Part shown: positions 1 through 64,000 of the stretch, one piece after another
Position numbering within the stretch: the stretch's first letter is position 1
How the letters are laid out: the number at the start of each line of letters is the position of its first letter
Assembly: GCA_020628095.1 (NCBI GenBank)
Contig: JAHDFP010000005.1
Location: 124,001-188,000 of the forward strand
Direction of reading: 5' to 3'
Origin: Saprospiraceae bacterium
GTDB lineage: Bacteria; Bacteroidota; Bacteroidia; Chitinophagales; Saprospiraceae
DNA: 64,000 nt
Position numbers and translations under genes: made by a program
Notes under the pieces: model-generated
What the model saw: only the letters and a program-made list of their open reading frames with translations
Database searches by the model: none
What the model was told of the DNA's origin: nothing

Positions 1-31
1 TGTCGTCGAATCTTTGAAGTAACCATTCCAT
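1..31 (-). CDS. 5' end of a further gene, possibly an acyl-CoA/AMP-dependent ligase
   Basis: An ATG at 31-29 on the minus strand opens a frame that leaves the window after ten residues (MEWLLQRFDD). It begins only a few bases after the stop of the SDR gene, so it would be the next gene of the same operon. The start resembles the N-termini of AMP-dependent acyl-activating enzymes, which would fit beside an acyl carrier protein and an SDR. Ten residues cannot prove this; the identification is inference from context. Confidence 0.35.
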   Translation of the reverse strand, partial: MEWLLQRFDD

Positions 32-35
32 AGCC

Positions 36-740
36 TTACATTACGCCACCCAGATAGATGGTCTGTCCAGTAATAAACTGACTTTCTGGTTTTATAAAAA
101 AGTCAATCACATTAGTCACATCATCGAATGTTCCAAATCTCTTTAGACTTTGATGACCTATGAGTTCATCTATTTTGTCTTTTGGTACATTTTTTATCAG
201 GTCGGTTTCTATAGGCGTCGGACCTACACAATTGACTGTTATACCAAACTCTCCTAACTCTTTAGCTGATATTCTTGTCAGACTTTCTACGGCTGCCTTG
301 CTGGAAGCGTAAAGGGCCTCTCCATCCAGATTAAGTGGAACAGCTACTGTAGAAAAATTAATGATCCGTCCCGCTTTCTTTTTTATCATCACCTTTGCCA
401 CTTCTCTGCTTGTAATAAAAGACCCATAATAATTCGTCTCGAAAATAGATTTCATAGCCGAGTATGGCGAAAGCAAGAGATGGTTCATAGAGGCCATTCC
501 TGCATTATTAATGAGTACGTCTATATGTCCATGCGCTTTTTTTATAGAGCGCACCATCCTGACAATTTCCTTTTCTTCTTTCAGGTCCACCTGATGATGG
601 CTATACTTAGAATGCTCAAGATCGACAGGCCTGCGACTACAGCCTATGACAATATGTCCTTGACTGAGATAATGCTCTGTCAGGTGCTTACCGATGCCTT
701 TTCGGGTACCTGTGATCAGTATGATTAGCTGATTGTCCAT
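36..740 (-). CDS. SDR-family NAD(P)-dependent oxidoreductase (3-oxoacyl-ACP reductase-like)
   Basis: This is a 234-residue classical short-chain dehydrogenase. The cofactor-binding TGxxxGxG lies at residues 10-17, NNAG at 78-81, and the catalytic Ser130, Tyr144 and Lys148 (YASSK) are all present, so the enzyme should be active. It starts 15 bases after the acyl carrier protein gene, which suggests it reduces an ACP-bound or similar acyl group rather than free sugar. A FabG-like role is inferred; a dedicated biosynthetic reductase outside primary fatty-acid synthesis is more likely given the glycosyltransferase and acyltransferase neighbours. The start is a plain ATG. Confidence 0.85.
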   Translation of the reverse strand: MDNQLIILITGTRKGIGKHLTEHYLSQGHIVIGCSRRPVDLEHSKYSHHQVDLKEEKEIVRMVRSIKKAHGHIDVLINNAGMASMNHLLLSPYSAMKSIFETNYYGSFITSREVAKVMIKKKAGRIINFSTVAVPLNLDGEALYASSKAAVESLTRISAKELGEFGITVNCVGPTPIETDLIKNVPKDKIDELIGHQSLKRFGTFDDVTNVIDFFIKPESQFITGQTIYLGGVM

Positions 741-755
741 CAGTTAGAGACTAGC

Positions 756-1055
756 TTATTGGTCTTGAGCATTTATAAGTTCCTGTATATAATTAGAGAT
801 GCTGCGCACTGTCCTGAAAGGGGATATCCTTTGACTCATAGCCCTCTCTGTGGCAATGGTCACCTGCTTACCAAAATTGTCCTCTATCTCCATCTCCAGA
901 TCTGCTATCAAGGTCACCAGATTAATACTATCTAATCCGCCGTTAGGACCATACAACACGGAATCTTTATCAGGGTTATGATACATATCAGATTCTATGT
1001 CTTCACCCAGTAGTTTGACACATTCTATGACGACCTTTTCTATTTCCTCTATCAT
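756..1055 (-). CDS. Acyl carrier protein-like
   Basis: This is a 99-residue acidic protein with a GLDSINLV motif whose Ser43 is the expected 4'-phosphopantetheine attachment site (DSI instead of the usual DSL). Its length and helical pattern fit a stand-alone carrier protein, slightly longer than housekeeping AcpP (about 78 residues) and not beside fab genes. It lies between a GNAT acyltransferase (3-base gap) and an SDR reductase (15-base gap). It probably carries an acyl or aminoacyl group built by the neighbouring enzymes and passed to a glycan or lipid; the group itself cannot be read from the sequence. Confidence 0.8.
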   Translation of the reverse strand: MIEEIEKVVIECVKLLGEDIESDMYHNPDKDSVLYGPNGGLDSINLVTLIADLEMEIEDNFGKQVTIATERAMSQRISPFRTVRSISNYIQELINAQDQ

Positions 1056-1058
1056 CGT

Positions 1059-1814
1059 TTACTTGATGTATTTATGAAAACCGAAACTTGAGTTAGAAAT
1101 ATTGAATCCATAAGACAAGTACAAATTGATGGTCGCAATATTGGCTGCCGATACTTTGACATCTACAACATTACGCACGCCTTGACTCACCAGATAATTC
1201 AATAACGAGCTCCAAAAATAAGGAGAAACCAATCCAAAATCTCTACGACTACCTCCTAAAATCAGTTTGGCTTTTGACCCCATTATTTCTAAGGCCATAA
1301 AGCTAATTAATTGATTATCAGATTCGTACACTATTATCTCTTTGCCTTGCTCTACAAGATCGTCTATCCAGTGCCAATGTCTTTTGTGATTGATCTCTGG
1401 TGAGACCATGATATCTTCGTAAAATCTACCGTAATCAAACGCCGTTACTGCGATATCTTTTATAGCCTCTATATCCGATGGTGTATAACTTCTTATATCA
1501 AATAGCTTGTCCGGAAATTTAAGTTTGTGCAGTCTTCTCTTGTTAAGTGTCAGCGTTGTCTCCACATATCGGAATCCTCTGTCTTGGATATGATGTCTGA
1601 GCATTCTTTCCTGAGAATCTATGCGAGTATAGACCAGCTCGTAAGATTCCGAAGAGATTGCCGATTCCAATTGATCGAGCAAGGAAGCCACGTCTTCTTC
1701 ACTAATATTAGGACTAAAGTGGATCTCTCCCGTTTTCAGACCAAAGGCACGGGCATCCCAGGGAGTGGGCTTGAGTATCGCATAATTGCTCTTGTCGATA
1801 CTAATCTTCGTCAT
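1059..1814 (-). CDS. GNAT-family N-acetyltransferase
   Basis: This 251-residue protein has a C-terminal GNAT-like fold pattern: beta strands with a pyrophosphate-loop-like segment (LGGSRRDFGLVSPYFWSSLLN) and a terminal NIATINLYLSYGF stretch typical of the last helix and strand of GNAT enzymes. The architecture resembles amino-sugar acyltransferases of the WecD type. Its last codons are overlapped on the 5' side by the end of the GT2 gene (14 bases), and the ACP gene follows after 3 bases, so it is in one transcription unit. It may acylate an amino sugar using acetyl-CoA or the ACP-bound group; the donor is inference. Confidence 0.7.
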   Translation of the reverse strand: MTKISIDKSNYAILKPTPWDARAFGLKTGEIHFSPNISEEDVASLLDQLESAISSESYELVYTRIDSQERMLRHHIQDRGFRYVETTLTLNKRRLHKLKFPDKLFDIRSYTPSDIEAIKDIAVTAFDYGRFYEDIMVSPEINHKRHWHWIDDLVEQGKEIIVYESDNQLISFMALEIMGSKAKLILGGSRRDFGLVSPYFWSSLLNYLVSQGVRNVVDVKVSAANIATINLYLSYGFNISNSSFGFHKYIK

Positions 1815-2745
1815 CGAATCCTATCTTTTTCTCTACTACAAACAAGGGTCTATTCTTGACAGTATCAAAAATACTACTGATGTAGATACCCACTATACCC
1901 AATGATATAATAATGATCCCACTCAAAAACCAAAGTGAAGATATAATCGTCGTAAAACCAGAAACACTCGTACCCATAATCGCATACCGTATAAGGTAAA
2001 ATAACCCCAGCCCAAATCCAATCAGTGATATGAATATGCCTATGGTGATGGTGATATGCAAAGGCTTATTAGAGTACGAAATAATAATATCAAATCCGAG
2101 TCTTAGCAAGGTCTTCAGAGAATATGAGGAGGCTCTTAGCTCTGAGTTTTCTCCATGCACAACATCCAGGCTCGTCTTATGGAAGCCCAACCAATTAATA
2201 ATGCTCGGAAAAGATCTCAATGGCTCATTGAATTCGTTAAAGGCCTTAATGACCTTTTTGTGATAGATTCCAAAGTTAGCAATCGTATGATCTTGTCTCA
2301 GACCTGATAGTTTTTCAAAAATGTAATAGAAAAGTTTGGAGGACAATTTTTTGAAAAAGCCATCATATCGAATCTTTCTTTTAGCCTGTACGATGTCGTA
2401 ACCTTCTTGAGCCTTTTTGTAGAGATTAGGAATTTCTTGTGGTTTGTCCTGCAGGTCGCAATCCATCACGACGACCCACTCTCCAGTTACATGTCTCAGT
2501 CCTGCGGTTATTGCTGCATGCTGTCCAAAGTTTCTGCTTAACTTGATGGCTTTTATTCTAGGATTGGAAGAGGCAATATCTTGGATTTTTTTCCAAGAAG
2601 AATCGGGACTATGATCTTCTACGAGGACTATTTCGTAGTCAAAATGCGTCAATGATTTGTCTATTTGATCGACAAGATCAGTAATGACCGCTTCGGCCTT
2701 ATATACGGGTGAGACAATCGATATAATGGGTTGGTGGGTGCTCAA
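1801..2745 (-). CDS. Glycosyltransferase family 2, polyprenyl-phosphate sugar transferase type
   Basis: This 314-residue protein has an N-terminal GT-A domain starting with SIVSPVYKAE and a DxD-type motif at residues 95-97 (DCD). Two C-terminal hydrophobic hairpin segments lie at roughly 233-258 and 265-290, the layout of DPM1/GtrB/ArnC-like enzymes that load a sugar onto polyprenyl phosphate. The start is TTG at 2745; a stop lies three codons upstream (the TAG of the preceding gene), so only TTG or the adjacent ATA can initiate. It belongs to the minus-strand operon with the upstream methyltransferases and the downstream GNAT. Confidence 0.85.
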   Translation of the reverse strand: MSTHQPIISIVSPVYKAEAVITDLVDQIDKSLTHFDYEIVLVEDHSPDSSWKKIQDIASSNPRIKAIKLSRNFGQHAAITAGLRHVTGEWVVVMDCDLQDKPQEIPNLYKKAQEGYDIVQAKRKIRYDGFFKKLSSKLFYYIFEKLSGLRQDHTIANFGIYHKKVIKAFNEFNEPLRSFPSIINWLGFHKTSLDVVHGENSELRASSYSLKTLLRLGFDIIISYSNKPLHITITIGIFISLIGFGLGLFYLIRYAIMGTSVSGFTTIISSLWFLSGIIIISLGIVGIYISSIFDTVKNRPLFVVEKKIGFDDED

Positions 2746-2751
2746 TATATA

Positions 2752-3582
2752 CTAGACTTTTTCCGCTACACATATACAACTAGACCCAAATGGTATCTTA
2801 CGCAGATGTGCAATCCGGTTTAATTCCCAAGATAGACATCTTTCTAAGATTTTGTTGGGTTCTCCAGCGTTGGTATTATGCTGTTTTTCGAGGTCTTTTA
2901 TGTTTTTGGGGTCTTTTCTCATATTGAGCTTGCTCGGTATACTTCTAAATATGAATATTGGTAAAGGCAAGAATGAGAACAAATATGAACTATAGACTAC
3001 TCTGAAAGAGCAAGACTCCAAAGTCTTATGCAAAGAATCAAGGGTATATCTGCGATAATGGCCAGCTGCTAGATCATCCGTGGCCCATAAGAATTTGTAA
3101 GCAGGCACCGTAATAAATACTTTGCCAGAAGGACCGAGATTCTTATGAATCGTATTCAAAAATCCATGATCATCCTCTATGTGTTCTATCACATCAAAGA
3201 GCCCCACCGAGGGCATAGAGGGTTGAGATAACTTGAGATCTTCTATTGTGCTGCATATTACAGTATCTACACCGCGCTTTTTGGCATTTTGTACCCCATT
3301 GATGCCAGGTTCTAGTAAGACCGATTGTATGTCAATATCCTGTAATCCCTTAGCCACAAATCCATTACCACCTCCCACGTCAAAGAAAGCTTCGTCTTCC
3401 ACATGAAAGCTCTTAACTAACTCCTTGATGCAATTATTACGGTGCCTAAACCAAAAACTGTTTTCCTCTAACTGATAACAAATATCATTGCCCTCTTCTG
3501 GATAAGACAGTGGCTTATTCTCCTTAGAGTAGTAGATGCCTTCTCTATAGTCTAATGTCTGTGTTAGTGCTTCGAGATTCAT
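2752..3582 (-). CDS. Class I SAM-dependent methyltransferase
   Basis: This is a 276-residue protein. The glycine-rich SAM-binding motif I (FFDVGGGNGF) sits at residues 66-75, followed by acidic and DVIEH motifs typical of class I methyltransferases. The N-terminal region with FWFRHRNN is common in Bacteroidota methyltransferases of polysaccharide loci. It lies directly upstream of the GT2 gene (6-base gap) and 25 bases after the second methyltransferase, so it is probably cotranscribed. The substrate is unknown; sugar or lipid-linked sugar O-methylation is a guess from location. Confidence 0.8.
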   Translation of the reverse strand: MNLEALTQTLDYREGIYYSKENKPLSYPEEGNDICYQLEENSFWFRHRNNCIKELVKSFHVEDEAFFDVGGGNGFVAKGLQDIDIQSVLLEPGINGVQNAKKRGVDTVICSTIEDLKLSQPSMPSVGLFDVIEHIEDDHGFLNTIHKNLGPSGKVFITVPAYKFLWATDDLAAGHYRRYTLDSLHKTLESCSFRVVYSSYLFSFLPLPIFIFRSIPSKLNMRKDPKNIKDLEKQHNTNAGEPNKILERCLSWELNRIAHLRKIPFGSSCICVAEKV

Positions 3583-3607
3583 GTATAATAACGCCGAAGA
3601 TAATAGA

Positions 3608-4285
3608 TTATAAAGCGGAAAGCTTCATCGTGAATATACTGTATGGAATGTTGAGGTGATTATCTGTGATATAATGCCGGTCTATCTTAAAATATTTTTG
3701 GGCCAAAGAAATATAACCTTCAGGACCTCTGATATTTTGTCCTCGGTCTTTGGATACTAGCCACTTGGATATACGAGATTGTTTGTTGTGGTATACGGAG
3801 TCTACGGTCACCATATAACCATCTGGCTTGAGGTATTTAGAGGCTGTCTGTAATAAGGTATCTGAGTCCTGATCGCTAAGATGATGTATCAGCCCATGTG
3901 CATTGATAACATCAAAGGTTTCTATCCATTTGTCATTCACCTTTTCTCCGACGGCTTCTTGTATAAATGTACCACGTGATCCAAATTTCTGCTCTGCTGC
4001 CTCAACATATTCCTTTTGCATATCGAAACCAAAATATTCTACATCGTCATCCAGATAATTAAGTACCTCGCAGGTACCACATCCGATATCGAGGAGTTTT
4101 ATTTTTCCCTTTCCATTAAAGTGCTTATCACAATATGATCGGACATAACCCTTTGCCCCTAAGATATAATCATTGAAAAAATTAAAAATCTTAGGATTCT
4201 CAAGGACCTTCCTGAGTCCTTTGTCGATATGTGTTTTCTGCGCTTCCGTTTTTCTACTTTTTAATCTTGTTAAACTATTATCTAT
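3608..4285 (-). CDS. Class I SAM-dependent methyltransferase with no canonical start codon
   Basis: From an internal ATG at 4021 only 137 residues would be made, without the SAM-binding motif. The same frame is open to 4396, and translation upstream of 4021 gives KLLDIGCGTCEVL (motif I, about 4066-4105) and a plausible N-terminus with RKTEAQKTHIDKG. No in-frame ATG, GTG or TTG lies between the stop at 4397-4399 and position 4021. The best candidate is ATA at 4285-4283, which overlaps the TAG stop of the upstream lipoprotein gene as ATAG and would give about 225 residues, a normal length. The domain assignment is well supported; the start is inference, and a lost start or sequence error is possible. 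Confidence 0.65.
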   Translation of the reverse strand: MDNSLTRLKSRKTEAQKTHIDKGLRKVLENPKIFNFFNDYILGAKGYVRSYCDKHFNGKGKIKLLDIGCGTCEVLNYLDDDVEYFGFDMQKEYVEAAEQKFGSRGTFIQEAVGEKVNDKWIETFDVINAHGLIHHLSDQDSDTLLQTASKYLKPDGYMVTVDSVYHNKQSRISKWLVSKDRGQNIRGPEGYISLAQKYFKIDRHYITDNHLNIPYSIFTMKLSAL

Positions 4286-4851
4286 TGGAAATTGAATATG
4301 CTCTTGTAATCCTCCAAGGTGAGTTTGATCTCCCGATGTTGGTTTTTTATAATATGAATGCCCGTTTCTACTGGATAAAATAATGTTTCGTGCTCTTCAT
4401 TATATAGTATCGGCATTTTTGATTCGTTTTCAGCAATTTTCTCCAAAGGTATATTAAGACTTTTAAACTTGAACCCATTTTTTTGATACCAGTTGAGGAC
4501 AGAAAACAAGTGCTTTTTAGCCACAAATCCGTAGAGATATAGTCTATTACTGTTTAGCTTTCTGACCTCTGACATATAGGTCATGGAGCTTTCCATATAG
4601 TCTGTTTTGATATATAGGTCCTGTGGTGTGACACCATATTTGGCATTCAGACCAGCTTTATGTAGACTGTCCAGTTGTAGTTTGTCATAAGCCTCTACTG
4701 TCGGCTCATCCACCATGCTGGCTTTTTCTATAATCTCTATGAGTTTCTTTTCTTCTTCAGGAGATAATCGGGATGTACAGCTAATCACAAGGATGGATAA
4801 TATAATGAGGAGACTGTAGCAATTTATCGTATCTAATTGTGTAAATTTCAT
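4282..4851 (-). CDS. Predicted lipoprotein of unknown function
   Basis: This is a 189-residue protein with a hydrophobic N-terminal segment and a lipobox ending at Cys25 (LVISC), so it is probably a lipoprotein. The mature part is charged and helical at first (SPEEEKKLIEIIEK) and then mixed; I recognise no family. It is the first gene of the minus-strand operon that continues with two methyltransferases and a GT2. Its stop codon overlaps the proposed AUA start of the next gene. A role in the same envelope pathway is suggested only by position. Confidence 0.6.
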   Translation of the reverse strand: MKFTQLDTINCYSLLIILSILVISCTSRLSPEEEKKLIEIIEKASMVDEPTVEAYDKLQLDSLHKAGLNAKYGVTPQDLYIKTDYMESSMTYMSEVRKLNSNRLYLYGFVAKKHLFSVLNWYQKNGFKFKSLNIPLEKIAENESKMPILYNEEHETLFYPVETGIHIIKNQHREIKLTLEDYKSIFNFQ

Positions 4852-4919
4852 CCTTGAGTAAGGTATAAATTATTCTCTGACATAAAAGTAAGCTATTCTA
4901 TTTAAGATAGAGCGATTTA

Positions 4920-4927
4920 TAGATTTG
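4920..4927 (+). promoter_or_regulatory. TAnnTTTG -7 element
   Basis: TAGATTTG matches the Bacteroidota -7 consensus exactly and ends 10 bases before the ATG of the YfhO-like gene, which implies a very short leader. No convincing -33 TTG partner was found. Confidence 0.4.
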
Positions 4928-4937
4928 ATATAGAGAT

Positions 4938-7226
4938 ATGCAAGAACGCTTTAGAACTAAGTTAACCGAAAAATGGTGGTGGGTCGATGTCATTGCGATT
5001 CTCACGCTGCTAGTTTTTATTGCGCTTAAGTATCATAACCATTTGTTCGGTGAGCATGTGTTTGGTCGGTTTCAGGATGCGACTTATATGTTAAGCCCAG
5101 CGATGTCATATTGCGATCAGGTCATGAGTCAGGGCGATATGCCTTTATGGATCAAAGGTATGCTCGGTGGTATGGAGTTCTATAATGCGCCGATGATCAG
5201 TATCAGTTATCCTTTTTACTTTTTTGGATTGCTGGATTATGGGACAGGTTTTACGACTTTTCAGACTATTGCGACTGTGACGGTATTGCATCTGATGTTT
5301 TTGGGTGTCAATTCATACATTTTTGGACGAGTGTATAAGTTAAAACCAGGATATGCATTCCTTTTTGCTTTACTGTTGCTCTCCTGTGCTTTTTTCTATA
5401 AATATTCTAACTGGCTCAATGCCATTATCGGATTCACTTGGTTGCCGCTTTTCTTTGCTGGTGTAAGACTCTTGTATGATCTTAAGAAGAATTTTCTGAT
5501 TGGCTTACTGCTCTGTTCGGTTGCGCTTATTGGGATGACTGGATTTGTATATTCTTTCTTTTTTGCGATCTATCTGAGTTTCGTGATGTTTGTTTTTAGA
5601 TTTTTCACAGTCGAGGAAAAAGCTTCTTTTCTTATAAGGAATGTGGCTCTGTTTGTTGTTGCAGTGGTGCTCTCAGGTGTGGCGATATGGCCCTCATTTT
5701 TTGAAGCGGAGAACTTTATCAGATGGGTAGGCAAAGGACTAAAAGTGGTCGGTAATCAGGCGTTACCATTAGAGGCTTATGCAGAAGCTCTGCCCACATC
5801 ATCACTCACAGAATTTGTGGCGAATCCTGATATATATGCCTACAGTCCAGCGCATCATTATGTTGGTCCATTGGCTTTTATATTCGGCCTGGCAGGAGTA
5901 TACTTCTTTGTAAAGAATTATAAAGAAAAATGGAGTCTTTGGCCCTTCGTTATTATGACTGTCTTAGGTCTTTTGTATGCCTTTGATTTCAGGCCATTAG
6001 TAGAATATGTATATCAATATCTACCGCTACAAAATAAACTGCGACATCTCAGTGATAATATATATTGGTTCGTGTTGACAATTTGTTTTCTGTCGGCATT
6101 CGGCATGCAACACCTGATTGCCGCATATAAGAGTCTGGATAATAATCTAGGGATAAAAATATTAGTAGCCGTAGGCCTCGTCGCGTCCAACTATTTTCTT
6201 ATCCATAACATAGCCAGCCAATATGCTTTGATCAGTACAGCCATTATTGTTGCCCTTATGTTATTCTTAGTAATCAATAAAAGAAAAATGGGGTGGGCGT
6301 TATATACATTGATGTTAGCTTATACAGCTGGCTTTTTCTTCTTTTTCAAAATTACGGATCGACAAAACCACCTTATCGGGCAGTCTTCTTATTTCAGTGC
6401 GGATAATCTCGAAGCTATGCAGTTACTAAATCAAATGCAGAATAATCTCCCCGATGTAAAACAATACAGAATCCGATATAATACAACTCAGATCAAAGAC
6501 CAACATTGGTCAATGAACTCTATCTACTATCAACTGCGATCTTTGCAAGGACAGTTTGCGCCCTTAGTCCATGATCAGTTTAAGGAGTTGTTTCTTATGG
6601 ACAAGTACGATAATTATCTCAGATTATTAGGTGTCAAATATAGGGTAGAGGCCGTGCGAGAAGCAGGTGATGGTGATGATGCTCTGATCAAAACAGAAAA
6701 ATTCTATGTAGACGAGGACAGTCTGGCGTACCCGCATATCTATAGAGCAAATGTTATCAAACCGTTCAATGGGGGACTACCAAAGTTCATCAGTATGTTA
6801 CAAACGGTAAAAGACAATAATCATGTATTCATACAAGACAGTATTTTCCGAGAAGTGGCTGCTGCTCTTAAAAATAATGCGCCATCTGCTAATGTGAAAG
6901 CCTCAGAAATTATTCATTATAATAATCACAATCTGATAACCATGTATGTCAATCTATCACACAATCAGCTTTATGTACTCAATGAGTTTTATAATGATGA
7001 AAACTGGAAAATATATATAGATGGTAATCGAGCACCAATATATGAGGTTAATTATAATCAGGTAGGATTCGTCATACCTAAGGGTGGTCATCAGATCAAG
7101 ATCAAATATGACAATAGTTTGTTCATTAATTGGTATTGGATACAGAGGATTTCCATTGTGATTTTAGGTTTAATCTTCCTCTATTATTTGGTAATAAGAA
7201 AATTGATAGTACGCGCGGATCAGTAA
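4938..7226 (+). CDS. YfhO-family integral membrane protein (GT-C-like)
   Basis: This 762-residue protein has many transmembrane segments in its first two thirds, then a soluble C-terminal region, and one last membrane span near the C-terminus (about residues 730-752). The final part (VGFVIPKGGHQIKIKYD before the last span) is characteristic of YfhO-type proteins, which are thought to glycosylate lipid or cell-wall polymers using polyprenyl-linked sugars. Its place inside a glycan locus fits that role. It is transcribed divergently from the 4851 operon and converges on the sulfotransferase gene with only 4 bases between the stops. Confidence 0.8.
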   Translation: MQERFRTKLTEKWWWVDVIAILTLLVFIALKYHNHLFGEHVFGRFQDATYMLSPAMSYCDQVMSQGDMPLWIKGMLGGMEFYNAPMISISYPFYFFGLLDYGTGFTTFQTIATVTVLHLMFLGVNSYIFGRVYKLKPGYAFLFALLLLSCAFFYKYSNWLNAIIGFTWLPLFFAGVRLLYDLKKNFLIGLLLCSVALIGMTGFVYSFFFAIYLSFVMFVFRFFTVEEKASFLIRNVALFVVAVVLSGVAIWPSFFEAENFIRWVGKGLKVVGNQALPLEAYAEALPTSSLTEFVANPDIYAYSPAHHYVGPLAFIFGLAGVYFFVKNYKEKWSLWPFVIMTVLGLLYAFDFRPLVEYVYQYLPLQNKLRHLSDNIYWFVLTICFLSAFGMQHLIAAYKSLDNNLGIKILVAVGLVASNYFLIHNIASQYALISTAIIVALMLFLVINKRKMGWALYTLMLAYTAGFFFFFKITDRQNHLIGQSSYFSADNLEAMQLLNQMQNNLPDVKQYRIRYNTTQIKDQHWSMNSIYYQLRSLQGQFAPLVHDQFKELFLMDKYDNYLRLLGVKYRVEAVREAGDGDDALIKTEKFYVDEDSLAYPHIYRANVIKPFNGGLPKFISMLQTVKDNNHVFIQDSIFREVAAALKNNAPSANVKASEIIHYNNHNLITMYVNLSHNQLYVLNEFYNDENWKIYIDGNRAPIYEVNYNQVGFVIPKGGHQIKIKYDNSLFINWYWIQRISIVILGLIFLYYLVIRKLIVRADQ

Positions 7227-7230
7227 TGGC

Positions 7231-7872
7231 TCAAAAAATCAACCTGCTGTAATACCCTTTATTAAAGAGATAACTAAACGTCCTATATACCCCAGATTCT
7301 GTTTCTTGGTTATTGATGTATTCCAAATAATGATTGTGCTTACTAGAGTTTTCTTTGGAGTTACTTATCGGAGATTTTAGAAAATTATTTAATCTGAAAT
7401 TGATTTGATTAATAAAATCCTCAAATCTAATCACCACCAAATTAGAGGGAACCACATTGTTATATAAGAGATAATCTTTGATCTTAAAGAAGGTCGGCGC
7501 TGTCGTCGCGAATGTCTCAAAATCTGAGGTTTTGGCTATCTCTGCTGCTTTGCCTTGATCCCATGGATTATTTTTCCTTAGATAAAAATATCTCGATACT
7601 AATAGATCGTAAGGATTACGTATGACCACAACGATGGCTTTGAAGGTTTCTATTCTGTGCGGTAATTCGTTTTGTATAAAAAACTCCTGAGCATCAGCCA
7701 GATTTTCATGCCGTTTACCAGCCAATATTGTTTCTTCTCCAATAGCATTATGATGTCCTTCGGGTACGGTGATGCGTATGTCTCCTTTCAGATTCTTCAG
7801 AAAATCTCCAGTTAGCTTCATACCACCTGTTTTGGGGACATGAAGAAAAAGCACCTCATCCGTAAATATCAT
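7231..7872 (-). CDS. Sulfotransferase-family protein
   Basis: This 213-residue protein opens with LFLHVPKTGGMK, in which PKTGG (13-17) corresponds to the 5'-phosphosulfate-binding loop of PAPS-dependent sulfotransferases. Residues 85-95 (RNPYDLLVSRY) give the 3'-phosphate-binding Arg and Ser. The length fits the carbohydrate sulfotransferase (Sulfotransfer_2-like) group. It has its own TAnnTTTG box just upstream, although it lies only 45 bases after the large fusion gene on the same strand. It probably sulfates the polysaccharide made by this locus. Confidence 0.75.
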   Translation of the reverse strand: MIFTDEVLFLHVPKTGGMKLTGDFLKNLKGDIRITVPEGHHNAIGEETILAGKRHENLADAQEFFIQNELPHRIETFKAIVVVIRNPYDLLVSRYFYLRKNNPWDQGKAAEIAKTSDFETFATTAPTFFKIKDYLLYNNVVPSNLVVIRFEDFINQINFRLNNFLKSPISNSKENSSKHNHYLEYINNQETESGVYRTFSYLFNKGYYSRLIF

Positions 7873-7901
7873 AACTTATCTATTCCTTATAAAAAAGAAA
7901 G

Positions 7902-7909
7902 CAAATCTA
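7902..7909 (-). promoter_or_regulatory. TAnnTTTG -7 element (minus strand)
   Basis: The minus strand reads TAGATTTG here, an exact -7 match ending 29 bases upstream of the sulfotransferase start at 7872 and lying in the 45-base gap behind the 1266-residue fusion gene. It suggests separate transcription of that gene. Confidence 0.4.
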
Positions 7910-7917
7910 AGAGTATA

Positions 7918-10900
7918 TTATGATATGGCTGTGGTCTTATTCAACCTTTTGATTTCTTTGGATATATGACCGAGATTCTTTTTGTGCTTCTTGAGAAATT
8001 TCTCAAAATTAACCTTCTGGTACCTTTTGAATCCTGTGTTTTCGTCCGTCCCAGAGGTGCCTCCTTCGTCATGATATATGATGCTCTCAGGAGTTACGAC
8101 AGTCTGTATATCATTCTCCCATGCTGTATAGCATAGGTCACTATCCTCACAATAACAAGGATGGAATTGCTCATCAAAAGTCCCAATCTTATCTATCGTC
8201 GCACGCTTGATGAACATGCTGCAACCAGAGACGTATCCTACGCGCTGTGCAATATTATATTCTCGCTTATCGGGATCATCCCACTTACCTATATTACGTC
8301 CTGTGCCGTCTTCATATAGCTCAGACCCGAACTCCTGTAGTGTTCCATCTGGGTACAATATTTTAGATCCTACGATACCGATGTCTGGATCAGAGTAAGC
8401 CACCTTGTAAAGATTTGTTAACCAATCTTTTTTCACATAGGTATCATTATTGAGCAAAACCACATCATTGAGTGGGTACATATCCATCATCGCATTGTTA
8501 GGCTTGACGAATACATCATTAGTCTCGGATAGGATAGGGATGATACGTGGGTTAATTTCTTTAGCTGAGTTAAGGTATTGCTTCGTTCCATCTTCGCAGC
8601 CGTTAGAGTGTACGACGATTTTATAATAAGGGTAAGTTGTGTTTTGCTCTACAGATTCTATGCAGCGCTGGAGTAGTTCTAAGCGATTCCATGTAACAAT
8701 GCAGATGGTAATCTCAGGATGAATACTCCTGAGCATATTGGTTTTAGCTTTTTCGGCACCGACTATAGATAGAAGTTTTTTCTGTGCTCTGGAGGTGATG
8801 TCATCCAGATCATATTTGTCAGAAAATACATCCACAATGTGCTTCGCCATCGCATCGTAATCCTCAGTAACAAAGCCTTCTTCGCCACTCACCAGATTAA
8901 TCCCTTCATTACCTATGGCATTGGTCACCACGGGTACTTTGTATGCGATTGCTTCGCATATCTTACCCTTAATACCAGCGCCAGCCAGAAGAGGTACTGC
9001 ACAGACGCCAGTGCTCTCATAGAGCTGGTCGATATCTGACTCTTCTATAAATCCCTTGTAAACAACACCGTCCTTTTTGCTAAGAGCCACGACATCATCA
9101 AGTGCATTGGAGCCAGCTATGATTAGCTGAGCATCAGGTATTTCTTTTCTGACTAGAGGAAGAATTTTTTCTGCGCAGACCTTTACAGCGGATATATTAG
9201 GATAATGGTTATAGCCACCAAAAAATAAGATATTATGACCTCTCTTTTCTGATAATACTGTCTTTTCTATATCATGAATGTTGGATACGACTTCGACTCT
9301 TTTTTCTGGTAACTCTTGGTGCAAATAATGCTTATCATTTTCTGTGACAGCCCAGATGACATCCGCCTTTTGATAGGCTTCTATTTCTAGTTTTTTGTTT
9401 TGTGCTACTTTTTCTTTAGTCAGAGACTTAGTCAATCCGATAGAACGTTCCTCTCTTACCCAATGCACATCCACCGTATCCATTATAATTCTTGCCTCTG
9501 GATAAAGCTGCAAAAATCTATCGCAATCAAAAATGGTATAAAACCATGCGAAGATAATGGCATCAAAATGAGCCACACTTTCTTTGACCTGCTCAAAGTC
9601 CTTCGTGTCAAATACATTGACATTAAGCTCATTTAGTTTAGCCACATGAGAAGCCGGCTTGTTACCCAAGGTAAAAGCATACACGTTACAATCTTCTGCA
9701 AGGAGACCGAGCATGCGCGTCGCTCTCTTTCCACCACTTGATTGGTCGTAGTCAGGGAGATGCGGAGAAATGAAAAGAACATTTTTCCTTTGGTTGTCTG
9801 CTTTGATTACGTTATAAAGCCCATGTATATCTGAGTCTTCTTTGTTGTCAGAAACAAGTTTTTTGAAGTTATTGGCGATATTCTTTGGGTTCTCATTTCC
9901 GAGTGCGGATTTGAGTTTTTTGACATTATCGGGAGAGAAATTCTTTATTGATCTTATGGGATGCCTGAGGAATAATAAGCCCATAGATATGAATAGCCAA
10001 AACTTAGAATGTCGTAATGGAAGATCACCTGCAAAAAGATCATAAACGAATCTAATAGGCCAGGTTAACACTCTACCTAATCTATAACTTAGAGACGATT
10101 TTATATTGGCTTTATCTCCTTCTACAGCCATCATGTGATCATAGATCTTTTGCTTATCAGAGACAAGATTTTCGTTTTGTTGGCCTATCTGTTTGATGCG
10201 GTTGTTTAGTTCTTCATTTTTGTTGTCAAGAGACTTGAGGTGTCCGCTTAGTTCTGTCAACGATACTTTTGATTCGGATAGATTTCTCTCTACTTGACCT
10301 TTGACGGCATGAAGGTTACTTATTTCTTGGGTAAGATTGTCTTTGCTTTGCTCTAGATATTTATTTGCCGTTTCTAATTCAGTAACTCTATTCGCTTTTT
10401 GATTGATTAGGTCTTGCGCTTTTAACTGCTCTTCTCTAGCAAGATTTTTTTCTTTTAATATCTCAGATTCTAATCCACTTATTAATTGATCAATTTTACC
10501 AGACACCATCGGAAGAAAATCAATAGCATATCTCCCAATTGATATAAACTGCAATCTAAATCCCAAAGATTCTACAGGTCCTATACGATCTTGGTACAAG
10601 TGGAGATAAGAGTTTTCGTTTGCAACACAGTACTTTTCATAATTAAGCAACGTACTATTAATTGTAGCAGAAGGTGTTATATCCCTATCCCCACTCATGA
10701 CGGATATCAAAGAAAAAATAGAATGATCACTACATGGTAAAAAAGTAAGGCTCGTAAACTTGTCTATACCACTTAGATCAAAGTCTAACACATTGACTCC
10801 ATACTTTACACTTTTGACTAAAGAATCAATTACTTGATCTCCATTGTATACAAGCAATCTGCATTGATAGGCAGTGGATTTTTGCTCTTTATTTTCTTGT

Positions 10901-11718
10901 GTTGTCAGCAAATCATTCACTTCAGCCAAAAGTTGAGCTTTCTTATTGTTTTCAGATTTCAAGTTATTAGTAAGCAAGGTATGGATAGCTTGCGTTAGTC
11001 TTTTGATCTCAGGCTTGACTTCATTTTGCTCGTTTGCTACTAACTTGGAGATTTGCTTTTTATTCAGGAAGGTGTCGATTTCGTCCTTTCGTGTTAGCTC
11101 AGGATTGAGACCAATTTCTTGTAGCACACTTATAAGTCTTTCACTTTTTCCCTCTAATAGCTCTTGGAATGATATTACACTAGATTGGTCATTCTTATCT
11201 ATCTGACTGATAAGACCATGATAATAATTAAGCCATATCAGATTAGATTTTTCTGAGCTAAACTTGTTTCTTTTATGGAGTGATTGTATGACGTGGACAG
11301 GGTCTCTATGTATGATTATTGACTTCAGATCGTAATGATCTTTTAGGATAAGCTTCCATATTGGAAGAAGGAGGCTTATTCTAGGGTCTTTGATACATAA
11401 GTCATTACTTGCGTCAAATTCTGCCTCTATTAACCTTAGCAACTCTTCTTTTTCTTCGTTAAGCTCCAGCAGACTTTCCCAGTGACTTGGTAGGGGATGA
11501 GTCGATTGCCAGTTCATAGATAACTTGGCCAATAATTTATCATTATAGGCAACGACCTTCTGGTTCTCAAAAAAACCAGTCGGATTATCTATAGATTGCT
11601 TTAATATACTCTGACCAATATCATAACCCATCTTATGCAGCGCACCAGCCAATGCAGATGTGCCTGATCGATGCATGCCTAGGATAAGGATGATATTTTG
11701 TTTCTTTTGATTGCTCAA
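7918..11718 (-). CDS. Sulfotransferase / coiled coil / GT4 / GT2 fusion protein
   Basis: This is a 1266-residue multidomain protein. Residues about 8-230 form a PAPS-dependent sulfotransferase with 5' loop GMHRSGTS (14-21) and 3' motif HRDPVHVIQS (Arg137, Ser145). A variable region follows, then a coiled coil at about 412-540 rich in Leu, Glu, Lys and Gln. A GT4-type domain runs from about 645 to 990 (SSGGKRATRMLGLL; donor-site pattern GAGIKGKICEA). A GT2 domain at about 1000-1260 begins ITICIVTWNRLELL with NNDT as its DxD region. The start is TTG at 11718. The gene follows the ABC exporter gene after 14 bases, so this looks like a polymer-building and sulfating enzyme working beside the exporter. 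Confidence 0.85.
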   Translation of the reverse strand: MSNQKKQNIILILGMHRSGTSALAGALHKMGYDIGQSILKQSIDNPTGFFENQKVVAYNDKLLAKLSMNWQSTHPLPSHWESLLELNEEKEELLRLIEAEFDASNDLCIKDPRISLLLPIWKLILKDHYDLKSIIIHRDPVHVIQSLHKRNKFSSEKSNLIWLNYYHGLISQIDKNDQSSVISFQELLEGKSERLISVLQEIGLNPELTRKDEIDTFLNKKQISKLVANEQNEVKPEIKRLTQAIHTLLTNNLKSENNKKAQLLAEVNDLLTTQENKEQKSTAYQCRLLVYNGDQVIDSLVKSVKYGVNVLDFDLSGIDKFTSLTFLPCSDHSIFSLISVMSGDRDITPSATINSTLLNYEKYCVANENSYLHLYQDRIGPVESLGFRLQFISIGRYAIDFLPMVSGKIDQLISGLESEILKEKNLAREEQLKAQDLINQKANRVTELETANKYLEQSKDNLTQEISNLHAVKGQVERNLSESKVSLTELSGHLKSLDNKNEELNNRIKQIGQQNENLVSDKQKIYDHMMAVEGDKANIKSSLSYRLGRVLTWPIRFVYDLFAGDLPLRHSKFWLFISMGLLFLRHPIRSIKNFSPDNVKKLKSALGNENPKNIANNFKKLVSDNKEDSDIHGLYNVIKADNQRKNVLFISPHLPDYDQSSGGKRATRMLGLLAEDCNVYAFTLGNKPASHVAKLNELNVNVFDTKDFEQVKESVAHFDAIIFAWFYTIFDCDRFLQLYPEARIIMDTVDVHWVREERSIGLTKSLTKEKVAQNKKLEIEAYQKADVIWAVTENDKHYLHQELPEKRVEVVSNIHDIEKTVLSEKRGHNILFFGGYNHYPNISAVKVCAEKILPLVRKEIPDAQLIIAGSNALDDVVALSKKDGVVYKGFIEESDIDQLYESTGVCAVPLLAGAGIKGKICEAIAYKVPVVTNAIGNEGINLVSGEEGFVTEDYDAMAKHIVDVFSDKYDLDDITSRAQKKLLSIVGAEKAKTNMLRSIHPEITICIVTWNRLELLQRCIESVEQNTTYPYYKIVVHSNGCEDGTKQYLNSAKEINPRIIPILSETNDVFVKPNNAMMDMYPLNDVVLLNNDTYVKKDWLTNLYKVAYSDPDIGIVGSKILYPDGTLQEFGSELYEDGTGRNIGKWDDPDKREYNIAQRVGYVSGCSMFIKRATIDKIGTFDEQFHPCYCEDSDLCYTAWENDIQTVVTPESIIYHDEGGTSGTDENTGFKRYQKVNFEKFLKKHKKNLGHISKEIKRLNKTTAIS

Positions 11719-11732
11719 GCTATAATCTTGGG

Positions 11733-12470
11733 TCAGTTGTATGTTTTATAGATAGGAACAACCTCATCCGGATGTCCCTGTGTTATAGTTTTTCCCTTAT
11801 GGAGCATAATTACACGACTTGAGTATTTCTTTATGTCTTGTAGATTATGTGAGACGTGAATGATGGTTTTATTATTCTGAATCATTTTCTTGAACAATTC
11901 GTCTGATTTTTTCCTAAAAGACAAATCACCTACACCACCAAAAAACTCGTCAAACAAATAAATATCAGCCTCTGCATTCATGGCAATAGAGAAAGCCAAG
12001 CGGCTTCTCATGCCATTAGAGTAAAATTTGATTGGTGTATCGACAAAGTCCCGTAATTCTGCGAAATTAATTATCTCATCAAACAATTGCCCAATCCGCC
12101 TAAAGCTAAGACCTAATATGGCTCCGTTGACATAGATGTTATCTCTCGCTGATAGATTCTTGTCAAAACCCATGCCGAGAGCTAATCTGACGATTTTACC
12201 ATTAGTAATGACCTTAGATCCTTTGTCCGCTTTGATAGCACCTATGATTATCTTGAGTAGGGTAGATTTGCCGCTGCCATTCTTACCTATAATACCTAAA
12301 AACTCCCCTTTTTCTATCTGAATGTTGATATCACTAAGTGCAGCAACCTTGGATCTCTTTCTGGGGTTGAATATCTGTAAGAACTTCTCACCCATCGTCA
12401 CACTCTTGGTCAGAGGGTAGAAAGTCTTATTAAGATTTTCTATGATGACGCTATGTTTATCTGACATCAT
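11733..12470 (-). CDS. Polysaccharide ABC exporter, ATP-binding subunit (Wzt/TagH/KpsT type)
   Basis: This 245-residue ATPase has Walker A GKNGSGKST (62-70), a signature of the polysaccharide-export subtype (YSNGMRSRLAFS) and Walker B IYLFDEFF with an Asp-Glu pair. It stops right after the nucleotide-binding domain and lacks the C-terminal carbohydrate-recognition domain of O-antigen Wzt proteins, so export probably does not depend on recognition of a capped chain end by this subunit. Its ATG overlaps the stop of the permease gene (ATGA), which shows translational coupling with its partner. Confidence 0.9.
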   Translation of the reverse strand: MMSDKHSVIIENLNKTFYPLTKSVTMGEKFLQIFNPRKRSKVAALSDINIQIEKGEFLGIIGKNGSGKSTLLKIIIGAIKADKGSKVITNGKIVRLALGMGFDKNLSARDNIYVNGAILGLSFRRIGQLFDEIINFAELRDFVDTPIKFYSNGMRSRLAFSIAMNAEADIYLFDEFFGGVGDLSFRKKSDELFKKMIQNNKTIIHVSHNLQDIKKYSSRVIMLHKGKTITQGHPDEVVPIYKTYN

Positions 12471-13267
12471 TGTTTTTCTATAGATAAATGAGCGTAACGA
12501 TTAAACAAGAATATAGAGATAAGGAAAACGATTATACCAAAGGCCAAGTTTTCTAATAACAAATGGAAGTACAATTCGTTTCCTTCTAGTAGGCAGGCTC
12601 TGACATTTTGTATCATACCTATAAAAGGATTGACATGCAAAAACCAACCGAAGCCATTATCTATATAGTTAGTAATGGTGAAAAATATACCCGATACCCA
12701 AAAACCTATCATCAGCAGTAGACTCCAAAAGTGCATGACATCCTCTATAATCGGCCTTAGTATTCCAATGATTATAGAAAATGCAGCCGTCACTAAAAAC
12801 CAAGTCAGTAAAACCACTGGAAAATATAATATATAGTCTCCCAAACCCGCTCCTGATATTATCATAAGGAACAGGTAAGCTGCTATATTAAACAGTAGTC
12901 CCATAAACACAGATAACATGTGACTTATATATAGGTCCAGCCATTGGAACTGGATATTCTCTATCAAGTATTTCTTTTGTATCAATACAAGTGACCCCAG
13001 CGTCGTGCCCTGAGAAAATGCTATCCAAAAGATTAAACCTGAAAATAGAAATAGGGCAAAATTCTCTTGCTGATTGGGTAAAAGAAGGTTAAAAACAAAA
13101 TAGTAGATGGCTATCTGGGTCAGGGGATTAATTAGAGCCCATAATAGGCCCAGTTTATTATTATAATACCTTTTCTTGAAATCGACCTGTGCTAACTTCC
13201 ATATCCGCTCCAATCGGTTATTCTCTGGAAAAAGTGATATGATGGGCTTTAATAAAGAGTTTAGCAA
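12467..13267 (-). CDS. Polysaccharide ABC exporter, permease subunit (ABC-2, Wzm/TagG type)
   Basis: This is a 266-residue membrane protein with about six transmembrane segments. It has the N-terminal amphipathic region (WKLAQVDFKKRYYNNKLGLLWALINP) typical of ABC-2 glycan and lipopolysaccharide exporters. It should form the channel with the ATPase encoded by the overlapping downstream gene and flip a lipid-linked glycan across the inner membrane. The start is TTG at 13267, with a stop five codons upstream, so only TTG or the adjacent ATT can initiate. It lies 23 bases after a GT2 gene. Confidence 0.88.
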   Translation of the reverse strand: MLNSLLKPIISLFPENNRLERIWKLAQVDFKKRYYNNKLGLLWALINPLTQIAIYYFVFNLLLPNQQENFALFLFSGLIFWIAFSQGTTLGSLVLIQKKYLIENIQFQWLDLYISHMLSVFMGLLFNIAAYLFLMIISGAGLGDYILYFPVVLLTWFLVTAAFSIIIGILRPIIEDVMHFWSLLLMIGFWVSGIFFTITNYIDNGFGWFLHVNPFIGMIQNVRACLLEGNELYFHLLLENLAFGIIVFLISIFLFNRYAHLSIEKQ

Positions 13268-13290
13268 AATATAGTGGTATTAAAATATGT

Positions 13291-14271
13291 TTATCCCTTT
13301 TTTACCAAGTCAAAGTAACCAAATTCTTTGCTTGGAATAGCGCGCAAAGATAGCTTATTCCTGTCAAGATGTTCGTTAAGGGCACGCATTGCAGTATCAT
13401 TGACATGAGACTTATTGAGAGGGCTATAACTGATACTCTGAGGGGACTTTCGCCAGTGATAACATATCTCAGGAATATGATATATGTGATCTACAGAATC
13501 CAAAGCATCCATAATACGCAATATCAGGTCATAGTCCTGCGCTCCTGAGAACTCTGGTCGGTACCAGCCCACCTTATCTCCTATAATTCTGTTGATGACC
13601 AGATAATGATTGACACAATTAGATCTTCTGATATTTTCGAGTGTAAAAGCAGGTTTATGATTAGGTTGAGTTCTTTGGCCCTCTTCGTTTAGTATATCCT
13701 CGTCACTATAAAGTATGTCCTTTTTACCAACTTTATTCAAGGTCTTAACTAGATGATATAGAGCCAAGACATGTAATCTATCATCATGATCTAAAAAGGA
13801 AATATATTCCCCACTACTTTTGTCGATGGCTATATTAAGAGTCTCGGCGATACCCTTATTACTTTGATTTTTATGGAATAGAATACGAGGGTCGTTATAG
13901 GATTCTATCTGCTTTTGGATGTTTTCTATTCCTGCTGAAGCATCATCAACGATGACTAATTCCCATTTTTGATATAGTTGTCCTCGCACGGAATCGATGG
14001 CTTCCTGCAAGAATCTGATGTCAGACTCATAGGTAGGCATGATAATGCTCACAGTGGGTTGATAGGCATATTTGCTTAGTTCAGATTTTATCAAATTAAT
14101 TTGTGAATCAGATAGCTTTTGGGCTTCTATTTCTTGCTGATATAGTCTATTTTCTTTCGACCGCCTCAGTACAGTTTTTATTTTCCTGAGTGTTACAGAA
14201 AAGGATTCATTTTTGAGAGAATGAAGTAGAACCTTGAGGTTGTTTATATTTATAATCCTTTTGATACTAAT
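13291..14271 (-). CDS. Glycosyltransferase family 2 with no canonical start for its N-terminal region
   Basis: The GT-A domain is clear: PTVSIIMPTYESD near the start, FLDHDDRLHV as the DxD region and ending with QDYDLILRIM. A TTG at 14094 gives 267 residues, but the frame stays open another 59 codons to a TAG at 14274-14272. That extra stretch (for example KTVLRRSKENRLYQQEIEAQ) resembles the basic helical lead-in usual for this GT2 subgroup. It contains no ATG, GTG or TTG; CTG at 14169 or ATT at 14271 are the candidates. The function, sugar transfer for the neighbouring exporter, is inferred from family and position. The start is uncertain. Confidence 0.75.
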   Translation of the reverse strand: MSIKRIININNLKVLLHSLKNESFSVTLRKIKTVLRRSKENRLYQQEIEAQKLSDSQINLIKSELSKYAYQPTVSIIMPTYESDIRFLQEAIDSVRGQLYQKWELVIVDDASAGIENIQKQIESYNDPRILFHKNQSNKGIAETLNIAIDKSSGEYISFLDHDDRLHVLALYHLVKTLNKVGKKDILYSDEDILNEEGQRTQPNHKPAFTLENIRRSNCVNHYLVINRIIGDKVGWYRPEFSGAQDYDLILRIMDALDSVDHIYHIPEICYHWRKSPQSISYSPLNKSHVNDTAMRALNEHLDRNKLSLRAIPSKEFGYFDLVKKG

Positions 14272-14294
14272 CTATATTGAAGCGAGACGAAGAT

Positions 14295-15110
14295 ATGTCA
14301 AAAACTCCTGTGATCTCTATTGTATTACCGACCTATAATAGAATAGACTCCTTGCGAGTAGCCATAGATTCGGTGCTCCATCAAAGTTATGAAGATTTCC
14401 AATTAATCGTGGTCAACGATGCCTCATCTGACGGCACAAGGGCTTTCTTGGACTCGGATATAAAGGACAAGAGGGTAGTCCTAATCCATAATCCTCAAAA
14501 CCTCGGACTGCAAAAATCACTTAATAAGGGCTTAGAAGCTGCCTCTGGGGAATTTATCGCCAGAATAGATGATGATGACAGATGGATAGATAGTGATAAG
14601 CTCAAGAAGCAATTAGACTATATGCGGCAGAATACAGACTGCATATTATTAGGTACGGCTTATCAAGACGAAAGTGGTCAAGTAACTCATAATCCATTGA
14701 GTGACGGAGAACTGAGGAAACAGATGTTGTTCAGATGTCCTTTTAGGCATAGTAGTATCTTGTTTCGTGCAAGTGGAGAGGAATGGCGATATGATGAGCA
14801 ATTAAAGTATTCAGAAGATTGGGAGTTATGGCTACGGATGGGACAGAAGGGATCATTAGCCAACCTAGATGATGTTACTGTAGAAATCGCTACTGAAAAT
14901 AACGCCACTCAAAAATTCTTCACCAAACAGATTCCTATAAATATAGAACTCATCAAAAAGCATAGATCTAATTATCCCAATAGTGCTAAAGCCTTATTGT
15001 ATCACAAGTTTTTACTTCTTTTCTTTAAAGTTGTTCCCTTGGATGGAATTATACATCGGTTTTTCCAAAAGGTGTTTTCTTTGGTGTTTTTAAAAAGTAA
15101 ATCAAGTTGA
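14295..15110 (+). CDS. Glycosyltransferase family 2
   Basis: This is a 271-residue GT-A enzyme starting MSKTPVISIVLPTYNR, with NDASSDGT in the nucleotide-binding region and RIDDDDRW as the metal-binding acidic motif, followed by YSEDWELWLRMG typical of family 2. I place the start at the ATG at 14295 rather than the upstream TTG at 14277, because the family fold begins only a few residues later. It diverges from the minus-strand glycosyltransferase operon and overlaps the next gene by four bases, so it is cotranscribed with the sulfotransferase-like gene. Confidence 0.85.
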   Translation: MSKTPVISIVLPTYNRIDSLRVAIDSVLHQSYEDFQLIVVNDASSDGTRAFLDSDIKDKRVVLIHNPQNLGLQKSLNKGLEAASGEFIARIDDDDRWIDSDKLKKQLDYMRQNTDCILLGTAYQDESGQVTHNPLSDGELRKQMLFRCPFRHSSILFRASGEEWRYDEQLKYSEDWELWLRMGQKGSLANLDDVTVEIATENNATQKFFTKQIPINIELIKKHRSNYPNSAKALLYHKFLLLFFKVVPLDGIIHRFFQKVFSLVFLKSKSS

Positions 15111-15796
15111 TAGGGAAGAATTTCGCCTTCTTAATGGGAATCCTCTTAGGAGAGTCCAAACTGTTGTTTTGGATTAACTATCACAGAGCTATTGTCAAGG
15201 ATAAATTAATCTCAGATAAGACGGATATATGCATAGAGGGATTCCAACGGTCAGGTAATAATTTCTTTTATTCATTTTTCAAAAGACATAATAGGCCGAA
15301 GGATGTATCGCACCATACCCATTATGCACAGAACGTCATTAAGGCTATTAACCAAAAGCTACCTACTGTAGTGCTTATACGTCATCCTTTGGATGCTCTG
15401 GCGAGTCTTATTACCTATGATGATCGCCTGTCACTCCGTGTCGCGACTTTAGCCTATCTCAGATATTACAGGAAATTAATTCCGTTCCTGGATAAGTTGT
15501 TGCTTGTTGATTTCACAGATGTCATCTCTGAGCCTGATAGGGTTATTGAGCGCATCAATGACCGCTTTGGGACCAACTATAAACAATCTGGTTTTACAGA
15601 TGAAGAAATCCAACAATTCCTAAATCAGAAAAAAGAACGCAATAAATCCTTAGGTGATAAGTCTCCTTACCCTAACGCAGAGAAGAATAGAACTAACAAA
15701 AAAAACAAAGCTCTAATAGAGAAACACCAGGGTTATAAAAAATGTCTGAAGCTGTATCAGCAATACCAAGAGTTAATAAGGAATCAGACCACTTGA
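15107..15796 (+). CDS. Sulfotransferase-like protein
   Basis: This 229-residue protein contains a P-loop-like segment [20 protein letters not shown], which matches the 5'-phosphosulfate loop position of sulfotransferases. [19 protein letters not shown] resembles the 3'-phosphate motif with Arg and Ser. The family is divergent, so the assignment is moderate. The start is TTG at 15107, overlapping the preceding stop as TTGA; an alternative ATG lies at 15134. The 3' end overlaps the convergent fcl gene by 13 bases. It would be the third sulfotransferase-type gene of the locus. Confidence 0.6.
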
Positions 15797-16716
15797 CTTA
15801 GGAATTTTTCTTTATAGACTTCTTTGATCCCATCAGTCAGACTTATGCTTGGTTTCCAACCCATCTTGGTCAATCTTTGACTATCCATAAGCTTGCGGGG
15901 TGTTCCGTTAGGATAACTTGTGTCAAAGGTTATTCGCCCCTTATATCCAACGATTTCTTTGATGAGTCGAGCAAGATCGCCGATCGATATTTCTTCGTTA
16001 GAGCCTATGTTAAGGTGAGTTGGTTCATTATAAGATTTCATAGCGAATAGGCAGGCATCCGCCAGATCATCTACGTGCATAAATTCTCTGAGTGGTGATC
16101 CATCTCCCCATACAATGACCTCTTCTGCCTCTGTTATCATGGCCTCATGAAACTTTCGTATCAATGCCGGCAAGACATGGGAAGTCTTCAGGTCATAGTT
16201 ATCATTAGGACCATATAGATTAGTCGGCATGACGGAAATGAAATTAGATCCATATTGAGCTCTGTAGGCATTGCACATTTCTATGCCTGCGATCTTAGCG
16301 ATGGCATAGGGCTGATTAGTAGGTTCTAATTTTCCAGATAGCAAAGAATCTTCACGTATGGGTTGCTCTGCAAATTTGGGATAGATACATGATGACCCTA
16401 AGAACTGTAGCTTTTTTACGCCAGACTCATAAGCAGAATGGATAACATTACTCTGTATCATCAGGTTCTTATAGATGAACTCTCCTCTATAGGCATTATT
16501 TGCGTGTATGCCACCCACTTTGGCGGCAGCGAGAAAGACATAGTCAGGTTTTTCTTGCTGAAAAAAGCCTGAAACACTTTCTTGTTGGGTCAGGTCCAGT
16601 TCACTCGATGTACGTGTTATGATGTGATCGTATCCTTCGGATTTTAGTTTTCTACAGATGGCAGAGCCCACCATACCTCTATGACCAGCCACATATATCT
16701 TTGAGTCTTTTTGCAT
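15784..16716 (-). CDS. fcl: GDP-L-fucose synthase
   Basis: This 310-residue extended SDR converts GDP-4-keto-6-deoxymannose to GDP-L-fucose by epimerisation and NADPH reduction. Residues 11-17 (GHRGMVG) bind NADPH. The catalytic pair Tyr137/Lys141 (YAIAK) and the GSSCIYPK segment with Ser and Cys110 are present, as in characterised GDP-fucose synthases. It follows gmd by one base on the same strand, completing the two-step pathway. Together they supply L-fucose for the glycan. Confidence 0.95.
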
Positions 16717-16717
16717 T

Positions 16718-17833
16718 TTATTCCCATTCGTTGAGCGTGAGATAACCTGATTTTCTTAGTATGGAATGTTTCTTAAAGTATTCCATATCTGAGTCCACCA
16801 TCTCTGATACTAATGCAGCAAAGTCATACTTATGTGACCATCCTAGTTCATTTATTGCTTTGCTAGCATCACCTACAAGTAGATCTACCTCTGTCGGTCG
16901 GTAATATTGTGGGTCTACTTTTATAAGGGTTTTATTATTAAGATGAGCATACTCTGGTACGGTAGTCATCGCAATACCTACTTCGTCTTTGCCCTTTCCC
17001 TCAAAACGAATATCTATTCCAATATGTTTAAAAGCCGTAGTGGCAAATTCTCTGACAGAATACTTCTTACCCGTCGCCAGAACAAAGTCGTCTGGAATCT
17101 CATGCTGCAATATCAGCCACATACCATAGACATAATCCTTAGCGTGCCCCCAATCTCTCTCAGCATCCATGTTACCAAGATATAGACAGTCATCTATGCC
17201 ATAGGCTATTTTTGCTACCGCACGGGTAATTTTTCTAGTTACAAATGTTTCTCCTCTCAATGGACTTTCGTGATTAAAAAGAATACCGTTGCTACCGAAT
17301 ATATTATAGGCCTCTCTATAGTTCTTGGTTATCCAGTAGGCGAATAATTTAGACACGCCGTAGGGTGAGCGCGGGTAGAAAGGTGTTGTTTCTGTCTGAG
17401 GAATCTCTTGGACCTTACCATATAGCTCTGACGTAGATGCCTGATAAAATTTAGTCTTTTTCTCTAAGCCTAATAACCTTATAGCCTCCAGTATCCTTAG
17501 AGTACCGACTGCATCCACATTGGCCGTATATTCTGGCGAGTCGAAGCTAACTTTGACATGTGATTGTGCACCTAGATTATAGATCTCATCAGGCTGTGTA
17601 TCCTGTATAATTCTTATAATGTTAGTCGAATCCGTCAAGTCACCATAGTGTAGTATGAAATTTCTTTCCTTGACATGAGGATCTTGATATAGGTGATCTA
17701 TTCTTCGGGTATTGAATGAAGAGGACCTTCTTTTTATACCGTGTACTTCGTACCCCTTTTCGATAAGTAATTCTGCCAGATAAGCTCCATCTTGTCCTGT
17801 GATACCACTTATCAATGCGACCTTTCCTTCCAT
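16718..17833 (-). CDS. gmd: GDP-mannose 4,6-dehydratase
   Basis: This 371-residue extended SDR makes GDP-4-keto-6-deoxy-D-mannose. Residues 10-16 (GITGQDG) bind NADP, and the catalytic Thr134, Glu136, Tyr158 and Lys162 (TSELYG and YGVSK) are present, as is the long RR-containing loop near the N-terminus. Length and motifs are standard for Gmd. It is the first gene of a two-gene operon with fcl and is divergent from the membrane protein at 17923. Confidence 0.96.
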
Positions 17834-17922
17834 AGATTAGTTTAGATTATACATTAAAGATAAACTATATATAATAGTGAATTTGCTTTTTGTCGGATTT
17901 ATAGTAATTTGACCGTTTAATC

Positions 17923-19494
17923 ATGAGCCTAGCCGCTACCAAAGTAAAAAAGGGTGTTCTTATCGCTTTCTCATTGATGTGGGGAACACTAATCATTCTG
18001 GACTTCTTCAACAAGCATCCAGGGTATTTCTTTTCGTTCAAGTACTTCAGATACTTTGGACTTATCATGTCAGTTGTACTGCTGGCAATTGTTGCTTGGT
18101 ATTATAATCATCGGATAGACAAGGCGGATAATAAGTATTTGAGATTCAACGGGCTAAGTATATTCTTACTTATAAATATCATCTTCGCCTTTGTTATTAT
18201 AGCCAATAAGAACTATTCCTACAGCCCACTCAATTTTTCTGATCTTTTTGTCTTTCAATGTAAGGGAGCACTGATGGTCGTTTTGTTGTATTTGTTTACA
18301 GCATTAATGAGAAATTTTGGTCGATTTGTCAATCAAAAGGTCTTTCTGCAAAAGCCTCATTGGTCACTAGATGTGGCGACGGGATTACTCTCCTATGGGT
18401 TGATTATGTTTGCACTAGGTTGTTTCAGGTTTCTTAATCCGACAACCTTACTGATGGTGTTCTTTGTCTTTGCTCTGGTGAAGATTACTTATTTCTTTAA
18501 GGGTATCATTAATGATATGACCAAGCCGCTAGAGTTGGATGGTATTAATGGTTTGGGATGGGCTTCGTTTTTTGTAATGGTACTGTTCTTATCTGCTAAC
18601 TTTCTTTCTAATATAGCCCCTTTCCCACAGGGATTTGATAGTCGTAATTTCTATGTCAATATATCAGAGGCCGTAGCACTTAATTCTTCTTTGATAGAGG
18701 GATTCCAGCCATATAATTGGTCATTAATTATGGCAACGGGGTCTATACTATTTGAGCATATACACCTGACGTTGGGAATTTCCTTTTTGGGTTTTGTTTT
18801 GTGTCTGGTTCCTGCATATAAAATAGCAACAGATTATCTTGATCTCAATAAGAATTATGTGCTCTGCGCATTGGCCTTAGTGAGTGTCTCACCAGCCATA
18901 GCCAATCAATTATTTGTGGAGCTAAAAGTAGATTTTGGATTGCTTTTCTTCCAGTTGGTTTCTCTATGGTATTTCTTCAAATTAACCAGAGACAACGAAA
19001 GACCAATTACCACCAATAGAATAATAAGGAATTACCTATTACTGGGACTACTTGTCGGTTTTGGCCTTGGTATTAAGTTGATCAACCTTTTCCTTGTATT
19101 TACGCTCAATATTTTGATCTGGTGGTCTAAGAAACATGTCCAAGGATTATATGCGGTGATACTGTTATCTACAACGTTCTTGATGTTTTCTGGAGTCGAT
19201 GAGACGAGTGGTCTTGCAGATTCTCATCTCAGTCTTGGCATAGTCAAAATTGTCAGTTTGGTGGCAGGTCTTGCCTTGTTAGGAATGAGTTTCATGAAAG
19301 ACCGAGAGTATACTCTTAATAGAATTATGAAATCCGCAATTTTCGTCATAGGGATATCCCTTCCTATGATCCCTTGGATTGCTAAGAATGCTATTGAGTC
19401 AGAAGATAAAAGTCTTAAGTCATTGATTCTAGGTAAGAATCCTGGACCTGATCTGAATACGACTACCATTATTAACAACTACGAAAAGAAGTGA
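17923..19494 (+). CDS. Polytopic membrane protein, N-terminal part of a GT-C-like glycosyltransferase
   Basis: This 523-residue protein has about a dozen hydrophobic segments and an acidic periplasmic loop (GFDSRNFYVNISEA) after the first third, consistent with a GT-C or ArnT/PMT-like fold. It ends shortly after a periplasmic turn (MIPWIAKN), where related proteins usually continue into a loop and more membrane spans. The next gene begins one base after its stop and carries what looks like that missing part. It could be a genuine two-subunit enzyme or a split gene. The donor would be a polyprenyl-linked sugar. Confidence 0.65.
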   Translation: MSLAATKVKKGVLIAFSLMWGTLIILDFFNKHPGYFFSFKYFRYFGLIMSVVLLAIVAWYYNHRIDKADNKYLRFNGLSIFLLINIIFAFVIIANKNYSYSPLNFSDLFVFQCKGALMVVLLYLFTALMRNFGRFVNQKVFLQKPHWSLDVATGLLSYGLIMFALGCFRFLNPTTLLMVFFVFALVKITYFFKGIINDMTKPLELDGINGLGWASFFVMVLFLSANFLSNIAPFPQGFDSRNFYVNISEAVALNSSLIEGFQPYNWSLIMATGSILFEHIHLTLGISFLGFVLCLVPAYKIATDYLDLNKNYVLCALALVSVSPAIANQLFVELKVDFGLLFFQLVSLWYFFKLTRDNERPITTNRIIRNYLLLGLLVGFGLGIKLINLFLVFTLNILIWWSKKHVQGLYAVILLSTTFLMFSGVDETSGLADSHLSLGIVKIVSLVAGLALLGMSFMKDREYTLNRIMKSAIFVIGISLPMIPWIAKNAIESEDKSLKSLILGKNPGPDLNTTTIINNYEKK

Positions 19495-19495
19495 T

Positions 19496-20890
19496 ATGAA
19501 AAGGATAGGGTGGTACATAAGGGTTTGTAGTTTGATTATGATACTGTCTACTGTGGTGTCTATCAATGAGGAGTGTCAAGCACAGGCTCAGGTAAAAGAA
19601 AATGTCGCTAATGATCCTAAGAGAGAAGAGCTACAAAGATACTTTGGATACGAAAACTTGCTCTATAGATACATGACACTACCTTATGATGTGTCTATTA
19701 ATACTAATCAGCCAGGTAACTTTCTAGAGATTGGATTTTTGTACTTACTTATTCTTCCATTACTACTAATGGCGACATCGCTCAATAGAAAGAGATTTTG
19801 GATATATATGATTATAGCCATGATACTATTTATCATATCCACTTCTAACTCCTGGTTGTTCTCCCATAAGATTAATAAGATAGATTCTAATCCAGCGTTG
19901 ATTGATAATTATCTCAGTAATGTGAAATTTGGCGAAGAGCCATTGGATATTATTACGGGCCATATTTATAGTATATCTCACTCTCTTTATAAACCATTTG
20001 GATCTATTGCAGAGGCCCTATCAGGAGATCAGGATCATGTCACTTTTCCATTGATATTACTCATGCTTCTAGCAGGGATTTTCTTTGTTATGAAATCAGA
20101 GAGCAAAAGTGAGATGAGGCGTCTTTTTATAGCTTTCACAGTCTTCTATGGTTTCTATTGGTTTTCATTTGCGGGTGGAGTTATATGGTATGGGTATATC
20201 TTACTTTTTGTCTTTTATTTGTTCATTCTTACACTGCTTTCCAGACTTGGAAAAGATAGCGTCATTGGAAAATTCTTCCACTATAGCTTCCTTATAGGAG
20301 CGATAGTATGTATGACTTTAGGAATCGTCAATAGGTTTTCCAACATCAACCCCAATACACCAGAGACCAATCTAGGAAAAGGAATATTCAATCCGCTTTT
20401 CTTGGATTATGCTTGTGATAGAAAAACAGAAGAAGATATATTACAACTGATATACTATCAGTCCGCTAAGACCTTTGCTCAGATCAATATAGATAAGCGA
20501 TCTAATATCTTGCGTATAGGGACATCGATGACCTATTTCATAGATAATAATCACAAGCGAGTACAGATCGATAATCAGCTGGGTACTTTTTATGCCCTCA
20601 GAAAAAGGTATCCTGACAATAGTGTACTCGTAGATGCACTCAAGGCAAGTAATATCAATTACATCATCTATGACCTGAATACGGCAACCATAGATTATAC
20701 CCCTGAAAAAAGTCTTACCCGTAAGGCCAACTTATTCATGGATTTTGTCAAGAATAATCCACGTGTAAAATTGCTATCAAGTGATCGAATTGTGCAAGAA
20801 ATTGTTAATAACAAACCAGAATATAGAGTGGCACTAGAAGGTCAGACTTACTATAATCAAGGCTCTTATGCCATCTTCCAGCTAATATGA
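19496..20890 (+). CDS. Membrane protein, apparent C-terminal part of the GT-C-like protein
   Basis: This 464-residue protein opens with a hydrophobic segment (about 8-22), then a soluble stretch with QRYFGYENLLYRYMTLPYD, several transmembrane spans, and a soluble C-terminal domain containing INYIIYDLNTATIDYTPEKS. That order is the usual C-terminal half of GT-C proteins in glycan loci. The ATG starts one base after the stop of the upstream gene and the 3' end overlaps the next gene by four bases, so all three are cotranscribed. It may represent gene fission with a newly gained start and membrane anchor. Confidence 0.6.
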   Translation: MKRIGWYIRVCSLIMILSTVVSINEECQAQAQVKENVANDPKREELQRYFGYENLLYRYMTLPYDVSINTNQPGNFLEIGFLYLLILPLLLMATSLNRKRFWIYMIIAMILFIISTSNSWLFSHKINKIDSNPALIDNYLSNVKFGEEPLDIITGHIYSISHSLYKPFGSIAEALSGDQDHVTFPLILLMLLAGIFFVMKSESKSEMRRLFIAFTVFYGFYWFSFAGGVIWYGYILLFVFYLFILTLLSRLGKDSVIGKFFHYSFLIGAIVCMTLGIVNRFSNINPNTPETNLGKGIFNPLFLDYACDRKTEEDILQLIYYQSAKTFAQINIDKRSNILRIGTSMTYFIDNNHKRVQIDNQLGTFYALRKRYPDNSVLVDALKASNINYIIYDLNTATIDYTPEKSLTRKANLFMDFVKNNPRVKLLSSDRIVQEIVNNKPEYRVALEGQTYYNQGSYAIFQLI

Positions 20891-21729
20891 TGCGAAAATT
20901 TGTCGCATTTCTTTCTCGTAATAAATTACTCAATGTAATTATAATTATAGCCTACTATCTCGGCGTCGTGATACCTCATGAGGTGATAGGCCAACTAATA
21001 GGCAAGCATATTGCTCGACCAATAGGCAGAAGTACTTATGATTTCATCACGATAAGTTTTGGCGGGATACTCTTTGCCATCAGTTGTTTCTTTCTTTATA
21101 GGAATATTAGAAAGTTAAATGGTGATAAGCAAAAAGTTTTATTTGCCTATCTGATAATCAGCTTGATCTTTATATTAATATCGGTCAATGTCTTGATGGT
21201 TATTAATATTGAGATTATTCATTTTTTGCAATACGCAATTCTATCAGTTTTATTATACCCTTGCTTGCGTAGTGTAGAGTTGACATTGATTACTGGCACC
21301 TTATTGGCGATTTTAGATGAGTTATATCAGTATGTTTATTTACTGCCCGATAACCCTTATTATGATCTCAATGATGTTGCTTTTGATGTGATCGGCATTG
21401 GGCTAGGACTTATTATCATTAAGTCTCTTGACCTAGGATATGAAAGTCCTAATAGAAAGAAAGGAGTTTATATTCTGACATTTCTTATTTCATTCTTAGC
21501 CTTTAGCGTCCTTTCTTATTTATTTAAGATTGTTTCTCTTTACCCTAATGAGGAATATGCTGCTAGCTTAGTCCGAGAGGTGAACATGGACTTTTGGTAT
21601 CACTTACCTCCTGGTGTGGACTTTCATGTTTTTCAGCCTGTCGAGGGGATAATTATCATCATGATGCTAATAGCCTTTTATTTTGGATTAGCTCTACTGC
21701 CAAAGACTCAAGTTGATTTATCAAGTTAA
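20887..21729 (+). CDS. VanZ-like family membrane protein
   Basis: This 280-residue membrane protein carries the VanZ-like pattern: HFLQYAILS in a membrane span, then LDELYQYV, then DLNDVAFDVIGIGLG, with the conserved acidic residues at expected spacing. VanZ-like proteins occur widely outside resistance clusters, and the name does not imply glycopeptide resistance. The ATG overlaps the preceding stop as ATGA. A role in envelope glycan biology is inferred only from its coupling to the GT-C-like genes. Confidence 0.7.
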   Translation: MMRKFVAFLSRNKLLNVIIIIAYYLGVVIPHEVIGQLIGKHIARPIGRSTYDFITISFGGILFAISCFFLYRNIRKLNGDKQKVLFAYLIISLIFILISVNVLMVINIEIIHFLQYAILSVLLYPCLRSVELTLITGTLLAILDELYQYVYLLPDNPYYDLNDVAFDVIGIGLGLIIIKSLDLGYESPNRKKGVYILTFLISFLAFSVLSYLFKIVSLYPNEEYAASLVREVNMDFWYHLPPGVDFHVFQPVEGIIIIMMLIAFYFGLALLPKTQVDLSS

Positions 21730-21882
21730 AACATATATATTATTATTCAATATGTACGTAGTTGACAATTAAATACTTTAGCGTACTTCTTAAAGCTATC
21801 ACAATTATCCAATAGCAGTAGATTAAGGCAAAATAATATATCCTTAACGCCACTGAATCACCCCCGAGAACTAAAAAAACGT

Positions 21883-21890
21883 TAGTTTTG
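21883..21890 (+). promoter_or_regulatory. TAnnTTTG -7 element
   Basis: TAGTTTTG is an exact -7 match ending 18 bases before the ATG of the GT2 gene at 21909, in a 179-base intergenic region. No clear TTG at the -33 distance is visible. Confidence 0.45.
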
Positions 21891-21908
21891 CACGAGAAAT
21901 CTGACCGA

Positions 21909-22601
21909 ATGACATCCGATGTCTATGATAATACATATATAATTGTGCCTGCCAAGGACGAAGAGAGATTCGTCAAAGGTTTAGTGCAGTCTATAGTGGA
22001 CGTTGGATTTAAGAATATTGTCTTGGTCAATGACAATAGTAAGGATAGAACGGTGCAATTAGCCACAGAAGTATATCGAGACATAGTTATCTTAGATCAT
22101 ATTGTAAATCTCGGAGCAGGGGCCGCCACTCAGACGGGTATTGATTATGCCCTCAGTCAAGGCGCTGATGTGATATGTACGATAGACGCAGATCATCAGC
22201 ACAATCCTAATGATCTCGTTCCACTTATAGAGTGTCTCAAGGAAAAAGAAGTAGACTTGGTTATAGGAAGTCGATTTATGAAACGTAATAAGATTCCTGT
22301 CTCTCGTATATTCTTTAATATCGTCGGTAACATCATTAATTTCTTTATGACGGGGCTGGTCATCACGGATAGCCAATCAGGATTGAAAGCGATGTCAAGA
22401 AGGTTTGCCGAGAGCCTCACGATTACTTTTAATGGTTTCGAGTTTTGCATAGAGATTATCAAAAATGCGCAAATCACCAGAAGTGATGTCTACGAATATC
22501 CCATAGACGTCCGTTACTCCAAAGAAACTATGGATAAGGGACAAAGCATCTTTAGTGGATTTCAGATGCTTGGAAAACTATTTAATCCTTACAGGAGGTA
22601 G
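21909..22601 (+). CDS. Glycosyltransferase family 2 (DPM1-like)
   Basis: This is a 230-residue single-domain GT-A enzyme beginning YIIVPAKDEERF, with CTIDADHQHNP as the DxD motif, VIGSRFM, and a C-terminal region typical of dolichyl/polyprenyl-phosphate mannosyltransferases, but with no C-terminal membrane hairpin. A TTG at 21888 also lies in frame, but it sits inside the likely -7 box, so I start at ATG 21909. It has its own promoter-like sequence. It probably loads a sugar for the GT-C-like enzymes encoded just upstream. Confidence 0.85.
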   Translation: MTSDVYDNTYIIVPAKDEERFVKGLVQSIVDVGFKNIVLVNDNSKDRTVQLATEVYRDIVILDHIVNLGAGAATQTGIDYALSQGADVICTIDADHQHNPNDLVPLIECLKEKEVDLVIGSRFMKRNKIPVSRIFFNIVGNIINFFMTGLVITDSQSGLKAMSRRFAESLTITFNGFEFCIEIIKNAQITRSDVYEYPIDVRYSKETMDKGQSIFSGFQMLGKLFNPYRR

Positions 22602-22604
22602 TCC

Positions 22605-23138
22605 TTATTTCTTCTCTCCCTTAAAGTGATCCTCCTTATACTTGAATAACACATTGAAGCTAGTCAGACTACCATATATTCTTGTGATATACTGCTGTAG
22701 ATTGACTTTTTCTTCGTCTGAGAGCTTGCTGCTATTTATTCTTTGCTCCATGACTCTTAGTCTATCACGCACCATGACGATCTTATGAAAGAAAGTATCT
22801 ATAGGCATCTCTTTGGACTTTAATTGCTCATCACCAGGCTTGAGTATGAGTATACCGTCATCCCACTTATCACCTAATGCGACAGTTTCATTAGTGGCAT
22901 TATAAGTTTTGAGTATACGTAGGAGAGACTTTTCGGCTTCTGTAAAGCTAATGTCGTTCTCCGCTGGTATGTTTTCTATGACCTCCCAGTCTCCATACTC
23001 TTTGCCGACCAGTTTCTTGCCATAAGTCATAAATACTACCTGATAAGCTGCCACATCGAGGCCTATGATGACACCATCTCCATAGGCAGGGTGCTTGACA
23101 CGAGAGCCAACCCCTAACAAATTATTTTCTTCGCTCAT
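22605..23138 (-). CDS. Conserved hypothetical protein with an SH3/KOW-like N-terminal module
   Basis: This 177-residue cytoplasmic protein has an N-terminal segment (LGVGSRVKHPAYGDGVIIG) resembling the short beta-barrel start of CarD/KOW/SH3-like domains, where GxRVxHPxyGxG patterns occur. The rest is charged and helical (SKLSDEEKVNLQQYI). I do not recognise a named family. Its ATG overlaps the stop of the upstream T9SS lipoprotein gene as ATGA, so the two are translationally coupled although one is exported and this one appears cytosolic. Confidence 0.55.
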   Translation of the reverse strand: MSEENNLLGVGSRVKHPAYGDGVIIGLDVAAYQVVFMTYGKKLVGKEYGDWEVIENIPAENDISFTEAEKSLLRILKTYNATNETVALGDKWDDGILILKPGDEQLKSKEMPIDTFFHKIVMVRDRLRVMEQRINSSKLSDEEKVNLQQYITRIYGSLTSFNVLFKYKEDHFKGEKK

Positions 23139-25642
23139 ATTTTAATAAAACGATTTGATGCTCGTAATTCTCCATCAAATATAATGTAGTATACGCCAGC
23201 ATCGAAATGAGAGATGTCAATTCTCTCAGATGGGACTAAGGATGTGATTGTTTTTATAACCTGACCGCGATTATTGATAATCTTAGCAGATGATTTATCT
23301 GTGTTATTTACTCGGATGAAATCTGTCGTGGGATTAGGGTAGATGGTAATATCTTCTTTGATTTGATCTTCGCTTGATACTATACTCAAAATATCAAAAT
23401 CCCATATCCCACGACCGAAAGTACCATAACGTACGATCTGATCATCAAGTACTTCTACACTCCAGTATTCTTGGTTAGGTGCATTGCTCTTAGTCATAGG
23501 ATACCACTCACCCAACTTACGGATATATACGTAAGGACCTGCAGCTGTTGCCGCATATATAAAGTTCTCTGCACTGGTCATATCCATATCAAATACAGTC
23601 GTCGCTGGTAGTCCCTCAGCAAATGGACTAAACGACTGGCCACCATCCTCAGAGATATAGACTGGTGCATTATCATAACCAGAACCCGATATGTAGATCA
23701 CATCAGGGTCTATGTCTGAGCAGAGTATCTTATGTCCGTATAGATAATTAGCTTCTGTAAGTCCTGACTCACTCAGTCTAAAATTACCTCCCGCATCTTC
23801 TGATATGAAGAATTTACCATTGGAAGTAATGACATAGATAATATTAGGGTTATTAGGATGATAAGCGATGTCGCTGATATATCCTCCATGTATAGCAAAA
23901 TTATAAGGTAGCTGGACTGGCGGTCTCGCAATATTTCCTTCTACTTCTCTTCTTATAAGAAAAGAGCCGCTTTGATTACGCAGGATACTACCTCCTCCCA
24001 TGATTATACCATCTTGTACATTGGGATTGCTCGCAATAGGTGGTAGCCATATCTGAGAAAATGATTCTAAGCTAAAAGTGTGCTTTGGCTCTCTTTGCAA
24101 GAGAGGATTATCGTAATATATAATTTCACCTCCTGGGAATACGGCCCAGAGACTTTTACCCTCGTTAGTATATTCCAGGTGACCAAAATCACCAGAAAAG
24201 GTCTGATCAAAATAAGATTCTCCCTCTTCTATTAGAAATGTTCTTTGGATGCCCTGATCCTGAGATCCTGCAAAGATGTAATTGTTGTCCCTTGGGTACG
24301 TTTTTACACTATAATACTGGCTTACATTGAGGCCGTAAGTCGCTATATTATTAAATATTTCACCACCGTCTATGGACGTGCTTATGCCCCCATGATTACA
24401 TATCGCAATCATGCTATAATCGCCCGCGTCGTATTCTTCAATGTGCATAATGTCAGCGTGTAACTTATGCTGTACATCAGCATAGTATTCCTCCCAATCA
24501 TTGATCTTACTCCAGTTACGGCCAGCATCTTTACTTATCAAGGCATTAACCCCACAGACGATCATCGTATTAGGATCCGCTTTGGATATGAATAGGCCAC
24601 CTTTCCAAGTGTAGGTATCAGGCGGCAATGAGGCCATTTGCTGCCATGATGCGCCTGCATTAGATGATTTTTTCAGATTATTATTTCCATCTATGACGTA
24701 AAGGTCCGATTGGCTTGCTTTGATATTTGCGTAGCCATAAGAAGATAATCCGACTGGCGAATCAGCAGTTAACAATTGTAGACTACTATTATTTCCTCTC
24801 CATATCTTGCAACGATGCGGACTAGCCTTTTCTATCAAATAATAAGAGTCTTCCTCTTTGTAGCCATCTATCGCAATGTCTTCTATCTCATAAGTATTAA
24901 ATTCTCTTATCATGGTATATGAATATCCATGATCATCAGAATGATATAATCTTACCTTTTCATTATGCTTTTTCTTGGCGAGGAATAGGATATCCTTGCC
25001 GTCATTTATGCAGATTTGATTTTTTATCTGGACAAGAGAGTTCACTTCTCCAAAACCATCAGCTTTCTGCCACAAACCCACACCGTTCTTATAATGTGGA
25101 ATACCAGCAATAGCAGCGATCAATCGAGTGTTATCCTCAGTAGGATATACCACCTCCAAAAATCTCTTAGTAAATCTCAGATTATCCTCAAATACACTCC
25201 AGTCCAGATTCTCTCCGACTCTGATATTATAGGCATTTCCACTCCATATTGAGCCTCCATCCGCTAGTGCGTAGAGTCTTTGCTCCCGAGAGTCATAAGC
25301 AGTTCGGAGTATACTACCCGCTTGATTGTTACTTCCTCTCTCTTCCCATTCACCAGTTATGGTATTGGCAATGGTGACTCTTGATTTAGTTCTTTGTTGT
25401 GATTGTTGCTTGTATGAGAGATAGCTATTCTTGGCTTCTATTTCTCTCCAGTTAGAGTGGGGCGCACAACTATGTATGGCTTCTATCCAGGAGGCCTTAT
25501 TTAGTTGCTCCTTGATATCTTCCATATCAGTTTTGACTACTGTCTTATCTGTAGGTGGAAAACCTACATGATCCTGAGGACCACAAGCGCAGAGAAACAA
25601 GACTACGAAGACTACTATTTTGCTATACAGTCTGATGATTAT
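23135..25642 (-). CDS. Surface lipoprotein with BNR/WD-like propeller repeats and a T9SS sorting domain
   Basis: The body (about 820 residues from a TTG at 25600) contains repeated GxxxxSxDGGxxF-type turns such as ISKDAGRNWSKI, ISEDAGGNFRL and ISEDGGQSFSP, characteristic of BNR/VPS10-like propellers. The last 70 residues begin ITIYPNPTTDFI and end RFIKI, a type A T9SS sorting domain. The TTG cuts into the signal sequence: the frame continues 14 codons upstream to TAG at 25645-25643, giving a full lipoprotein signal with a lipobox ending in LCAC. ATA at 25642 or CTG at 25630 would initiate it. Propeller and sorting domain are well supported; the start is inference. Confidence 0.8.
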   Translation of the reverse strand: MIIRLYSKIVVFVVLFLCACGPQDHVGFPPTDKTVVKTDMEDIKEQLNKASWIEAIHSCAPHSNWREIEAKNSYLSYKQQSQQRTKSRVTIANTITGEWEERGSNNQAGSILRTAYDSREQRLYALADGGSIWSGNAYNIRVGENLDWSVFEDNLRFTKRFLEVVYPTEDNTRLIAAIAGIPHYKNGVGLWQKADGFGEVNSLVQIKNQICINDGKDILFLAKKKHNEKVRLYHSDDHGYSYTMIREFNTYEIEDIAIDGYKEEDSYYLIEKASPHRCKIWRGNNSSLQLLTADSPVGLSSYGYANIKASQSDLYVIDGNNNLKKSSNAGASWQQMASLPPDTYTWKGGLFISKADPNTMIVCGVNALISKDAGRNWSKINDWEEYYADVQHKLHADIMHIEEYDAGDYSMIAICNHGGISTSIDGGEIFNNIATYGLNVSQYYSVKTYPRDNNYIFAGSQDQGIQRTFLIEEGESYFDQTFSGDFGHLEYTNEGKSLWAVFPGGEIIYYDNPLLQREPKHTFSLESFSQIWLPPIASNPNVQDGIIMGGGSILRNQSGSFLIRREVEGNIARPPVQLPYNFAIHGGYISDIAYHPNNPNIIYVITSNGKFFISEDAGGNFRLSESGLTEANYLYGHKILCSDIDPDVIYISGSGYDNAPVYISEDGGQSFSPFAEGLPATTVFDMDMTSAENFIYAATAAGPYVYIRKLGEWYPMTKSNAPNQEYWSVEVLDDQIVRYGTFGRGIWDFDILSIVSSEDQIKEDITIYPNPTTDFIRVNNTDKSSAKIINNRGQVIKTITSLVPSERIDISHFDAGVYYIIFDGELRASNRFIKI

Positions 25643-25645
25643 CTA

Positions 25646-25953
25646 TCTATTAACTAATACAAAAAAATGTTATGAATAGAAAGGACCAGGTTGTATTGAC
25701 TATCTGCAAAGGAGACATAAAATTAATATTTTAATTTCTCTAATGCGACATACTTATTGAGATCTTATTAAAATAGAGGGCAAAGAAGCTCAAATATTGA
25801 TAGTCTGCTACCGAAGCAACAAAGAATTAACGTCATGTAATGTGCTATAGCTGCGTGTGGTTAGTCTCTTTTAATACTTTTTTCTAAATATTAACACTTG
25901 AGACATACACGTATTAAATAAGTGATTGATTATAGGGCTTTTATATAAATGAT
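25646..25953. other. Intergenic region, no gene seen
   Basis: This AT-rich stretch of about 310 bases separates the 3' end of the beta-barrel gene from the start of the T9SS lipoprotein gene; both are on the minus strand. I find no convincing reading frame, tRNA-like fold, strong hairpin or exact TAnnTTTG on the minus strand. It presumably holds the promoter of the downstream operon. Confidence 0.5.
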
Positions 25954-27585
25954 CTAAAATCTAAGTGTAATACCGCCCCACACTTGCCTGCCCAGGTTCT
26001 CGATATTATAATAATATTGATAATCCTGATCTAACAGATTGACACCCTCTGCAAATACACTGAAAAAATCAGATGCCATATAATCCACCTTAAAACCAAA
26101 ATCAACAAATGGCTCAAGCCTCCTCTCTAAAGAGTCTTCACTCTGAGAAAAACGCTCTCCTACAAAAGATAACATCTGTGTAAGACGTAACTTATCATCA
26201 AAAACATATTGGTGCATTTTAAGATCAGAGGATAGTTTAGGTCTGTAGATAAGGTTGTCTCCTTGGTCATCAAGAAAATGTCTATAGTCCAAACGCCAAT
26301 CTATACCAAACGATTCTGATTGATAGGTGAAGCTTGGTGTGATGCTTATTTCTTTTCTATCCAAGGTATGGACCATGAACATCGATTCTGTGTCATAAGT
26401 AAAAACAGAAGTATTAAGATAGAAGACGTCATTATCGTAATCATTGTACGATACAGTAATAGAAGGTGTCCAATTCTTATATGGATACATAATACTAAGA
26501 TTATATGATCTCTGATAAGAAGGAAGCACCTCTGTTTCGTTTATGATGTAATATGGGTTTTGCTGATATATTTGGTGCATATTGGTACGACTATATACGG
26601 ATTCTGTATAGAGTCTTATTCCCAGGTTATTAAAGAGTTGGTTGATCTGAATATCTACCAAAGGAAACATGAATTTGTCCTCACCCACACCAATGTACTC
26701 TGCACCGATTCCTATTTTCAAATTACTCTTTTTATAACTTACCCGAGGTCTGACGGTGACATCTGTAATACTTTGATTATCGACAAGATTAGCTTGACTA
26801 GAATTATAGTATCCAAAATCTACCTCTACATTAGAATTGTCATTAATCTTTTTGAGAAGATTAGATTTCAGGTCTAATTGATTTTCGCTTGGATTGGTTA
26901 TAGCGTTAGAGTAGTTATTTTGTAATCTGTCCATGCTCAGTTTAGATCGGAAAGCAAAGCCGCTCTTTTCAAAAGAATTATGAGAGAAATTAAGTGCACC
27001 TCCCAGTCTTTGATACTTAATCTTTCCGTATCTATCTGTTATCGCCATGTCTATTTCTCGTCCGAGATTGTCTCCATTTCCTTCTATACCTATTTTGGTA
27101 CGAGGACTGAGGTAATAGGATAAATAGACCTGTCCATAAGTATTGGCTCTATTATAGATTTGCTCTGGTGATCTGGTAGAGAAATGATCTACTCTGACTC
27201 CTGCCTCTATCCAGTCTTCTATATAATAATGGTATGCACCACCAGCTTTGATGGTATTCATAATACCGTAGGCACCGTAGACGGTAGCATCCTTTATATC
27301 ACGGTCTACGTGCTCATCAGACTTGTACACCTTAGGTCTGATATTGGGATCAATTGGTTCGTATTCTAAGTTGATCTCGCTATCTGTTGTATATCGATAG
27401 TTTTGTGTGGTCGTCTTTTGTGGTTTGTAATCTACTTGGATTTCTTGTTGGATAGCCGTAGCTATATTAGCCTCATAGTTTTTTATAACCTTGACGTTTT
27501 CTGTGGTGAGGCTCGTGGTATCGGTGGTCTGAGCGATAAGCGATTGGCTCAGTAATAGGGCTATAATGGTTATATATATTCTCAT
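25954..27585 (-). CDS. Outer-membrane beta-barrel protein, TonB-receptor-like barrel without a plug domain
   Basis: This 543-residue protein has a signal peptide (LLLSQSLIAQ) followed by about 90 polar residues and then alternating aromatic/hydrophilic strands typical of a 14- to 22-strand barrel, ending WGGITLRF with the terminal Phe of outer-membrane proteins. The last part (FSVFAEGVNLLDQDYQYYY) is TonB-receptor-like, but no plug or TonB-box domain is visible and the protein is short. It overlaps the upstream TPR gene by four bases (ATGA), so barrel and TPR protein probably form one envelope complex. Confidence 0.75.
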   Translation of the reverse strand: MRIYITIIALLLSQSLIAQTTDTTSLTTENVKVIKNYEANIATAIQQEIQVDYKPQKTTTQNYRYTTDSEINLEYEPIDPNIRPKVYKSDEHVDRDIKDATVYGAYGIMNTIKAGGAYHYYIEDWIEAGVRVDHFSTRSPEQIYNRANTYGQVYLSYYLSPRTKIGIEGNGDNLGREIDMAITDRYGKIKYQRLGGALNFSHNSFEKSGFAFRSKLSMDRLQNNYSNAITNPSENQLDLKSNLLKKINDNSNVEVDFGYYNSSQANLVDNQSITDVTVRPRVSYKKSNLKIGIGAEYIGVGEDKFMFPLVDIQINQLFNNLGIRLYTESVYSRTNMHQIYQQNPYYIINETEVLPSYQRSYNLSIMYPYKNWTPSITVSYNDYDNDVFYLNTSVFTYDTESMFMVHTLDRKEISITPSFTYQSESFGIDWRLDYRHFLDDQGDNLIYRPKLSSDLKMHQYVFDDKLRLTQMLSFVGERFSQSEDSLERRLEPFVDFGFKVDYMASDFFSVFAEGVNLLDQDYQYYYNIENLGRQVWGGITLRF

Positions 27586-30500
27586 CGTGTTTTTTCTTCT
27601 TGGTTAGGAATAATGACCTCTTGCTCAGATTCTATTCGACTTTCTTCTTTGATTTTCTCGTTTAGTGTATCGAGCTTTTGTTGTGCTTCGGCTACGCTTT
27701 CCTTTTGTTCTGGAAAATTCTCTATGACTGTTTCATAAGCGGCAGTGGCATTGAGGTAATCAGATTTGTAATCTAAGATGTCACCTATCAATATCAAACT
27801 CTTACACGTCCACAGGGGGTAATGAGCTGAGTTTTGAGTTGTGGTGTAGGCTTGTGTCTCTGCTTTGTCATATTCTCCTTTGTCATAATAGAGTTTGGAC
27901 AAGAGATAACCTGATTCTGAGGCATAATGATTATCCACAGAAGTAATCACTTTGCTATATGATACCATGGCGTTATCCAGATCATTTCTTCTATGATAAG
28001 CCTTAGCCAGATGATAGTGTGCTGTACCTTTATCAGTCGTACTTAACTCTTCTATCTTAATGAGACGACGACCATGATCGAGTATTGATTCTTCATTATT
28101 AATCTTTATCGCACTGTAGAAAGCGGATTGTACATACTCCAGGTTAGTATCTGCATTATTAAGTTCTATTAGCTTAGAATAATAAGTATGCGCCTTATCA
28201 AAATCTTGAGAATGATTATAAGCGATCAATGCCGATTTCTTCAATGCATTGTGGTAATGTTTTCCTGCTGCATCCGAAAGCAATTTTTCGTATTGACTTA
28301 GAGCAGAAGAGTAGCGTTTGATAAGGCTATAGCATTCTCCCGAGTAATATTGTGCGTCATTTAATTTATAACCATCAGAAAATTGTTTCTCGTAATCCGA
28401 GAATAGGCTTATAGCCTTTTCGTATTGACTTTTCTTATAGGCAGAATAAGCCACCATATACGTAATGGAGTCTTTGTCATAACGATTCAGGTCTAAGGAA
28501 TTAGACTTGTCAGCATATCGGAAATATCCATCTGGGTCATTCATTCCATTGAGGTAAATCTCCTCTATGGCTAATAATGCTTGTCTCTGATCTTCTTTGC
28601 TATTGGATATCTGGATGACCTTATTGTAATGGGATATGGCTTTTTGATAATCACCAGAGTTATAACTTATAAGTCCCATATTGAGATATGACTGCTGTGC
28701 ATACTGCGACTTTTCGCCATATTTCTGAGGGATAGAATAAAAGACTTTATAGGCCTCATTTTGTTTTTGTTGGTCCATGAGGGCTTGCCCGATTTCGTAT
28801 ACAGCATCATCTTCATATTCTGACTCAGGATGGTTTTTGATAAGATCTTCGAGGGTAGTCAGTCGATCGTATAGCTTTCCTTGGACATCATAGATTTGTG
28901 CTTTTTGTAGGTGGATGTAATCTGATTCCGTAGACTTATTAGCAATAGCCATATCATAAAAGCTGATAGCATCTTCGTAATTATTCTGCAACAAGTCGAT
29001 ATCTGCCAGACGGACTAATGCATCATTGAGTACACCCAAGTCATCTTTGTATGGATCGTAACTATCCACACCCGCTAATAAATAGGCTTGGGCTTCTTTG
29101 TAATTATTGTTAGATATGCTGTTGTATCCCAGCATATAGTTAGACTCAAATTTGTGAGCCTTATGATCACCCTTCAGATATTTCTGTAAGTATTCAGATG
29201 ATTGTTCTTTGTTATCTAGCTTGTCATAGGCCAGACCGATCATATAATTACACTCATCATCAAGATGCTTATCTCCGGGAGTATTCAGGCTATTTTTTAG
29301 ATAAGATATGGAGGACTGAGCTTTATTTTCTGATAGTAACTGGACGCCTTTGTTATAATTTATTTCTTTATAGGCGGATAATACATCTGGTGTTTTAGAG
29401 CTCAGATTTTCAATGGCCTTTATGGCTGCATCTAAATCCTGTGCATTTCTAAAGAGATGAGATAATATCCGTTGTGACTCTTGATGATAAGGATTGTCTG
29501 ATGATATCTGGGACAGACCATTAATAGCAACTCGTTGTTCTCCCAGTTCCGCAGATAACTTGTAATAATTAAATTCCGATTCTAAGGCAACTTCATTTTT
29601 AGTATGAAAATCGGATGCTTTTTTGAATGCTGATTTAGCCTTCTTTTTATGATCCTTAGTAAGATATATAGAGGCCAAGAGGTAATTAGATTTTTGACCT
29701 ATGATTGTATTCTGCGGACTTAGTTCTACGAGGTGCGGTATGGCTTCGTCATAGTTTCTTAGTTTGTAATGTGTGCTGGCGATCTGAAACAGTTCATTTT
29801 CTGTGATAGATTCTGTCGATGTCGCGTAAGCCTCGAGATGTGTAATGGCTTGCTGCGGTTTGTCCTGAGCCAAATAAGAAAGACCTATGATCCTATCTAT
29901 CAGCGATCTATTATACATGGACTGCCTATTGATTTTGGATTGCATATAATCTATGACACCTTGATAGTCCTGATCTTTAAAGTATATCTGGGCGATGTAA
30001 TAGGGGATAAGGTCTTTATACTCAGCGTTGTTCTCCACTTGAGTGAATCCTTTTATAGCAGCTTCTTGGTCATTGAGATAATAATGACAGATGGCTTTGT
30101 AGTATGTGGCGTCCGTTGTATATGGTCCACCTATGTCCGTCGCTTCTCTAAACTGATCTAATGACCTATCGAAGTTTTTCTTAGATAGCAGACAATAGCC
30201 TGATTTAAAACAAACCTCCTGGAGAGATTCACCATAAAGCAATTGTTGGTCTATTTGATTATAATAGCTATAGGCTTTGTTGTAGTCCTTTTTTCTAAAG
30301 TATTCGTTGGCAACTAAGATGAGGTTCTTAGTTCTTAACTGTCCATCGCCGTTACGTGATATACTTTCCAGAAGAAGGTCTATAGATCGTGTTTCGTCTA
30401 TAGCCAAGGCATTACTGGCTTGATAGGCTACACTGCGGGCATCTACTTTATCTGATTCTGCCTGATGTAGTCCTATGCCATATAGACCGTCATTGGTTCT

Positions 30501-30623
30501 TTCTTCTACCTGAGGTATAAAGTATTGTTCTTCTTGTAAAAGAACATTTTCCTGTGTTCTTACTTCGTTAATAGACAACAAAAAAAGCGTGATCACGACA
30601 GATCGCCATAGTAACATAGCCAT
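27582..30623 (-). CDS. Large exported tetratricopeptide-repeat protein
   Basis: This 1013-residue protein has an N-terminal signal (VVITLFLLSINEVRTQ) and then almost entirely TPR and Sel1-like helical pairs, for example YNKAYSYYNQ, FDRSLDQFREA and YNDAISFYD-like units through residue 960. Such proteins act as periplasmic scaffolds. The stop overlaps the start of the beta-barrel gene, so the two are translated as a coupled pair. No promoter match was found in the 143 bases upstream, which contain an inverted repeat. The exact role is unknown. Confidence 0.8.
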   Translation of the reverse strand: MAMLLWRSVVITLFLLSINEVRTQENVLLQEEQYFIPQVEERTNDGLYGIGLHQAESDKVDARSVAYQASNALAIDETRSIDLLLESISRNGDGQLRTKNLILVANEYFRKKDYNKAYSYYNQIDQQLLYGESLQEVCFKSGYCLLSKKNFDRSLDQFREATDIGGPYTTDATYYKAICHYYLNDQEAAIKGFTQVENNAEYKDLIPYYIAQIYFKDQDYQGVIDYMQSKINRQSMYNRSLIDRIIGLSYLAQDKPQQAITHLEAYATSTESITENELFQIASTHYKLRNYDEAIPHLVELSPQNTIIGQKSNYLLASIYLTKDHKKKAKSAFKKASDFHTKNEVALESEFNYYKLSAELGEQRVAINGLSQISSDNPYHQESQRILSHLFRNAQDLDAAIKAIENLSSKTPDVLSAYKEINYNKGVQLLSENKAQSSISYLKNSLNTPGDKHLDDECNYMIGLAYDKLDNKEQSSEYLQKYLKGDHKAHKFESNYMLGYNSISNNNYKEAQAYLLAGVDSYDPYKDDLGVLNDALVRLADIDLLQNNYEDAISFYDMAIANKSTESDYIHLQKAQIYDVQGKLYDRLTTLEDLIKNHPESEYEDDAVYEIGQALMDQQKQNEAYKVFYSIPQKYGEKSQYAQQSYLNMGLISYNSGDYQKAISHYNKVIQISNSKEDQRQALLAIEEIYLNGMNDPDGYFRYADKSNSLDLNRYDKDSITYMVAYSAYKKSQYEKAISLFSDYEKQFSDGYKLNDAQYYSGECYSLIKRYSSALSQYEKLLSDAAGKHYHNALKKSALIAYNHSQDFDKAHTYYSKLIELNNADTNLEYVQSAFYSAIKINNEESILDHGRRLIKIEELSTTDKGTAHYHLAKAYHRRNDLDNAMVSYSKVITSVDNHYASESGYLLSKLYYDKGEYDKAETQAYTTTQNSAHYPLWTCKSLILIGDILDYKSDYLNATAAYETVIENFPEQKESVAEAQQKLDTLNEKIKEESRIESEQEVIIPNQEEKTR

Positions 30624-30644
30624 TATGTATTAGTTATAAATCTG

Positions 30645-30671
30645 ATGCCTAAGAAGATAGTCTATAGGCAT
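30645..30671. repeat. 7-bp perfect inverted repeat upstream of the TPR gene
   Basis: ATGCCTA at 30645-30651 is the exact reverse complement of TAGGCAT at 30665-30671, with a 13-base spacer. It lies about 22 bases upstream of the TPR gene start and 96 bases after the end of rocD. With no U-run it is a weak terminator candidate; an operator or mRNA hairpin is equally possible. Confidence 0.3.
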
Positions 30672-30766
30672 GACCATGCTCAGGAAGGAAATTAACTACA
30701 ATATTACGATAAACGATCTATATATTACAATTATTCTATATATGTATCACCTTAATTAGTAGAAAG

Positions 30767-32038
30767 TTAGATATTGAAGTTCATTATTGTCTTTTCTATT
30801 ATGTCACAACACTCATGTAACTGATCCTCCGTGATAACCAATGGTGGTGCGAATCTAATGATGTTGCCATGTGTGGGCTTAGCCAGTAAGCCATTATTCT
30901 TTAGCTCCACACATATATTCCATGCTGTTTTACTTTCTGGGCTATCATTGATTACAATGGCATTAAGCAATCCTTTACCTCTGACTAAGGTGACTAGTTC
31001 TGATTTGTCAGCCAGTTTTTGCATACGTTGTCTGAATACATCACCCAAGCGACGTGCATTTTCCGCCAAGTTCTCATCCTTAATGACATCCAAAGCCGCC
31101 ATGGCCACAGCACAAGCCAAAGGATTACCTCCAAAAGTAGATCCATGCTCACCTGGCTTGATACATAACATAATGTCGTCATCAGCTAAGACAGCAGATA
31201 CTGGGAACACACCTCCACTGAGCGCTTTACCTAGTATGAGAATATCCGGACGGACTTCTGGATTATGTTCGCAATGGCTACTACAAGTACAATTACCGCA
31301 GGTGGCTAACAATCGACCTGTACGCGCAATACCTGTCTGCACCTCATCTGCTATAAATAAGGCATTATACTTTTTGCAAAGATCATAGGCTTGCTTAAGA
31401 TATCCTTCTGCTGGCACGTATACACCTGCCTCTCCCTGAATAGGCTCTACTATAAATCCTGCTGTATTAGGATCTTTGAGAGACTCTTCCAGTGCAGCGA
31501 TGTCATCATAAGGTATGATCTCGTACCCGGGCATATATGGACCGAAGCCTGTCGTACTATCAGGATCAACGGATGCCGATATAACAGCTAGTGTTCTACC
31601 ATGAAAATTACCTGAAGCAAAAATAATTTTTGCTTTGTATTGTTCGACGCCTTTTTTCTCGTAGGCCCATTTACGGCATAACTTAAGAGCAGTCTCTACT
31701 GCTTCTACACCAGAATTAATGGGAAGGACCTTGTCGTAGTTAAAGTATTCTGTTATATACTTTTCGTAAGGGCCGAGCATATCATTATAAAATGCTCGTG
31801 ATGTGAGGGTCAGAGTTTCTGCCTGAGATTTTAGTGCATCTATAATACGTGGATGACAATGGCCCTGATTGACTGCAGAATAGGCGCTCAGAAAATCATA
31901 GTACTTCTTACCCTCAGGGTCCCATACATACACTCCCTCGCCTTTAGCAATGACAACTGGTAGCGGATGATAGTTATGTGCTCCATACTTATCTTCCATT
32001 TGCATCAGTTCCTGAGAAGAATGAACCATTGTATCCAT
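30767..32038 (-). CDS. rocD: Ornithine aminotransferase (ornithine--oxo-acid transaminase)
   Basis: This 423-residue class-III PLP aminotransferase has [11 protein letters not shown] near residues 109-119, DEVQTG at 231-236 and the PLP-binding Lys271 in ILGKALSGG. The whole pattern, including HGRTL and STFGGNPLA, is that of ornithine delta-aminotransferase, which makes glutamate-5-semialdehyde. It carries an unusual Cys/His-rich insertion at residues 247-258 just before the PLP lysine. The gene starts immediately after the coaE stop. Pyrroline-5-carboxylate dehydrogenase (pruA), the next catabolic step, is at 57217. Confidence 0.9.
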
Positions 32039-32623
32039 TTATTTTAGTTTTAATATTTGGTTATGAATATCTAAGATTTCCTCATCCAAGTTATCTCCAT
32101 TATTATAGATAACAAAGTCAGCTAAAGGTATTTTTTTTTCATCAGATAGTTGGTTTTTCATACGACTCTTAATTTGCTCTGGGTTAGTCCGATCTCTTTT
32201 CACGACACGCTGTATTCTGAGTGCTTTATCTGCCGTGACCAAGATCACTTTATCAAACCTAGCTTGAATCTTAGACTCAAAAATGATAGCGGACTCCTCC
32301 AGTACATAAGGGGCTTTTTGTAGATCCGCCCAAGCCACGAAGTCATGATATACGGCAGGATGCACTATCCCATTGAGTTTTTTCAACAACTTCTTGTCAT
32401 TGAATATTTTCTGAGCAACGACTGGTCTATTGAGACGACCATTATTATGATAGGCCTCCTTGCCCAATAGGTTTTTGATTTCTGATTTGAGCGAAGGACT
32501 TCTATACATAAGAATCTTAGCTCTTGCATCAGCATAGTAAACAGGAATGCCCAAAGCCTCGAATTTCTTAGCGACATAAGACTTTCCAGACCCAATTCCA
32601 CCAGTCAATCCGATTTTTATCAT
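32039..32623 (-). CDS. coaE: Dephospho-CoA kinase
   Basis: This is a 194-residue P-loop kinase with Walker A GGIGSGKS at residues 8-15, followed by the DAR segment (YYADARAKILM) that binds dephospho-CoA and a lid region with RIQRVVKRD. Length and motifs match CoaE, which performs the last step of CoA synthesis. The gene abuts rocD with no spacing. The other late CoA gene here, coaD, is at 56721 and not linked. Confidence 0.92.
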   Translation of the reverse strand: MIKIGLTGGIGSGKSYVAKKFEALGIPVYYADARAKILMYRSPSLKSEIKNLLGKEAYHNNGRLNRPVVAQKIFNDKKLLKKLNGIVHPAVYHDFVAWADLQKAPYVLEESAIIFESKIQARFDKVILVTADKALRIQRVVKRDRTNPEQIKSRMKNQLSDEKKIPLADFVIYNNGDNLDEEILDIHNQILKLK

Positions 32624-32702
32624 ATTTTATCGAGCTTTTGTATCACATTATAAAAGTAAGGACTAAATTTCCATCGCAATTAACTACAAATCAATTCAGT
32701 CC

Positions 32703-33479
32703 ATGATTCAAATCCAGAATTTAAGTAAAACCTTTAATCTGACGAAGGCACAAAAGAAGGAGCTAAAGACGAATGCTTCCTCTGTCAATGCCGTTAACAA
32801 CATATCATTTGATTGTCAGCCAGGTAGAATTTTTTCATTATTAGGTCCAAATGGTGCTGGTAAGACCACCACACTCAGGATGATAGCCACAATTCTCAAG
32901 CCAAGTGCTGGTGATATTCAAGTCTCTGGACATTCTGTGATACAAGCCCCGGAACTAGTAAGATCCAAAATCGGCTTTCTTACGGGTTCTACCAAGCTAT
33001 ATGATCGTCTTTCGCCAGGAGAAATTGTCGATTATTTTGGGCAATTGCACAACATGGATAAGGCCCTCATAGAGACAAGGAAAGATGCCCTTTTTACTAA
33101 GCTGGGTATCCATGAGTTCTCCAAGAAACGCATAGGCCAGATGTCTACTGGAATGAAACAAAAGGTATCTATTGCTCGTAGTATGATACATGATCCTCAG
33201 GTCGTCATATTTGATGAGCCGACTTCTGGACTGGATGTAATTACGGCAGCCAGCATAATCGACCTTATCAGAGAATGCAAAGAAGCCAATAGGACCGTCA
33301 TATTCTCCTCACACATAATGAGTGAGGTAGACTTACTCTGCGATGATCTGGCTATTATCAATAAGGGAGAATTAGTCTACAAAAGCAGTATGGATAATTT
33401 TCGTAAAGAAAGTGCCGGCACTTCTTTGACAGAAGCATTTATTAATATCGTATCTAAACATAATCCCGTAGCGGCCTAA
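32703..33479 (+). CDS. ABC transporter ATP-binding protein (NatA-like)
   Basis: This 258-residue ATPase has Walker A GPNGAGKT at 48-55, signature MSTGMKQKVSIARS and Walker B VVIFDEPTSGLD. The sequence is closest in feel to NatA, the ATPase of sodium-efflux-type ABC systems, and it is followed after 12 bases by an ABC-2 type permease. Substrate assignment by family only; drug or Na+ export are the usual choices. Confidence 0.85.
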   Translation: MIQIQNLSKTFNLTKAQKKELKTNASSVNAVNNISFDCQPGRIFSLLGPNGAGKTTTLRMIATILKPSAGDIQVSGHSVIQAPELVRSKIGFLTGSTKLYDRLSPGEIVDYFGQLHNMDKALIETRKDALFTKLGIHEFSKKRIGQMSTGMKQKVSIARSMIHDPQVVIFDEPTSGLDVITAASIIDLIRECKEANRTVIFSSHIMSEVDLLCDDLAIINKGELVYKSSMDNFRKESAGTSLTEAFINIVSKHNPVAA

Positions 33480-33491
33480 TCCTTGTAAAAC

Positions 33492-34667
33492 ATGAGTACA
33501 ATACTGACAGTTATAAAGAAAGAGATCATAGATACGCTACGAGATAGACGGACATTGATGTCTGCCATCGTTTTGCCGACTTTATTGATACCTGTATTAT
33601 TATATGGATTCTCTAAGCTATCCTCGACGATTATCAAAAAGGAAAAAGAAAAAAAACTAAGCATCGCGATACTCAATCAACCCAGTGATTTTTCTACCTA
33701 TATAGACACTTCTAAGTACAAATTAGTCACAGATATGGATATGGAGAAGGGTAGAGACGCTATTCTAGGTGATGATCTGGATGCTATGATATCATTCGAT
33801 GAGTCACACAACCAAGCTGTAGTCGATAACAAAACAGCTAAGGTTAATTTTTGGTACAAATCAACCAATCTTGCTGTAAAGGATAGGCTGACAGGCATAT
33901 TTGATGATTATGAAGAAGACCTCTTGGATGATAGAATAAAAAGTCTGGCACTATCTAAAGCAGTACTTAATCCCATAGAGTTAAACCGTTATGACATCGC
34001 TCCTAAGAAAGAACAGATAGGCAAACTGGCAGGAGGTATATTGCCATACTTCTTTATCATATTTTGCTTTATGGGCTGCATGTATCCTGCTTTGGATCTC
34101 ATTACAGGTGAAAAAGAAAGGGGGACGATAGAGACTTTACTGACGGTGCCTGCATCGAGATTTAGCATTCTATTCGGCAAGGTGATTTCAATTGCACTGG
34201 TGGGTATCGCGGCCTCTGGATTGACTATACTTGGTCTAGTTGTCGCGCTCAAAGTTATTCCAGACATCCCAGAAGATTTTATGGAAGCCATATCTAATAT
34301 GGTCCAGGTCAAATATATACTAATGCTCTTTGCGATGATCATACCGCTTAGTTTGTTCTTTGCAGGCTTGATATCAGCTTTGGCGATAAGAGCTCGTAGT
34401 TTTAAGGAGGCACAGAGTCTGGTTACACCTATATCTTTCTTAGCGATTATGCCAGCCGCCATAGGTATGATGCCGGGCATAGAACTTAACTGGACAACCG
34501 CTTCTATACCGATTATGAATATTGCCTTAGCTACAAAAGAAATTGTTGCAGGGACAATAGACATGGGGCATTACGCTTTGATCGTATTATCTCTTATTGT
34601 TTTGGCGATAATTGCTGTCGTATTAAGCTTTAGGCAATTCTCCAAGGAGGGAATGGTTGTTAATTAA
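33492..34667 (+). CDS. ABC-2 type transporter permease (NatB-like)
   Basis: This 391-residue membrane protein has one N-terminal span, a long extracytoplasmic domain (about residues 45-175) and five or six C-terminal spans. DLITGEKERGTIETLLTVPAS is the conserved ABC-2 motif of NatB/CcmB-like permeases. It is cotranscribed with the ATPase gene upstream and would form an exporter with it. The start is an ATG. Confidence 0.85.
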   Translation: MSTILTVIKKEIIDTLRDRRTLMSAIVLPTLLIPVLLYGFSKLSSTIIKKEKEKKLSIAILNQPSDFSTYIDTSKYKLVTDMDMEKGRDAILGDDLDAMISFDESHNQAVVDNKTAKVNFWYKSTNLAVKDRLTGIFDDYEEDLLDDRIKSLALSKAVLNPIELNRYDIAPKKEQIGKLAGGILPYFFIIFCFMGCMYPALDLITGEKERGTIETLLTVPASRFSILFGKVISIALVGIAASGLTILGLVVALKVIPDIPEDFMEAISNMVQVKYILMLFAMIIPLSLFFAGLISALAIRARSFKEAQSLVTPISFLAIMPAAIGMMPGIELNWTTASIPIMNIALATKEIVAGTIDMGHYALIVLSLIVLAIIAVVLSFRQFSKEGMVVN

Positions 34668-34694
34668 TGGCTCGTAATTTTTACTTTTTAGTCT

Positions 34695-34702
34695 TAATTT
34701 TG
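34695..34702 (+). promoter_or_regulatory. TAnnTTTG -7 element
   Basis: TAATTTTG is an exact match ending 13 bases before the ATG of the hydroxylase-like gene, in the short gap after the ABC permease gene. Confidence 0.35.
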
Positions 34703-34715
34703 TCCAAACTATTAT

Positions 34716-35348
34716 ATGCAAGCCAAACTTTCACCAGGTCACGAAATATTATCTAATAAGGACGAGAGTGTCCCATTATTTAAGAGCAAATTTTTGGACT
34801 TATTTACTAGAGTTTCTTGGTGGGTTCCATTGATTGTTTTTGTTCCGGTTATAGGATACTTTTCTTACGTAAGTATTGCTGTGGAGCAATTTGGTATACT
34901 TCAGTTCTTGGGTTTGTTTTTGGCAGGGCTGTTTATTTGGTCGATATCGGAGTATTTGTTTCATCGCTTCGTGTTCCATCATTACCCCAATTCCGCCATA
35001 GGTAGGAAATTACACTTTATGATACATGGTGTACATCATGCTTACCCTAATGATTCTAAGAGATTGGTGATGCCCCCTTTGTTAAGTATTCCATTGGCTG
35101 CGGGTTTTTACTTTTTGTGGTCGGTCGTATTCAGTGCTTATGTATCGCCAATTTTTGCTGGTTTTATTTTGGGGTATTTGATTTATGACATGATGCATTA
35201 TGCGACACATCATGCCAAATTTATGAAAGCCAAGTGGTTCGTCAATATCAAGAACCACCACATGAAGCATCACTACCAAGACCCAGATCATGGCTTTGGT
35301 GTGTCCTCTAATTTTTGGGATAAAATATTCAGAACAGAAATCAAGTGA
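34716..35348 (+). CDS. Fatty-acid hydroxylase / sterol-desaturase superfamily membrane protein
   Basis: This 210-residue protein has four hydrophobic segments and the di-iron His clusters of the superfamily: HRFVFHH, HGVHHAYPND, HYATHH and NHHMKHHYQDP. The arrangement and small size match fatty-acid 2-hydroxylases, which in Bacteroidota could act on sphingolipid or aminolipid acyl chains. That substrate is inference. The next gene overlaps its stop by four bases (GTGA). Confidence 0.8.
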   Translation: MQAKLSPGHEILSNKDESVPLFKSKFLDLFTRVSWWVPLIVFVPVIGYFSYVSIAVEQFGILQFLGLFLAGLFIWSISEYLFHRFVFHHYPNSAIGRKLHFMIHGVHHAYPNDSKRLVMPPLLSIPLAAGFYFLWSVVFSAYVSPIFAGFILGYLIYDMMHYATHHAKFMKAKWFVNIKNHHMKHHYQDPDHGFGVSSNFWDKIFRTEIK

Positions 35349-35614
35349 TCGTCACGGCAGAAATGAGCCTCTATCCTCTCAAGGAATCTTACGAACAAGA
35401 CATTATAGATTTTATCAAAAATCTAAAGTCTCATGATGGCATAGAAGTTATGACCCACGCCATGAGTACCTTTGTAAGAGGTGAGCAATCCAATGTTTTT
35501 GAGGCCATAGACAAAGCGATGAATTCCATTGCCGACAGAGGAGCATTCAGTTTGGTTATAAAAATGATTAACCGAAGTCTTCCTGTCGATAGCGGTTTCC
35601 TCAGTTTTGACTAA
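35345..35614 (+). CDS. YkoF/thiamine-binding-like small protein
   Basis: This 89-residue protein begins with GTG overlapping the preceding stop and reads VTAEMSLYPL, followed by FIKNLKSHDGIEVMTHAMSTFVRGE. This is the pattern of the MTH1187/YkoF superfamily of small ferredoxin-like-fold proteins that bind thiamine or pyrimidines. The GTG start is favoured over ATG at 35363 because it keeps the first beta strand. The stop overlaps the convergent hscA-like stop by four bases. Binding of thiamine is by family only. Confidence 0.65.
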   Translation: MIVTAEMSLYPLKESYEQDIIDFIKNLKSHDGIEVMTHAMSTFVRGEQSNVFEAIDKAMNSIADRGAFSLVIKMINRSLPVDSGFLSFD

Positions 35615-37458
35615 GCCAACTTTTTTCCAGATAGAGCTTTCTTTATGTTATGATCCATTGCACGTTCTGCAAGTGGGGTAGAATAATCATTGAGGCTTTT
35701 CATCTCACTTTCTATCTGATTACGATCTTTAGATTCTATGGCAGACGATAGTGATAGGATATGCTGATTCAGTTTCTCTATTTCTTCCTCTGACAATATT
35801 TCTTTGTTTTGGATAACAAATTTCTCTCCTGCTCTCAGTATAGATTGTGCCTCATTAATCGATTCTAATAGGGCTTTCTTTTTCATGTCTGCATCGGCAT
35901 GCTTCAACGAATCCAAAAGCATTTTTCCCATTTCTTCCTCCGATATACCATATTGAGATTTGATAACCACTTCTGTTTCTTTGCCCGACCTTTCTTCTTT
36001 GGCTCGGACACGGAGTATTCCATCGGCATCTAAAATAAAACGTACCTCTATCTTGGGGATGCCCGCAGGCATTGGCGGAATATCCTTGAGTATAAACTCA
36101 CCTAATTTTCTGTTGTTTTCTACTAGCTCTCTTTCACCCTGATACACAGAGACTTTAAGATTTTTCTGTCCATCGACAGAAGTTGTATATGATCTTCCGA
36201 CTGAGGCAGGAACCTTAGAGTTACGGGGGATGATCGTATCCATTAATCCCCCCATCGTTTCTATTCCTAATGACAAAGGCGTCACATCAAGCAATAAGTA
36301 TCCAGTCGTATTACCACTCAATATATCTGCCTGCACTGCCGCACCAATAGCCACAACCTCATCCGGATTAATGTCGTCATAAGCTTTCTGACCGAAAAAA
36401 TCAGAAACCGTTTTCTTGACTAATGGCATTCTCGTACTTCCACCCACCAAAATGATCTTATCAATATCTTCGGTCTTTAGCTCGGCTTCGTTGAGTGCAG
36501 ATTGACATTTGTCAATGGTGCGCTGAATAATCGGTTGCACTAAGGCATGGAAAATTTCATGGGACAAAGCATATTCTCCATCATCAGATCTGTATTCATT
36601 TTGGGCCGATAAGGCTTTCTTAGCCTGTTCTGCTCTGAGTCTTAGAGCTTGACCCAAGGACTTATCCTCCTCTAATCTTGAAAGATCAATCCCTTTCTCT
36701 TTTATCCAATGATCGATAATGGCTCTATCCACATCATCTCCACCTAAGAAAGTATCCCCGTCCGTAGACAAAACATCAAAGACCCCATGATCTAATTTTA
36801 GTATAGAAATATCAAATGTGCCACCCCCGAGATCGTATACAGCTATCGTTTCTTTCTTATCCTCCTTAGTACCAAAACCATAGGCGAGACTAGCAGCTGT
36901 TGGTTCATTAAGGATACGTAATACATCAAGGCCAGCCAATTTACCGGCATCTCTAGTCGCTTGTCTTTGTGAGTCATTGAAATAAGCTGGCACTGTAATG
37001 ACAGCCTTAGATACTGATTCTCCGAGGTGTTTCTCTATCCTGGTTTTGAGATACTTCAGTATTTCTGATGATAGTTCTATGGGATTATAAAAGCGATTTC
37101 CCACCTTGACTTTGACCAATTCATTTTCCTGATCTATGATGTCATAGGATAGCAGTTTTTCATAGTTTTCGACATCGTTATATGACTTGCCCATTAGTCT
37201 TTTGACACTGTAGATGGTTCTCTCTGGTCTTAGTATAATCTGTGACTTGGCAAGATCACCCACCACGATCTGATCTTCTTCACCAAAGAGTATCACAGAA
37301 GGCACTAGGGTGTTTTGACTGTTGTTATCCTTGACGATGGCAGGAATACCATTGTCTATATACGCCACAAGGCTATTGGTCGTACCTAGATCGATGCCGA
37401 TAATGATCTCTTTCTTTTCTATTTCCCCAGACTGCATGTTAATTGGTATCTTCGCCAT
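35611..37458 (-). CDS. hscA: Hsp70 chaperone, HscA-like
   Basis: This 615-residue Hsp70 has the ATPase start GIDLGTTNSLVAY, a GGGTFDISIL phosphate-binding segment and a substrate-binding domain with a short C-terminal lid; it lacks the glycine-rich DnaK tail. The basic extra N-terminal residues before the ATPase domain (AKIPINMQSGEIEK) and the length are typical of Bacteroidota HscA, the chaperone of Fe-S cluster assembly. No isc, hscB or suf gene lies nearby. A second DnaK-like paralogue cannot be excluded without a tree. Confidence 0.75.
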   Translation of the reverse strand: MAKIPINMQSGEIEKKEIIIGIDLGTTNSLVAYIDNGIPAIVKDNNSQNTLVPSVILFGEEDQIVVGDLAKSQIILRPERTIYSVKRLMGKSYNDVENYEKLLSYDIIDQENELVKVKVGNRFYNPIELSSEILKYLKTRIEKHLGESVSKAVITVPAYFNDSQRQATRDAGKLAGLDVLRILNEPTAASLAYGFGTKEDKKETIAVYDLGGGTFDISILKLDHGVFDVLSTDGDTFLGGDDVDRAIIDHWIKEKGIDLSRLEEDKSLGQALRLRAEQAKKALSAQNEYRSDDGEYALSHEIFHALVQPIIQRTIDKCQSALNEAELKTEDIDKIILVGGSTRMPLVKKTVSDFFGQKAYDDINPDEVVAIGAAVQADILSGNTTGYLLLDVTPLSLGIETMGGLMDTIIPRNSKVPASVGRSYTTSVDGQKNLKVSVYQGERELVENNRKLGEFILKDIPPMPAGIPKIEVRFILDADGILRVRAKEERSGKETEVVIKSQYGISEEEMGKMLLDSLKHADADMKKKALLESINEAQSILRAGEKFVIQNKEILSEEEIEKLNQHILSLSSAIESKDRNQIESEMKSLNDYSTPLAERAMDHNIKKALSGKKLA

Positions 37459-37503
37459 GATCTTACTTACGTTAATTTAAGACAATACGTCCTTAGACTA
37501 ATA

Positions 37504-38277
37504 ATGTTCAAAAATAAGGCGCATACACTATTTATTATATTAGGTGGCTTTTTTATCACTAATGCCTTAGTCGCAGAATTTATCGGTGTGAAGATATTTT
37601 CTCTTGAAGAGACCTTAGGATTCTCTTCCATGGACTGGACTATATTAGGTGTAGAAGGATTGGGGTTCAACCTCACTGCTGGCGTACTTCTCTGGCCTGT
37701 CGTATTCGTCATGACTGATGTGATTAACGAATATTACGGTAAACGGGGTGTCAGGTTCTTGACTTATCTCACAGTCGGTCTAATTATATATGCCTTTATC
37801 ATCGTCTATTGCGCCATCCATCTATCACCTAACGGATGGTGGGATACACTAAGTGGCGTGACAGATGATCCAGCTACCAGCCTGGAAAGAATGGATGTGG
37901 CTTTCAAGAAAATTTTTGGTCAGGGGCTTTGGATCATAGTAGGGTCATTAGTTGCTTTCTTAGTCGGACAGATACTTGATGTCGTAGTTTACCAAAAAAT
38001 CAGAAAGATCACAGGCGAATCTAAGATTTGGCTCAGGGCGACAGGTTCTACTTTAGTATCACAATTCGTCGATAGCTACGTGGTGCTTATTATCGCTTTC
38101 TACATTGGTGCCGATTGGGATTTGGTTAGAGTCATCGCCATCGGAAGTGTAGGATACATTTATAAATTTTGCATGGCCATCTTACTTACGCCTGTAATTT
38201 ATTTTGCGCATCATCTGATAGATAATTATCTTGGCGAACCGCTTGCAGAAAAACTAAAAATGGAAGCTGGACTATGA
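37504..38277 (+). CDS. yhhQ: Queuosine precursor transporter (YhhQ family)
   Basis: This 257-residue membrane protein has the VFVMTDVINEYYG motif, a LDVVVYQKIRK helix and TLVSQFVDSYVV, all diagnostic of the YhhQ/QueT-like vitamin transporter family for 7-cyano- or 7-aminomethyl-7-deazaguanine. Its stop overlaps the start of the next gene by four bases (ATGA). It is divergent from the hscA-like gene. Confidence 0.88.
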   Translation: MFKNKAHTLFIILGGFFITNALVAEFIGVKIFSLEETLGFSSMDWTILGVEGLGFNLTAGVLLWPVVFVMTDVINEYYGKRGVRFLTYLTVGLIIYAFIIVYCAIHLSPNGWWDTLSGVTDDPATSLERMDVAFKKIFGQGLWIIVGSLVAFLVGQILDVVVYQKIRKITGESKIWLRATGSTLVSQFVDSYVVLIIAFYIGADWDLVRVIAIGSVGYIYKFCMAILLTPVIYFAHHLIDNYLGEPLAEKLKMEAGL

Positions 38278-39194
38278 GAAGTAAGACCATAACAGATACC
38301 GTACTAATGATCAGGCCGAAGAATTTTGGCTATAACCCAGAGACCGCAGAAAATAATTCTTTCCAATCCGCAGAAGGTGCAGATCAGATAGATTATATCA
38401 AGCAATCCGCTTTGGACGAATTTGATAAAATGGTCAAGACCTTAAAAGATCACGATATAGATGTTATCGTATATGAGGATACGGAAGACCCGATTAAGTA
38501 TGACTCCATTTTTCCTAATAATTGGTTTACAACCCATAACAGCGGTCATATCATTACCTATCCTATGAATGCCGTATCTAGACGTCAAGAGAGAAGAGAA
38601 GACATCGTGGAAGAATTGACATCTACTTATGAATACAAGAAGAGATATGGTTTTGAGTACCTGGAGGAAGAGGAGTTCTTTCTTGAGGGGACGGGTAGTA
38701 TGATATTGGATAGGGATAATCGTATCGTCTATGCTTGTTTGAGTCCACGTACTCATATCAAAGCATTAGAAAAGTTCTGCATCTTAGCTAATTACAGGAA
38801 GCACATTTTTCATGCTTATGACCAATCCGATCAACTGATATATCATACCAATGTTATGATGGCTATAGGAGTAGATTTTTGCATAATCTGCCTCGATTCT
38901 ATTACGGACCCAGAGGAGAGAAATGATCTCGTAGACCAGTTAGAATCTCATGGTAAAGCCATCATAGAAATTAGCCACGAACAGATGAACCAATTCGCGG
39001 GCAATATGCTACAAGTCAGGTCCAAATTAGGAAAACCCTATTTGCTTATGTCTCAGGCCGCTTTTGACTCCTTACATATCGATCAGATAGATATGATACA
39101 TGGTTATACTAAGACCCTCGCTATTCCTATCCCAACGATAGAAAAATATGGTGGAGGCAGTGTCCGATGTATGCTTGCTGAGATCTACAGTTAA
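38274..39194 (+). CDS. ctlX: Amidinotransferase/arginine-deiminase superfamily protein (CtlX-like)
   Basis: This 306-residue protein starts near VLMIRPKNFGYN, has DSIFPNNWFTTH with the conserved Asn, a GTGSMILDRDNR segment with the guanidino-binding acid, HTNVMMAIG with the catalytic His, and a C-terminal GGGSVRCMLAE containing the nucleophilic Cys (of SVRCML). This matches the family named citrulline-utilising hydrolase CtlX. It is coupled to the transporter gene upstream. Substrate is not proven by sequence. Confidence 0.85.
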   Translation: MRSKTITDTVLMIRPKNFGYNPETAENNSFQSAEGADQIDYIKQSALDEFDKMVKTLKDHDIDVIVYEDTEDPIKYDSIFPNNWFTTHNSGHIITYPMNAVSRRQERREDIVEELTSTYEYKKRYGFEYLEEEEFFLEGTGSMILDRDNRIVYACLSPRTHIKALEKFCILANYRKHIFHAYDQSDQLIYHTNVMMAIGVDFCIICLDSITDPEERNDLVDQLESHGKAIIEISHEQMNQFAGNMLQVRSKLGKPYLLMSQAAFDSLHIDQIDMIHGYTKTLAIPIPTIEKYGGGSVRCMLAEIYS

Positions 39195-39299
39195 GCCATT
39201 TTATAAGGGTATCTTATTGTTTCTTTCCGTTACTAACATGTGTGGATATTTCGTAACAATAAGTTAACATATTATAATTAGCAGTATATATCTATTTTT

Positions 39300-39307
39300 T
39301 ACATTTG
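39300..39307 (+). promoter_or_regulatory. TAnnTTTG -7 element
   Basis: TACATTTG is an exact match ending 35 bases before the TonB-receptor ATG, a normal leader length for Bacteroidota. The sequence upstream is very AT-rich. Confidence 0.5.
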
Positions 39308-39342
39308 TGCTTCACTCAATTAAAAAACTAATCTAAAAAAAG

Positions 39343-41925
39343 ATGAAAAAACTCCTTTTTACGGCATGTTTTCTATGTTGTGCACTTCTGGCTATAAGCC
39401 AAAAGACTGTAACTGGAAAAATCGTAGACAATAATAATGAACCCATTATTGGTGCCTCTGTTTTTGCGGCTGGCACAAGTGCTGGCACGATAACGGACGT
39501 CGACGGATCTTTCAAAATAGATGTTCCTGAGGGAGCCGATATGCTAACCATATCATATCTCGGCTACAAGGATTTGATGTACAAAGTACCAGAAGGTGCT
39601 TTATCTAATGTCGGCATGATCACTATGGAAGAAGGTGATGTGCGATTAGAGTCGGTAGTTATAACTGGTGTTATGGATATCGTAGAGGATCGAAGAACAC
39701 CTGTAGCAGTATCTACAATTGGTTTGAGAGAAATTCAAGCCAAAGGTGTTGGAAATGTCGAATTTCCAGAAATCATGAAAAATACACCTTCTGTATATGT
39801 TTCCAATCAAACAGGGTTCGGAGACTCCCAAATGTTCACTAGAGGTTTTAGTCAAGTCAATACAGCCTTTTTGCTTAATGGCCAACCAATCAACGGCATG
39901 GAAGATGGTAGAATGTACTGGTCTAATTGGTCAGGCATGTCTGATGTTGCATCAGCGGTACAGATTCAAAGAGGACTCGGTTCTTCCAATCTAGCAATAT
40001 CTTCTGTTGGTGGTACGATAAACATAGTTACAAAAACTACGCAGGATGAATCAGGTGGATTTGTTCGATTCATGACTGGAAATGATAGCTACTTGAAAGG
40101 AACAGTAGCTTATAACACTGGTTTATTAAACAATAAATGGGCTATATCTTTTCTTTTAGATCATTGGCAAGCAGATAATAAGTGGGCTGAAGGAACAAGG
40201 GGACAAGGTCAGAATTATTTCCTTTCCATAGGATACAAGGCTTCGGAAAGAAGTTCATTTAACTTTCTGGTGACTGGTGCTCCACAGTGGCACGGAAATA
40301 GATGGTCCCAGTCCCTTGAAACTTTAGAAGAAACTCCGAAATTCAACCAACACTGGGGAGAGAGTAATGGAGAATGGGAATCAGAGAGACGTAACTTCTA
40401 CCACAAACCAGTAATCAATTTAAGCTGGGATTATAACATCAATGATAAATCGAGCTTAGCATCTGTCGTATATGCATCTTTCGGTAGAGGAGGAGGAACT
40501 GGTCCTTTTGGTAGTTCTAGTAACAGAGTAAGAACAGCCGCTGGACAGGTCGATTTTGATGCCATCCAAGCGAATAACGAAATGGATGATAATGGCTTAG
40601 GATCATTTTCTGGAAACTACGCGATCAGAGCTTCTATGAATAACCACTCTTGGTACGGTAACGTTACAAAGTATCAAACAAGCCTCACTGATCAAATAGA
40701 TTGGAGTATAGGTGCTGATTTTAGAATGTATACTGGAGATCACTTCAGACAATTTGCTAATTTGTTGGGTCTTGACGGTTGGAATGATAACTTTAGACAT
40801 GCCACGAGATCAGGTGATGCAGTACAATCTGAGCAATTTAATCCTGACCCATGGACTGCACTTTTCAACTTTGCATCCGAAGACCAAAGGATTGCTTATG
40901 ATTATTCTGAGGATATTAATTATCAAGGAGTGTTTACTCAATTGGAATATGGAAATGATAAGTTTACCACATTTGTACAAGGTGCTCTTTCTAATCAGTC
41001 TTACCAAAGAGAAGGAAGATGGGCAGATCAAGGTAAGTCCGAGAAGCTTTCTAAAATAGGATACAACATCAAAGGGGGTGTCTCATATAGTCTTAATGAT
41101 AACAATATCATTTTCGCCAATGCTGGCCTATATTCTAGACAACCATTTTTGGATAACATCTTTACCAATATCAGATATTCTAATGAGTTGGTAACAGCGG
41201 GTAATTCTAATTCTGTGGAGAATGAGAAAATCACAGGATTAGAAGCAGGCTATAAATTCGAGAATAACAATTTCAGAGCTAATCTTAATCTATACACAAC
41301 GACATGGGGTAATAGAACGATAGTTAACGTATTTACTAATGACAATGGAACTGATGACGAGGCCGATGATTTTGCCCAAAGACAAGTACAACGTGGTCTT
41401 AGTCAAGTTCATAGCGGTGTCGAATTAGACTTGGCTTATAAAATGAATAATCTGAATGTAAAAGGTTATGCTTCTTTCGGTGATTGGGTTTTTGATGGCA
41501 TTGAGTCAGTACAGAATTTTAATGACGATACAGGTGTAGAGTTATCAACTGCAACGGGTCTCGATAATAAAGGAGTACATATACCAAATGCTCCTCAAAC
41601 AAGTATAGGTATAGGTCTTGATTACACAATTTACGGCGGATTCAAAGCTTATGCAGATTTCAACATGTATGACAATCTATACATTAACAATATCAATTTT
41701 GATTCCGATGACCAAATCTTAACTGAGGATAAAGGAACATTAGATTCGTTTAATCTCCTAGATTTTGGATTATCTTATCTATTTGATCTTGGTGATAACA
41801 ATCTTGTTTTGAGAGCTAATGTTAATAACATCTTAGATACAGATTATATTAATCAAACGGATCCTTTTGGGTTTCTGAATGGTAATGGTAGAACATGGAA
41901 TTTCTCCGCTAAATACTCTTTCTAA
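39343..41925 (+). CDS. TonB-dependent receptor with CarboxypepD-regulatory domain
   Basis: This 860-residue receptor has a signal peptide (LLAISQ), a CarboxypepD_reg-like domain at about 20-100 (KTVTGKIVDNNNEPIIGAS), a plug domain at about 105-225 (SVGGTINIVTKT) and a long beta-barrel ending in Phe. No SusD gene follows, so it is not a canonical Sus pair, and the substrate is unknown. It may be transcribed alone, as there is a TAnnTTTG box before it and a terminator-like hairpin after it. Confidence 0.9.
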   Translation: MKKLLFTACFLCCALLAISQKTVTGKIVDNNNEPIIGASVFAAGTSAGTITDVDGSFKIDVPEGADMLTISYLGYKDLMYKVPEGALSNVGMITMEEGDVRLESVVITGVMDIVEDRRTPVAVSTIGLREIQAKGVGNVEFPEIMKNTPSVYVSNQTGFGDSQMFTRGFSQVNTAFLLNGQPINGMEDGRMYWSNWSGMSDVASAVQIQRGLGSSNLAISSVGGTINIVTKTTQDESGGFVRFMTGNDSYLKGTVAYNTGLLNNKWAISFLLDHWQADNKWAEGTRGQGQNYFLSIGYKASERSSFNFLVTGAPQWHGNRWSQSLETLEETPKFNQHWGESNGEWESERRNFYHKPVINLSWDYNINDKSSLASVVYASFGRGGGTGPFGSSSNRVRTAAGQVDFDAIQANNEMDDNGLGSFSGNYAIRASMNNHSWYGNVTKYQTSLTDQIDWSIGADFRMYTGDHFRQFANLLGLDGWNDNFRHATRSGDAVQSEQFNPDPWTALFNFASEDQRIAYDYSEDINYQGVFTQLEYGNDKFTTFVQGALSNQSYQREGRWADQGKSEKLSKIGYNIKGGVSYSLNDNNIIFANAGLYSRQPFLDNIFTNIRYSNELVTAGNSNSVENEKITGLEAGYKFENNNFRANLNLYTTTWGNRTIVNVFTNDNGTDDEADDFAQRQVQRGLSQVHSGVELDLAYKMNNLNVKGYASFGDWVFDGIESVQNFNDDTGVELSTATGLDNKGVHIPNAPQTSIGIGLDYTIYGGFKAYADFNMYDNLYINNINFDSDDQILTEDKGTLDSFNLLDFGLSYLFDLGDNNLVLRANVNNILDTDYINQTDPFGFLNGNGRTWNFSAKYSF

Positions 41926-41959
41926 GAAGTTTTTAGGTAGACATAAGATTTAAAAATCA

Positions 41960-41990
41960 GAAAGGCTCTCAAAAAAAATGAGGGCCTTTC
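41960..41990 (+). terminator. Probable terminator after the TonB receptor gene
   Basis: GAAAGGCTCTC at 41960-41970 pairs with GAGGGCCTTTC at 41980-41990 (one G-U wobble) around an A-rich 9-base loop; TC-TTTC follows. It lies 35 bases after the receptor stop. The 3' tail has only short T runs, so intrinsic strength is uncertain. Confidence 0.65.
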
Positions 41991-42040
41991 TCATTTCTTG
42001 CATATTCTGTTTATTTTGGAATTATAATATTTAAATAAAT

Positions 42041-43777
42041 ATGAAATCCTTCATTCAGCTTCTGCTTCTATGCGTTCTTTCTTTATCTGCATCCGCTCAA
42101 ATCGTTATCAACGAAATATCCTATAATCCACCAGAATCTGGTACGGATTCACTGGAGTATATAGAAATATATAATGCAGGGCCAGACGAAGTGGATATAT
42201 CAGGTTATCACTTTGCTCAAGGAGTAGAGGATACAGTAGAGCGTGGTACGATCTTAGGGCCACAAGAATATTACCTATTCAGTGTCAATGCCACTGCTCT
42301 CCAAACGGTAATGAATGTCAGTTCTGATCAGTGGTCAGCTGGTGCACTCAGAAATGGTGGAGAGGTCATAGAACTCAACGATGCGATAGGCAATATGGTA
42401 GATATAGTGGAATATTCTGATATGGGTGATTGGCCTGGATTTGGAGAGGGTACAGACGGCGAAGGGGCATCTATCGTGCTATGTGATCCGACATTGGATA
42501 ATAATAACGGCAAAAACTGGAGAGCTTCCACTAATGATCTCGGTCTTTCGCTTAATGATAAAAGCATTTTTGGATCGCCAGGGGCTGAGAATCAAACAGC
42601 TTGCATCATAGAGCCTGACGCTGTTGTCGAGTCTCTGGGCAATAACACATTCGCCCCAGCAGATATAACCATTAATGTCGGAGAAACCGTGAGATGGGTG
42701 AACGTAAGTGGTTTTCATAATGTTAATGGTGAAAAAACAACGTATCCTGACAATCCAGAGGGATTCGGTAATGGAGATGCAAGCAATGATGCATGGACAT
42801 ACGACTATACATTTAATATAGCTGGAGTATATCAGTACCAATGCGATCCTCATGTCAATCTGGGTATGACGGGAATAGTAACAGTGATGCCTGATATGTC
42901 AGATGATATCCCTGTCTATGAGATAGGTGCTGTCACCACATTAGATGGCGATGGTCTACCAGACTCTTTGAATGTTAACTGTGCTATAAAAGGAATTGTG
43001 CATACACCCAATTTCAGGGTGAGTAATAATGGATTATTATTTACGATTATCGATGATAGTAATAATGGGATCGGTGTGTTTAGCGATTCGGATAATCTTG
43101 GTTATACAGTCACTGAGGGAGATGAGATCATTGTCTTAGGTACAATTAGTCATTTCAGAGGTTTAGCGCAAATTGTTGCGAGCAGCATATCTATCGTCGG
43201 TACTAAGCCACTTTTTGATCCGACACCCGTCACGGTGTTAGATGAATCCACGGAATCGCAGTTAGTAGTCATAGAAGGACTGAGTTATGTAGATGCGTCA
43301 GAGTGGTCCGCTGGTGGCAGTGGTTTTAATATTAACATGACGGATGGCAATAACACTTATGTTGTAAGAATAGATAACGACACAGATATATTCCGCGAGC
43401 AGTCTCCGATAACGTGTCCCGGAAGCATTGCACTTGTCGGTGTCGGAGGACAGTTTAGTGTCCCGAACGAACCGCCATATAATTCTGGTTATCAGATATT
43501 TCCGAGATATATCAGTGATTTCATGTGTACGACGAGTATCACCGAGCTATCGGATGATGATCTTAAGTTATTCCCTAATCCATCTTATGAGACCATATAC
43601 TTGCTTGGTAGATTGGATTACCAGAGATATATGATCTCAGATATGAATGGAAAGATACTTAGCCAGGGCGGATATACTAACAGAATAGATGTATCAGAGT
43701 ATTCGCCAGGATTATATTCTCTACTCATAAAAGTAGAGGATGGACAGTGGAAATCTAAAAGATTTATAAAAGGATAA
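42041..43777 (+). CDS. T9SS protein with lamin-tail, cupredoxin and OB-like domains
   Basis: This 578-residue exported protein has a signal peptide (SLSASAQ, cleavage about 20), a lamin-tail domain at about 20-150 (IVINEISYNP), and a plastocyanin-like domain at about 195-285 with a complete type-1 copper set: His226 (GFHNVNG), Cys268, His271 and Met276 (CDPHVNLGM). An OB-like region at about 305-385 (KGIVHTPNFRVSNNG) follows, and a type A T9SS sorting domain closes it (LKLFPNPSYETI to KRFIKG). The copper site suggests redox or metal-binding function at the cell surface; the lamin-tail role is unknown. Confidence 0.85.
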   Translation: MKSFIQLLLLCVLSLSASAQIVINEISYNPPESGTDSLEYIEIYNAGPDEVDISGYHFAQGVEDTVERGTILGPQEYYLFSVNATALQTVMNVSSDQWSAGALRNGGEVIELNDAIGNMVDIVEYSDMGDWPGFGEGTDGEGASIVLCDPTLDNNNGKNWRASTNDLGLSLNDKSIFGSPGAENQTACIIEPDAVVESLGNNTFAPADITINVGETVRWVNVSGFHNVNGEKTTYPDNPEGFGNGDASNDAWTYDYTFNIAGVYQYQCDPHVNLGMTGIVTVMPDMSDDIPVYEIGAVTTLDGDGLPDSLNVNCAIKGIVHTPNFRVSNNGLLFTIIDDSNNGIGVFSDSDNLGYTVTEGDEIIVLGTISHFRGLAQIVASSISIVGTKPLFDPTPVTVLDESTESQLVVIEGLSYVDASEWSAGGSGFNINMTDGNNTYVVRIDNDTDIFREQSPITCPGSIALVGVGGQFSVPNEPPYNSGYQIFPRYISDFMCTTSITELSDDDLKLFPNPSYETIYLLGRLDYQRYMISDMNGKILSQGGYTNRIDVSEYSPGLYSLLIKVEDGQWKSKRFIKG

Positions 43778-43779
43778 TA

Positions 43780-44274
43780 TTACTCCAAATGAACAGCAAA
43801 GGTGGACTTCTTAGTGAGGTCTACCTTTATATTTTCTTTGAGTGTAGTTGCTAGTGATAGGCCTACATAATCCACTTGTATGGGAAACATCTTATGCTTT
43901 CTATCGACTAATACTGCGGCTTGGATGTTTTTAGGCAAGAAATCCATGATGGGTTTAGTTCCATAGAAGATAGTTCTACCTGTATTAGCAACATCATCGA
44001 CGATGATTACAGATTTTTTGTTGAGAGACTTGAGATCGACATCTATTTCTATATCAGCATCTAAAGGATTAGCGGCATTGACCTTTATAGATCCAATAAT
44101 TGCTTGGTTTTCGGCTATGCCATTATAGGCCTCTTGCAACAGTTTCGCAAATCTGTAACCATTACTATTGATGCCCAAAAAGACTAAGTTTTTGGTAGTA
44201 TGATGGTTTTCGTATATCTGGTATGCCAGCCTCTCTATTTTCTGGGAGACCTGCTTATGATCAAGGATTTGCAT
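43780..44274 (-). CDS. Phosphoribosyltransferase (PyrR-like)
   Basis: This 164-residue type-I phosphoribosyltransferase has the PRPP-binding motif VIIVDDVANTGRT at residues 89-101 and a PyrR-like C-terminus (LVDRKHKMFPIQVDYVGL). PyrR proteins can be uracil phosphoribosyltransferases, RNA attenuators, or both; whether this one regulates is not visible and there are no pyr genes here. It converges on the T9SS gene with 2 bases between the stops. Confidence 0.75.
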   Translation of the reverse strand: MQILDHKQVSQKIERLAYQIYENHHTTKNLVFLGINSNGYRFAKLLQEAYNGIAENQAIIGSIKVNAANPLDADIEIDVDLKSLNKKSVIIVDDVANTGRTIFYGTKPIMDFLPKNIQAAVLVDRKHKMFPIQVDYVGLSLATTLKENIKVDLTKKSTFAVHLE

Positions 44275-44356
44275 AATCCAAATTAACTCAAAAGACTGAG
44301 GATTCTTTTATTCTTTTTATCAATTTTTTGATGATATTGCATCAGTCCTTATAACT

Positions 44357-45694
44357 ATGGTGCAAAGACTCATATTTATTGCTGTACTCGCTGGGGTATC
44401 TTTTGTGGCTTACAAGAAATATGTCCGCATATTTAATATAATCCGCCTCGGAAAGGAAGAGGAAATAGCCGATAGGAAGTCGGAAAGATGGAAAAATGTC
44501 TTCTTGGTGGCTTTTGGGCAGAAGAAAATGTTCAAAAGAATCATTCCGGCGATAATGCATTTATTCATCTATGTCGCCTTTCTATTCACTCAGATAGAGT
44601 TGGTAGAGATTATAATAGATGGAGTGTTCGGTGTACATCGTTTTTTTGCAGATAAGATTGGTTTTCTTTATTCTTTGATCATCAATAGTATCGAGATTTT
44701 GTCGGTTTTGGCTTTTGTAGCGACGGTTGTTTTCCTATGGAGAAGAAACCTACTCAAAGTTCCCCGCCTTGTCAAACCAGAAATGAAAGGTTGGCCTACC
44801 TTAGATGCCAACTATATACTGATAGGAGAGATAATCTTATTGATAGGAATTTTTAGTATGAATGGCGCGGATGCCGTCCTCCAAAACCTTGATCCTGAGC
44901 ATTATCCAGCGACAGGTGGTATCATAAGTGCTGCTATCGGAGAAGGCATCTTTTCGGGCTTGTCTATAGGAACTCTACAGGGAATAGAAAGATTTGGTTG
45001 GTGGTTACACATATTGACTGTTTTTGGGTTCTTATTATACTTACCAATGTCCAAGCATCTACATATCATGTTGGCCTTCCCCAATGTTTATTTTTCGAGA
45101 CTGAAATCTCGCGGCGAAATAAGCAATATGCCAGAAGTCATGAATGAGGTCAAGTCGATGATGGGGCTGATAGAAGAGAGCACGGACGCCGCAGACATGA
45201 GTGCAGAATTGCCCGATTTCGGTGCGAAGGATGTCTTTGACCTAAGCTGGCAAAACATACTCAGTGCCTATACCTGTACGGAATGCGGACGATGCAGTAG
45301 CGTCTGCCCAGCCAATGATACGGGCAAGAAACTATCTCCTCGCAAGATCATGATGGATATCAGAGATAGAGCAGAAGAGGTATACACGAAAATAGAATCT
45401 GAAAATATAGATAAGAAGGACTATGATGATGGCAAGTCCCTATTCGATTATATCAGTGAGGAAGAATTATTTGCATGTACGACGTGCAATGCTTGTATAG
45501 AGGCCTGTCCTGTGCTGATTAATCCATTAGAACCCATATTAGAGCTTAGAAGATATAAATTGCTCACTGAGGCCAAAGGACCAGAAGAATGGCTGCCTAT
45601 GTTCACTGCTCTGGAAAACGGAGGTAGCGTCTGGCAAATGCCCGATCAGAGATTTGATTGGGCCAATTCTATTAACCAAGAATCGACATCGTGA
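44357..45694 (+). CDS. Membrane-anchored [4Fe-4S] redox protein (HdrC/DsrK-like architecture)
   Basis: This 445-residue protein has about five N-terminal transmembrane segments (roughly 5-20, 65-90, 105-128, 152-168, 216-235) and then two [4Fe-4S] motifs: Cys307/310/313/317 (CTECGRCSSVCP) and Cys374/377/380/384 (CTTCNACIEACP). This combination of a membrane part and a ferredoxin-like domain fits a quinone-linked electron transfer subunit. The next gene, with CCG domains, overlaps its stop by four bases, so the two probably form one complex. Electron donor and acceptor are unknown. Confidence 0.85.
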   Translation: MVQRLIFIAVLAGVSFVAYKKYVRIFNIIRLGKEEEIADRKSERWKNVFLVAFGQKKMFKRIIPAIMHLFIYVAFLFTQIELVEIIIDGVFGVHRFFADKIGFLYSLIINSIEILSVLAFVATVVFLWRRNLLKVPRLVKPEMKGWPTLDANYILIGEIILLIGIFSMNGADAVLQNLDPEHYPATGGIISAAIGEGIFSGLSIGTLQGIERFGWWLHILTVFGFLLYLPMSKHLHIMLAFPNVYFSRLKSRGEISNMPEVMNEVKSMMGLIEESTDAADMSAELPDFGAKDVFDLSWQNILSAYTCTECGRCSSVCPANDTGKKLSPRKIMMDIRDRAEEVYTKIESENIDKKDYDDGKSLFDYISEEELFACTTCNACIEACPVLINPLEPILELRRYKLLTEAKGPEEWLPMFTALENGGSVWQMPDQRFDWANSINQESTS

Positions 45695-46470
45695 AAGTAT
45701 ACACGCTAGAAGAATATAATACGATGAGCAAGTCACCCGAAATCGTCTTTTGGGTGGGCTGTGCTGGAAGTTTTGATCCGCGTGCGCAAAAAATAACCAA
45801 AGCATTAGTCAAAATCTTGCATCATGCAGGGCTGGAGTTTGCTGTATTAGGTAATGAAGAATCATGCACTGGTGATCCTGCCAGAAGAGCGGGTAATGAG
45901 TTTATTTTTCAGATGATGGCATTACAAAATATTGAGACGCTAAATATGTATAATGTCAAAAAAATAGTCACGGCATGTCCACATTGCTTCAATACGATCA
46001 AGAATGAATACCCTGAATTGGGCGGAAATTACGAAGTACTGCATCATACGACCCTCATCCAAAAGTTAATAGATGAGGGCAAGCTAACTATAGAGAAGGG
46101 AAAATTCGAAGGGAAAAAGATCGCCTATCATGACTCTTGCTATTTAGGTCGTATCAATAACATATATGAGACGCCTCGGTCTATCTTAAAGCAATTAGAT
46201 GCATCATTACAGGAGGCCAAAAGGAATCGAGAAAAAGGATTCTGTTGTGGAGCAGGCGGTGCCCAGGTCTTCAAGGAAGAGGAAGAAGGTAGTAAGAAGG
46301 TCAACCACGAGCGCGTCGGTGAGCTCTTAGAAGGAAACCCAGACATTATCGCCGCTAATTGTCCTTACTGCATACTGATGATGAATGATGGTGTCAAATC
46401 CAAGGAAAAAGAGGAAGACGTCATGGTCTATGATATATCAGAACTCATTGTACAAGCTAATCGGTGGTAA
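45691..46470 (+). CDS. CCG-domain (Fe-S) protein, partner of the membrane Fe-S subunit
   Basis: This 259-residue protein has two cysteine-rich CCG-type domains, with Cys24 (WVGCAGSF), CPHC at 96-99, Cys150 (HDSCYLGR), Cys-Cys-Gly at 185-187 and CPYC near 225. These are ligands for a non-cubane Fe-S centre in HdrB, LutA/GlpC and SdhE-like proteins. It starts with GTG overlapping the previous stop (GTGA). The two genes together resemble split heterodisulfide-reductase-like modules used in lactate or glycerol-3-phosphate oxidation. Confidence 0.85.
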   Translation: MKVYTLEEYNTMSKSPEIVFWVGCAGSFDPRAQKITKALVKILHHAGLEFAVLGNEESCTGDPARRAGNEFIFQMMALQNIETLNMYNVKKIVTACPHCFNTIKNEYPELGGNYEVLHHTTLIQKLIDEGKLTIEKGKFEGKKIAYHDSCYLGRINNIYETPRSILKQLDASLQEAKRNREKGFCCGAGGAQVFKEEEEGSKKVNHERVGELLEGNPDIIAANCPYCILMMNDGVKSKEKEEDVMVYDISELIVQANRW

Positions 46471-46476
46471 ATCATA

Positions 46477-46959
46477 ATGCGCAGAGACCTTATAGCATTA
46501 CCAGATAGCTCCAGGGTATGGATATATCAATCCTCAGAACCAATTAAACCTGAACATTCTGATGACATCAAAAAAGCACTCTATGATTTTACCATGAACT
46601 GGAAATCGCATAGTGCAAGTGTAGAATCCTATGCACATTTGTTTCATAATAGGTTTTTGGTTTTTGTTGCAGATGAGAGTTCTCATGTCAGTGGATGCTC
46701 AATAGACTCCAGCGTACATCTTATCAAAACCATAGGTGAGGCATTAGAAATTGATTTTTTTGATCGCATGCACTTGGCCTATTTGAAAGAAGATGTTGTC
46801 CATGATATACACATCTCGGACATTGGTGCCAAAATCAACGCGGGTATCATTGATAAGAACACGCTCATTTTCGATAATATGGTCAAAGACAAAAGATCGT
46901 TCATCGATGATTGGGTTAAGCCCATAGAAGAAAGTTGGTACGCTAAATATATTCCTTGA
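46477..46959 (+). CDS. Conserved Bacteroidota hypothetical protein
   Basis: This 160-residue cytosolic protein begins MRRDLIALPDSSRVWIYQSS and contains VFVADESSHVSGCSIDSSVH, a pattern I associate with a Bacteroidota-specific family that is often called an ABC transporter ATPase in databases. No Walker A, signature or Walker B motif is present, so that name would be wrong. It starts 6 bases after the CCG gene and may be cotranscribed; function unknown. Confidence 0.6.
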   Translation: MRRDLIALPDSSRVWIYQSSEPIKPEHSDDIKKALYDFTMNWKSHSASVESYAHLFHNRFLVFVADESSHVSGCSIDSSVHLIKTIGEALEIDFFDRMHLAYLKEDVVHDIHISDIGAKINAGIIDKNTLIFDNMVKDKRSFIDDWVKPIEESWYAKYIP

Positions 46960-47011
46960 TTATTTTGATCTCTTCGGAATCATTTATCTTGTCCTATGTG
47001 TTAAAGTTGTA

Positions 47012-47479
47012 ATGATAGGAAAGCTCAAAGACATATTAGGGATCGAAGGTGTCCGCCTACAGTTAAATCTAAGTCCAGATTATAATATCACCGATAAGTT
47101 AATAGAAGGTGAGATTATATTAAGTAGTAAGTCAGATAAGCGAATAGAATATCTGGACTTGTCCCTGATAGAAAAATATCAAAGAGGACGAAAAGAATCT
47201 AAACTCATAGATGAATATATATTGGGGCAAAAAAGAATAGAACTCGATCTATCATTACAAAAAGATGAGTCCAAAAAGATCAATTTCACCTTATCTTTTG
47301 ATCCTATGAAATCAGAAATGGATGAGATGCAAGAACAAAATATTTTTAAATCCCTTTTTGTCAGCCTCGCCAAAAAACTAAAAAATGTAAAATCAGATTA
47401 TAGAATCGAGGCTTCCGCCAAAGTCCGAGGAACAAAAATCAATGCTGTCGCATCAGAAAAAATTGTCTTTGCAGAATAA
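47012..47479 (+). CDS. Hypothetical protein, possibly Spo0M/arrestin-like
   Basis: This 155-residue protein consists of alternating hydrophobic strands (GVRLQLNLSPDYNITDKLIEGEIIL, IEYLDLSLIEKYQRG, YRIEASAKV) that suggest an arrestin-like beta-sandwich such as Spo0M-family proteins. No signal peptide or active-site motif is seen. The name is a fold-level guess. It converges on the lipoprotein gene at 47488 with 8 bases between. Confidence 0.4.
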   Translation: MIGKLKDILGIEGVRLQLNLSPDYNITDKLIEGEIILSSKSDKRIEYLDLSLIEKYQRGRKESKLIDEYILGQKRIELDLSLQKDESKKINFTLSFDPMKSEMDEMQEQNIFKSLFVSLAKKLKNVKSDYRIEASAKVRGTKINAVASEKIVFAE

Positions 47480-47487
47480 ATAAAGAC

Positions 47488-48429
47488 CTAGTTAGAGTCC
47501 GTATTTTCCTTTCTTTTACTCTCTATCATCTGTAAGATTTCTTCGTCTGTCTTACCGATGTTTTCTATAAGAAATTGCGCGTCGTCATTAAGATTATGAT
47601 CAGGATATTTTGCAATAAACTCCTGATATACCTTAAGGGCTAGGCTGTCATCCTTGATATTGTTTTCTATGATGAACCCCTTTAAGAACATAGCAGTTGG
47701 CGCTTTTTCATAATTAGGATAACTGTTAATGATCCAATCATATAATGATAAAGACTTAGGGAAAGTCCTGATACTCTTGGCTACCTCCGCCGCTTTGAAT
47801 AATATCTCAGGAGTCTGATCATGATCTGGATTAACCAATCCAAAAGCCTCACAAGCGTCTACATAGGAGAGAGAAGCCTTTCGATTGACGCCTATTTCGT
47901 CGGGATTCTCGAATATACCTTCGCCTAATTTTTTAATGTACTCTTCTATCGGTTCTTCCATATCGGCTACTTTCGATTTCGCAACATCTAACTTGGAGAA
48001 ATTAGGGAAGTGAGATACCAAGCCTGTGTATAACACATTGGCCGCTGAAGTTTTCTTCATCTGGGACATGGTTTCGGCAAGATTGAATATTCTATCTGCG
48101 GTACTTCCGTCACTATAATAATCCTTGATAAGTGGGAATAGAAAGTTTCCCTTACGGGCTGTAATATTTTGTTCGTTACTTACTTTCAGACCTTCTTCTA
48201 ATAGACTGAGCCTGTCACTTTTAGATATATCCGGTCTCGAAAGCTTTTTAGACAATTGAGATATGAGTGCTGTCGCACTCATAGGCGAGGGCTGATCCTT
48301 GTAACCCTTTCTGGCAGATTCAAGTTCGTTTTTTGCGAGGCTCTCTGCAGTCGTTGAATTATCCGACTTACAACATAATAAGCTAACACATCCAAAAGCT
48401 AATAGGAATAAAGCTGTATTGATCTTCAT
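47488..48429 (-). CDS. Lipoprotein with TPR-like repeats
   Basis: This 313-residue protein has a lipoprotein signal ending at Cys19 or Cys20 (VSLLCC). The C-terminal third has TPR-like helical pairs (SLSLYDWIINSYPNYEKAPTAMFLKGF and LALKVYQEFIAKYPDHNLNDDAQFL) similar to the periplasmic BamD/YbgF-like repeat proteins. It has a TAnnTTTG box upstream of its ATG. Function beyond an envelope scaffold is unknown. Confidence 0.7.
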   Translation of the reverse strand: MKINTALFLLAFGCVSLLCCKSDNSTTAESLAKNELESARKGYKDQPSPMSATALISQLSKKLSRPDISKSDRLSLLEEGLKVSNEQNITARKGNFLFPLIKDYYSDGSTADRIFNLAETMSQMKKTSAANVLYTGLVSHFPNFSKLDVAKSKVADMEEPIEEYIKKLGEGIFENPDEIGVNRKASLSYVDACEAFGLVNPDHDQTPEILFKAAEVAKSIRTFPKSLSLYDWIINSYPNYEKAPTAMFLKGFIIENNIKDDSLALKVYQEFIAKYPDHNLNDDAQFLIENIGKTDEEILQMIESKRKENTDSN

Positions 48430-48451
48430 TGATGTCTATTATTTACGATTT

Positions 48452-48459
48452 CAAATATA
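48452..48459 (-). promoter_or_regulatory. TAnnTTTG -7 element (minus strand)
   Basis: The minus strand reads TATATTTG, ending 22 bases upstream of the ATG of the TPR-like lipoprotein. It lies in the region shared with the divergent photolyase gene. Confidence 0.4.
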
Positions 48460-48526
48460 TAATTATTCCATATCTGTTGAACATAATCCGTGTATTTACA
48501 TTCTGACTTATGTTATATACGTCGCT

Positions 48527-49846
48527 ATGAAGAATATATTTTGGTTCAGAAGAGATCTGAGATTACAAGATAATGCTGGTCTATATCATGCGCTCCGATC
48601 TGGAATACCTACACAATGTATTTTCATTTTTGATACTAATATATTAGATAAGCTAAATGATAGAACCGATGCCCGAGTATCTTTTATACATCAAGTAGTA
48701 CTCAATCTAAATGGTCAACTCAAAGAATACGGCTCACAACTGAAAGTATATTATGGTGAACCTGTAGCTGTCTGGAAAAATATCCTAAAAAATGATCCAG
48801 ATATAACCTCCGTGTACACTAACCGTGATTATGAGACTTACGCACTTGATAGGGATGAAAAGGTCTACCAATTATTAGCTGCACGAGATGTAAAACTTCA
48901 TACTTATAAGGATCATGTCATATTCGAAAAGGACGAAGTACTTAAAAAGGATGGGACACCTTACACTGTATTTACTCCTTATAAAAAGAAATGGATAGAA
49001 AAACTTCATAGCAAGAAAGCAGGACAACTATCATATTACTTCAAATCATATCCATCAGTTAAATACTCTTCCAGCTTAGCCAAAAAGAACGGCGGCAATG
49101 AAATTATATCATTAGAAACCATGGGATTCAGCCAATCATCTATCAGCTTTCCCGATATAGAAGTCAAGCAAAAGATAATCAAAGAGTATGGTGAGAAGCG
49201 GAACTTCCCTGCTGTACACGGCACTTCCAGATTAGGAATACACTTTAGATTTGGTACGATTAGCATAAGAGAAAAAGCAAGAAGGGCAGAGCAATTGTCA
49301 GATGTCTATTTGTCAGAATTAGTCTGGAGGGATTTTTATAGTCAGATATTATCTCATTTTCCGAAGGTAGAAACCTCAGCATTCAGGGATAAATACGAAA
49401 AGGTAAAATGGCGTTATGAAGAATCAGAGTTCCATGCATGGTGTCAAGGAAAGACAGGTTATCCCATGGTAGACGCTGGCATGCGTGAGCTTAATGAGAC
49501 AGGTTATATGCATAATCGCGTCCGGATGATTGTCGCTAGCTTTTTGACCAAGCATTTGCTTATGGATTGGAGATTAGGCGAGGCATATTTTGCAGAAAAA
49601 TTATTGGACTTTGATCTGGCCAGCAATAGTGGAGGCTGGCAGTGGGCGGCAGGATGTGGTACCGATGCTGCTCCTTACTTCCGTATTTTTAATCCGACAT
49701 CTCAGCAGGTAAAATTCGATAAGGACTTTGTCTATATCAAGCGATGGATAAAAGAGTGGGGGACTGCCGATTACCCAGAACCCATAGTAGATCATAAATA
49801 TGCACGGGAAAGATGTCTTAAGGCGTATAAGGAGGCGTTAGCTTAG
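48527..49846 (+). CDS. Cryptochrome/DNA photolyase family protein
   Basis: This 439-residue protein begins KNIFWFRRDLRLQDN and has the photolyase FAD-binding domain with WRDFYSQIL, NETGYMHNRVRMIVASFLTKHLLMDWRLGE and WQWAAGCGTDAAPYFRIFNP, which includes the Trp used for photoreduction. The pattern is that of class I CPD photolyases; DASH-type features are not seen. An in-frame ATG at 48419 would add 36 residues before the domain, so I start at 48527. It overlaps the convergent hypothetical gene by 9 bases at the 3' end. Confidence 0.92.
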   Translation: MKNIFWFRRDLRLQDNAGLYHALRSGIPTQCIFIFDTNILDKLNDRTDARVSFIHQVVLNLNGQLKEYGSQLKVYYGEPVAVWKNILKNDPDITSVYTNRDYETYALDRDEKVYQLLAARDVKLHTYKDHVIFEKDEVLKKDGTPYTVFTPYKKKWIEKLHSKKAGQLSYYFKSYPSVKYSSSLAKKNGGNEIISLETMGFSQSSISFPDIEVKQKIIKEYGEKRNFPAVHGTSRLGIHFRFGTISIREKARRAEQLSDVYLSELVWRDFYSQILSHFPKVETSAFRDKYEKVKWRYEESEFHAWCQGKTGYPMVDAGMRELNETGYMHNRVRMIVASFLTKHLLMDWRLGEAYFAEKLLDFDLASNSGGWQWAAGCGTDAAPYFRIFNPTSQQVKFDKDFVYIKRWIKEWGTADYPEPIVDHKYARERCLKAYKEALA

Positions 49847-51265
49847 TAGCGCTTCAATCTTTTCTAAGAGCCATTTTTTATTTCCGACATTTTGATCTGC
49901 ACTTACCTTATCTCTTAAAGCGGAAAGTTTGCTTTTCTCAAAGTTAACTTTGATAAGTTTTTTCAAGTAGCGGTTGAAGGAGTTGTATAGTTTCCTTTTA
50001 TTTTCATCTAAGGATTTTTCACGTCTTAGAAAGGTTTGGAACGAATCTATGTTAAGCATTACCAAGTCTATTTCATCTTTTTCGTAATAAGTGGCAATAA
50101 GTAACATCTTAGAATTTACATTATACCAAATATCATCATAGTTTACTTTGGATAAATAACCCACTACAGAATCAAAGTCCTTCCTATAAAAGTCAACTCT
50201 TGCCATGTTAAAGTTCAGCGCGTTCTCTCGTCTATCTAATGCTAATAGTTCGGCATTGTTTTTAATAAATCGCTCTACCTTTTCATATTCTCCCACACGC
50301 AATCCGATGACAACATAATTTCTAAATGCAGTTGGAGAAAGTTCACCATTTTGAAGAAGAATTTCAGTGGATATGCCCCATTCATAATTCAACAATGTCT
50401 CCTTATGGAAATTCATATCGGCTTTATTGACACGTCTTATACAATAACTAATAATTACTTCGAAAATTTCTCTTTGTTCTTCTTGAGGGAATCTATTAAT
50501 ATTGTCTTTGGCTAGTTGCTTAAGTTGATAAAAAGTCTTCTCATCTTCTTGATTCACGTAAAGTGAATACATCAAAAAATAAATATTAACATGTGGGATT
50601 TTACTGAGAAAACTATTTTCAACTAACTGTATAGCAAGAGATATATCTATAGTTTCTTCCCGCTTATACATTTTTTTCCAAGTCTGAAGATCAGTAGCTA
50701 ATCTAAGTTTTTCTATTACATAGAAGGCATCTAAACTCCGATCCATATCGGCATAAGAATTATAACTACCTTTCTTTAGCTCTGTTTTTTTTTGATAATT
50801 GGTTTTAAAATTATTGAGGGTTTTTTGTTGATAATATTTTTGAAGGTAATAATCAGAGGATCGATCCATATTCCTATTAAGGTTTGTGGATGACTGCTGA
50901 ATATGCTTTTCTATTAAATCTCCTAGTTTTCTGTTTTTTATCGAATCTAATAAGAGGTTGGACATTAATAGTTTTTGGCTCAGCATATTTTCAGTAGCGA
51001 GGAAGTTTTCAAATCTATCCAGAAGATCATTACACAACTTTCTAAATTTTAGATCAGAATAGTCAGACTTTGTCTCAAGAAGCTCCCAAACCACGTTTTT
51101 TTCTTCCACTTCTTGTTTATTCTTGATTCGATTTATCACATAGACAGCTAATGTTGTGATTTTCTCGTTCTTATTGAAGTAAGGCGATTTAATGAACTTC
51201 AAGAACCTATTAAGTTCAGGGGAACTCATCTGGCTTAGAACTTTATATATTCTTGTGGCTTTCAA
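49838..51265 (-). CDS. Conserved Bacteroidota hypothetical protein (helical, SPYFN motif)
   Basis: This 475-residue predicted cytosolic, helical protein has an N-terminal region LNRFLKFIKSPYFNKNEKI with an SPYFN motif at 27-31 that recurs in Bacteroidota hypothetical families. No domain of known function is visible. The start must be TTG at 51265, because a stop codon (TAA) lies two codons upstream and the next ATG is at residue 13, after the conserved segment begins. It converges on the photolyase gene and is divergent from the T9SS gene at 51502. Confidence 0.65.
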   Translation of the reverse strand: MKATRIYKVLSQMSSPELNRFLKFIKSPYFNKNEKITTLAVYVINRIKNKQEVEEKNVVWELLETKSDYSDLKFRKLCNDLLDRFENFLATENMLSQKLLMSNLLLDSIKNRKLGDLIEKHIQQSSTNLNRNMDRSSDYYLQKYYQQKTLNNFKTNYQKKTELKKGSYNSYADMDRSLDAFYVIEKLRLATDLQTWKKMYKREETIDISLAIQLVENSFLSKIPHVNIYFLMYSLYVNQEDEKTFYQLKQLAKDNINRFPQEEQREIFEVIISYCIRRVNKADMNFHKETLLNYEWGISTEILLQNGELSPTAFRNYVVIGLRVGEYEKVERFIKNNAELLALDRRENALNFNMARVDFYRKDFDSVVGYLSKVNYDDIWYNVNSKMLLIATYYEKDEIDLVMLNIDSFQTFLRREKSLDENKRKLYNSFNRYLKKLIKVNFEKSKLSALRDKVSADQNVGNKKWLLEKIEALLS

Positions 51266-51466
51266 ATATTATTTACATTAATTAAACCCTTAATATATAA
51301 CATTCAATAAATTAATGAATTATATAGTATGATTAGAAGTTATAAGATATTAAAACATAGGGTTGTTGTCTATATCTAAAAAATTGATAATCAATACTTT
51401 ATAAATAATTAAATCCCAACGCGCAAATTACCTCCTTAAAACCTATCATTTATGCACTTATTAAAA

Positions 51467-51474
51467 TATATTTG
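51467..51474 (+). promoter_or_regulatory. TAnnTTTG -7 element
   Basis: TATATTTG is an exact match ending 27 bases before the ATG of the T9SS gene at 51502, within a 236-base AT-rich divergent intergenic region. Confidence 0.5.
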
Positions 51475-51501
51475 TAACAATCAAAACACACAACAGGCGT
51501 A

Positions 51502-53934
51502 ATGAGAATATTAATTGCCTGCATATCTTTATTGTTTTCCTGTCACTTGAGTGCACAACTCAACCCTTCTATCTTATATGTTGATGGGAAAACTAATCAT
51601 CTTAATAGTGTTTCGATAAAATCCACAGGTTTTACACCTACTGTAATCTCTCATCCTTTGGTCGGTTCTGATTCTTTAAGTATTTACCCCATAGGAGGAA
51701 ATGATTACAGTCTAAACTATCAAGGGCCAAGTGACTTTTTAGGTGATGCTAAAATGGTCATTGAATACTATGAGCCAAGTCCGATTCCTGGCATCAACAC
51801 GCCTAATTATGTAGAAGTACATTTTAGAATAGAGAAATCACTGATAGTAACTCAGGATGATTATCTATTAGTAAGTAGTGATACAGCTACTTATGATATT
51901 CTAGCTAATGATAGCTCTTCTGATGGTGCTTTGACTCTGGAACATTTGGGGGCTATGGATGGTGGGACAGCCATTATTTCTTCGAATAAGATTGACTTTG
52001 TTCTTTCTCCAGGTAAAACGAATGGTTTTGTACGGTACTTCGTTTCTGATTCCACTGACAATATTCAAAGTGGGTTAGCATATTTCACAAGGCAAGATGA
52101 AACTGCACAGACAGCTAAAAGTTTATATGTAGATAATAAATCATCTATCTATCTCCACTTGTCATCAGAGAATTACGAGTTAGATACTAACCCTCAAAAA
52201 GGATATATAGAAAACATTAATAATTCGCATATATGGAAATATGATCCTTACGACATTCTAACAGGAGTGGACAGCTTCAGTTTCTCGACTCCGCAGGGAG
52301 GTCGAGAAGGATTCAATATAGAAATATTGAATAAATCCAGTAATGCGAGTTTTGTTGTAGATGATGAATATTTCGCAGCTACTAACGACCTGATTTCATT
52401 CAATGTATTTGACAATGATTACAGGAATGATCTACAAATATTCGAACATTCTCCTGAGTTATTATATAATGGGAACGGTCAGTTTTCTTATACTCCGCCA
52501 GCAGACTTTAGCGGAGATAAAAATTTCTATTACAAGATATTTACTCCGCTTGGATTCCATACAGGAGAAATACTTATTCACATAGATGATTTTGGCCCTT
52601 CTGATGATGTCGATTACAGGTTTGAGGTATTGAAAGACCATGACCTGACTTTCCGGCATAGTTCACCCATAGATGATTATACTTTTGAGCTTTTAGTTGC
52701 TCCATCCAATGGACAGGTACTAATACTTGATGATCAGGGGCAAGAGGTACTGGAATGTGATACCATAACTAGGGATAACACTATTATATACTTACCTTAT
52801 GATGGTTTTTCAGGATTAGATGAGTTTGATCTGGAATATTGTACGACATCAGGTGTTTGCGACATAGTAAAGGTGGATATAAACGTGTTGGATTCTAACT
52901 ATGACGCATGTCTCTGCATAAACTCTTGCGTATATCCAGGGGATAATAATGATGATGGTGTCGTAGATATGAAAGACCTTATAGATCTGGGATTGAACCT
53001 TGGTGAAGCAGGATATGACAGAACAAATGACTTTCCTTTGTTTTGGACAGGCCAAGAAAGCTCAGATTGGGGTTATACTCAAATGAGTAGCTCTATAGAT
53101 TTGAAATGTGGCGATTCTGATGGAAATGGTTTCATAGATTCTGATGACATTACAGAAATATCTGACAACTATGGTCAAATGCATAATATGCGATCAGATG
53201 TTGTCGGTAGCACATCCAATGTGCCGATTTATTTCATTCCGCCAGCAGGGCCTATAGATTCTGGAGAATGGTTAATTCTTGATATTGCAATAGGTACTGG
53301 TAATTTGCCAGCTTTAGATTTTTATGGTTCTTCCTTTACGTTTAACTTTGATCCTAGTCTTGTAGATTCTGCCAGTGTAGAATTTATAACTAAGGAAAAC
53401 AGTTGGTTGACCTACGAAAGTCCAGTTCAATCCATGTTTGTTGTTCCTCAAGATGGACAGATTGATATAGGTGTTACGAGAATTACAAATAATTCAGCCG
53501 ATGGGCTTGGTATTATTGGTCAGCTTAAGTTTATAGTTGAAGACGAGGTAGTTGGTTTTAAAAGATCGCAAATAGAAGATGTCCTTAACTTAAAAATGAC
53601 CAATATTATTTCTTCTAACGAATACGGTGAATTTAGCATTCACAAAGACTTTGAAAGGGATATAGTGATTAATTATGGAGATAGAGTAGAAGAGCAACTT
53701 ATCTATAATAGCGTCCAATTATATCCTAATCCTTCTACTGGAATAGTTAATATTCATTCGAGTAAATATGGAATTTCTAATATAGAAATAACAGATGTCT
53801 ACGGAAGATCTCTGGGCAACTATGCAGGTAATAAGACCATAGACATAAGTGCCTATCCGCAAGGAATATATTTCTTTACCATTACCTCAATGGGGCAAAG
53901 AATTACCAAGAAAATCCAAAAAATAGATTACTGA
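51502..53934 (+). CDS. T9SS surface protein with cadherin-like, dockerin-like and cohesin-like modules
   Basis: This 810-residue protein has a signal peptide (LLFSCHLSAQ), then Big/VCBS-like Ig modules (DDYLLVSSDTATYDILANDSS; DDEYFAATNDLISFNVFDND), then two dockerin-type calcium loops at about residues 478-495 and 535-552 (GDNNDDGVVDMKD and GDSDGNGFIDSDD). A cohesin-like beta region follows at about 570-700, and a type A sorting domain starts LIYNSVQLYPNPSTG near 738. It is probably an extracellular adhesin or structural protein bound through T9SS; ligands are unknown. Confidence 0.85.
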   Translation: MRILIACISLLFSCHLSAQLNPSILYVDGKTNHLNSVSIKSTGFTPTVISHPLVGSDSLSIYPIGGNDYSLNYQGPSDFLGDAKMVIEYYEPSPIPGINTPNYVEVHFRIEKSLIVTQDDYLLVSSDTATYDILANDSSSDGALTLEHLGAMDGGTAIISSNKIDFVLSPGKTNGFVRYFVSDSTDNIQSGLAYFTRQDETAQTAKSLYVDNKSSIYLHLSSENYELDTNPQKGYIENINNSHIWKYDPYDILTGVDSFSFSTPQGGREGFNIEILNKSSNASFVVDDEYFAATNDLISFNVFDNDYRNDLQIFEHSPELLYNGNGQFSYTPPADFSGDKNFYYKIFTPLGFHTGEILIHIDDFGPSDDVDYRFEVLKDHDLTFRHSSPIDDYTFELLVAPSNGQVLILDDQGQEVLECDTITRDNTIIYLPYDGFSGLDEFDLEYCTTSGVCDIVKVDINVLDSNYDACLCINSCVYPGDNNDDGVVDMKDLIDLGLNLGEAGYDRTNDFPLFWTGQESSDWGYTQMSSSIDLKCGDSDGNGFIDSDDITEISDNYGQMHNMRSDVVGSTSNVPIYFIPPAGPIDSGEWLILDIAIGTGNLPALDFYGSSFTFNFDPSLVDSASVEFITKENSWLTYESPVQSMFVVPQDGQIDIGVTRITNNSADGLGIIGQLKFIVEDEVVGFKRSQIEDVLNLKMTNIISSNEYGEFSIHKDFERDIVINYGDRVEEQLIYNSVQLYPNPSTGIVNIHSSKYGISNIEITDVYGRSLGNYAGNKTIDISAYPQGIYFFTITSMGQRITKKIQKIDY

Positions 53935-53946
53935 TCTTACTGAAGA

Positions 53947-53966
53947 TAGATTTAAGAAAAAATCTA
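53947..53966. terminator. Weak hairpin between convergent genes
   Basis: TAGATTT at 53947-53953 pairs with AAATCTA at 53960-53966 across a 6-base A-rich loop. It sits between the stop of the T9SS gene and the convergent lpdA stop and could act as a weak terminator. An AT-only stem makes this uncertain. Confidence 0.25.
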
Positions 53967-54025
53967 ACTAATAATTATCCCAAACATAATTAGGTTGGCT
54001 AACGCAGTAACTCTGCTTATATTGT

Positions 54026-55426
54026 TTACAAGTGGATTACTTCTCCGTAGGCTGCTGCTGTGGCTTCCATAACCGCTTCACTCATCGTCGGATGCGGATG
54101 AACAGACTTTATGATTTCGTGCCCCGTCGTTTCTAGGTTCTTCACGGCTACTATTTCTGCGATCATCTCGGTCACATTGTTACCTATCATGTGAGCGCCT
54201 AATAATTCGCCATATTTGGCGTCATATATCATTTTCACAAAGCCTTCTTTAGCTCCCGAGGCACTCGCCTTTCCTGATGCAGAAAATGGAAATTTACCTA
54301 TCTTGATATCATATCCTTTTTCTTTGGCTTGTTCTTCGGTAAGACCAACGCTCGCCACTTCAGGACTGCAATATGTACAAGATGGTATGGCAGTATAGTC
54401 AATAGGGTGGACATTGAGTCCTGATATTTTCTCTACACATAAGATGGCCTCTGCCGTAGCGACATGAGCCAATGCCGGCGTATTGATGACGTCTCCTATG
54501 GCATAAATGCCCTTGACATTGGTTTGGTAGTAATCATCGACTTCTATTCTGCCTGCTTTATCCGTTTTTATGCCTAAGGTTTCGAGACCAATATTTTCAG
54601 TATTAGGCTGAATACCGACAGCACTTAATACCACATCACACTCTATGACACTTTCTTTAGAAGATTTTCTGTCTTTAGTGGTTACTTTGATTTTCTTGCC
54701 AGAGGTATCCACGGATTCTACAGAGGTATTTCCTAACACGTTGACACCTTGTTTTTTAAAGATTTTGTTGATCTCTTTGGATACATCTTTATCTTCCCTT
54801 GGCAGCAGCCCATTTTCCATAAACTCCACTACGGTCACCTCTGTTCCTAAAGAGTTATAAAAATAAGCGAACTCCACTCCAATCGCTCCCGCACCGATAA
54901 CCACCATTTTCTTGGGTTGCTTATCTAAGGTCATCGCTTTTCTGTATCCGATTATCTTCTTACCATCTATCTCCATACCTGGTAAGGCTCTGGCTCTTGC
55001 ACCAGTGGCTACGATGATTTGGTCAGCAGAATATTCTTTACGCTGCCCATCGGCATCAGTTACAATAACTTTCTTTCCTCTGGCAAGGCTGCCAGTACCT
55101 TCTATGACTGTAATTTTATTTTTCTTCATTAGGAAATTGACACCTTTACTCATACCATCAGCTACGCCTCTAGAGCGGCTTATCATTTTACCGAAATCAG
55201 GTGTGGCTTTCGATATTTTGATACCATAATCTTCTGCATGATTGATATAGTTATAGACCTGCGCTGACTTGAGCAAGGCTTTAGTAGGGATACAACCCCA
55301 ATTAAGACAGATGCCTCCCAGATTTTCTTTTTCTACGATGGCTACTTTTTTGCCTAATTGTGATGCTCTGATCGCAGCAGGATATCCACCAGGGCCGCTT
55401 CCTATAACTATGATATCGAAGTTCAT
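54026..55426 (-). CDS. lpdA: Dihydrolipoyl dehydrogenase (E3)
   Basis: This 466-residue flavoprotein disulfide reductase has FAD site GSGPGG at 9-14, the redox-active pair Cys40/Cys45 in GGICLNWGCIPTK, an NAD-binding GAGAIGVEFAYFY and the catalytic His445/Glu450 in HPHPTMSE. It is the E3 subunit of pyruvate or 2-oxoglutarate dehydrogenase. It is not next to E1/E2 genes. It is preceded by its own TAnnTTTG box, so it is probably expressed alone. Confidence 0.95.
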   Translation of the reverse strand: MNFDIIVIGSGPGGYPAAIRASQLGKKVAIVEKENLGGICLNWGCIPTKALLKSAQVYNYINHAEDYGIKISKATPDFGKMISRSRGVADGMSKGVNFLMKKNKITVIEGTGSLARGKKVIVTDADGQRKEYSADQIIVATGARARALPGMEIDGKKIIGYRKAMTLDKQPKKMVVIGAGAIGVEFAYFYNSLGTEVTVVEFMENGLLPREDKDVSKEINKIFKKQGVNVLGNTSVESVDTSGKKIKVTTKDRKSSKESVIECDVVLSAVGIQPNTENIGLETLGIKTDKAGRIEVDDYYQTNVKGIYAIGDVINTPALAHVATAEAILCVEKISGLNVHPIDYTAIPSCTYCSPEVASVGLTEEQAKEKGYDIKIGKFPFSASGKASASGAKEGFVKMIYDAKYGELLGAHMIGNNVTEMIAEIVAVKNLETTGHEIIKSVHPHPTMSEAVMEATAAAYGEVIHL

Positions 55427-55443
55427 ATTCCTAAAATTTAGCG

Positions 55444-55451
55444 CAAATATA
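55444..55451 (-). promoter_or_regulatory. TAnnTTTG -7 element (minus strand)
   Basis: The minus strand reads TATATTTG, ending 17 bases upstream of the lpdA ATG at 55426. The distance is typical for this promoter class. Confidence 0.5.
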
Positions 55452-55478
55452 GGACTTAAATTATTGCTATATGATGGA

Positions 55479-56636
55479 TTATCTCAGAGACTGAAAACGT
55501 GCTAAGCCATTATAAAAATCTCTCACCTCAAACATCCGTCTATCCACCACCAAGTTCTTAGTCGTATCTATAAAGCCAACCCCCTTGCTATGAAAAATAC
55601 GCGCATAACCATTCTTATATTCCCACGCGATAGGTAATTCAGCTGGTAGAAATATTTCCCCGTTCTTATCCAGGTAACCCCATCTATCAGAGGCCAAAGC
55701 GTATAGTATATGACCTTCTTGATACTTATTGAGAAGATATAAGTCCGCTTCTCTTATAATATTGAAATCAGGATCTATCAATCCCCATTTATCATTTTCC
55801 TTAAACTTAAAATAGCCTTCGCCTGCGTGTTGCAGTTTTTGATAATCAAACTCCTTTATTGCCACAAAGGCATTATCCAAGACTATCGTTTTCTTACCAT
55901 CGCTGACAATAGCTCTCTCATTTTCATAGATGCCCGCTTTATCAAAGTTTTTACTCTTCTTACCGCTTAATAGATTTTGATAATAATAACCTGCCTTAGT
56001 TCTGAATCTTATTATGTTATCAGACACTGCCGTTATTCTTTTATAATCAAAACCCTCGACAGTCTGATTATTAATGTCAACTATACCATATTTGTCATAT
56101 TGCTTAGCTATGACTCTTTCCTTAGATACAATGTCGATGTATAAATATTGAGGCGATAAGACTTCCTTTCCGCTTTTGTCAATTATTCCCCATAGGCCAT
56201 TTACGGAGACTGGGCAATATTCATCCGTCCATGTTTTGAAGGCATTATATGGCAATGAATCAATGATAACATCCGCTTTATCTATGAGTAGCCACTCATT
56301 ATCGAATGATTGTACAAAGGCCCTATTAACTTTTTTGTCAAAATCCAATACCTGCTTATACTTAAAATCAATAACAGGTTCATTTTTATTATTGATAAAA
56401 CCCCACTTACCCTTATAGTTTGCTGCAGTAAGGTCTGATTTCATATCACGGACATCATCATATATCGGCGAAATCACCACCTCTCCACGGGTGTCAATAT
56501 ATCCCCACTTAAGTCTGGGAGACTCGTAATCTTCAAAATACTGGGCCTCTATAGGTGCATTGTCATCATGCGGCAAGTCTTCTTTACAAGAACTTACAGC
56601 TAATACAACAGCAATCAATAGAAAGAATCGAATCAT
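55479..56636 (-). CDS. WG-repeat lipoprotein
   Basis: This 385-residue protein has a lipoprotein signal ending at Cys17 (AVSSC). About nine WG/KYG-type repeats (KWGYIDTRGEVVISP, KWGFINNKNEPVIDF, LWGIIDKSGKEVLSP, KWGLIDPDFNI, RWGYLDKNGEIF) cover the rest. WG-repeat proteins are common in Bacteroidota and of mostly unknown function, probably beta-rich surface or periplasmic proteins. It has a TAnnTTTG box 19 bases upstream and is divergent from coaD. Confidence 0.85.
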   Translation of the reverse strand: MIRFFLLIAVVLAVSSCKEDLPHDDNAPIEAQYFEDYESPRLKWGYIDTRGEVVISPIYDDVRDMKSDLTAANYKGKWGFINNKNEPVIDFKYKQVLDFDKKVNRAFVQSFDNEWLLIDKADVIIDSLPYNAFKTWTDEYCPVSVNGLWGIIDKSGKEVLSPQYLYIDIVSKERVIAKQYDKYGIVDINNQTVEGFDYKRITAVSDNIIRFRTKAGYYYQNLLSGKKSKNFDKAGIYENERAIVSDGKKTIVLDNAFVAIKEFDYQKLQHAGEGYFKFKENDKWGLIDPDFNIIREADLYLLNKYQEGHILYALASDRWGYLDKNGEIFLPAELPIAWEYKNGYARIFHSKGVGFIDTTKNLVVDRRMFEVRDFYNGLARFQSLR

Positions 56637-56655
56637 AAGTATTATGAATAGAGCA

Positions 56656-56663
56656 CAAATCTA
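56656..56663 (-). promoter_or_regulatory. TAnnTTTG -7 element (minus strand)
   Basis: The minus strand reads TAGATTTG, ending 19 bases upstream of the WG-repeat gene. A TTG (minus strand, 56689-56687) lies 23 bases further upstream, a little beyond the usual spacing for a -33 partner. Confidence 0.5.
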
Positions 56664-56720
56664 AAAGAAAAGATAATCACATAAAGCAATATATTCGCAT
56701 TTGGATAATACATACTAAGA

Positions 56721-57194
56721 ATGAAAATCGCTTTATTTCCAGGATCATTTGACCCCATTACCTTAGGACATATTGATTTGATAGAGAGAGCAATTCCTCT
56801 TTTTGACAAGGTGATTGTGGCCATAGGTCAGAATACACAAAAGCAGTATCACTTTGACCTAGAACAACGCAAGTCATGGGTCAATGCTGTGTGCTCTAAA
56901 TATGACAATGTAGAATTAGGGCTTTATCAAGGATTGACAGTTAATTATGCCAAAGAAGTCCAATCTCATTATCTCATAAGAGGCCTCAGAAATGCCTCGG
57001 ATTTTGATTACGAGAAGACAATTTCACAACTGAATAACATCATAGGAGAAGGTATAGAAACTGTCTTTTTTATATCAAAGCCAAAGTATAGTCATATCAG
57101 CAGCACCATTGTCAGAGAGATAATCAAAGGAAAAGGTAACGTCAGTGAATTTGTCCCTGACGAGGTATACGAACAAATTAGTGCTAATTATTAA
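56721..57194 (+). CDS. coaD: Pantetheine-phosphate adenylyltransferase
   Basis: This 157-residue nucleotidyltransferase begins MKIALFPGSFDPITLGHID, with the TLGH signature at 14-17, and has the ISSTIVRE motif near residues 127-136 that contacts ATP. Length and motifs are standard for CoaD, the fourth step of CoA synthesis. It lies 22 bases before pruA on the same strand. Confidence 0.95.
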   Translation: MKIALFPGSFDPITLGHIDLIERAIPLFDKVIVAIGQNTQKQYHFDLEQRKSWVNAVCSKYDNVELGLYQGLTVNYAKEVQSHYLIRGLRNASDFDYEKTISQLNNIIGEGIETVFFISKPKYSHISSTIVREIIKGKGNVSEFVPDEVYEQISANY

Positions 57195-57216
57195 TAAAGA
57201 ATAAAATCGAATTATA

Positions 57217-58848
57217 ATGTCGAATGCTATATATTTTGTCCCACCAGCAAGTAACGAACCTTGCCTCAACTATGCTCCTGGTAGTCCAGAAAAGAAGGCC
57301 GTCAAAGCGGCACTTGGAAAGTTGATGTCCAAGAAAACGGACGTTCCAATGGTTATAGGTGGTAAAGATGTTTTTACTAAAAATAAGGTAAAACTAAGTC
57401 CACCCCACGATCATAAGAAGGTAGTCGGCCAATATAGCAAGGGAACTAAGAGTGATGTCAAAAAAGCAGTCAAAGCGGCTTTGGAAGCAAAAGCGGGTTG
57501 GGAGAGTATGCCTTGGCATGAGCGTGCCGCTATATTCCTGAGAGCTGCAGAACTCATTGCAGGACCATATCGCGCCGAGATGAATGCTTACACCATGATC
57601 GCTCAATCCAAAAATATATGGCAGGCGGAAATAGATGCGGTATGCGAGATGGTAGATTTCTTCAGGTTCAATGTGCAATACATGACAGAAGTCTACGAAC
57701 AACAACCAGAGAGTGCGCCTGGAATATGGAATAGATTAGAATATAGGCCATTAGAAGGATTCGTTTTCGCGATCACGCCTTTTAATTTTACTTCTATAGC
57801 AGCTAATCTACCGTTTGCTCCTGCACTGATGGGTAACACAGTGGTATGGAAGCCAGCAGAATCACAGATCTACAGCGCACATTTCATCATGGAGATATTC
57901 AAAAAAGCAGGTCTTCCTGATGGCGTCATTAATCTGGTATTTGCGGATGGGCCAGCCGCTGGTGATGTTATATTTAGTCATCCAGAATTTGCAGGTCTTC
58001 ATTTTACGGGCAGTACTGGTGTGTTTAATAAATTATGGAAAACGATAGCTTCTAATCTGGACAATTACAGATCATATCCACGTATCGTGGGTGAGACGGG
58101 TGGCAAAGATTTCGTGCTTGCTCATCCATCGGCGGATACAGCTCAAGTTGTTACAGCCTTATCAAGAGGAGCGTTTGAGTTCCAAGGTCAAAAATGTTCC
58201 GCAGCCTCCAGGGCCTATATCCCCAAGTCGATGTGGTCTACTGTCAAAAAAGGACTTATAGCAGATATAAAATCATTCAAAGTCGGAGCACCAGATGATT
58301 TCAGAAATTTTGTCAATGCCGTCATCGACGAAAGAGCATTTGACAAAATATCATCTTACATCGATCATGCTAAGAAATCAAAAGATGCGCAAATTATTGC
58401 TGGTGGCAAGTATGATAAGAAGAAGGGATACTTTATATCTCCGACGGTTATCTTAGCCAAGAGTCCTGACTATAAGACGATGTGCGAAGAGATATTCGGC
58501 CCTGTGCTGACAATATATGTTTACGATGATGCAGACTTTGATGAGTTATTACCAGTTATTGATTCTACATCGCCTTATGCATTGACAGGGTCAATATTCA
58601 GTACGGATCGTGAGGTCATACATAAAGTAACCTACGCCTTACGTAACGCCGCAGGTAACTTTTATATCAATGATAAACCGACTGGTGCAGTAGTAGGTCA
58701 ACAGCCTTTTGGTGGTGCGAGAGGATCGGGAACTAATGATAAAGCTGGATCAATACTTAATCTATTCAGATGGGTATCGCCTAGGACTATCAAAGAGAAT
58801 TTTAATCCGCCGACTAATTATACTTATCCATTTATGGAAGGAAAATAA
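57217..58848 (+). CDS. pruA: L-glutamate gamma-semialdehyde (1-pyrroline-5-carboxylate) dehydrogenase
   Basis: This 543-residue aldehyde dehydrogenase has catalytic Cys327 (EFQGQKCSAAS), general base Glu293 (VGETGGKD), cofactor region FTGSTGVF near 263-270 and the PFGGARGSGTNDK end of the family. The length and N-terminal extension match the P5C dehydrogenases. It oxidises glutamate semialdehyde, the product of ornithine aminotransferase (rocD at 30767). No proline dehydrogenase is seen next to it. Confidence 0.93.
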   Translation: MSNAIYFVPPASNEPCLNYAPGSPEKKAVKAALGKLMSKKTDVPMVIGGKDVFTKNKVKLSPPHDHKKVVGQYSKGTKSDVKKAVKAALEAKAGWESMPWHERAAIFLRAAELIAGPYRAEMNAYTMIAQSKNIWQAEIDAVCEMVDFFRFNVQYMTEVYEQQPESAPGIWNRLEYRPLEGFVFAITPFNFTSIAANLPFAPALMGNTVVWKPAESQIYSAHFIMEIFKKAGLPDGVINLVFADGPAAGDVIFSHPEFAGLHFTGSTGVFNKLWKTIASNLDNYRSYPRIVGETGGKDFVLAHPSADTAQVVTALSRGAFEFQGQKCSAASRAYIPKSMWSTVKKGLIADIKSFKVGAPDDFRNFVNAVIDERAFDKISSYIDHAKKSKDAQIIAGGKYDKKKGYFISPTVILAKSPDYKTMCEEIFGPVLTIYVYDDADFDELLPVIDSTSPYALTGSIFSTDREVIHKVTYALRNAAGNFYINDKPTGAVVGQQPFGGARGSGTNDKAGSILNLFRWVSPRTIKENFNPPTNYTYPFMEGK

Positions 58849-58886
58849 ACCACTATTATCGCTTAGACTAAAAACAAATAACGAAT

Positions 58887-60161
58887 ATGGAATCTTATGC
58901 CGCAGTACTGTCTATAGCCATTCCAGGGTTCGTTGTTTTGATAATTATAGAAGCAATAGTTGCCCGTATCAAAGGGATAGAAATCAACAACTCTTTTGAT
59001 TTTATTTCCAGCATGAGTTCTGGTATGACCAATACGTTAAAAGATCTCATGGGACTCAGTATTGTCATTATAAGTTACGGCTGGATGGAAAATGCTTTTG
59101 GATTATTTGACATTCAGTCTAATGTGCTCTTATATGCCCTGGCCTTTATAGGTCTGGATTTTGCTGGTTATTGGTCGCATCGCTTCAATCATAAAATCAA
59201 TCTTTTTTGGAATCGCCATATCATTCATCATAGTAGTGAAGAGTTTAATTTGGCCTGCGCCTTGCGACAGCCTATCTCCAATCTTATCGGTATTTACTTT
59301 TTTCTTTATGTTCCTATGGCGCTCTTAGGCGTTCCTCAGAAAATAGTGGCGATTACGGCGCCACTGCACCTTTTTGCGCAATTCTGGTACCATACCAGAC
59401 TGATCAATAAGATGGGTATACTAGAACATTTGTTAGTGACACCCTCGCATCACAGAGTGCATCACGCCATTAATCCAGAATACATCGACAAGAATTTCAG
59501 CCAGATATTCATCGTATGGGATAAGTGGTTTGGTACTTTTCAGGAGGAGATAAAGGGAACCGAAGCCGTCTATGGCATTAAGCGTCCAGCTAATTCTTGG
59601 AATCCCCTGATTATAAACTTTATGCATGTCTGGTTACTCATCAAAGATGCTTGGCGCACTAATTCTTGGAGGGATAAGATTCTGATATGGTTTAAGCCAA
59701 CAGGCTGGAGACCAGATGATGTCAAAGAAAAGTATCCTGTCGATGCCATAGAGGACATCAATACTTATCAAAAATATCAAGGACGTCAATCTAAGTCCGC
59801 TCTCTATTTTGCCTGGTTTCAGTTTGTGACGAATGTGGCTATTCTCTATTACCTACTTATGACCATAGGCGATTATAGTATATTGGGTATTCTTACTTAT
59901 GGTGCATTCGTGATGACCTCTATTTTTTCTTATACCTCTATGATGGACGGTCATAGACTAGCTTTCGTATTCGAGATAATCAAAATCGTCTTCGCTGGCT
60001 TAGTATTTTACAATTATAAAAGTTGGTACAATATAGAAAGTACGATACCACAAGGCAACCTTTTACTTGTTGTCTATTTGGTATTATCCATTTTGGGTAC
60101 TTTCCTTATTCTTCAGAAAGACTATCGAGATTCCTCTAAAAGATTTGAGACATCTCACTAA
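58887..60161 (+). CDS. Sterol-desaturase/fatty-acid-hydroxylase family membrane protein
   Basis: This 424-residue membrane protein contains the di-iron histidine motifs HRFNHKINLFWNRHIIHHSSEEFN near residues 97-120 and SHHRVHHAINPEYIDKNF near 190, followed by an extra C-terminal membrane region of about 130 residues. It belongs to the same superfamily as the protein at 34716 but is about twice as long and resembles alkylglycerol monooxygenase-like members. Lipid oxidation is inferred. The 3' end overlaps the convergent rhomboid gene by 26 bases. Confidence 0.8.
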   Translation: MESYAAVLSIAIPGFVVLIIIEAIVARIKGIEINNSFDFISSMSSGMTNTLKDLMGLSIVIISYGWMENAFGLFDIQSNVLLYALAFIGLDFAGYWSHRFNHKINLFWNRHIIHHSSEEFNLACALRQPISNLIGIYFFLYVPMALLGVPQKIVAITAPLHLFAQFWYHTRLINKMGILEHLLVTPSHHRVHHAINPEYIDKNFSQIFIVWDKWFGTFQEEIKGTEAVYGIKRPANSWNPLIINFMHVWLLIKDAWRTNSWRDKILIWFKPTGWRPDDVKEKYPVDAIEDINTYQKYQGRQSKSALYFAWFQFVTNVAILYYLLMTIGDYSILGILTYGAFVMTSIFSYTSMMDGHRLAFVFEIIKIVFAGLVFYNYKSWYNIESTIPQGNLLLVVYLVLSILGTFLILQKDYRDSSKRFETSH

Positions 60162-60753
60162 GGAATATTTGTATTACCTCTGGATAAGCAATAACCGTAA
60201 ATACCATACCGAAAACAGCCCCATAAAAATGCGCGCTATGGTCGATACCATCATTACGCGTCTTACTCGCCCAAGAAGAGTAGACCAAATATGCCAATCC
60301 ACCAATAATGGCTTTGAACGGAATGATGCCGTAAAGAGATAACTGCTGCCAAGGATGGAATAGTATAAAAGAAAATACAATACCTGACACACCACCTGAG
60401 GCACCTATGGCAGAATAAGACGGGTTGTTTTTGTGTCTAAAATACGTAGGTAAGTCGGCGACAATAATAGTCAACAAATAGGTAACTGTGAAAATGATGC
60501 GACCTAAAGCATTGCCATAGACTTCTGAAAATTCACCTTCAACTACCGTCCCAAACTGATATAGTACAAATAGATTAATCAATAGATGTATCCAGCTCCC
60601 ATGTACAAAACCAGAACTCAAAAACCTGTAATATTCTTTATTGCGGTACTCGGCAACAGGGTAGTGTTTGAGTCTTTCTATGATAGTCCTATTATTGAAG
60701 GCCTGATAAGAGATGATCCCTGTCACTATACAGATCAAAAGTGTAACGGTCAT
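60136..60753 (-). CDS. Rhomboid-family intramembrane serine protease
   Basis: This 205-residue protein has five or six membrane segments and the conserved rhomboid motifs: HGSWIHLLIN with His and Asn near residues 51-60, catalytic Ser119 in GASG, and the histidine in AHFYGAVFG (His175). All catalytic elements are present, so it should be active. It cleaves unknown membrane proteins. It is 34 bases after rlmH and converges with the hydroxylase gene. Confidence 0.9.
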   Translation of the reverse strand: MTVTLLICIVTGIISYQAFNNRTIIERLKHYPVAEYRNKEYYRFLSSGFVHGSWIHLLINLFVLYQFGTVVEGEFSEVYGNALGRIIFTVTYLLTIIVADLPTYFRHKNNPSYSAIGASGGVSGIVFSFILFHPWQQLSLYGIIPFKAIIGGLAYLVYSSWASKTRNDGIDHSAHFYGAVFGMVFTVIAYPEVIQIFLSEMSQIF

Positions 60754-60787
60754 TAGCTTCTAAGTTTGATATTATAACAATCGCAAA

Positions 60788-61258
60788 TTACTCATTATGA
60801 TAGGAATGATTGTTAATTATACTGTATGAGCGGTACAATTGTTCTAAGAAGAGTATACGCGCCAGATGATGGGGTAGTGTCATTTTGGAAAGTGCCAAGG
60901 ATTGCGTTGCATTTTTCTTGATAGCCTCAGAGACACCCAATGCACCACCTATGACAAAGCAAAGAGATGAATCGGTCAACTGAGTTCTTTCTAAGAAACT
61001 TGCAAATTCCACAGAACTATATTGTCGACCGCCTTCGTCAAGAAGATAATAACGTTGGTTCTTACCTAACTTGTCCAAGATTAATGTTTCCTCTTTTTTC
61101 TTGCATTCTGTTGCGGATATGGCATGTGCGTTCTTGGCAGGAGGAATACAGGTAATAGACAACTGACAATAATGTCCTAATCTCTTGACGAATCTTTCTT
61201 GAGCCTCCTTATAAAAATTCTTGTTTGATTTGCCGATGTATATAAGATGGATTTTCAC
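60788..61258 (-). CDS. rlmH: 23S rRNA (pseudouridine1915-N3)-methyltransferase RlmH
   Basis: This 156-residue SPOUT methyltransferase has FVIGGALGVSEAI as the SAM-binding trefoil-knot segment and the diagnostic C-terminus SKMTLPHHLARILFLEQLYRSYSI. It methylates N3 of pseudouridine in helix 69. The start is GTG at 61258. It follows the CHAP gene after 12 bases. Confidence 0.95.
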   Translation of the reverse strand: MKIHLIYIGKSNKNFYKEAQERFVKRLGHYCQLSITCIPPAKNAHAISATECKKKEETLILDKLGKNQRYYLLDEGGRQYSSVEFASFLERTQLTDSSLCFVIGGALGVSEAIKKNATQSLALSKMTLPHHLARILFLEQLYRSYSIINNHSYHNE

Positions 61259-61270
61259 ACTACCTCTATA

Positions 61271-61873
61271 TTAACCCTTGCGCAACCAACCCAAAACATC
61301 TTTCTCAAAGACATAAAATTTTTGATTGATTTCTTTGACGTGAAAAATTTCCCGGGTCTTTTCCCCAACGTTTTGTTGGATGATTTCGCAGCGATCGCCT
61401 TTGGAGAAAGTCACGATGCCTGTATGACCAAAAGGGTTGTCAGCCGTCCCATCAAAAACCATTATATCACCCGGTAGTGGTCTGTAATCTGATCCATTAG
61501 TGAATTGGTAAAGATCTCTTTTGGGATTGTACTTTCTGTCTGGTAATGAGGAGTCAAAAAATTCTTTAGCGTGTCCATAAGAATCGGGCATCTTATGGTT
61601 ATAGACATAGTAGTAATACCTTTTGACATATTCTACACATTGGTAGTTAAGTCCCAGGTTATATCCATCATAGCTGAGATTACGCCCTGACACATTAGTC
61701 GCGGCCCCATTATAGTAGACCTCTATATTATTAAATCGATCGATAACCTCTCCGATGCGTGGTGCATTGATACAATCGAAGGTCTCTAATGATAACTCTG
61801 AAGAGATATATTTTGACTCGCTTACAAAGCCAAAAGATAATAGAACTAAGAATATGATAATAAGATTTCTCAT
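61271..61873 (-). CDS. Secreted CHAP-domain protein (putative cell-wall amidase/peptidase)
   Basis: This 200-residue protein starts at ATG 61873, giving the signal sequence RNLIIIFLVLLSFGFVS; a TTG at 61894 adds 7 residues and is less likely. The CHAP catalytic Cys79 (YQCVEYVKRYYYYVY) and His150 (GHTGIVTF) are present. CHAP enzymes hydrolyse peptidoglycan or related peptide bonds. It is upstream of rlmH on the same strand. Confidence 0.85.
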   Translation of the reverse strand: MRNLIIIFLVLLSFGFVSESKYISSELSLETFDCINAPRIGEVIDRFNNIEVYYNGAATNVSGRNLSYDGYNLGLNYQCVEYVKRYYYYVYNHKMPDSYGHAKEFFDSSLPDRKYNPKRDLYQFTNGSDYRPLPGDIMVFDGTADNPFGHTGIVTFSKGDRCEIIQQNVGEKTREIFHVKEINQKFYVFEKDVLGWLRKG

Positions 61874-61956
61874 GGGGAGTACGAAGATACTCAAATTATA
61901 TTTTTTTGTAATATGTATTAACCCGCTTTATAACAGAAATAGAACTGTCTATTTTA

Positions 61957-61964
61957 TACTTTTG
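61957..61964 (+). promoter_or_regulatory. TAnnTTTG -7 element
   Basis: TACTTTTG is an exact -7 match ending 19 bases before the ffh ATG, in the divergent region between the CHAP gene and ffh. Confidence 0.5.
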
Positions 61965-61983
61965 GTACTCAAATTAACTTATA

Positions 61984-63324
61984 ATGTTCAATACGCTTAG
62001 CGAAAAGTTAGATTCCGCCTTTAAAAACCTATCTGGGTCTGGAAAACTTACGGAAATCAATGTTGCACAATCGATTAAAGAGATAAGAAGAGCACTGGTC
62101 GCAGCCGATGTCAACTATAAAATTGCCAAAGAATTTACGGATAAGGTCAAGGACAAAGCCATGGGGTCTAAAAACCTCTTGAAAGCGGTCAAGCCTGGTG
62201 AAATGATGGTGAAAATCGTCATGGATGAGATGGTCGAGCTAATGGGCGGTCAGAGTGTCGGTATCAATGTAAAAGGAAACCCTGGTGTTGTTTTAATTGC
62301 TGGTCTACAAGGGTCTGGTAAAACGACATTCACTGGAAAACTAGCTAAGTTCCTCAAAGAGAAAAAGAGACATAAGGTCTTAGTGGCAGCCTGCGATGTA
62401 TACAGACCAGCTGCCATAAACCAGCTAACGGTATTAGCAGAAAGTATCGGTGTAGACATTTATAAAGAAATAGACAACAAAAATCCCATAGATATCGCAG
62501 GTAATGCCGTTGCTTACGCGCACCAAAACAACTATAATGTCCTCATAGTAGATACGGCGGGACGTTTAGCTGTGGATGAGGAGATGATGAACGAAATAGA
62601 GGGAATAAAAAATGCCATCACACCGACTGAGACCTTATTCGTCGTGGATTCCATGACAGGTCAGGATGCGGTTAATACGGCGGCTGCATTTAACGAAAAG
62701 ATCAATTATGACGGCGTGGTCCTCACCAAATTAGATGGGGATACCAGAGGTGGTGCGGCCTTATCTATAAAGTACACCGTCGGTAAGCCAATCAAATTTG
62801 CAAGTACAGGTGAGCAAATGGATGCCTTAGATGTATTCCATCCCGAACGTATGGCATCGCGGATACTAGGAATGGGTGATATCGTCTCTTTTGTAGAAAA
62901 GGCACAGGAGCAATTTGATGAGAAGGAAGCCAAGAGAATAGAGAAGAAAATCAAGAAGAACAAGTTTGATTTTAATGACTTCTTGGGACAGCTTAATCAG
63001 ATCAAGAAGATGGGAGACATTAAGTCTTTACTCGGTATGATACCTGGTATGAGCAAGCTCAAAGACATTGACATAGATGATAATGCCTTCTCTAAGGTGG
63101 AGTCCATAATACAATCTATGACACCGCACGAACGCGCTAATCCCGATGTCCTCAATATGAGCCGCAAGAAGCGCATATCAAAGGGATGTGGACGTAATAT
63201 CCATGAGATTAACATGTTCATCAAGCAATTCAACCAGATGAGAAAAATGATGCACATGATGTCCAAAGGCAATGGAATGAATCAAATGATGGAAAAACTT
63301 AATAATATGCAGGGTTTTAAGTGA
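61984..63324 (+). CDS. ffh: Signal recognition particle protein Ffh
   Basis: This 446-residue GTPase has an N domain, a G1 loop at 107-114 (GLQGSGKT), the DTAGR and TKLDGDTRGG motifs, and a methionine-rich M domain at about 295-446 with SKGCGRNIHEIN, which binds signal peptides and the 4.5S RNA. It delivers membrane proteins and Sec substrates co-translationally. The 4.5S RNA gene is not in the window. It has a promoter-like box upstream. Confidence 0.97.
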   Translation: MFNTLSEKLDSAFKNLSGSGKLTEINVAQSIKEIRRALVAADVNYKIAKEFTDKVKDKAMGSKNLLKAVKPGEMMVKIVMDEMVELMGGQSVGINVKGNPGVVLIAGLQGSGKTTFTGKLAKFLKEKKRHKVLVAACDVYRPAAINQLTVLAESIGVDIYKEIDNKNPIDIAGNAVAYAHQNNYNVLIVDTAGRLAVDEEMMNEIEGIKNAITPTETLFVVDSMTGQDAVNTAAAFNEKINYDGVVLTKLDGDTRGGAALSIKYTVGKPIKFASTGEQMDALDVFHPERMASRILGMGDIVSFVEKAQEQFDEKEAKRIEKKIKKNKFDFNDFLGQLNQIKKMGDIKSLLGMIPGMSKLKDIDIDDNAFSKVESIIQSMTPHERANPDVLNMSRKKRISKGCGRNIHEINMFIKQFNQMRKMMHMMSKGNGMNQMMEKLNNMQGFK

Positions 63325-63358
63325 TTTTCCGTACTTTACAATATTAAAATCAATGCAC

Positions 63359-64000
63359 ATGAAGAACAAAATTTTACTTTTCTTTCTTTTATCGTTTTCT
63401 GTGACTTCTTATAGCCAGTTGCCTGATGGAGACATTGCTCCCGACTTCTCTTTAGAAGAGGTAGGTGGAAGTTTTTACGGATTATATGATTACTTAGATC
63501 AAGGTTATGCCGCAGTACTTGATTTTTCTGCGACATGGTGTGGTCCATGCTGGAATTATCACCAAGGTGGAACACTAGAATCTGTCTGGGGTAACCTAGG
63601 ACCAGATGGAGAAGACTTAGCGATTGTTTACATGATAGAAGCCGATCCTGGCACTACTCAGCCATGTATCTATGGTCCTGGTGGAGGATGCAGTGGAGGC
63701 TCTATAGGAGACTGGACGTCTGGTACCAGCTATCCTATACTTAACCCTGATGCCAGCTCTGCGGCATCTGTTAATGGTGCATATAGTATCAATTACTATC
63801 CAACACTATACGGTGTTAAGCCAGATAAGACAATCTATGAGATAGGTCAGGCATCTTACAGTGAGTGGGATGATTTTATCAGAACCAGTGCAATGGCTGC
63901 GACGACTTATGAGGTCATCGATGTCTCATGCGAATCTGCAGAAATTGACTTAGAACCAAGGGGTGGCGTAGGACAAATTAGCTTCTTATGGTCTAATGGA
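63359..64000 (+). CDS. Exported thioredoxin-fold protein, 3' end beyond the window
   Basis: The reading frame is open to the window edge (214 codons). It begins with a signal peptide ending in SYSQ at residue 20, then a TlpA/redoxin-like domain with the redox motif WCGPC at residues 60-64. Near the right edge (EPRGGVGQISFLWSNG) the sequence resembles SprB-type surface repeats that often follow such domains in T9SS-exported proteins. A second ATG at 63353 is in frame. A T9SS signal would lie outside the window, so that part is inference. Confidence 0.8.
   Translation, partial: MKNKILLFFLLSFSVTSYSQLPDGDIAPDFSLEEVGGSFYGLYDYLDQGYAAVLDFSATWCGPCWNYHQGGTLESVWGNLGPDGEDLAIVYMIEADPGTTQPCIYGPGGGCSGGSIGDWTSGTSYPILNPDASSAASVNGAYSINYYPTLYGVKPDKTIYEIGQASYSEWDDFIRTSAMAATTYEVIDVSCESAEIDLEPRGGVGQISFLWSNG

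Follow-up and report, generated by a model that had tools for sequence, protein, structure and literature searches.

One gene in the 64,000-nucleotide stretch of Saprospiraceae DNA analyzed here (the window) encodes a 1266-aa protein in which a sulfotransferase domain, an all-beta domain, a coiled coil, a connector, a GT4 and a GT2 glycosyltransferase follow one another (7918–11718, minus strand, as are all parts of the gene given below). We tentatively read this fusion, with confidence a little short of even, as a terminator-coil-polymerase protein for an ABC-dependent polysaccharide, the sulfotransferase being the terminator. The gene begins with TTG, 14 bp downstream of wzt, and its reading frame is uninterrupted. 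A first-pass annotation had proposed a PAPS sulfotransferase, coil, GT4 and GT2 in that order in one polypeptide, directly after an ABC exporter gene; Pfam, fold comparison and the single open reading frame agree with the order, and the short gap to wzt agrees with the placement. The layout recurs in Saprospiraceae and kin. Since the same layout is found in other genomes, the fusion is not an accident of assembly, and a chimera was ruled out.

The N-terminal domain (residues 1–256; 10951–11718) was assigned from Pfam, a PDB profile and fold comparison. Its Pfam matches to Sulfotransfer_4 (residues 10–87, E 1e-4, 22.5 bits, cut-off 22.8) and Sulfotransfer_3 (residues 10–174, E 1e-3, 19.5 bits, cut-off 27) lie just under and under the respective curated cut-offs. 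When the family profile was compared with PDB sequences, 31 of the 37 listed matches were sulfotransferases, with a best E-value of only 0.03; of the other six, four came from SART3 and two from kinase-like or UPF0200 proteins. An AlphaFold model and PDB comparison support a sulfotransferase fold, which rules out a non-sulfotransferase P-loop protein. The N terminus lacks the GT99 module of WbbB proper and has the sulfotransferase fold instead.

Signature residues point the same way. In an alignment of 14 sulfotransferase domains (A4, from which L044 and L052 were left out), R17, S18, G19 and S21 are invariant within the RSGTS motif (residues 17–21; 11656–11670), which belongs to the candidate 5'-phosphosulfate-binding loop. 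The KDPR motif (residues 110–113; 11380–11391) is likewise invariant, as are R138 and S146 (11281–11307), our candidates for the 3'-phosphate-binding pair. The RSG.S loop and R138/S146 are collinear with the KSGT and RNPxxxxxS motifs of solved sulfotransferases, at weak E-values. In an alignment that takes in L044 and L052 (A3), invariance is limited to S18, G19, N59, D111, P112 and R138; the nucleotide-binding loop of L044 is degenerate and KDPR is replaced by KDPQ in L052, both of which count against a sulfate terminator. PAPS could be supplied by the same genome, which encodes an APS kinase (E 3e-63). Fold and signature residues thus support placing the domain in the PAPS-dependent sulfotransferase superfamily, and glycan sulfation is its predicted activity.

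Between the sulfotransferase and the coil lies an unannotated all-beta domain (residues 284–394; 10537–10869) that is CBM-like by position only. Pfam gave nothing for it in the window protein, and of 14 members just one had a match, itself weak (E 0.011); a single weak PDB sequence match was found (6ekt, E 0.062), and comparison with a Desulfolutivibrio beta region gave nothing convincing (probability 2.4%). Both this domain and the hydrophobic/amphipathic connector were missed in the first-pass annotation. The connector (residues 541–620; 9859–10098), beginning SSLSYRLGRVLTWPIR, may have a membrane role.

The coiled coil (residues about 408–547; 10078–10497) measures about 140 residues, near the 130 or so first claimed. 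It is free of proline and its power at period 3.5 has a z of 10.3, a value reached by 0 of 500 shuffles, which rules out chance low complexity; four other segments of the protein gave z values of only −0.6 to 0.4. As segments were chosen beforehand by a loose heptad heuristic, these values are somewhat flattered. Single-sequence AlphaFold also predicts helices at 384–481 and 487–563 (block pLDDT up to 83), in a model that is poor elsewhere, including the N terminus. Heptad periodicity and predicted helices therefore confirm the coil. It is followed, after the connector, by a GT-B type GT4 module (residues 646–985; 8764–9783; Glyco_trans_1_4 at 828–967, E 3e-20) and a GT-A type GT2 module (residues 1001–1250; 7969–8718; Glycos_transf_2 at 1004–1171, E 1e-13).

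The fusion gene shares its locus with a Wzm-Wzt transporter (11733–13267), composed of a Wzm-type ABC-2 permease (12467–13267, minus strand) and a Wzt-type ATPase (11733–12470, minus strand). This Wzt is 245 aa long, does not match Wzt_C even when E-values up to 1 are allowed, and lacks the C-terminal CBM that could read a cap. The gene run starts with a GT2 glycosyltransferase identified by Pfam (13291–14094, minus strand). Further upstream, a GDP-mannose 4,6-dehydratase (16718–17833, minus strand) and an NAD-dependent epimerase that we read as a GDP-fucose synthase (15784–16716, minus strand) form a pair that likely supplies GDP-fucose. Two further sulfotransferase genes lie near the fusion: one directly downstream (7231–7872, minus strand) with Sulfotransfer_2 above cut-off, and one for a sulfotransferase-like protein (15107–15796, plus strand) with Sulfotransfer_1/3 below cut-off and homologues in L054 and L056. 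A Sulfotransfer_2-type signature is also present in 13 of 20 relatives' loci. With such genes so close by, sulfate may be a common decoration, which counts against a terminator.

This order of parts has precedents. Polysaccharides of the ABC-transporter pathway are polymerized in the cytoplasm, and the available text of PMC11231755 describes Klebsiella O12 WbbB and O7 ORF6 as having an N-terminal terminator, a coil and C-terminal polymerase glycosyltransferases, published proteins of this order being rulers or terminators. WbbB (Klebsiella O12/Raoultella terrigena) resembles the window protein in its terminator, coil, two C-terminal glycosyltransferases and ABC pathway (PMC11231755), but its terminator is a beta-Kdo transferase (GT99) rather than a sulfotransferase. 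O7 ORF6 carries an Ig-like CBM domain where the window protein has its all-beta domain, a likeness of position only; its terminator is a methyltransferase-kinase and both of its glycosyltransferases are GT2. In WbdD (E. coli O9a/Klebsiella O3), a terminator is likewise linked to a membrane-located coiled-coil ruler, but with kinase-methyltransferase chemistry and a separate polymerase, whereas the window sulfotransferase is fused to its glycosyltransferases. All terminated O-polysaccharide examples in the available text of PMC11231755 have a terminus-reading CBM on the transporter, unlike the window Wzt. Klebsiella O1/O2, as in the window, uses an ABC transporter without a CBM, and O2a chain lengths are set by the stoichiometry of transporter to biosynthesis complex (PMC11231755, available text).

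The capsule cluster of Cobetia marina KMM 1449 combines a sulfated polysaccharide, an ABC exporter, PAPS genes and sulfotransferases, but the sulfate lies within the repeat unit and the word "coiled" is absent from the available text (PMC11766843). In Aeromonas salmonicida, a stand-alone sulfotransferase-domain gene sits beside WbbB, its role unexplained in the available text (PMC4483657), and in E. coli group 3 capsules coil length varies in putative methyltransferase genes (PMC13171606, available text). A search of one paper collection, with the terms used, found no sulfotransferase acting as a glycan chain terminator. The initial statement that no well-described enzyme has exactly this layout thus holds for the sulfotransferase version in the literature searched, but the order itself is known from WbbB and ORF6.

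A scan with the window protein alone found no relative in genome contigs or viral contigs. The relatives comprise 114 loci, 80 of them listed; 20 (L042–L061) were analyzed, and nine (L063–L068, L072, L077, L085) were covered by translation and the loose coil heuristic only. Most of the Saprospiraceae relatives are known only from metagenome assemblies. The N terminus could be read in 12 fused members, of which eight have a coil of about 140–447 residues and four have none. This count leaves out L042, whose frame breaks within the beta domain, and L046, whose stretch has a run of N; it includes L053 (interrupted within the GT2 region) and L061 (at a contig end), whose N termini read through to GT4. 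Coil length ranges from 0 to about 447 residues across relatives while the glycosyltransferase pair stays conserved. The L042 and L043 glycosyltransferases are 79% identical and their coils differ by about 90 residues (in L042 the reading frame breaks before it reaches the coil). Between L051 and L052 the coils are just 51% identical, aligned gap-free over 263 residues, and the sulfotransferase domains 53% identical, compared to 88% for the glycosyltransferases. In L047 the coil is encoded by 21-bp tandem repeats of one heptad each. For 11 of 13 family segments 0 of 500 shuffles scored as high in the coil test (L046 had 16 and L050 had 11).

Genomic context varied among relatives. Within the retrieved stretch, wzm-wzt was found in 8 of 20 loci (Wzt, n = 8, 253–268 aa as called). 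At another locus, L038 (G437), the neighboring Wzt does carry a CBM. It accompanies 7 of 13 coil-bearing members in the stretch seen (window, L043, L045, L046, L051, L052, L060) and is absent from that stretch in the other six (L042, L044, L047, L049, L050, L061), L042 and L061 being on end-cut contigs. Coil-less L058 (G054) has two Wzy_C-type polymerase/ligase genes nearby, but its contig also carries a Wzm homologue at a distance of 34 kb, and coil-less L054 adjoins wzm-wzt. On account of L054 and this Wzm homologue we dropped the idea that a coil marks ABC export and its absence Wzy export.

A split form occurs on alphaproteobacterial plasmids, which carry sulfotransferase-long-helix proteins without glycosyltransferase domains. 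A giant glycosyltransferase gene is directly downstream in 3 of 14 plasmid records and adjacent on the other strand in 2 of 14, an arrangement resembling WbdD with WbdA. Pfam at E up to 0.01 found no sulfotransferase in 3 of 13 plasmid proteins (L164, L166, L167), where tblastn had found the domain. For 5 of 12 proteins with a long proline-free segment (H1, H12, H3, H2, H18), more than 5% of shuffles scored as high, which makes the evidence for coils in the plasmid proteins partly compositional.

In the window protein, a candidate terminator stands at one end of the coil and a candidate polymerase at the other, a correspondence of layout only. The amphipathic connector would keep GT4 and GT2 at the inner membrane, where they would extend a lipid-linked chain. 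At a helix rise of 0.15 nm per residue, the 140-residue coil would form a rod of about 20 nm, probably oligomeric, holding the beta domain and sulfotransferase away from the glycosyltransferases. A chain that reached the distal site would undergo PAPS-dependent sulfation of its non-reducing end and stop growing; Wzm-Wzt would export the capped chain, and coil length would set chain length. The ruler role first suggested for the coil fits the shared order with WbbB and ORF6 and the natural variation in coil length, but not the four coil-less members. Counted against the sulfotransferase as terminator are also L054 and the near relatives L049, L060 and L050, which have coil, GT4 and GT2 without a sulfotransferase. 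It had been proposed that the domain caps or decorates the chain; its identity stood, but capping, which we slightly prefer to mere decoration, has the CBM-less Wzt and the four coil-less fusions against it.

Decoration, which we consider rather unlikely, would have the sulfotransferase modify repeat units along the growing chain, with the coil as a tether or oligomerization scaffold and growth not stopped. The other sulfotransferase genes in these clusters and the CBM-less Wzt are consistent with it, as are the coil-less fusions that keep sulfotransferase and glycosyltransferases and the case of Klebsiella O1, where the terminal group only diversifies the glycan and the transporter has no CBM (PMC11231755, available text). 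However, decoration would need neither a covalent coil of hundreds of residues nor repeat-driven drift in its length, and the distal enzyme is a terminator in published proteins of the same order (PMC11231755, available text). It is improbable that the product of GT4-GT2 is a short repeat unit or adapter, sulfated by the attached domain before polymerization, and that the coil merely positions the complex. The Wzy_C-type genes near G054, with its Wzm homologue 34 kb away, and further glycosyltransferase genes in the window cluster would suit a short-unit builder, but the wzm-wzt genes seen with 7 of 13 coil-bearing members belong to the pathway of cytoplasmic polymerization. Least probable, and very much so, is an N-terminal docking or binding module that has lost sulfotransferase activity: the L044 loop, the L052 KDPQ and the fast divergence between L051 and L052 would fit, but the window protein and all 14 domains of A4 (without L044 and L052) keep the signature residues.

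Returning to the sulfotransferase as terminator, a broader proposal, which we advance with more reserve, is that sulfation is a further chain-termination chemistry beside methylation, phosphomethylation and Kdo addition. Coil-ruler sulfotransferases, fused in Saprospiraceae and split in Alphaproteobacteria, would cap surface polysaccharides whose length changes over evolution as coil repeats are gained and lost, and the transporter would leave the cap unread. If this is true, sulfate would join the list of chain-terminating groups. The family would also offer a natural series of coils (none, about 140, 180, 210, 300, 410, 420 and 450 residues) attached to a polymerase that stays conserved, making the ruler model testable across evolution, beyond engineered coils, and would indicate which Saprospiraceae genes make sulfated polymers of defined length.

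The fusion ORF (7918-11718, minus strand; 1266 aa) starts 14 bp past wzt, in agreement with the first-pass annotation, which placed it straight after an ABC exporter gene. It belongs to a minus-strand gene run that opens with a GT2 gene, followed by wzm and wzt, and continues past the fusion into a stand-alone Sulfotransfer_2 gene. As proposed from the sequence, GT4 and GT2 domains were clearly recognized by Pfam; the sulfotransferase families fell just under their cut-offs. Elsewhere in the window (15107-15796, plus strand) is a second sulfotransferase-like gene, which has close homologues in two loci whose fusions lack a coil (L054 and L056).

Residues 284-394 of the fusion protein form an all-beta domain for which no Pfam family was found. 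Klebsiella O7 ORF6 has an Ig-like CBM domain at the corresponding position, between its terminator and coil (Kelly and others, PMC11231755). The proline-free coiled coil occupies residues ~408-547. Its period-3.5 power is 10.3 standard deviations above shuffles (0 of 500 as high), whereas four further segments of this protein score between -0.6 and 0.4; the coil's score is flattered by the choice of the segment with a loose heptad heuristic. An independent single-sequence AlphaFold run predicted helices at 384-481 and 487-563, consistent with the long coiled coil reported initially. C-terminal to the coil is SSLSYRLGRVLTWPIR and then a hydrophobic stretch, for which together we infer a membrane-contact role.

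A profile covering the connector and the glycosyltransferases (A1; E up to 1e-60) matched 21 of the 398 genomes searched in the window's family, in some cases only in part. Matches in genome_contigs carried Saprospiraceae, Saprospirales, Chitinophagales, Lewinella, Flavilitoribacter and Bacteroidetes labels (L042-L058, L060, L061), with one distant deltaproteobacterial relative (L059). We analyzed these 20 loci (L042-L061), taken from the best 80 of 114 found. Twelve proteins, including the window's, are sulfotransferase-beta-GT4-GT2 fusions with a readable N terminus. Eight have a coil, whose longest heuristic stretch is 140 residues in the window, 182 in L047, 209 in L061, 294 in L052, 311 in L051, 408 in L044, 423 in L045 and 447 in L043. 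The other four (L053, L054, L056, L058) have none, and their beta domain-to-GT4 spacing is ~90-120 residues versus ~236 in the window. A separate sulfotransferase ORF is present in the assembly for L042 and L046, L055 starts within the protein at a contig end, and the remaining relatives lack a sulfotransferase (L048, L049, both paralogues of L050, L057, L059, L060). Homologues of both Wzm and Wzt lie inside the fetched stretch at eight of the 20 loci (L043, L045, L046, L051, L052, L054, L057, L060), and 17 of 19 genomes searched encode a Wzm homologue somewhere, that of L044 being weak (E 9e-11). The L044 protein (7685-12244; ~408-residue coil) has the sulfotransferase loop IGLMSSGET rather than GMHRSGTS and, judging by this loop, is possibly inactive as a sulfotransferase. 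Five loci encode an additional part beyond GT2 (L034, the genome region of L050; L049; L051; L052; L060), with methyltransferase matches in both L034 paralogues, the two scanned with Pfam.

Coil length varies among close relatives. The glycosyltransferases of L042 and L043 are identical at 481 of 606 residues, and their coils are ~330 and ~420 residues long, with gaps of 60 and 30. For L051 and L052, 540 of 615 glycosyltransferase residues are identical but only 135 of 263 in the coil, which nevertheless aligns without gaps; this pattern is that of a length-conserved spacer (cf. PMC5082667). In L047 (9546-9829), the DNA encoding the coil consists of tandem 21-bp units, each specifying one heptad, in two overlapping arrays of 8.9 and 7.0 copies, and slippage there could be a route to changed coil length. 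L049 has 2.5 repeats of a 135-bp unit; no such tandem repeat was found in the window's coil DNA.

The tree groups 16 rows, among them all coil-bearing ones, on one side of a fork whose support (91/94) falls slightly short of the starred level; the four coil-less fusions lie outside this group. The tree only hints that the fused sulfotransferase preceded the coil: it is midpoint-rooted, 11 of its 19 inner branches are open, and the placement of L055, L056, L058 and L059 is unsure.

Published terminator-coil-polymerase proteins have the same plan as the window protein, in which a sulfotransferase takes the terminator's position. We therefore tentatively favor length-gated sulfate capping of a glycan by the fusion protein, a reading that would stand a little short of an even chance, over decoration of the glycan by the sulfotransferase, which we consider rather unlikely. 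Several observations run contrary to capping. The window's Wzt is missing a CBM, and coil-less fusions exist; in these, the distance gate as drawn cannot work, and a short unit may be sulfated instead. Further sulfotransferases also count against it: in 13 of the 20 loci a protein with an IPK(C/S)(G/A)G(T/S)S(F/L)R signature is encoded by a gene of its own, in most cases downstream of the fusion (the three scanned with Pfam were all Sulfotransfer_2); the Sulfotransfer_2 gene found at that position in the window is a different one.

The sulfotransferase domain also matched 47 plasmid records, of which we inspected 14. Twelve of these proteins have a proline-free segment of at least 96 residues after the sulfotransferase, with heptad periodicity matched by at most 5% of shuffles in seven, and eight of the 14 have a motif similar to the window's post-coil sequence, S-W-(K/R)-(I/V/L)-T-x-P-(L/I/M)-R, near the C terminus. 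In five records the next annotated gene has more than 1100 codons and is annotated as a glycosyltransferase; it lies directly downstream in L156, L163 and L165 and on the other strand in L160 and L164. The three downstream cases are Rhodobacterales plasmids (L156:6956-12465, L163:3986-8666, L165:3962-8651), where the arrangement of a sulfotransferase-long helix protein and a giant glycosyltransferase resembles that of WbdD and WbdA. Desulfolutivibrio sulfodismutans plasmid p1 (L158:6986-10576) encodes a 1196-aa sulfotransferase protein with near-identical tandem units within its long helix; an adenylyl-sulfate kinase gene (cysC) lies two genes downstream. Among 395 Bacteroidota genomes drawn, including the window's own, 11 had a sulfotransferase domain of this kind (E up to 1e-10), three of them in an open frame of more than 700 codons. 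Genome G437 (L038:1501-7486) encodes a 1005-aa sulfotransferase-GT2-GT2 protein with a short stretch of heptad-like repeats between the domains and, nearby, a Wzt with a C-terminal CBM (Wzt_C domain). This locus is a candidate in which the transporter may read the cap, in a bin of 520 contigs (82% complete) that leaves the contig's origin unsure.

A literature search with incomplete coverage of key WbbB and WbdD work found no sulfotransferase chain terminator. By layout, the window protein belongs among the known terminator-coil-polymerase proteins, and it is set apart from them by a sulfotransferase as the putative terminator and by a transporter without a CBM.
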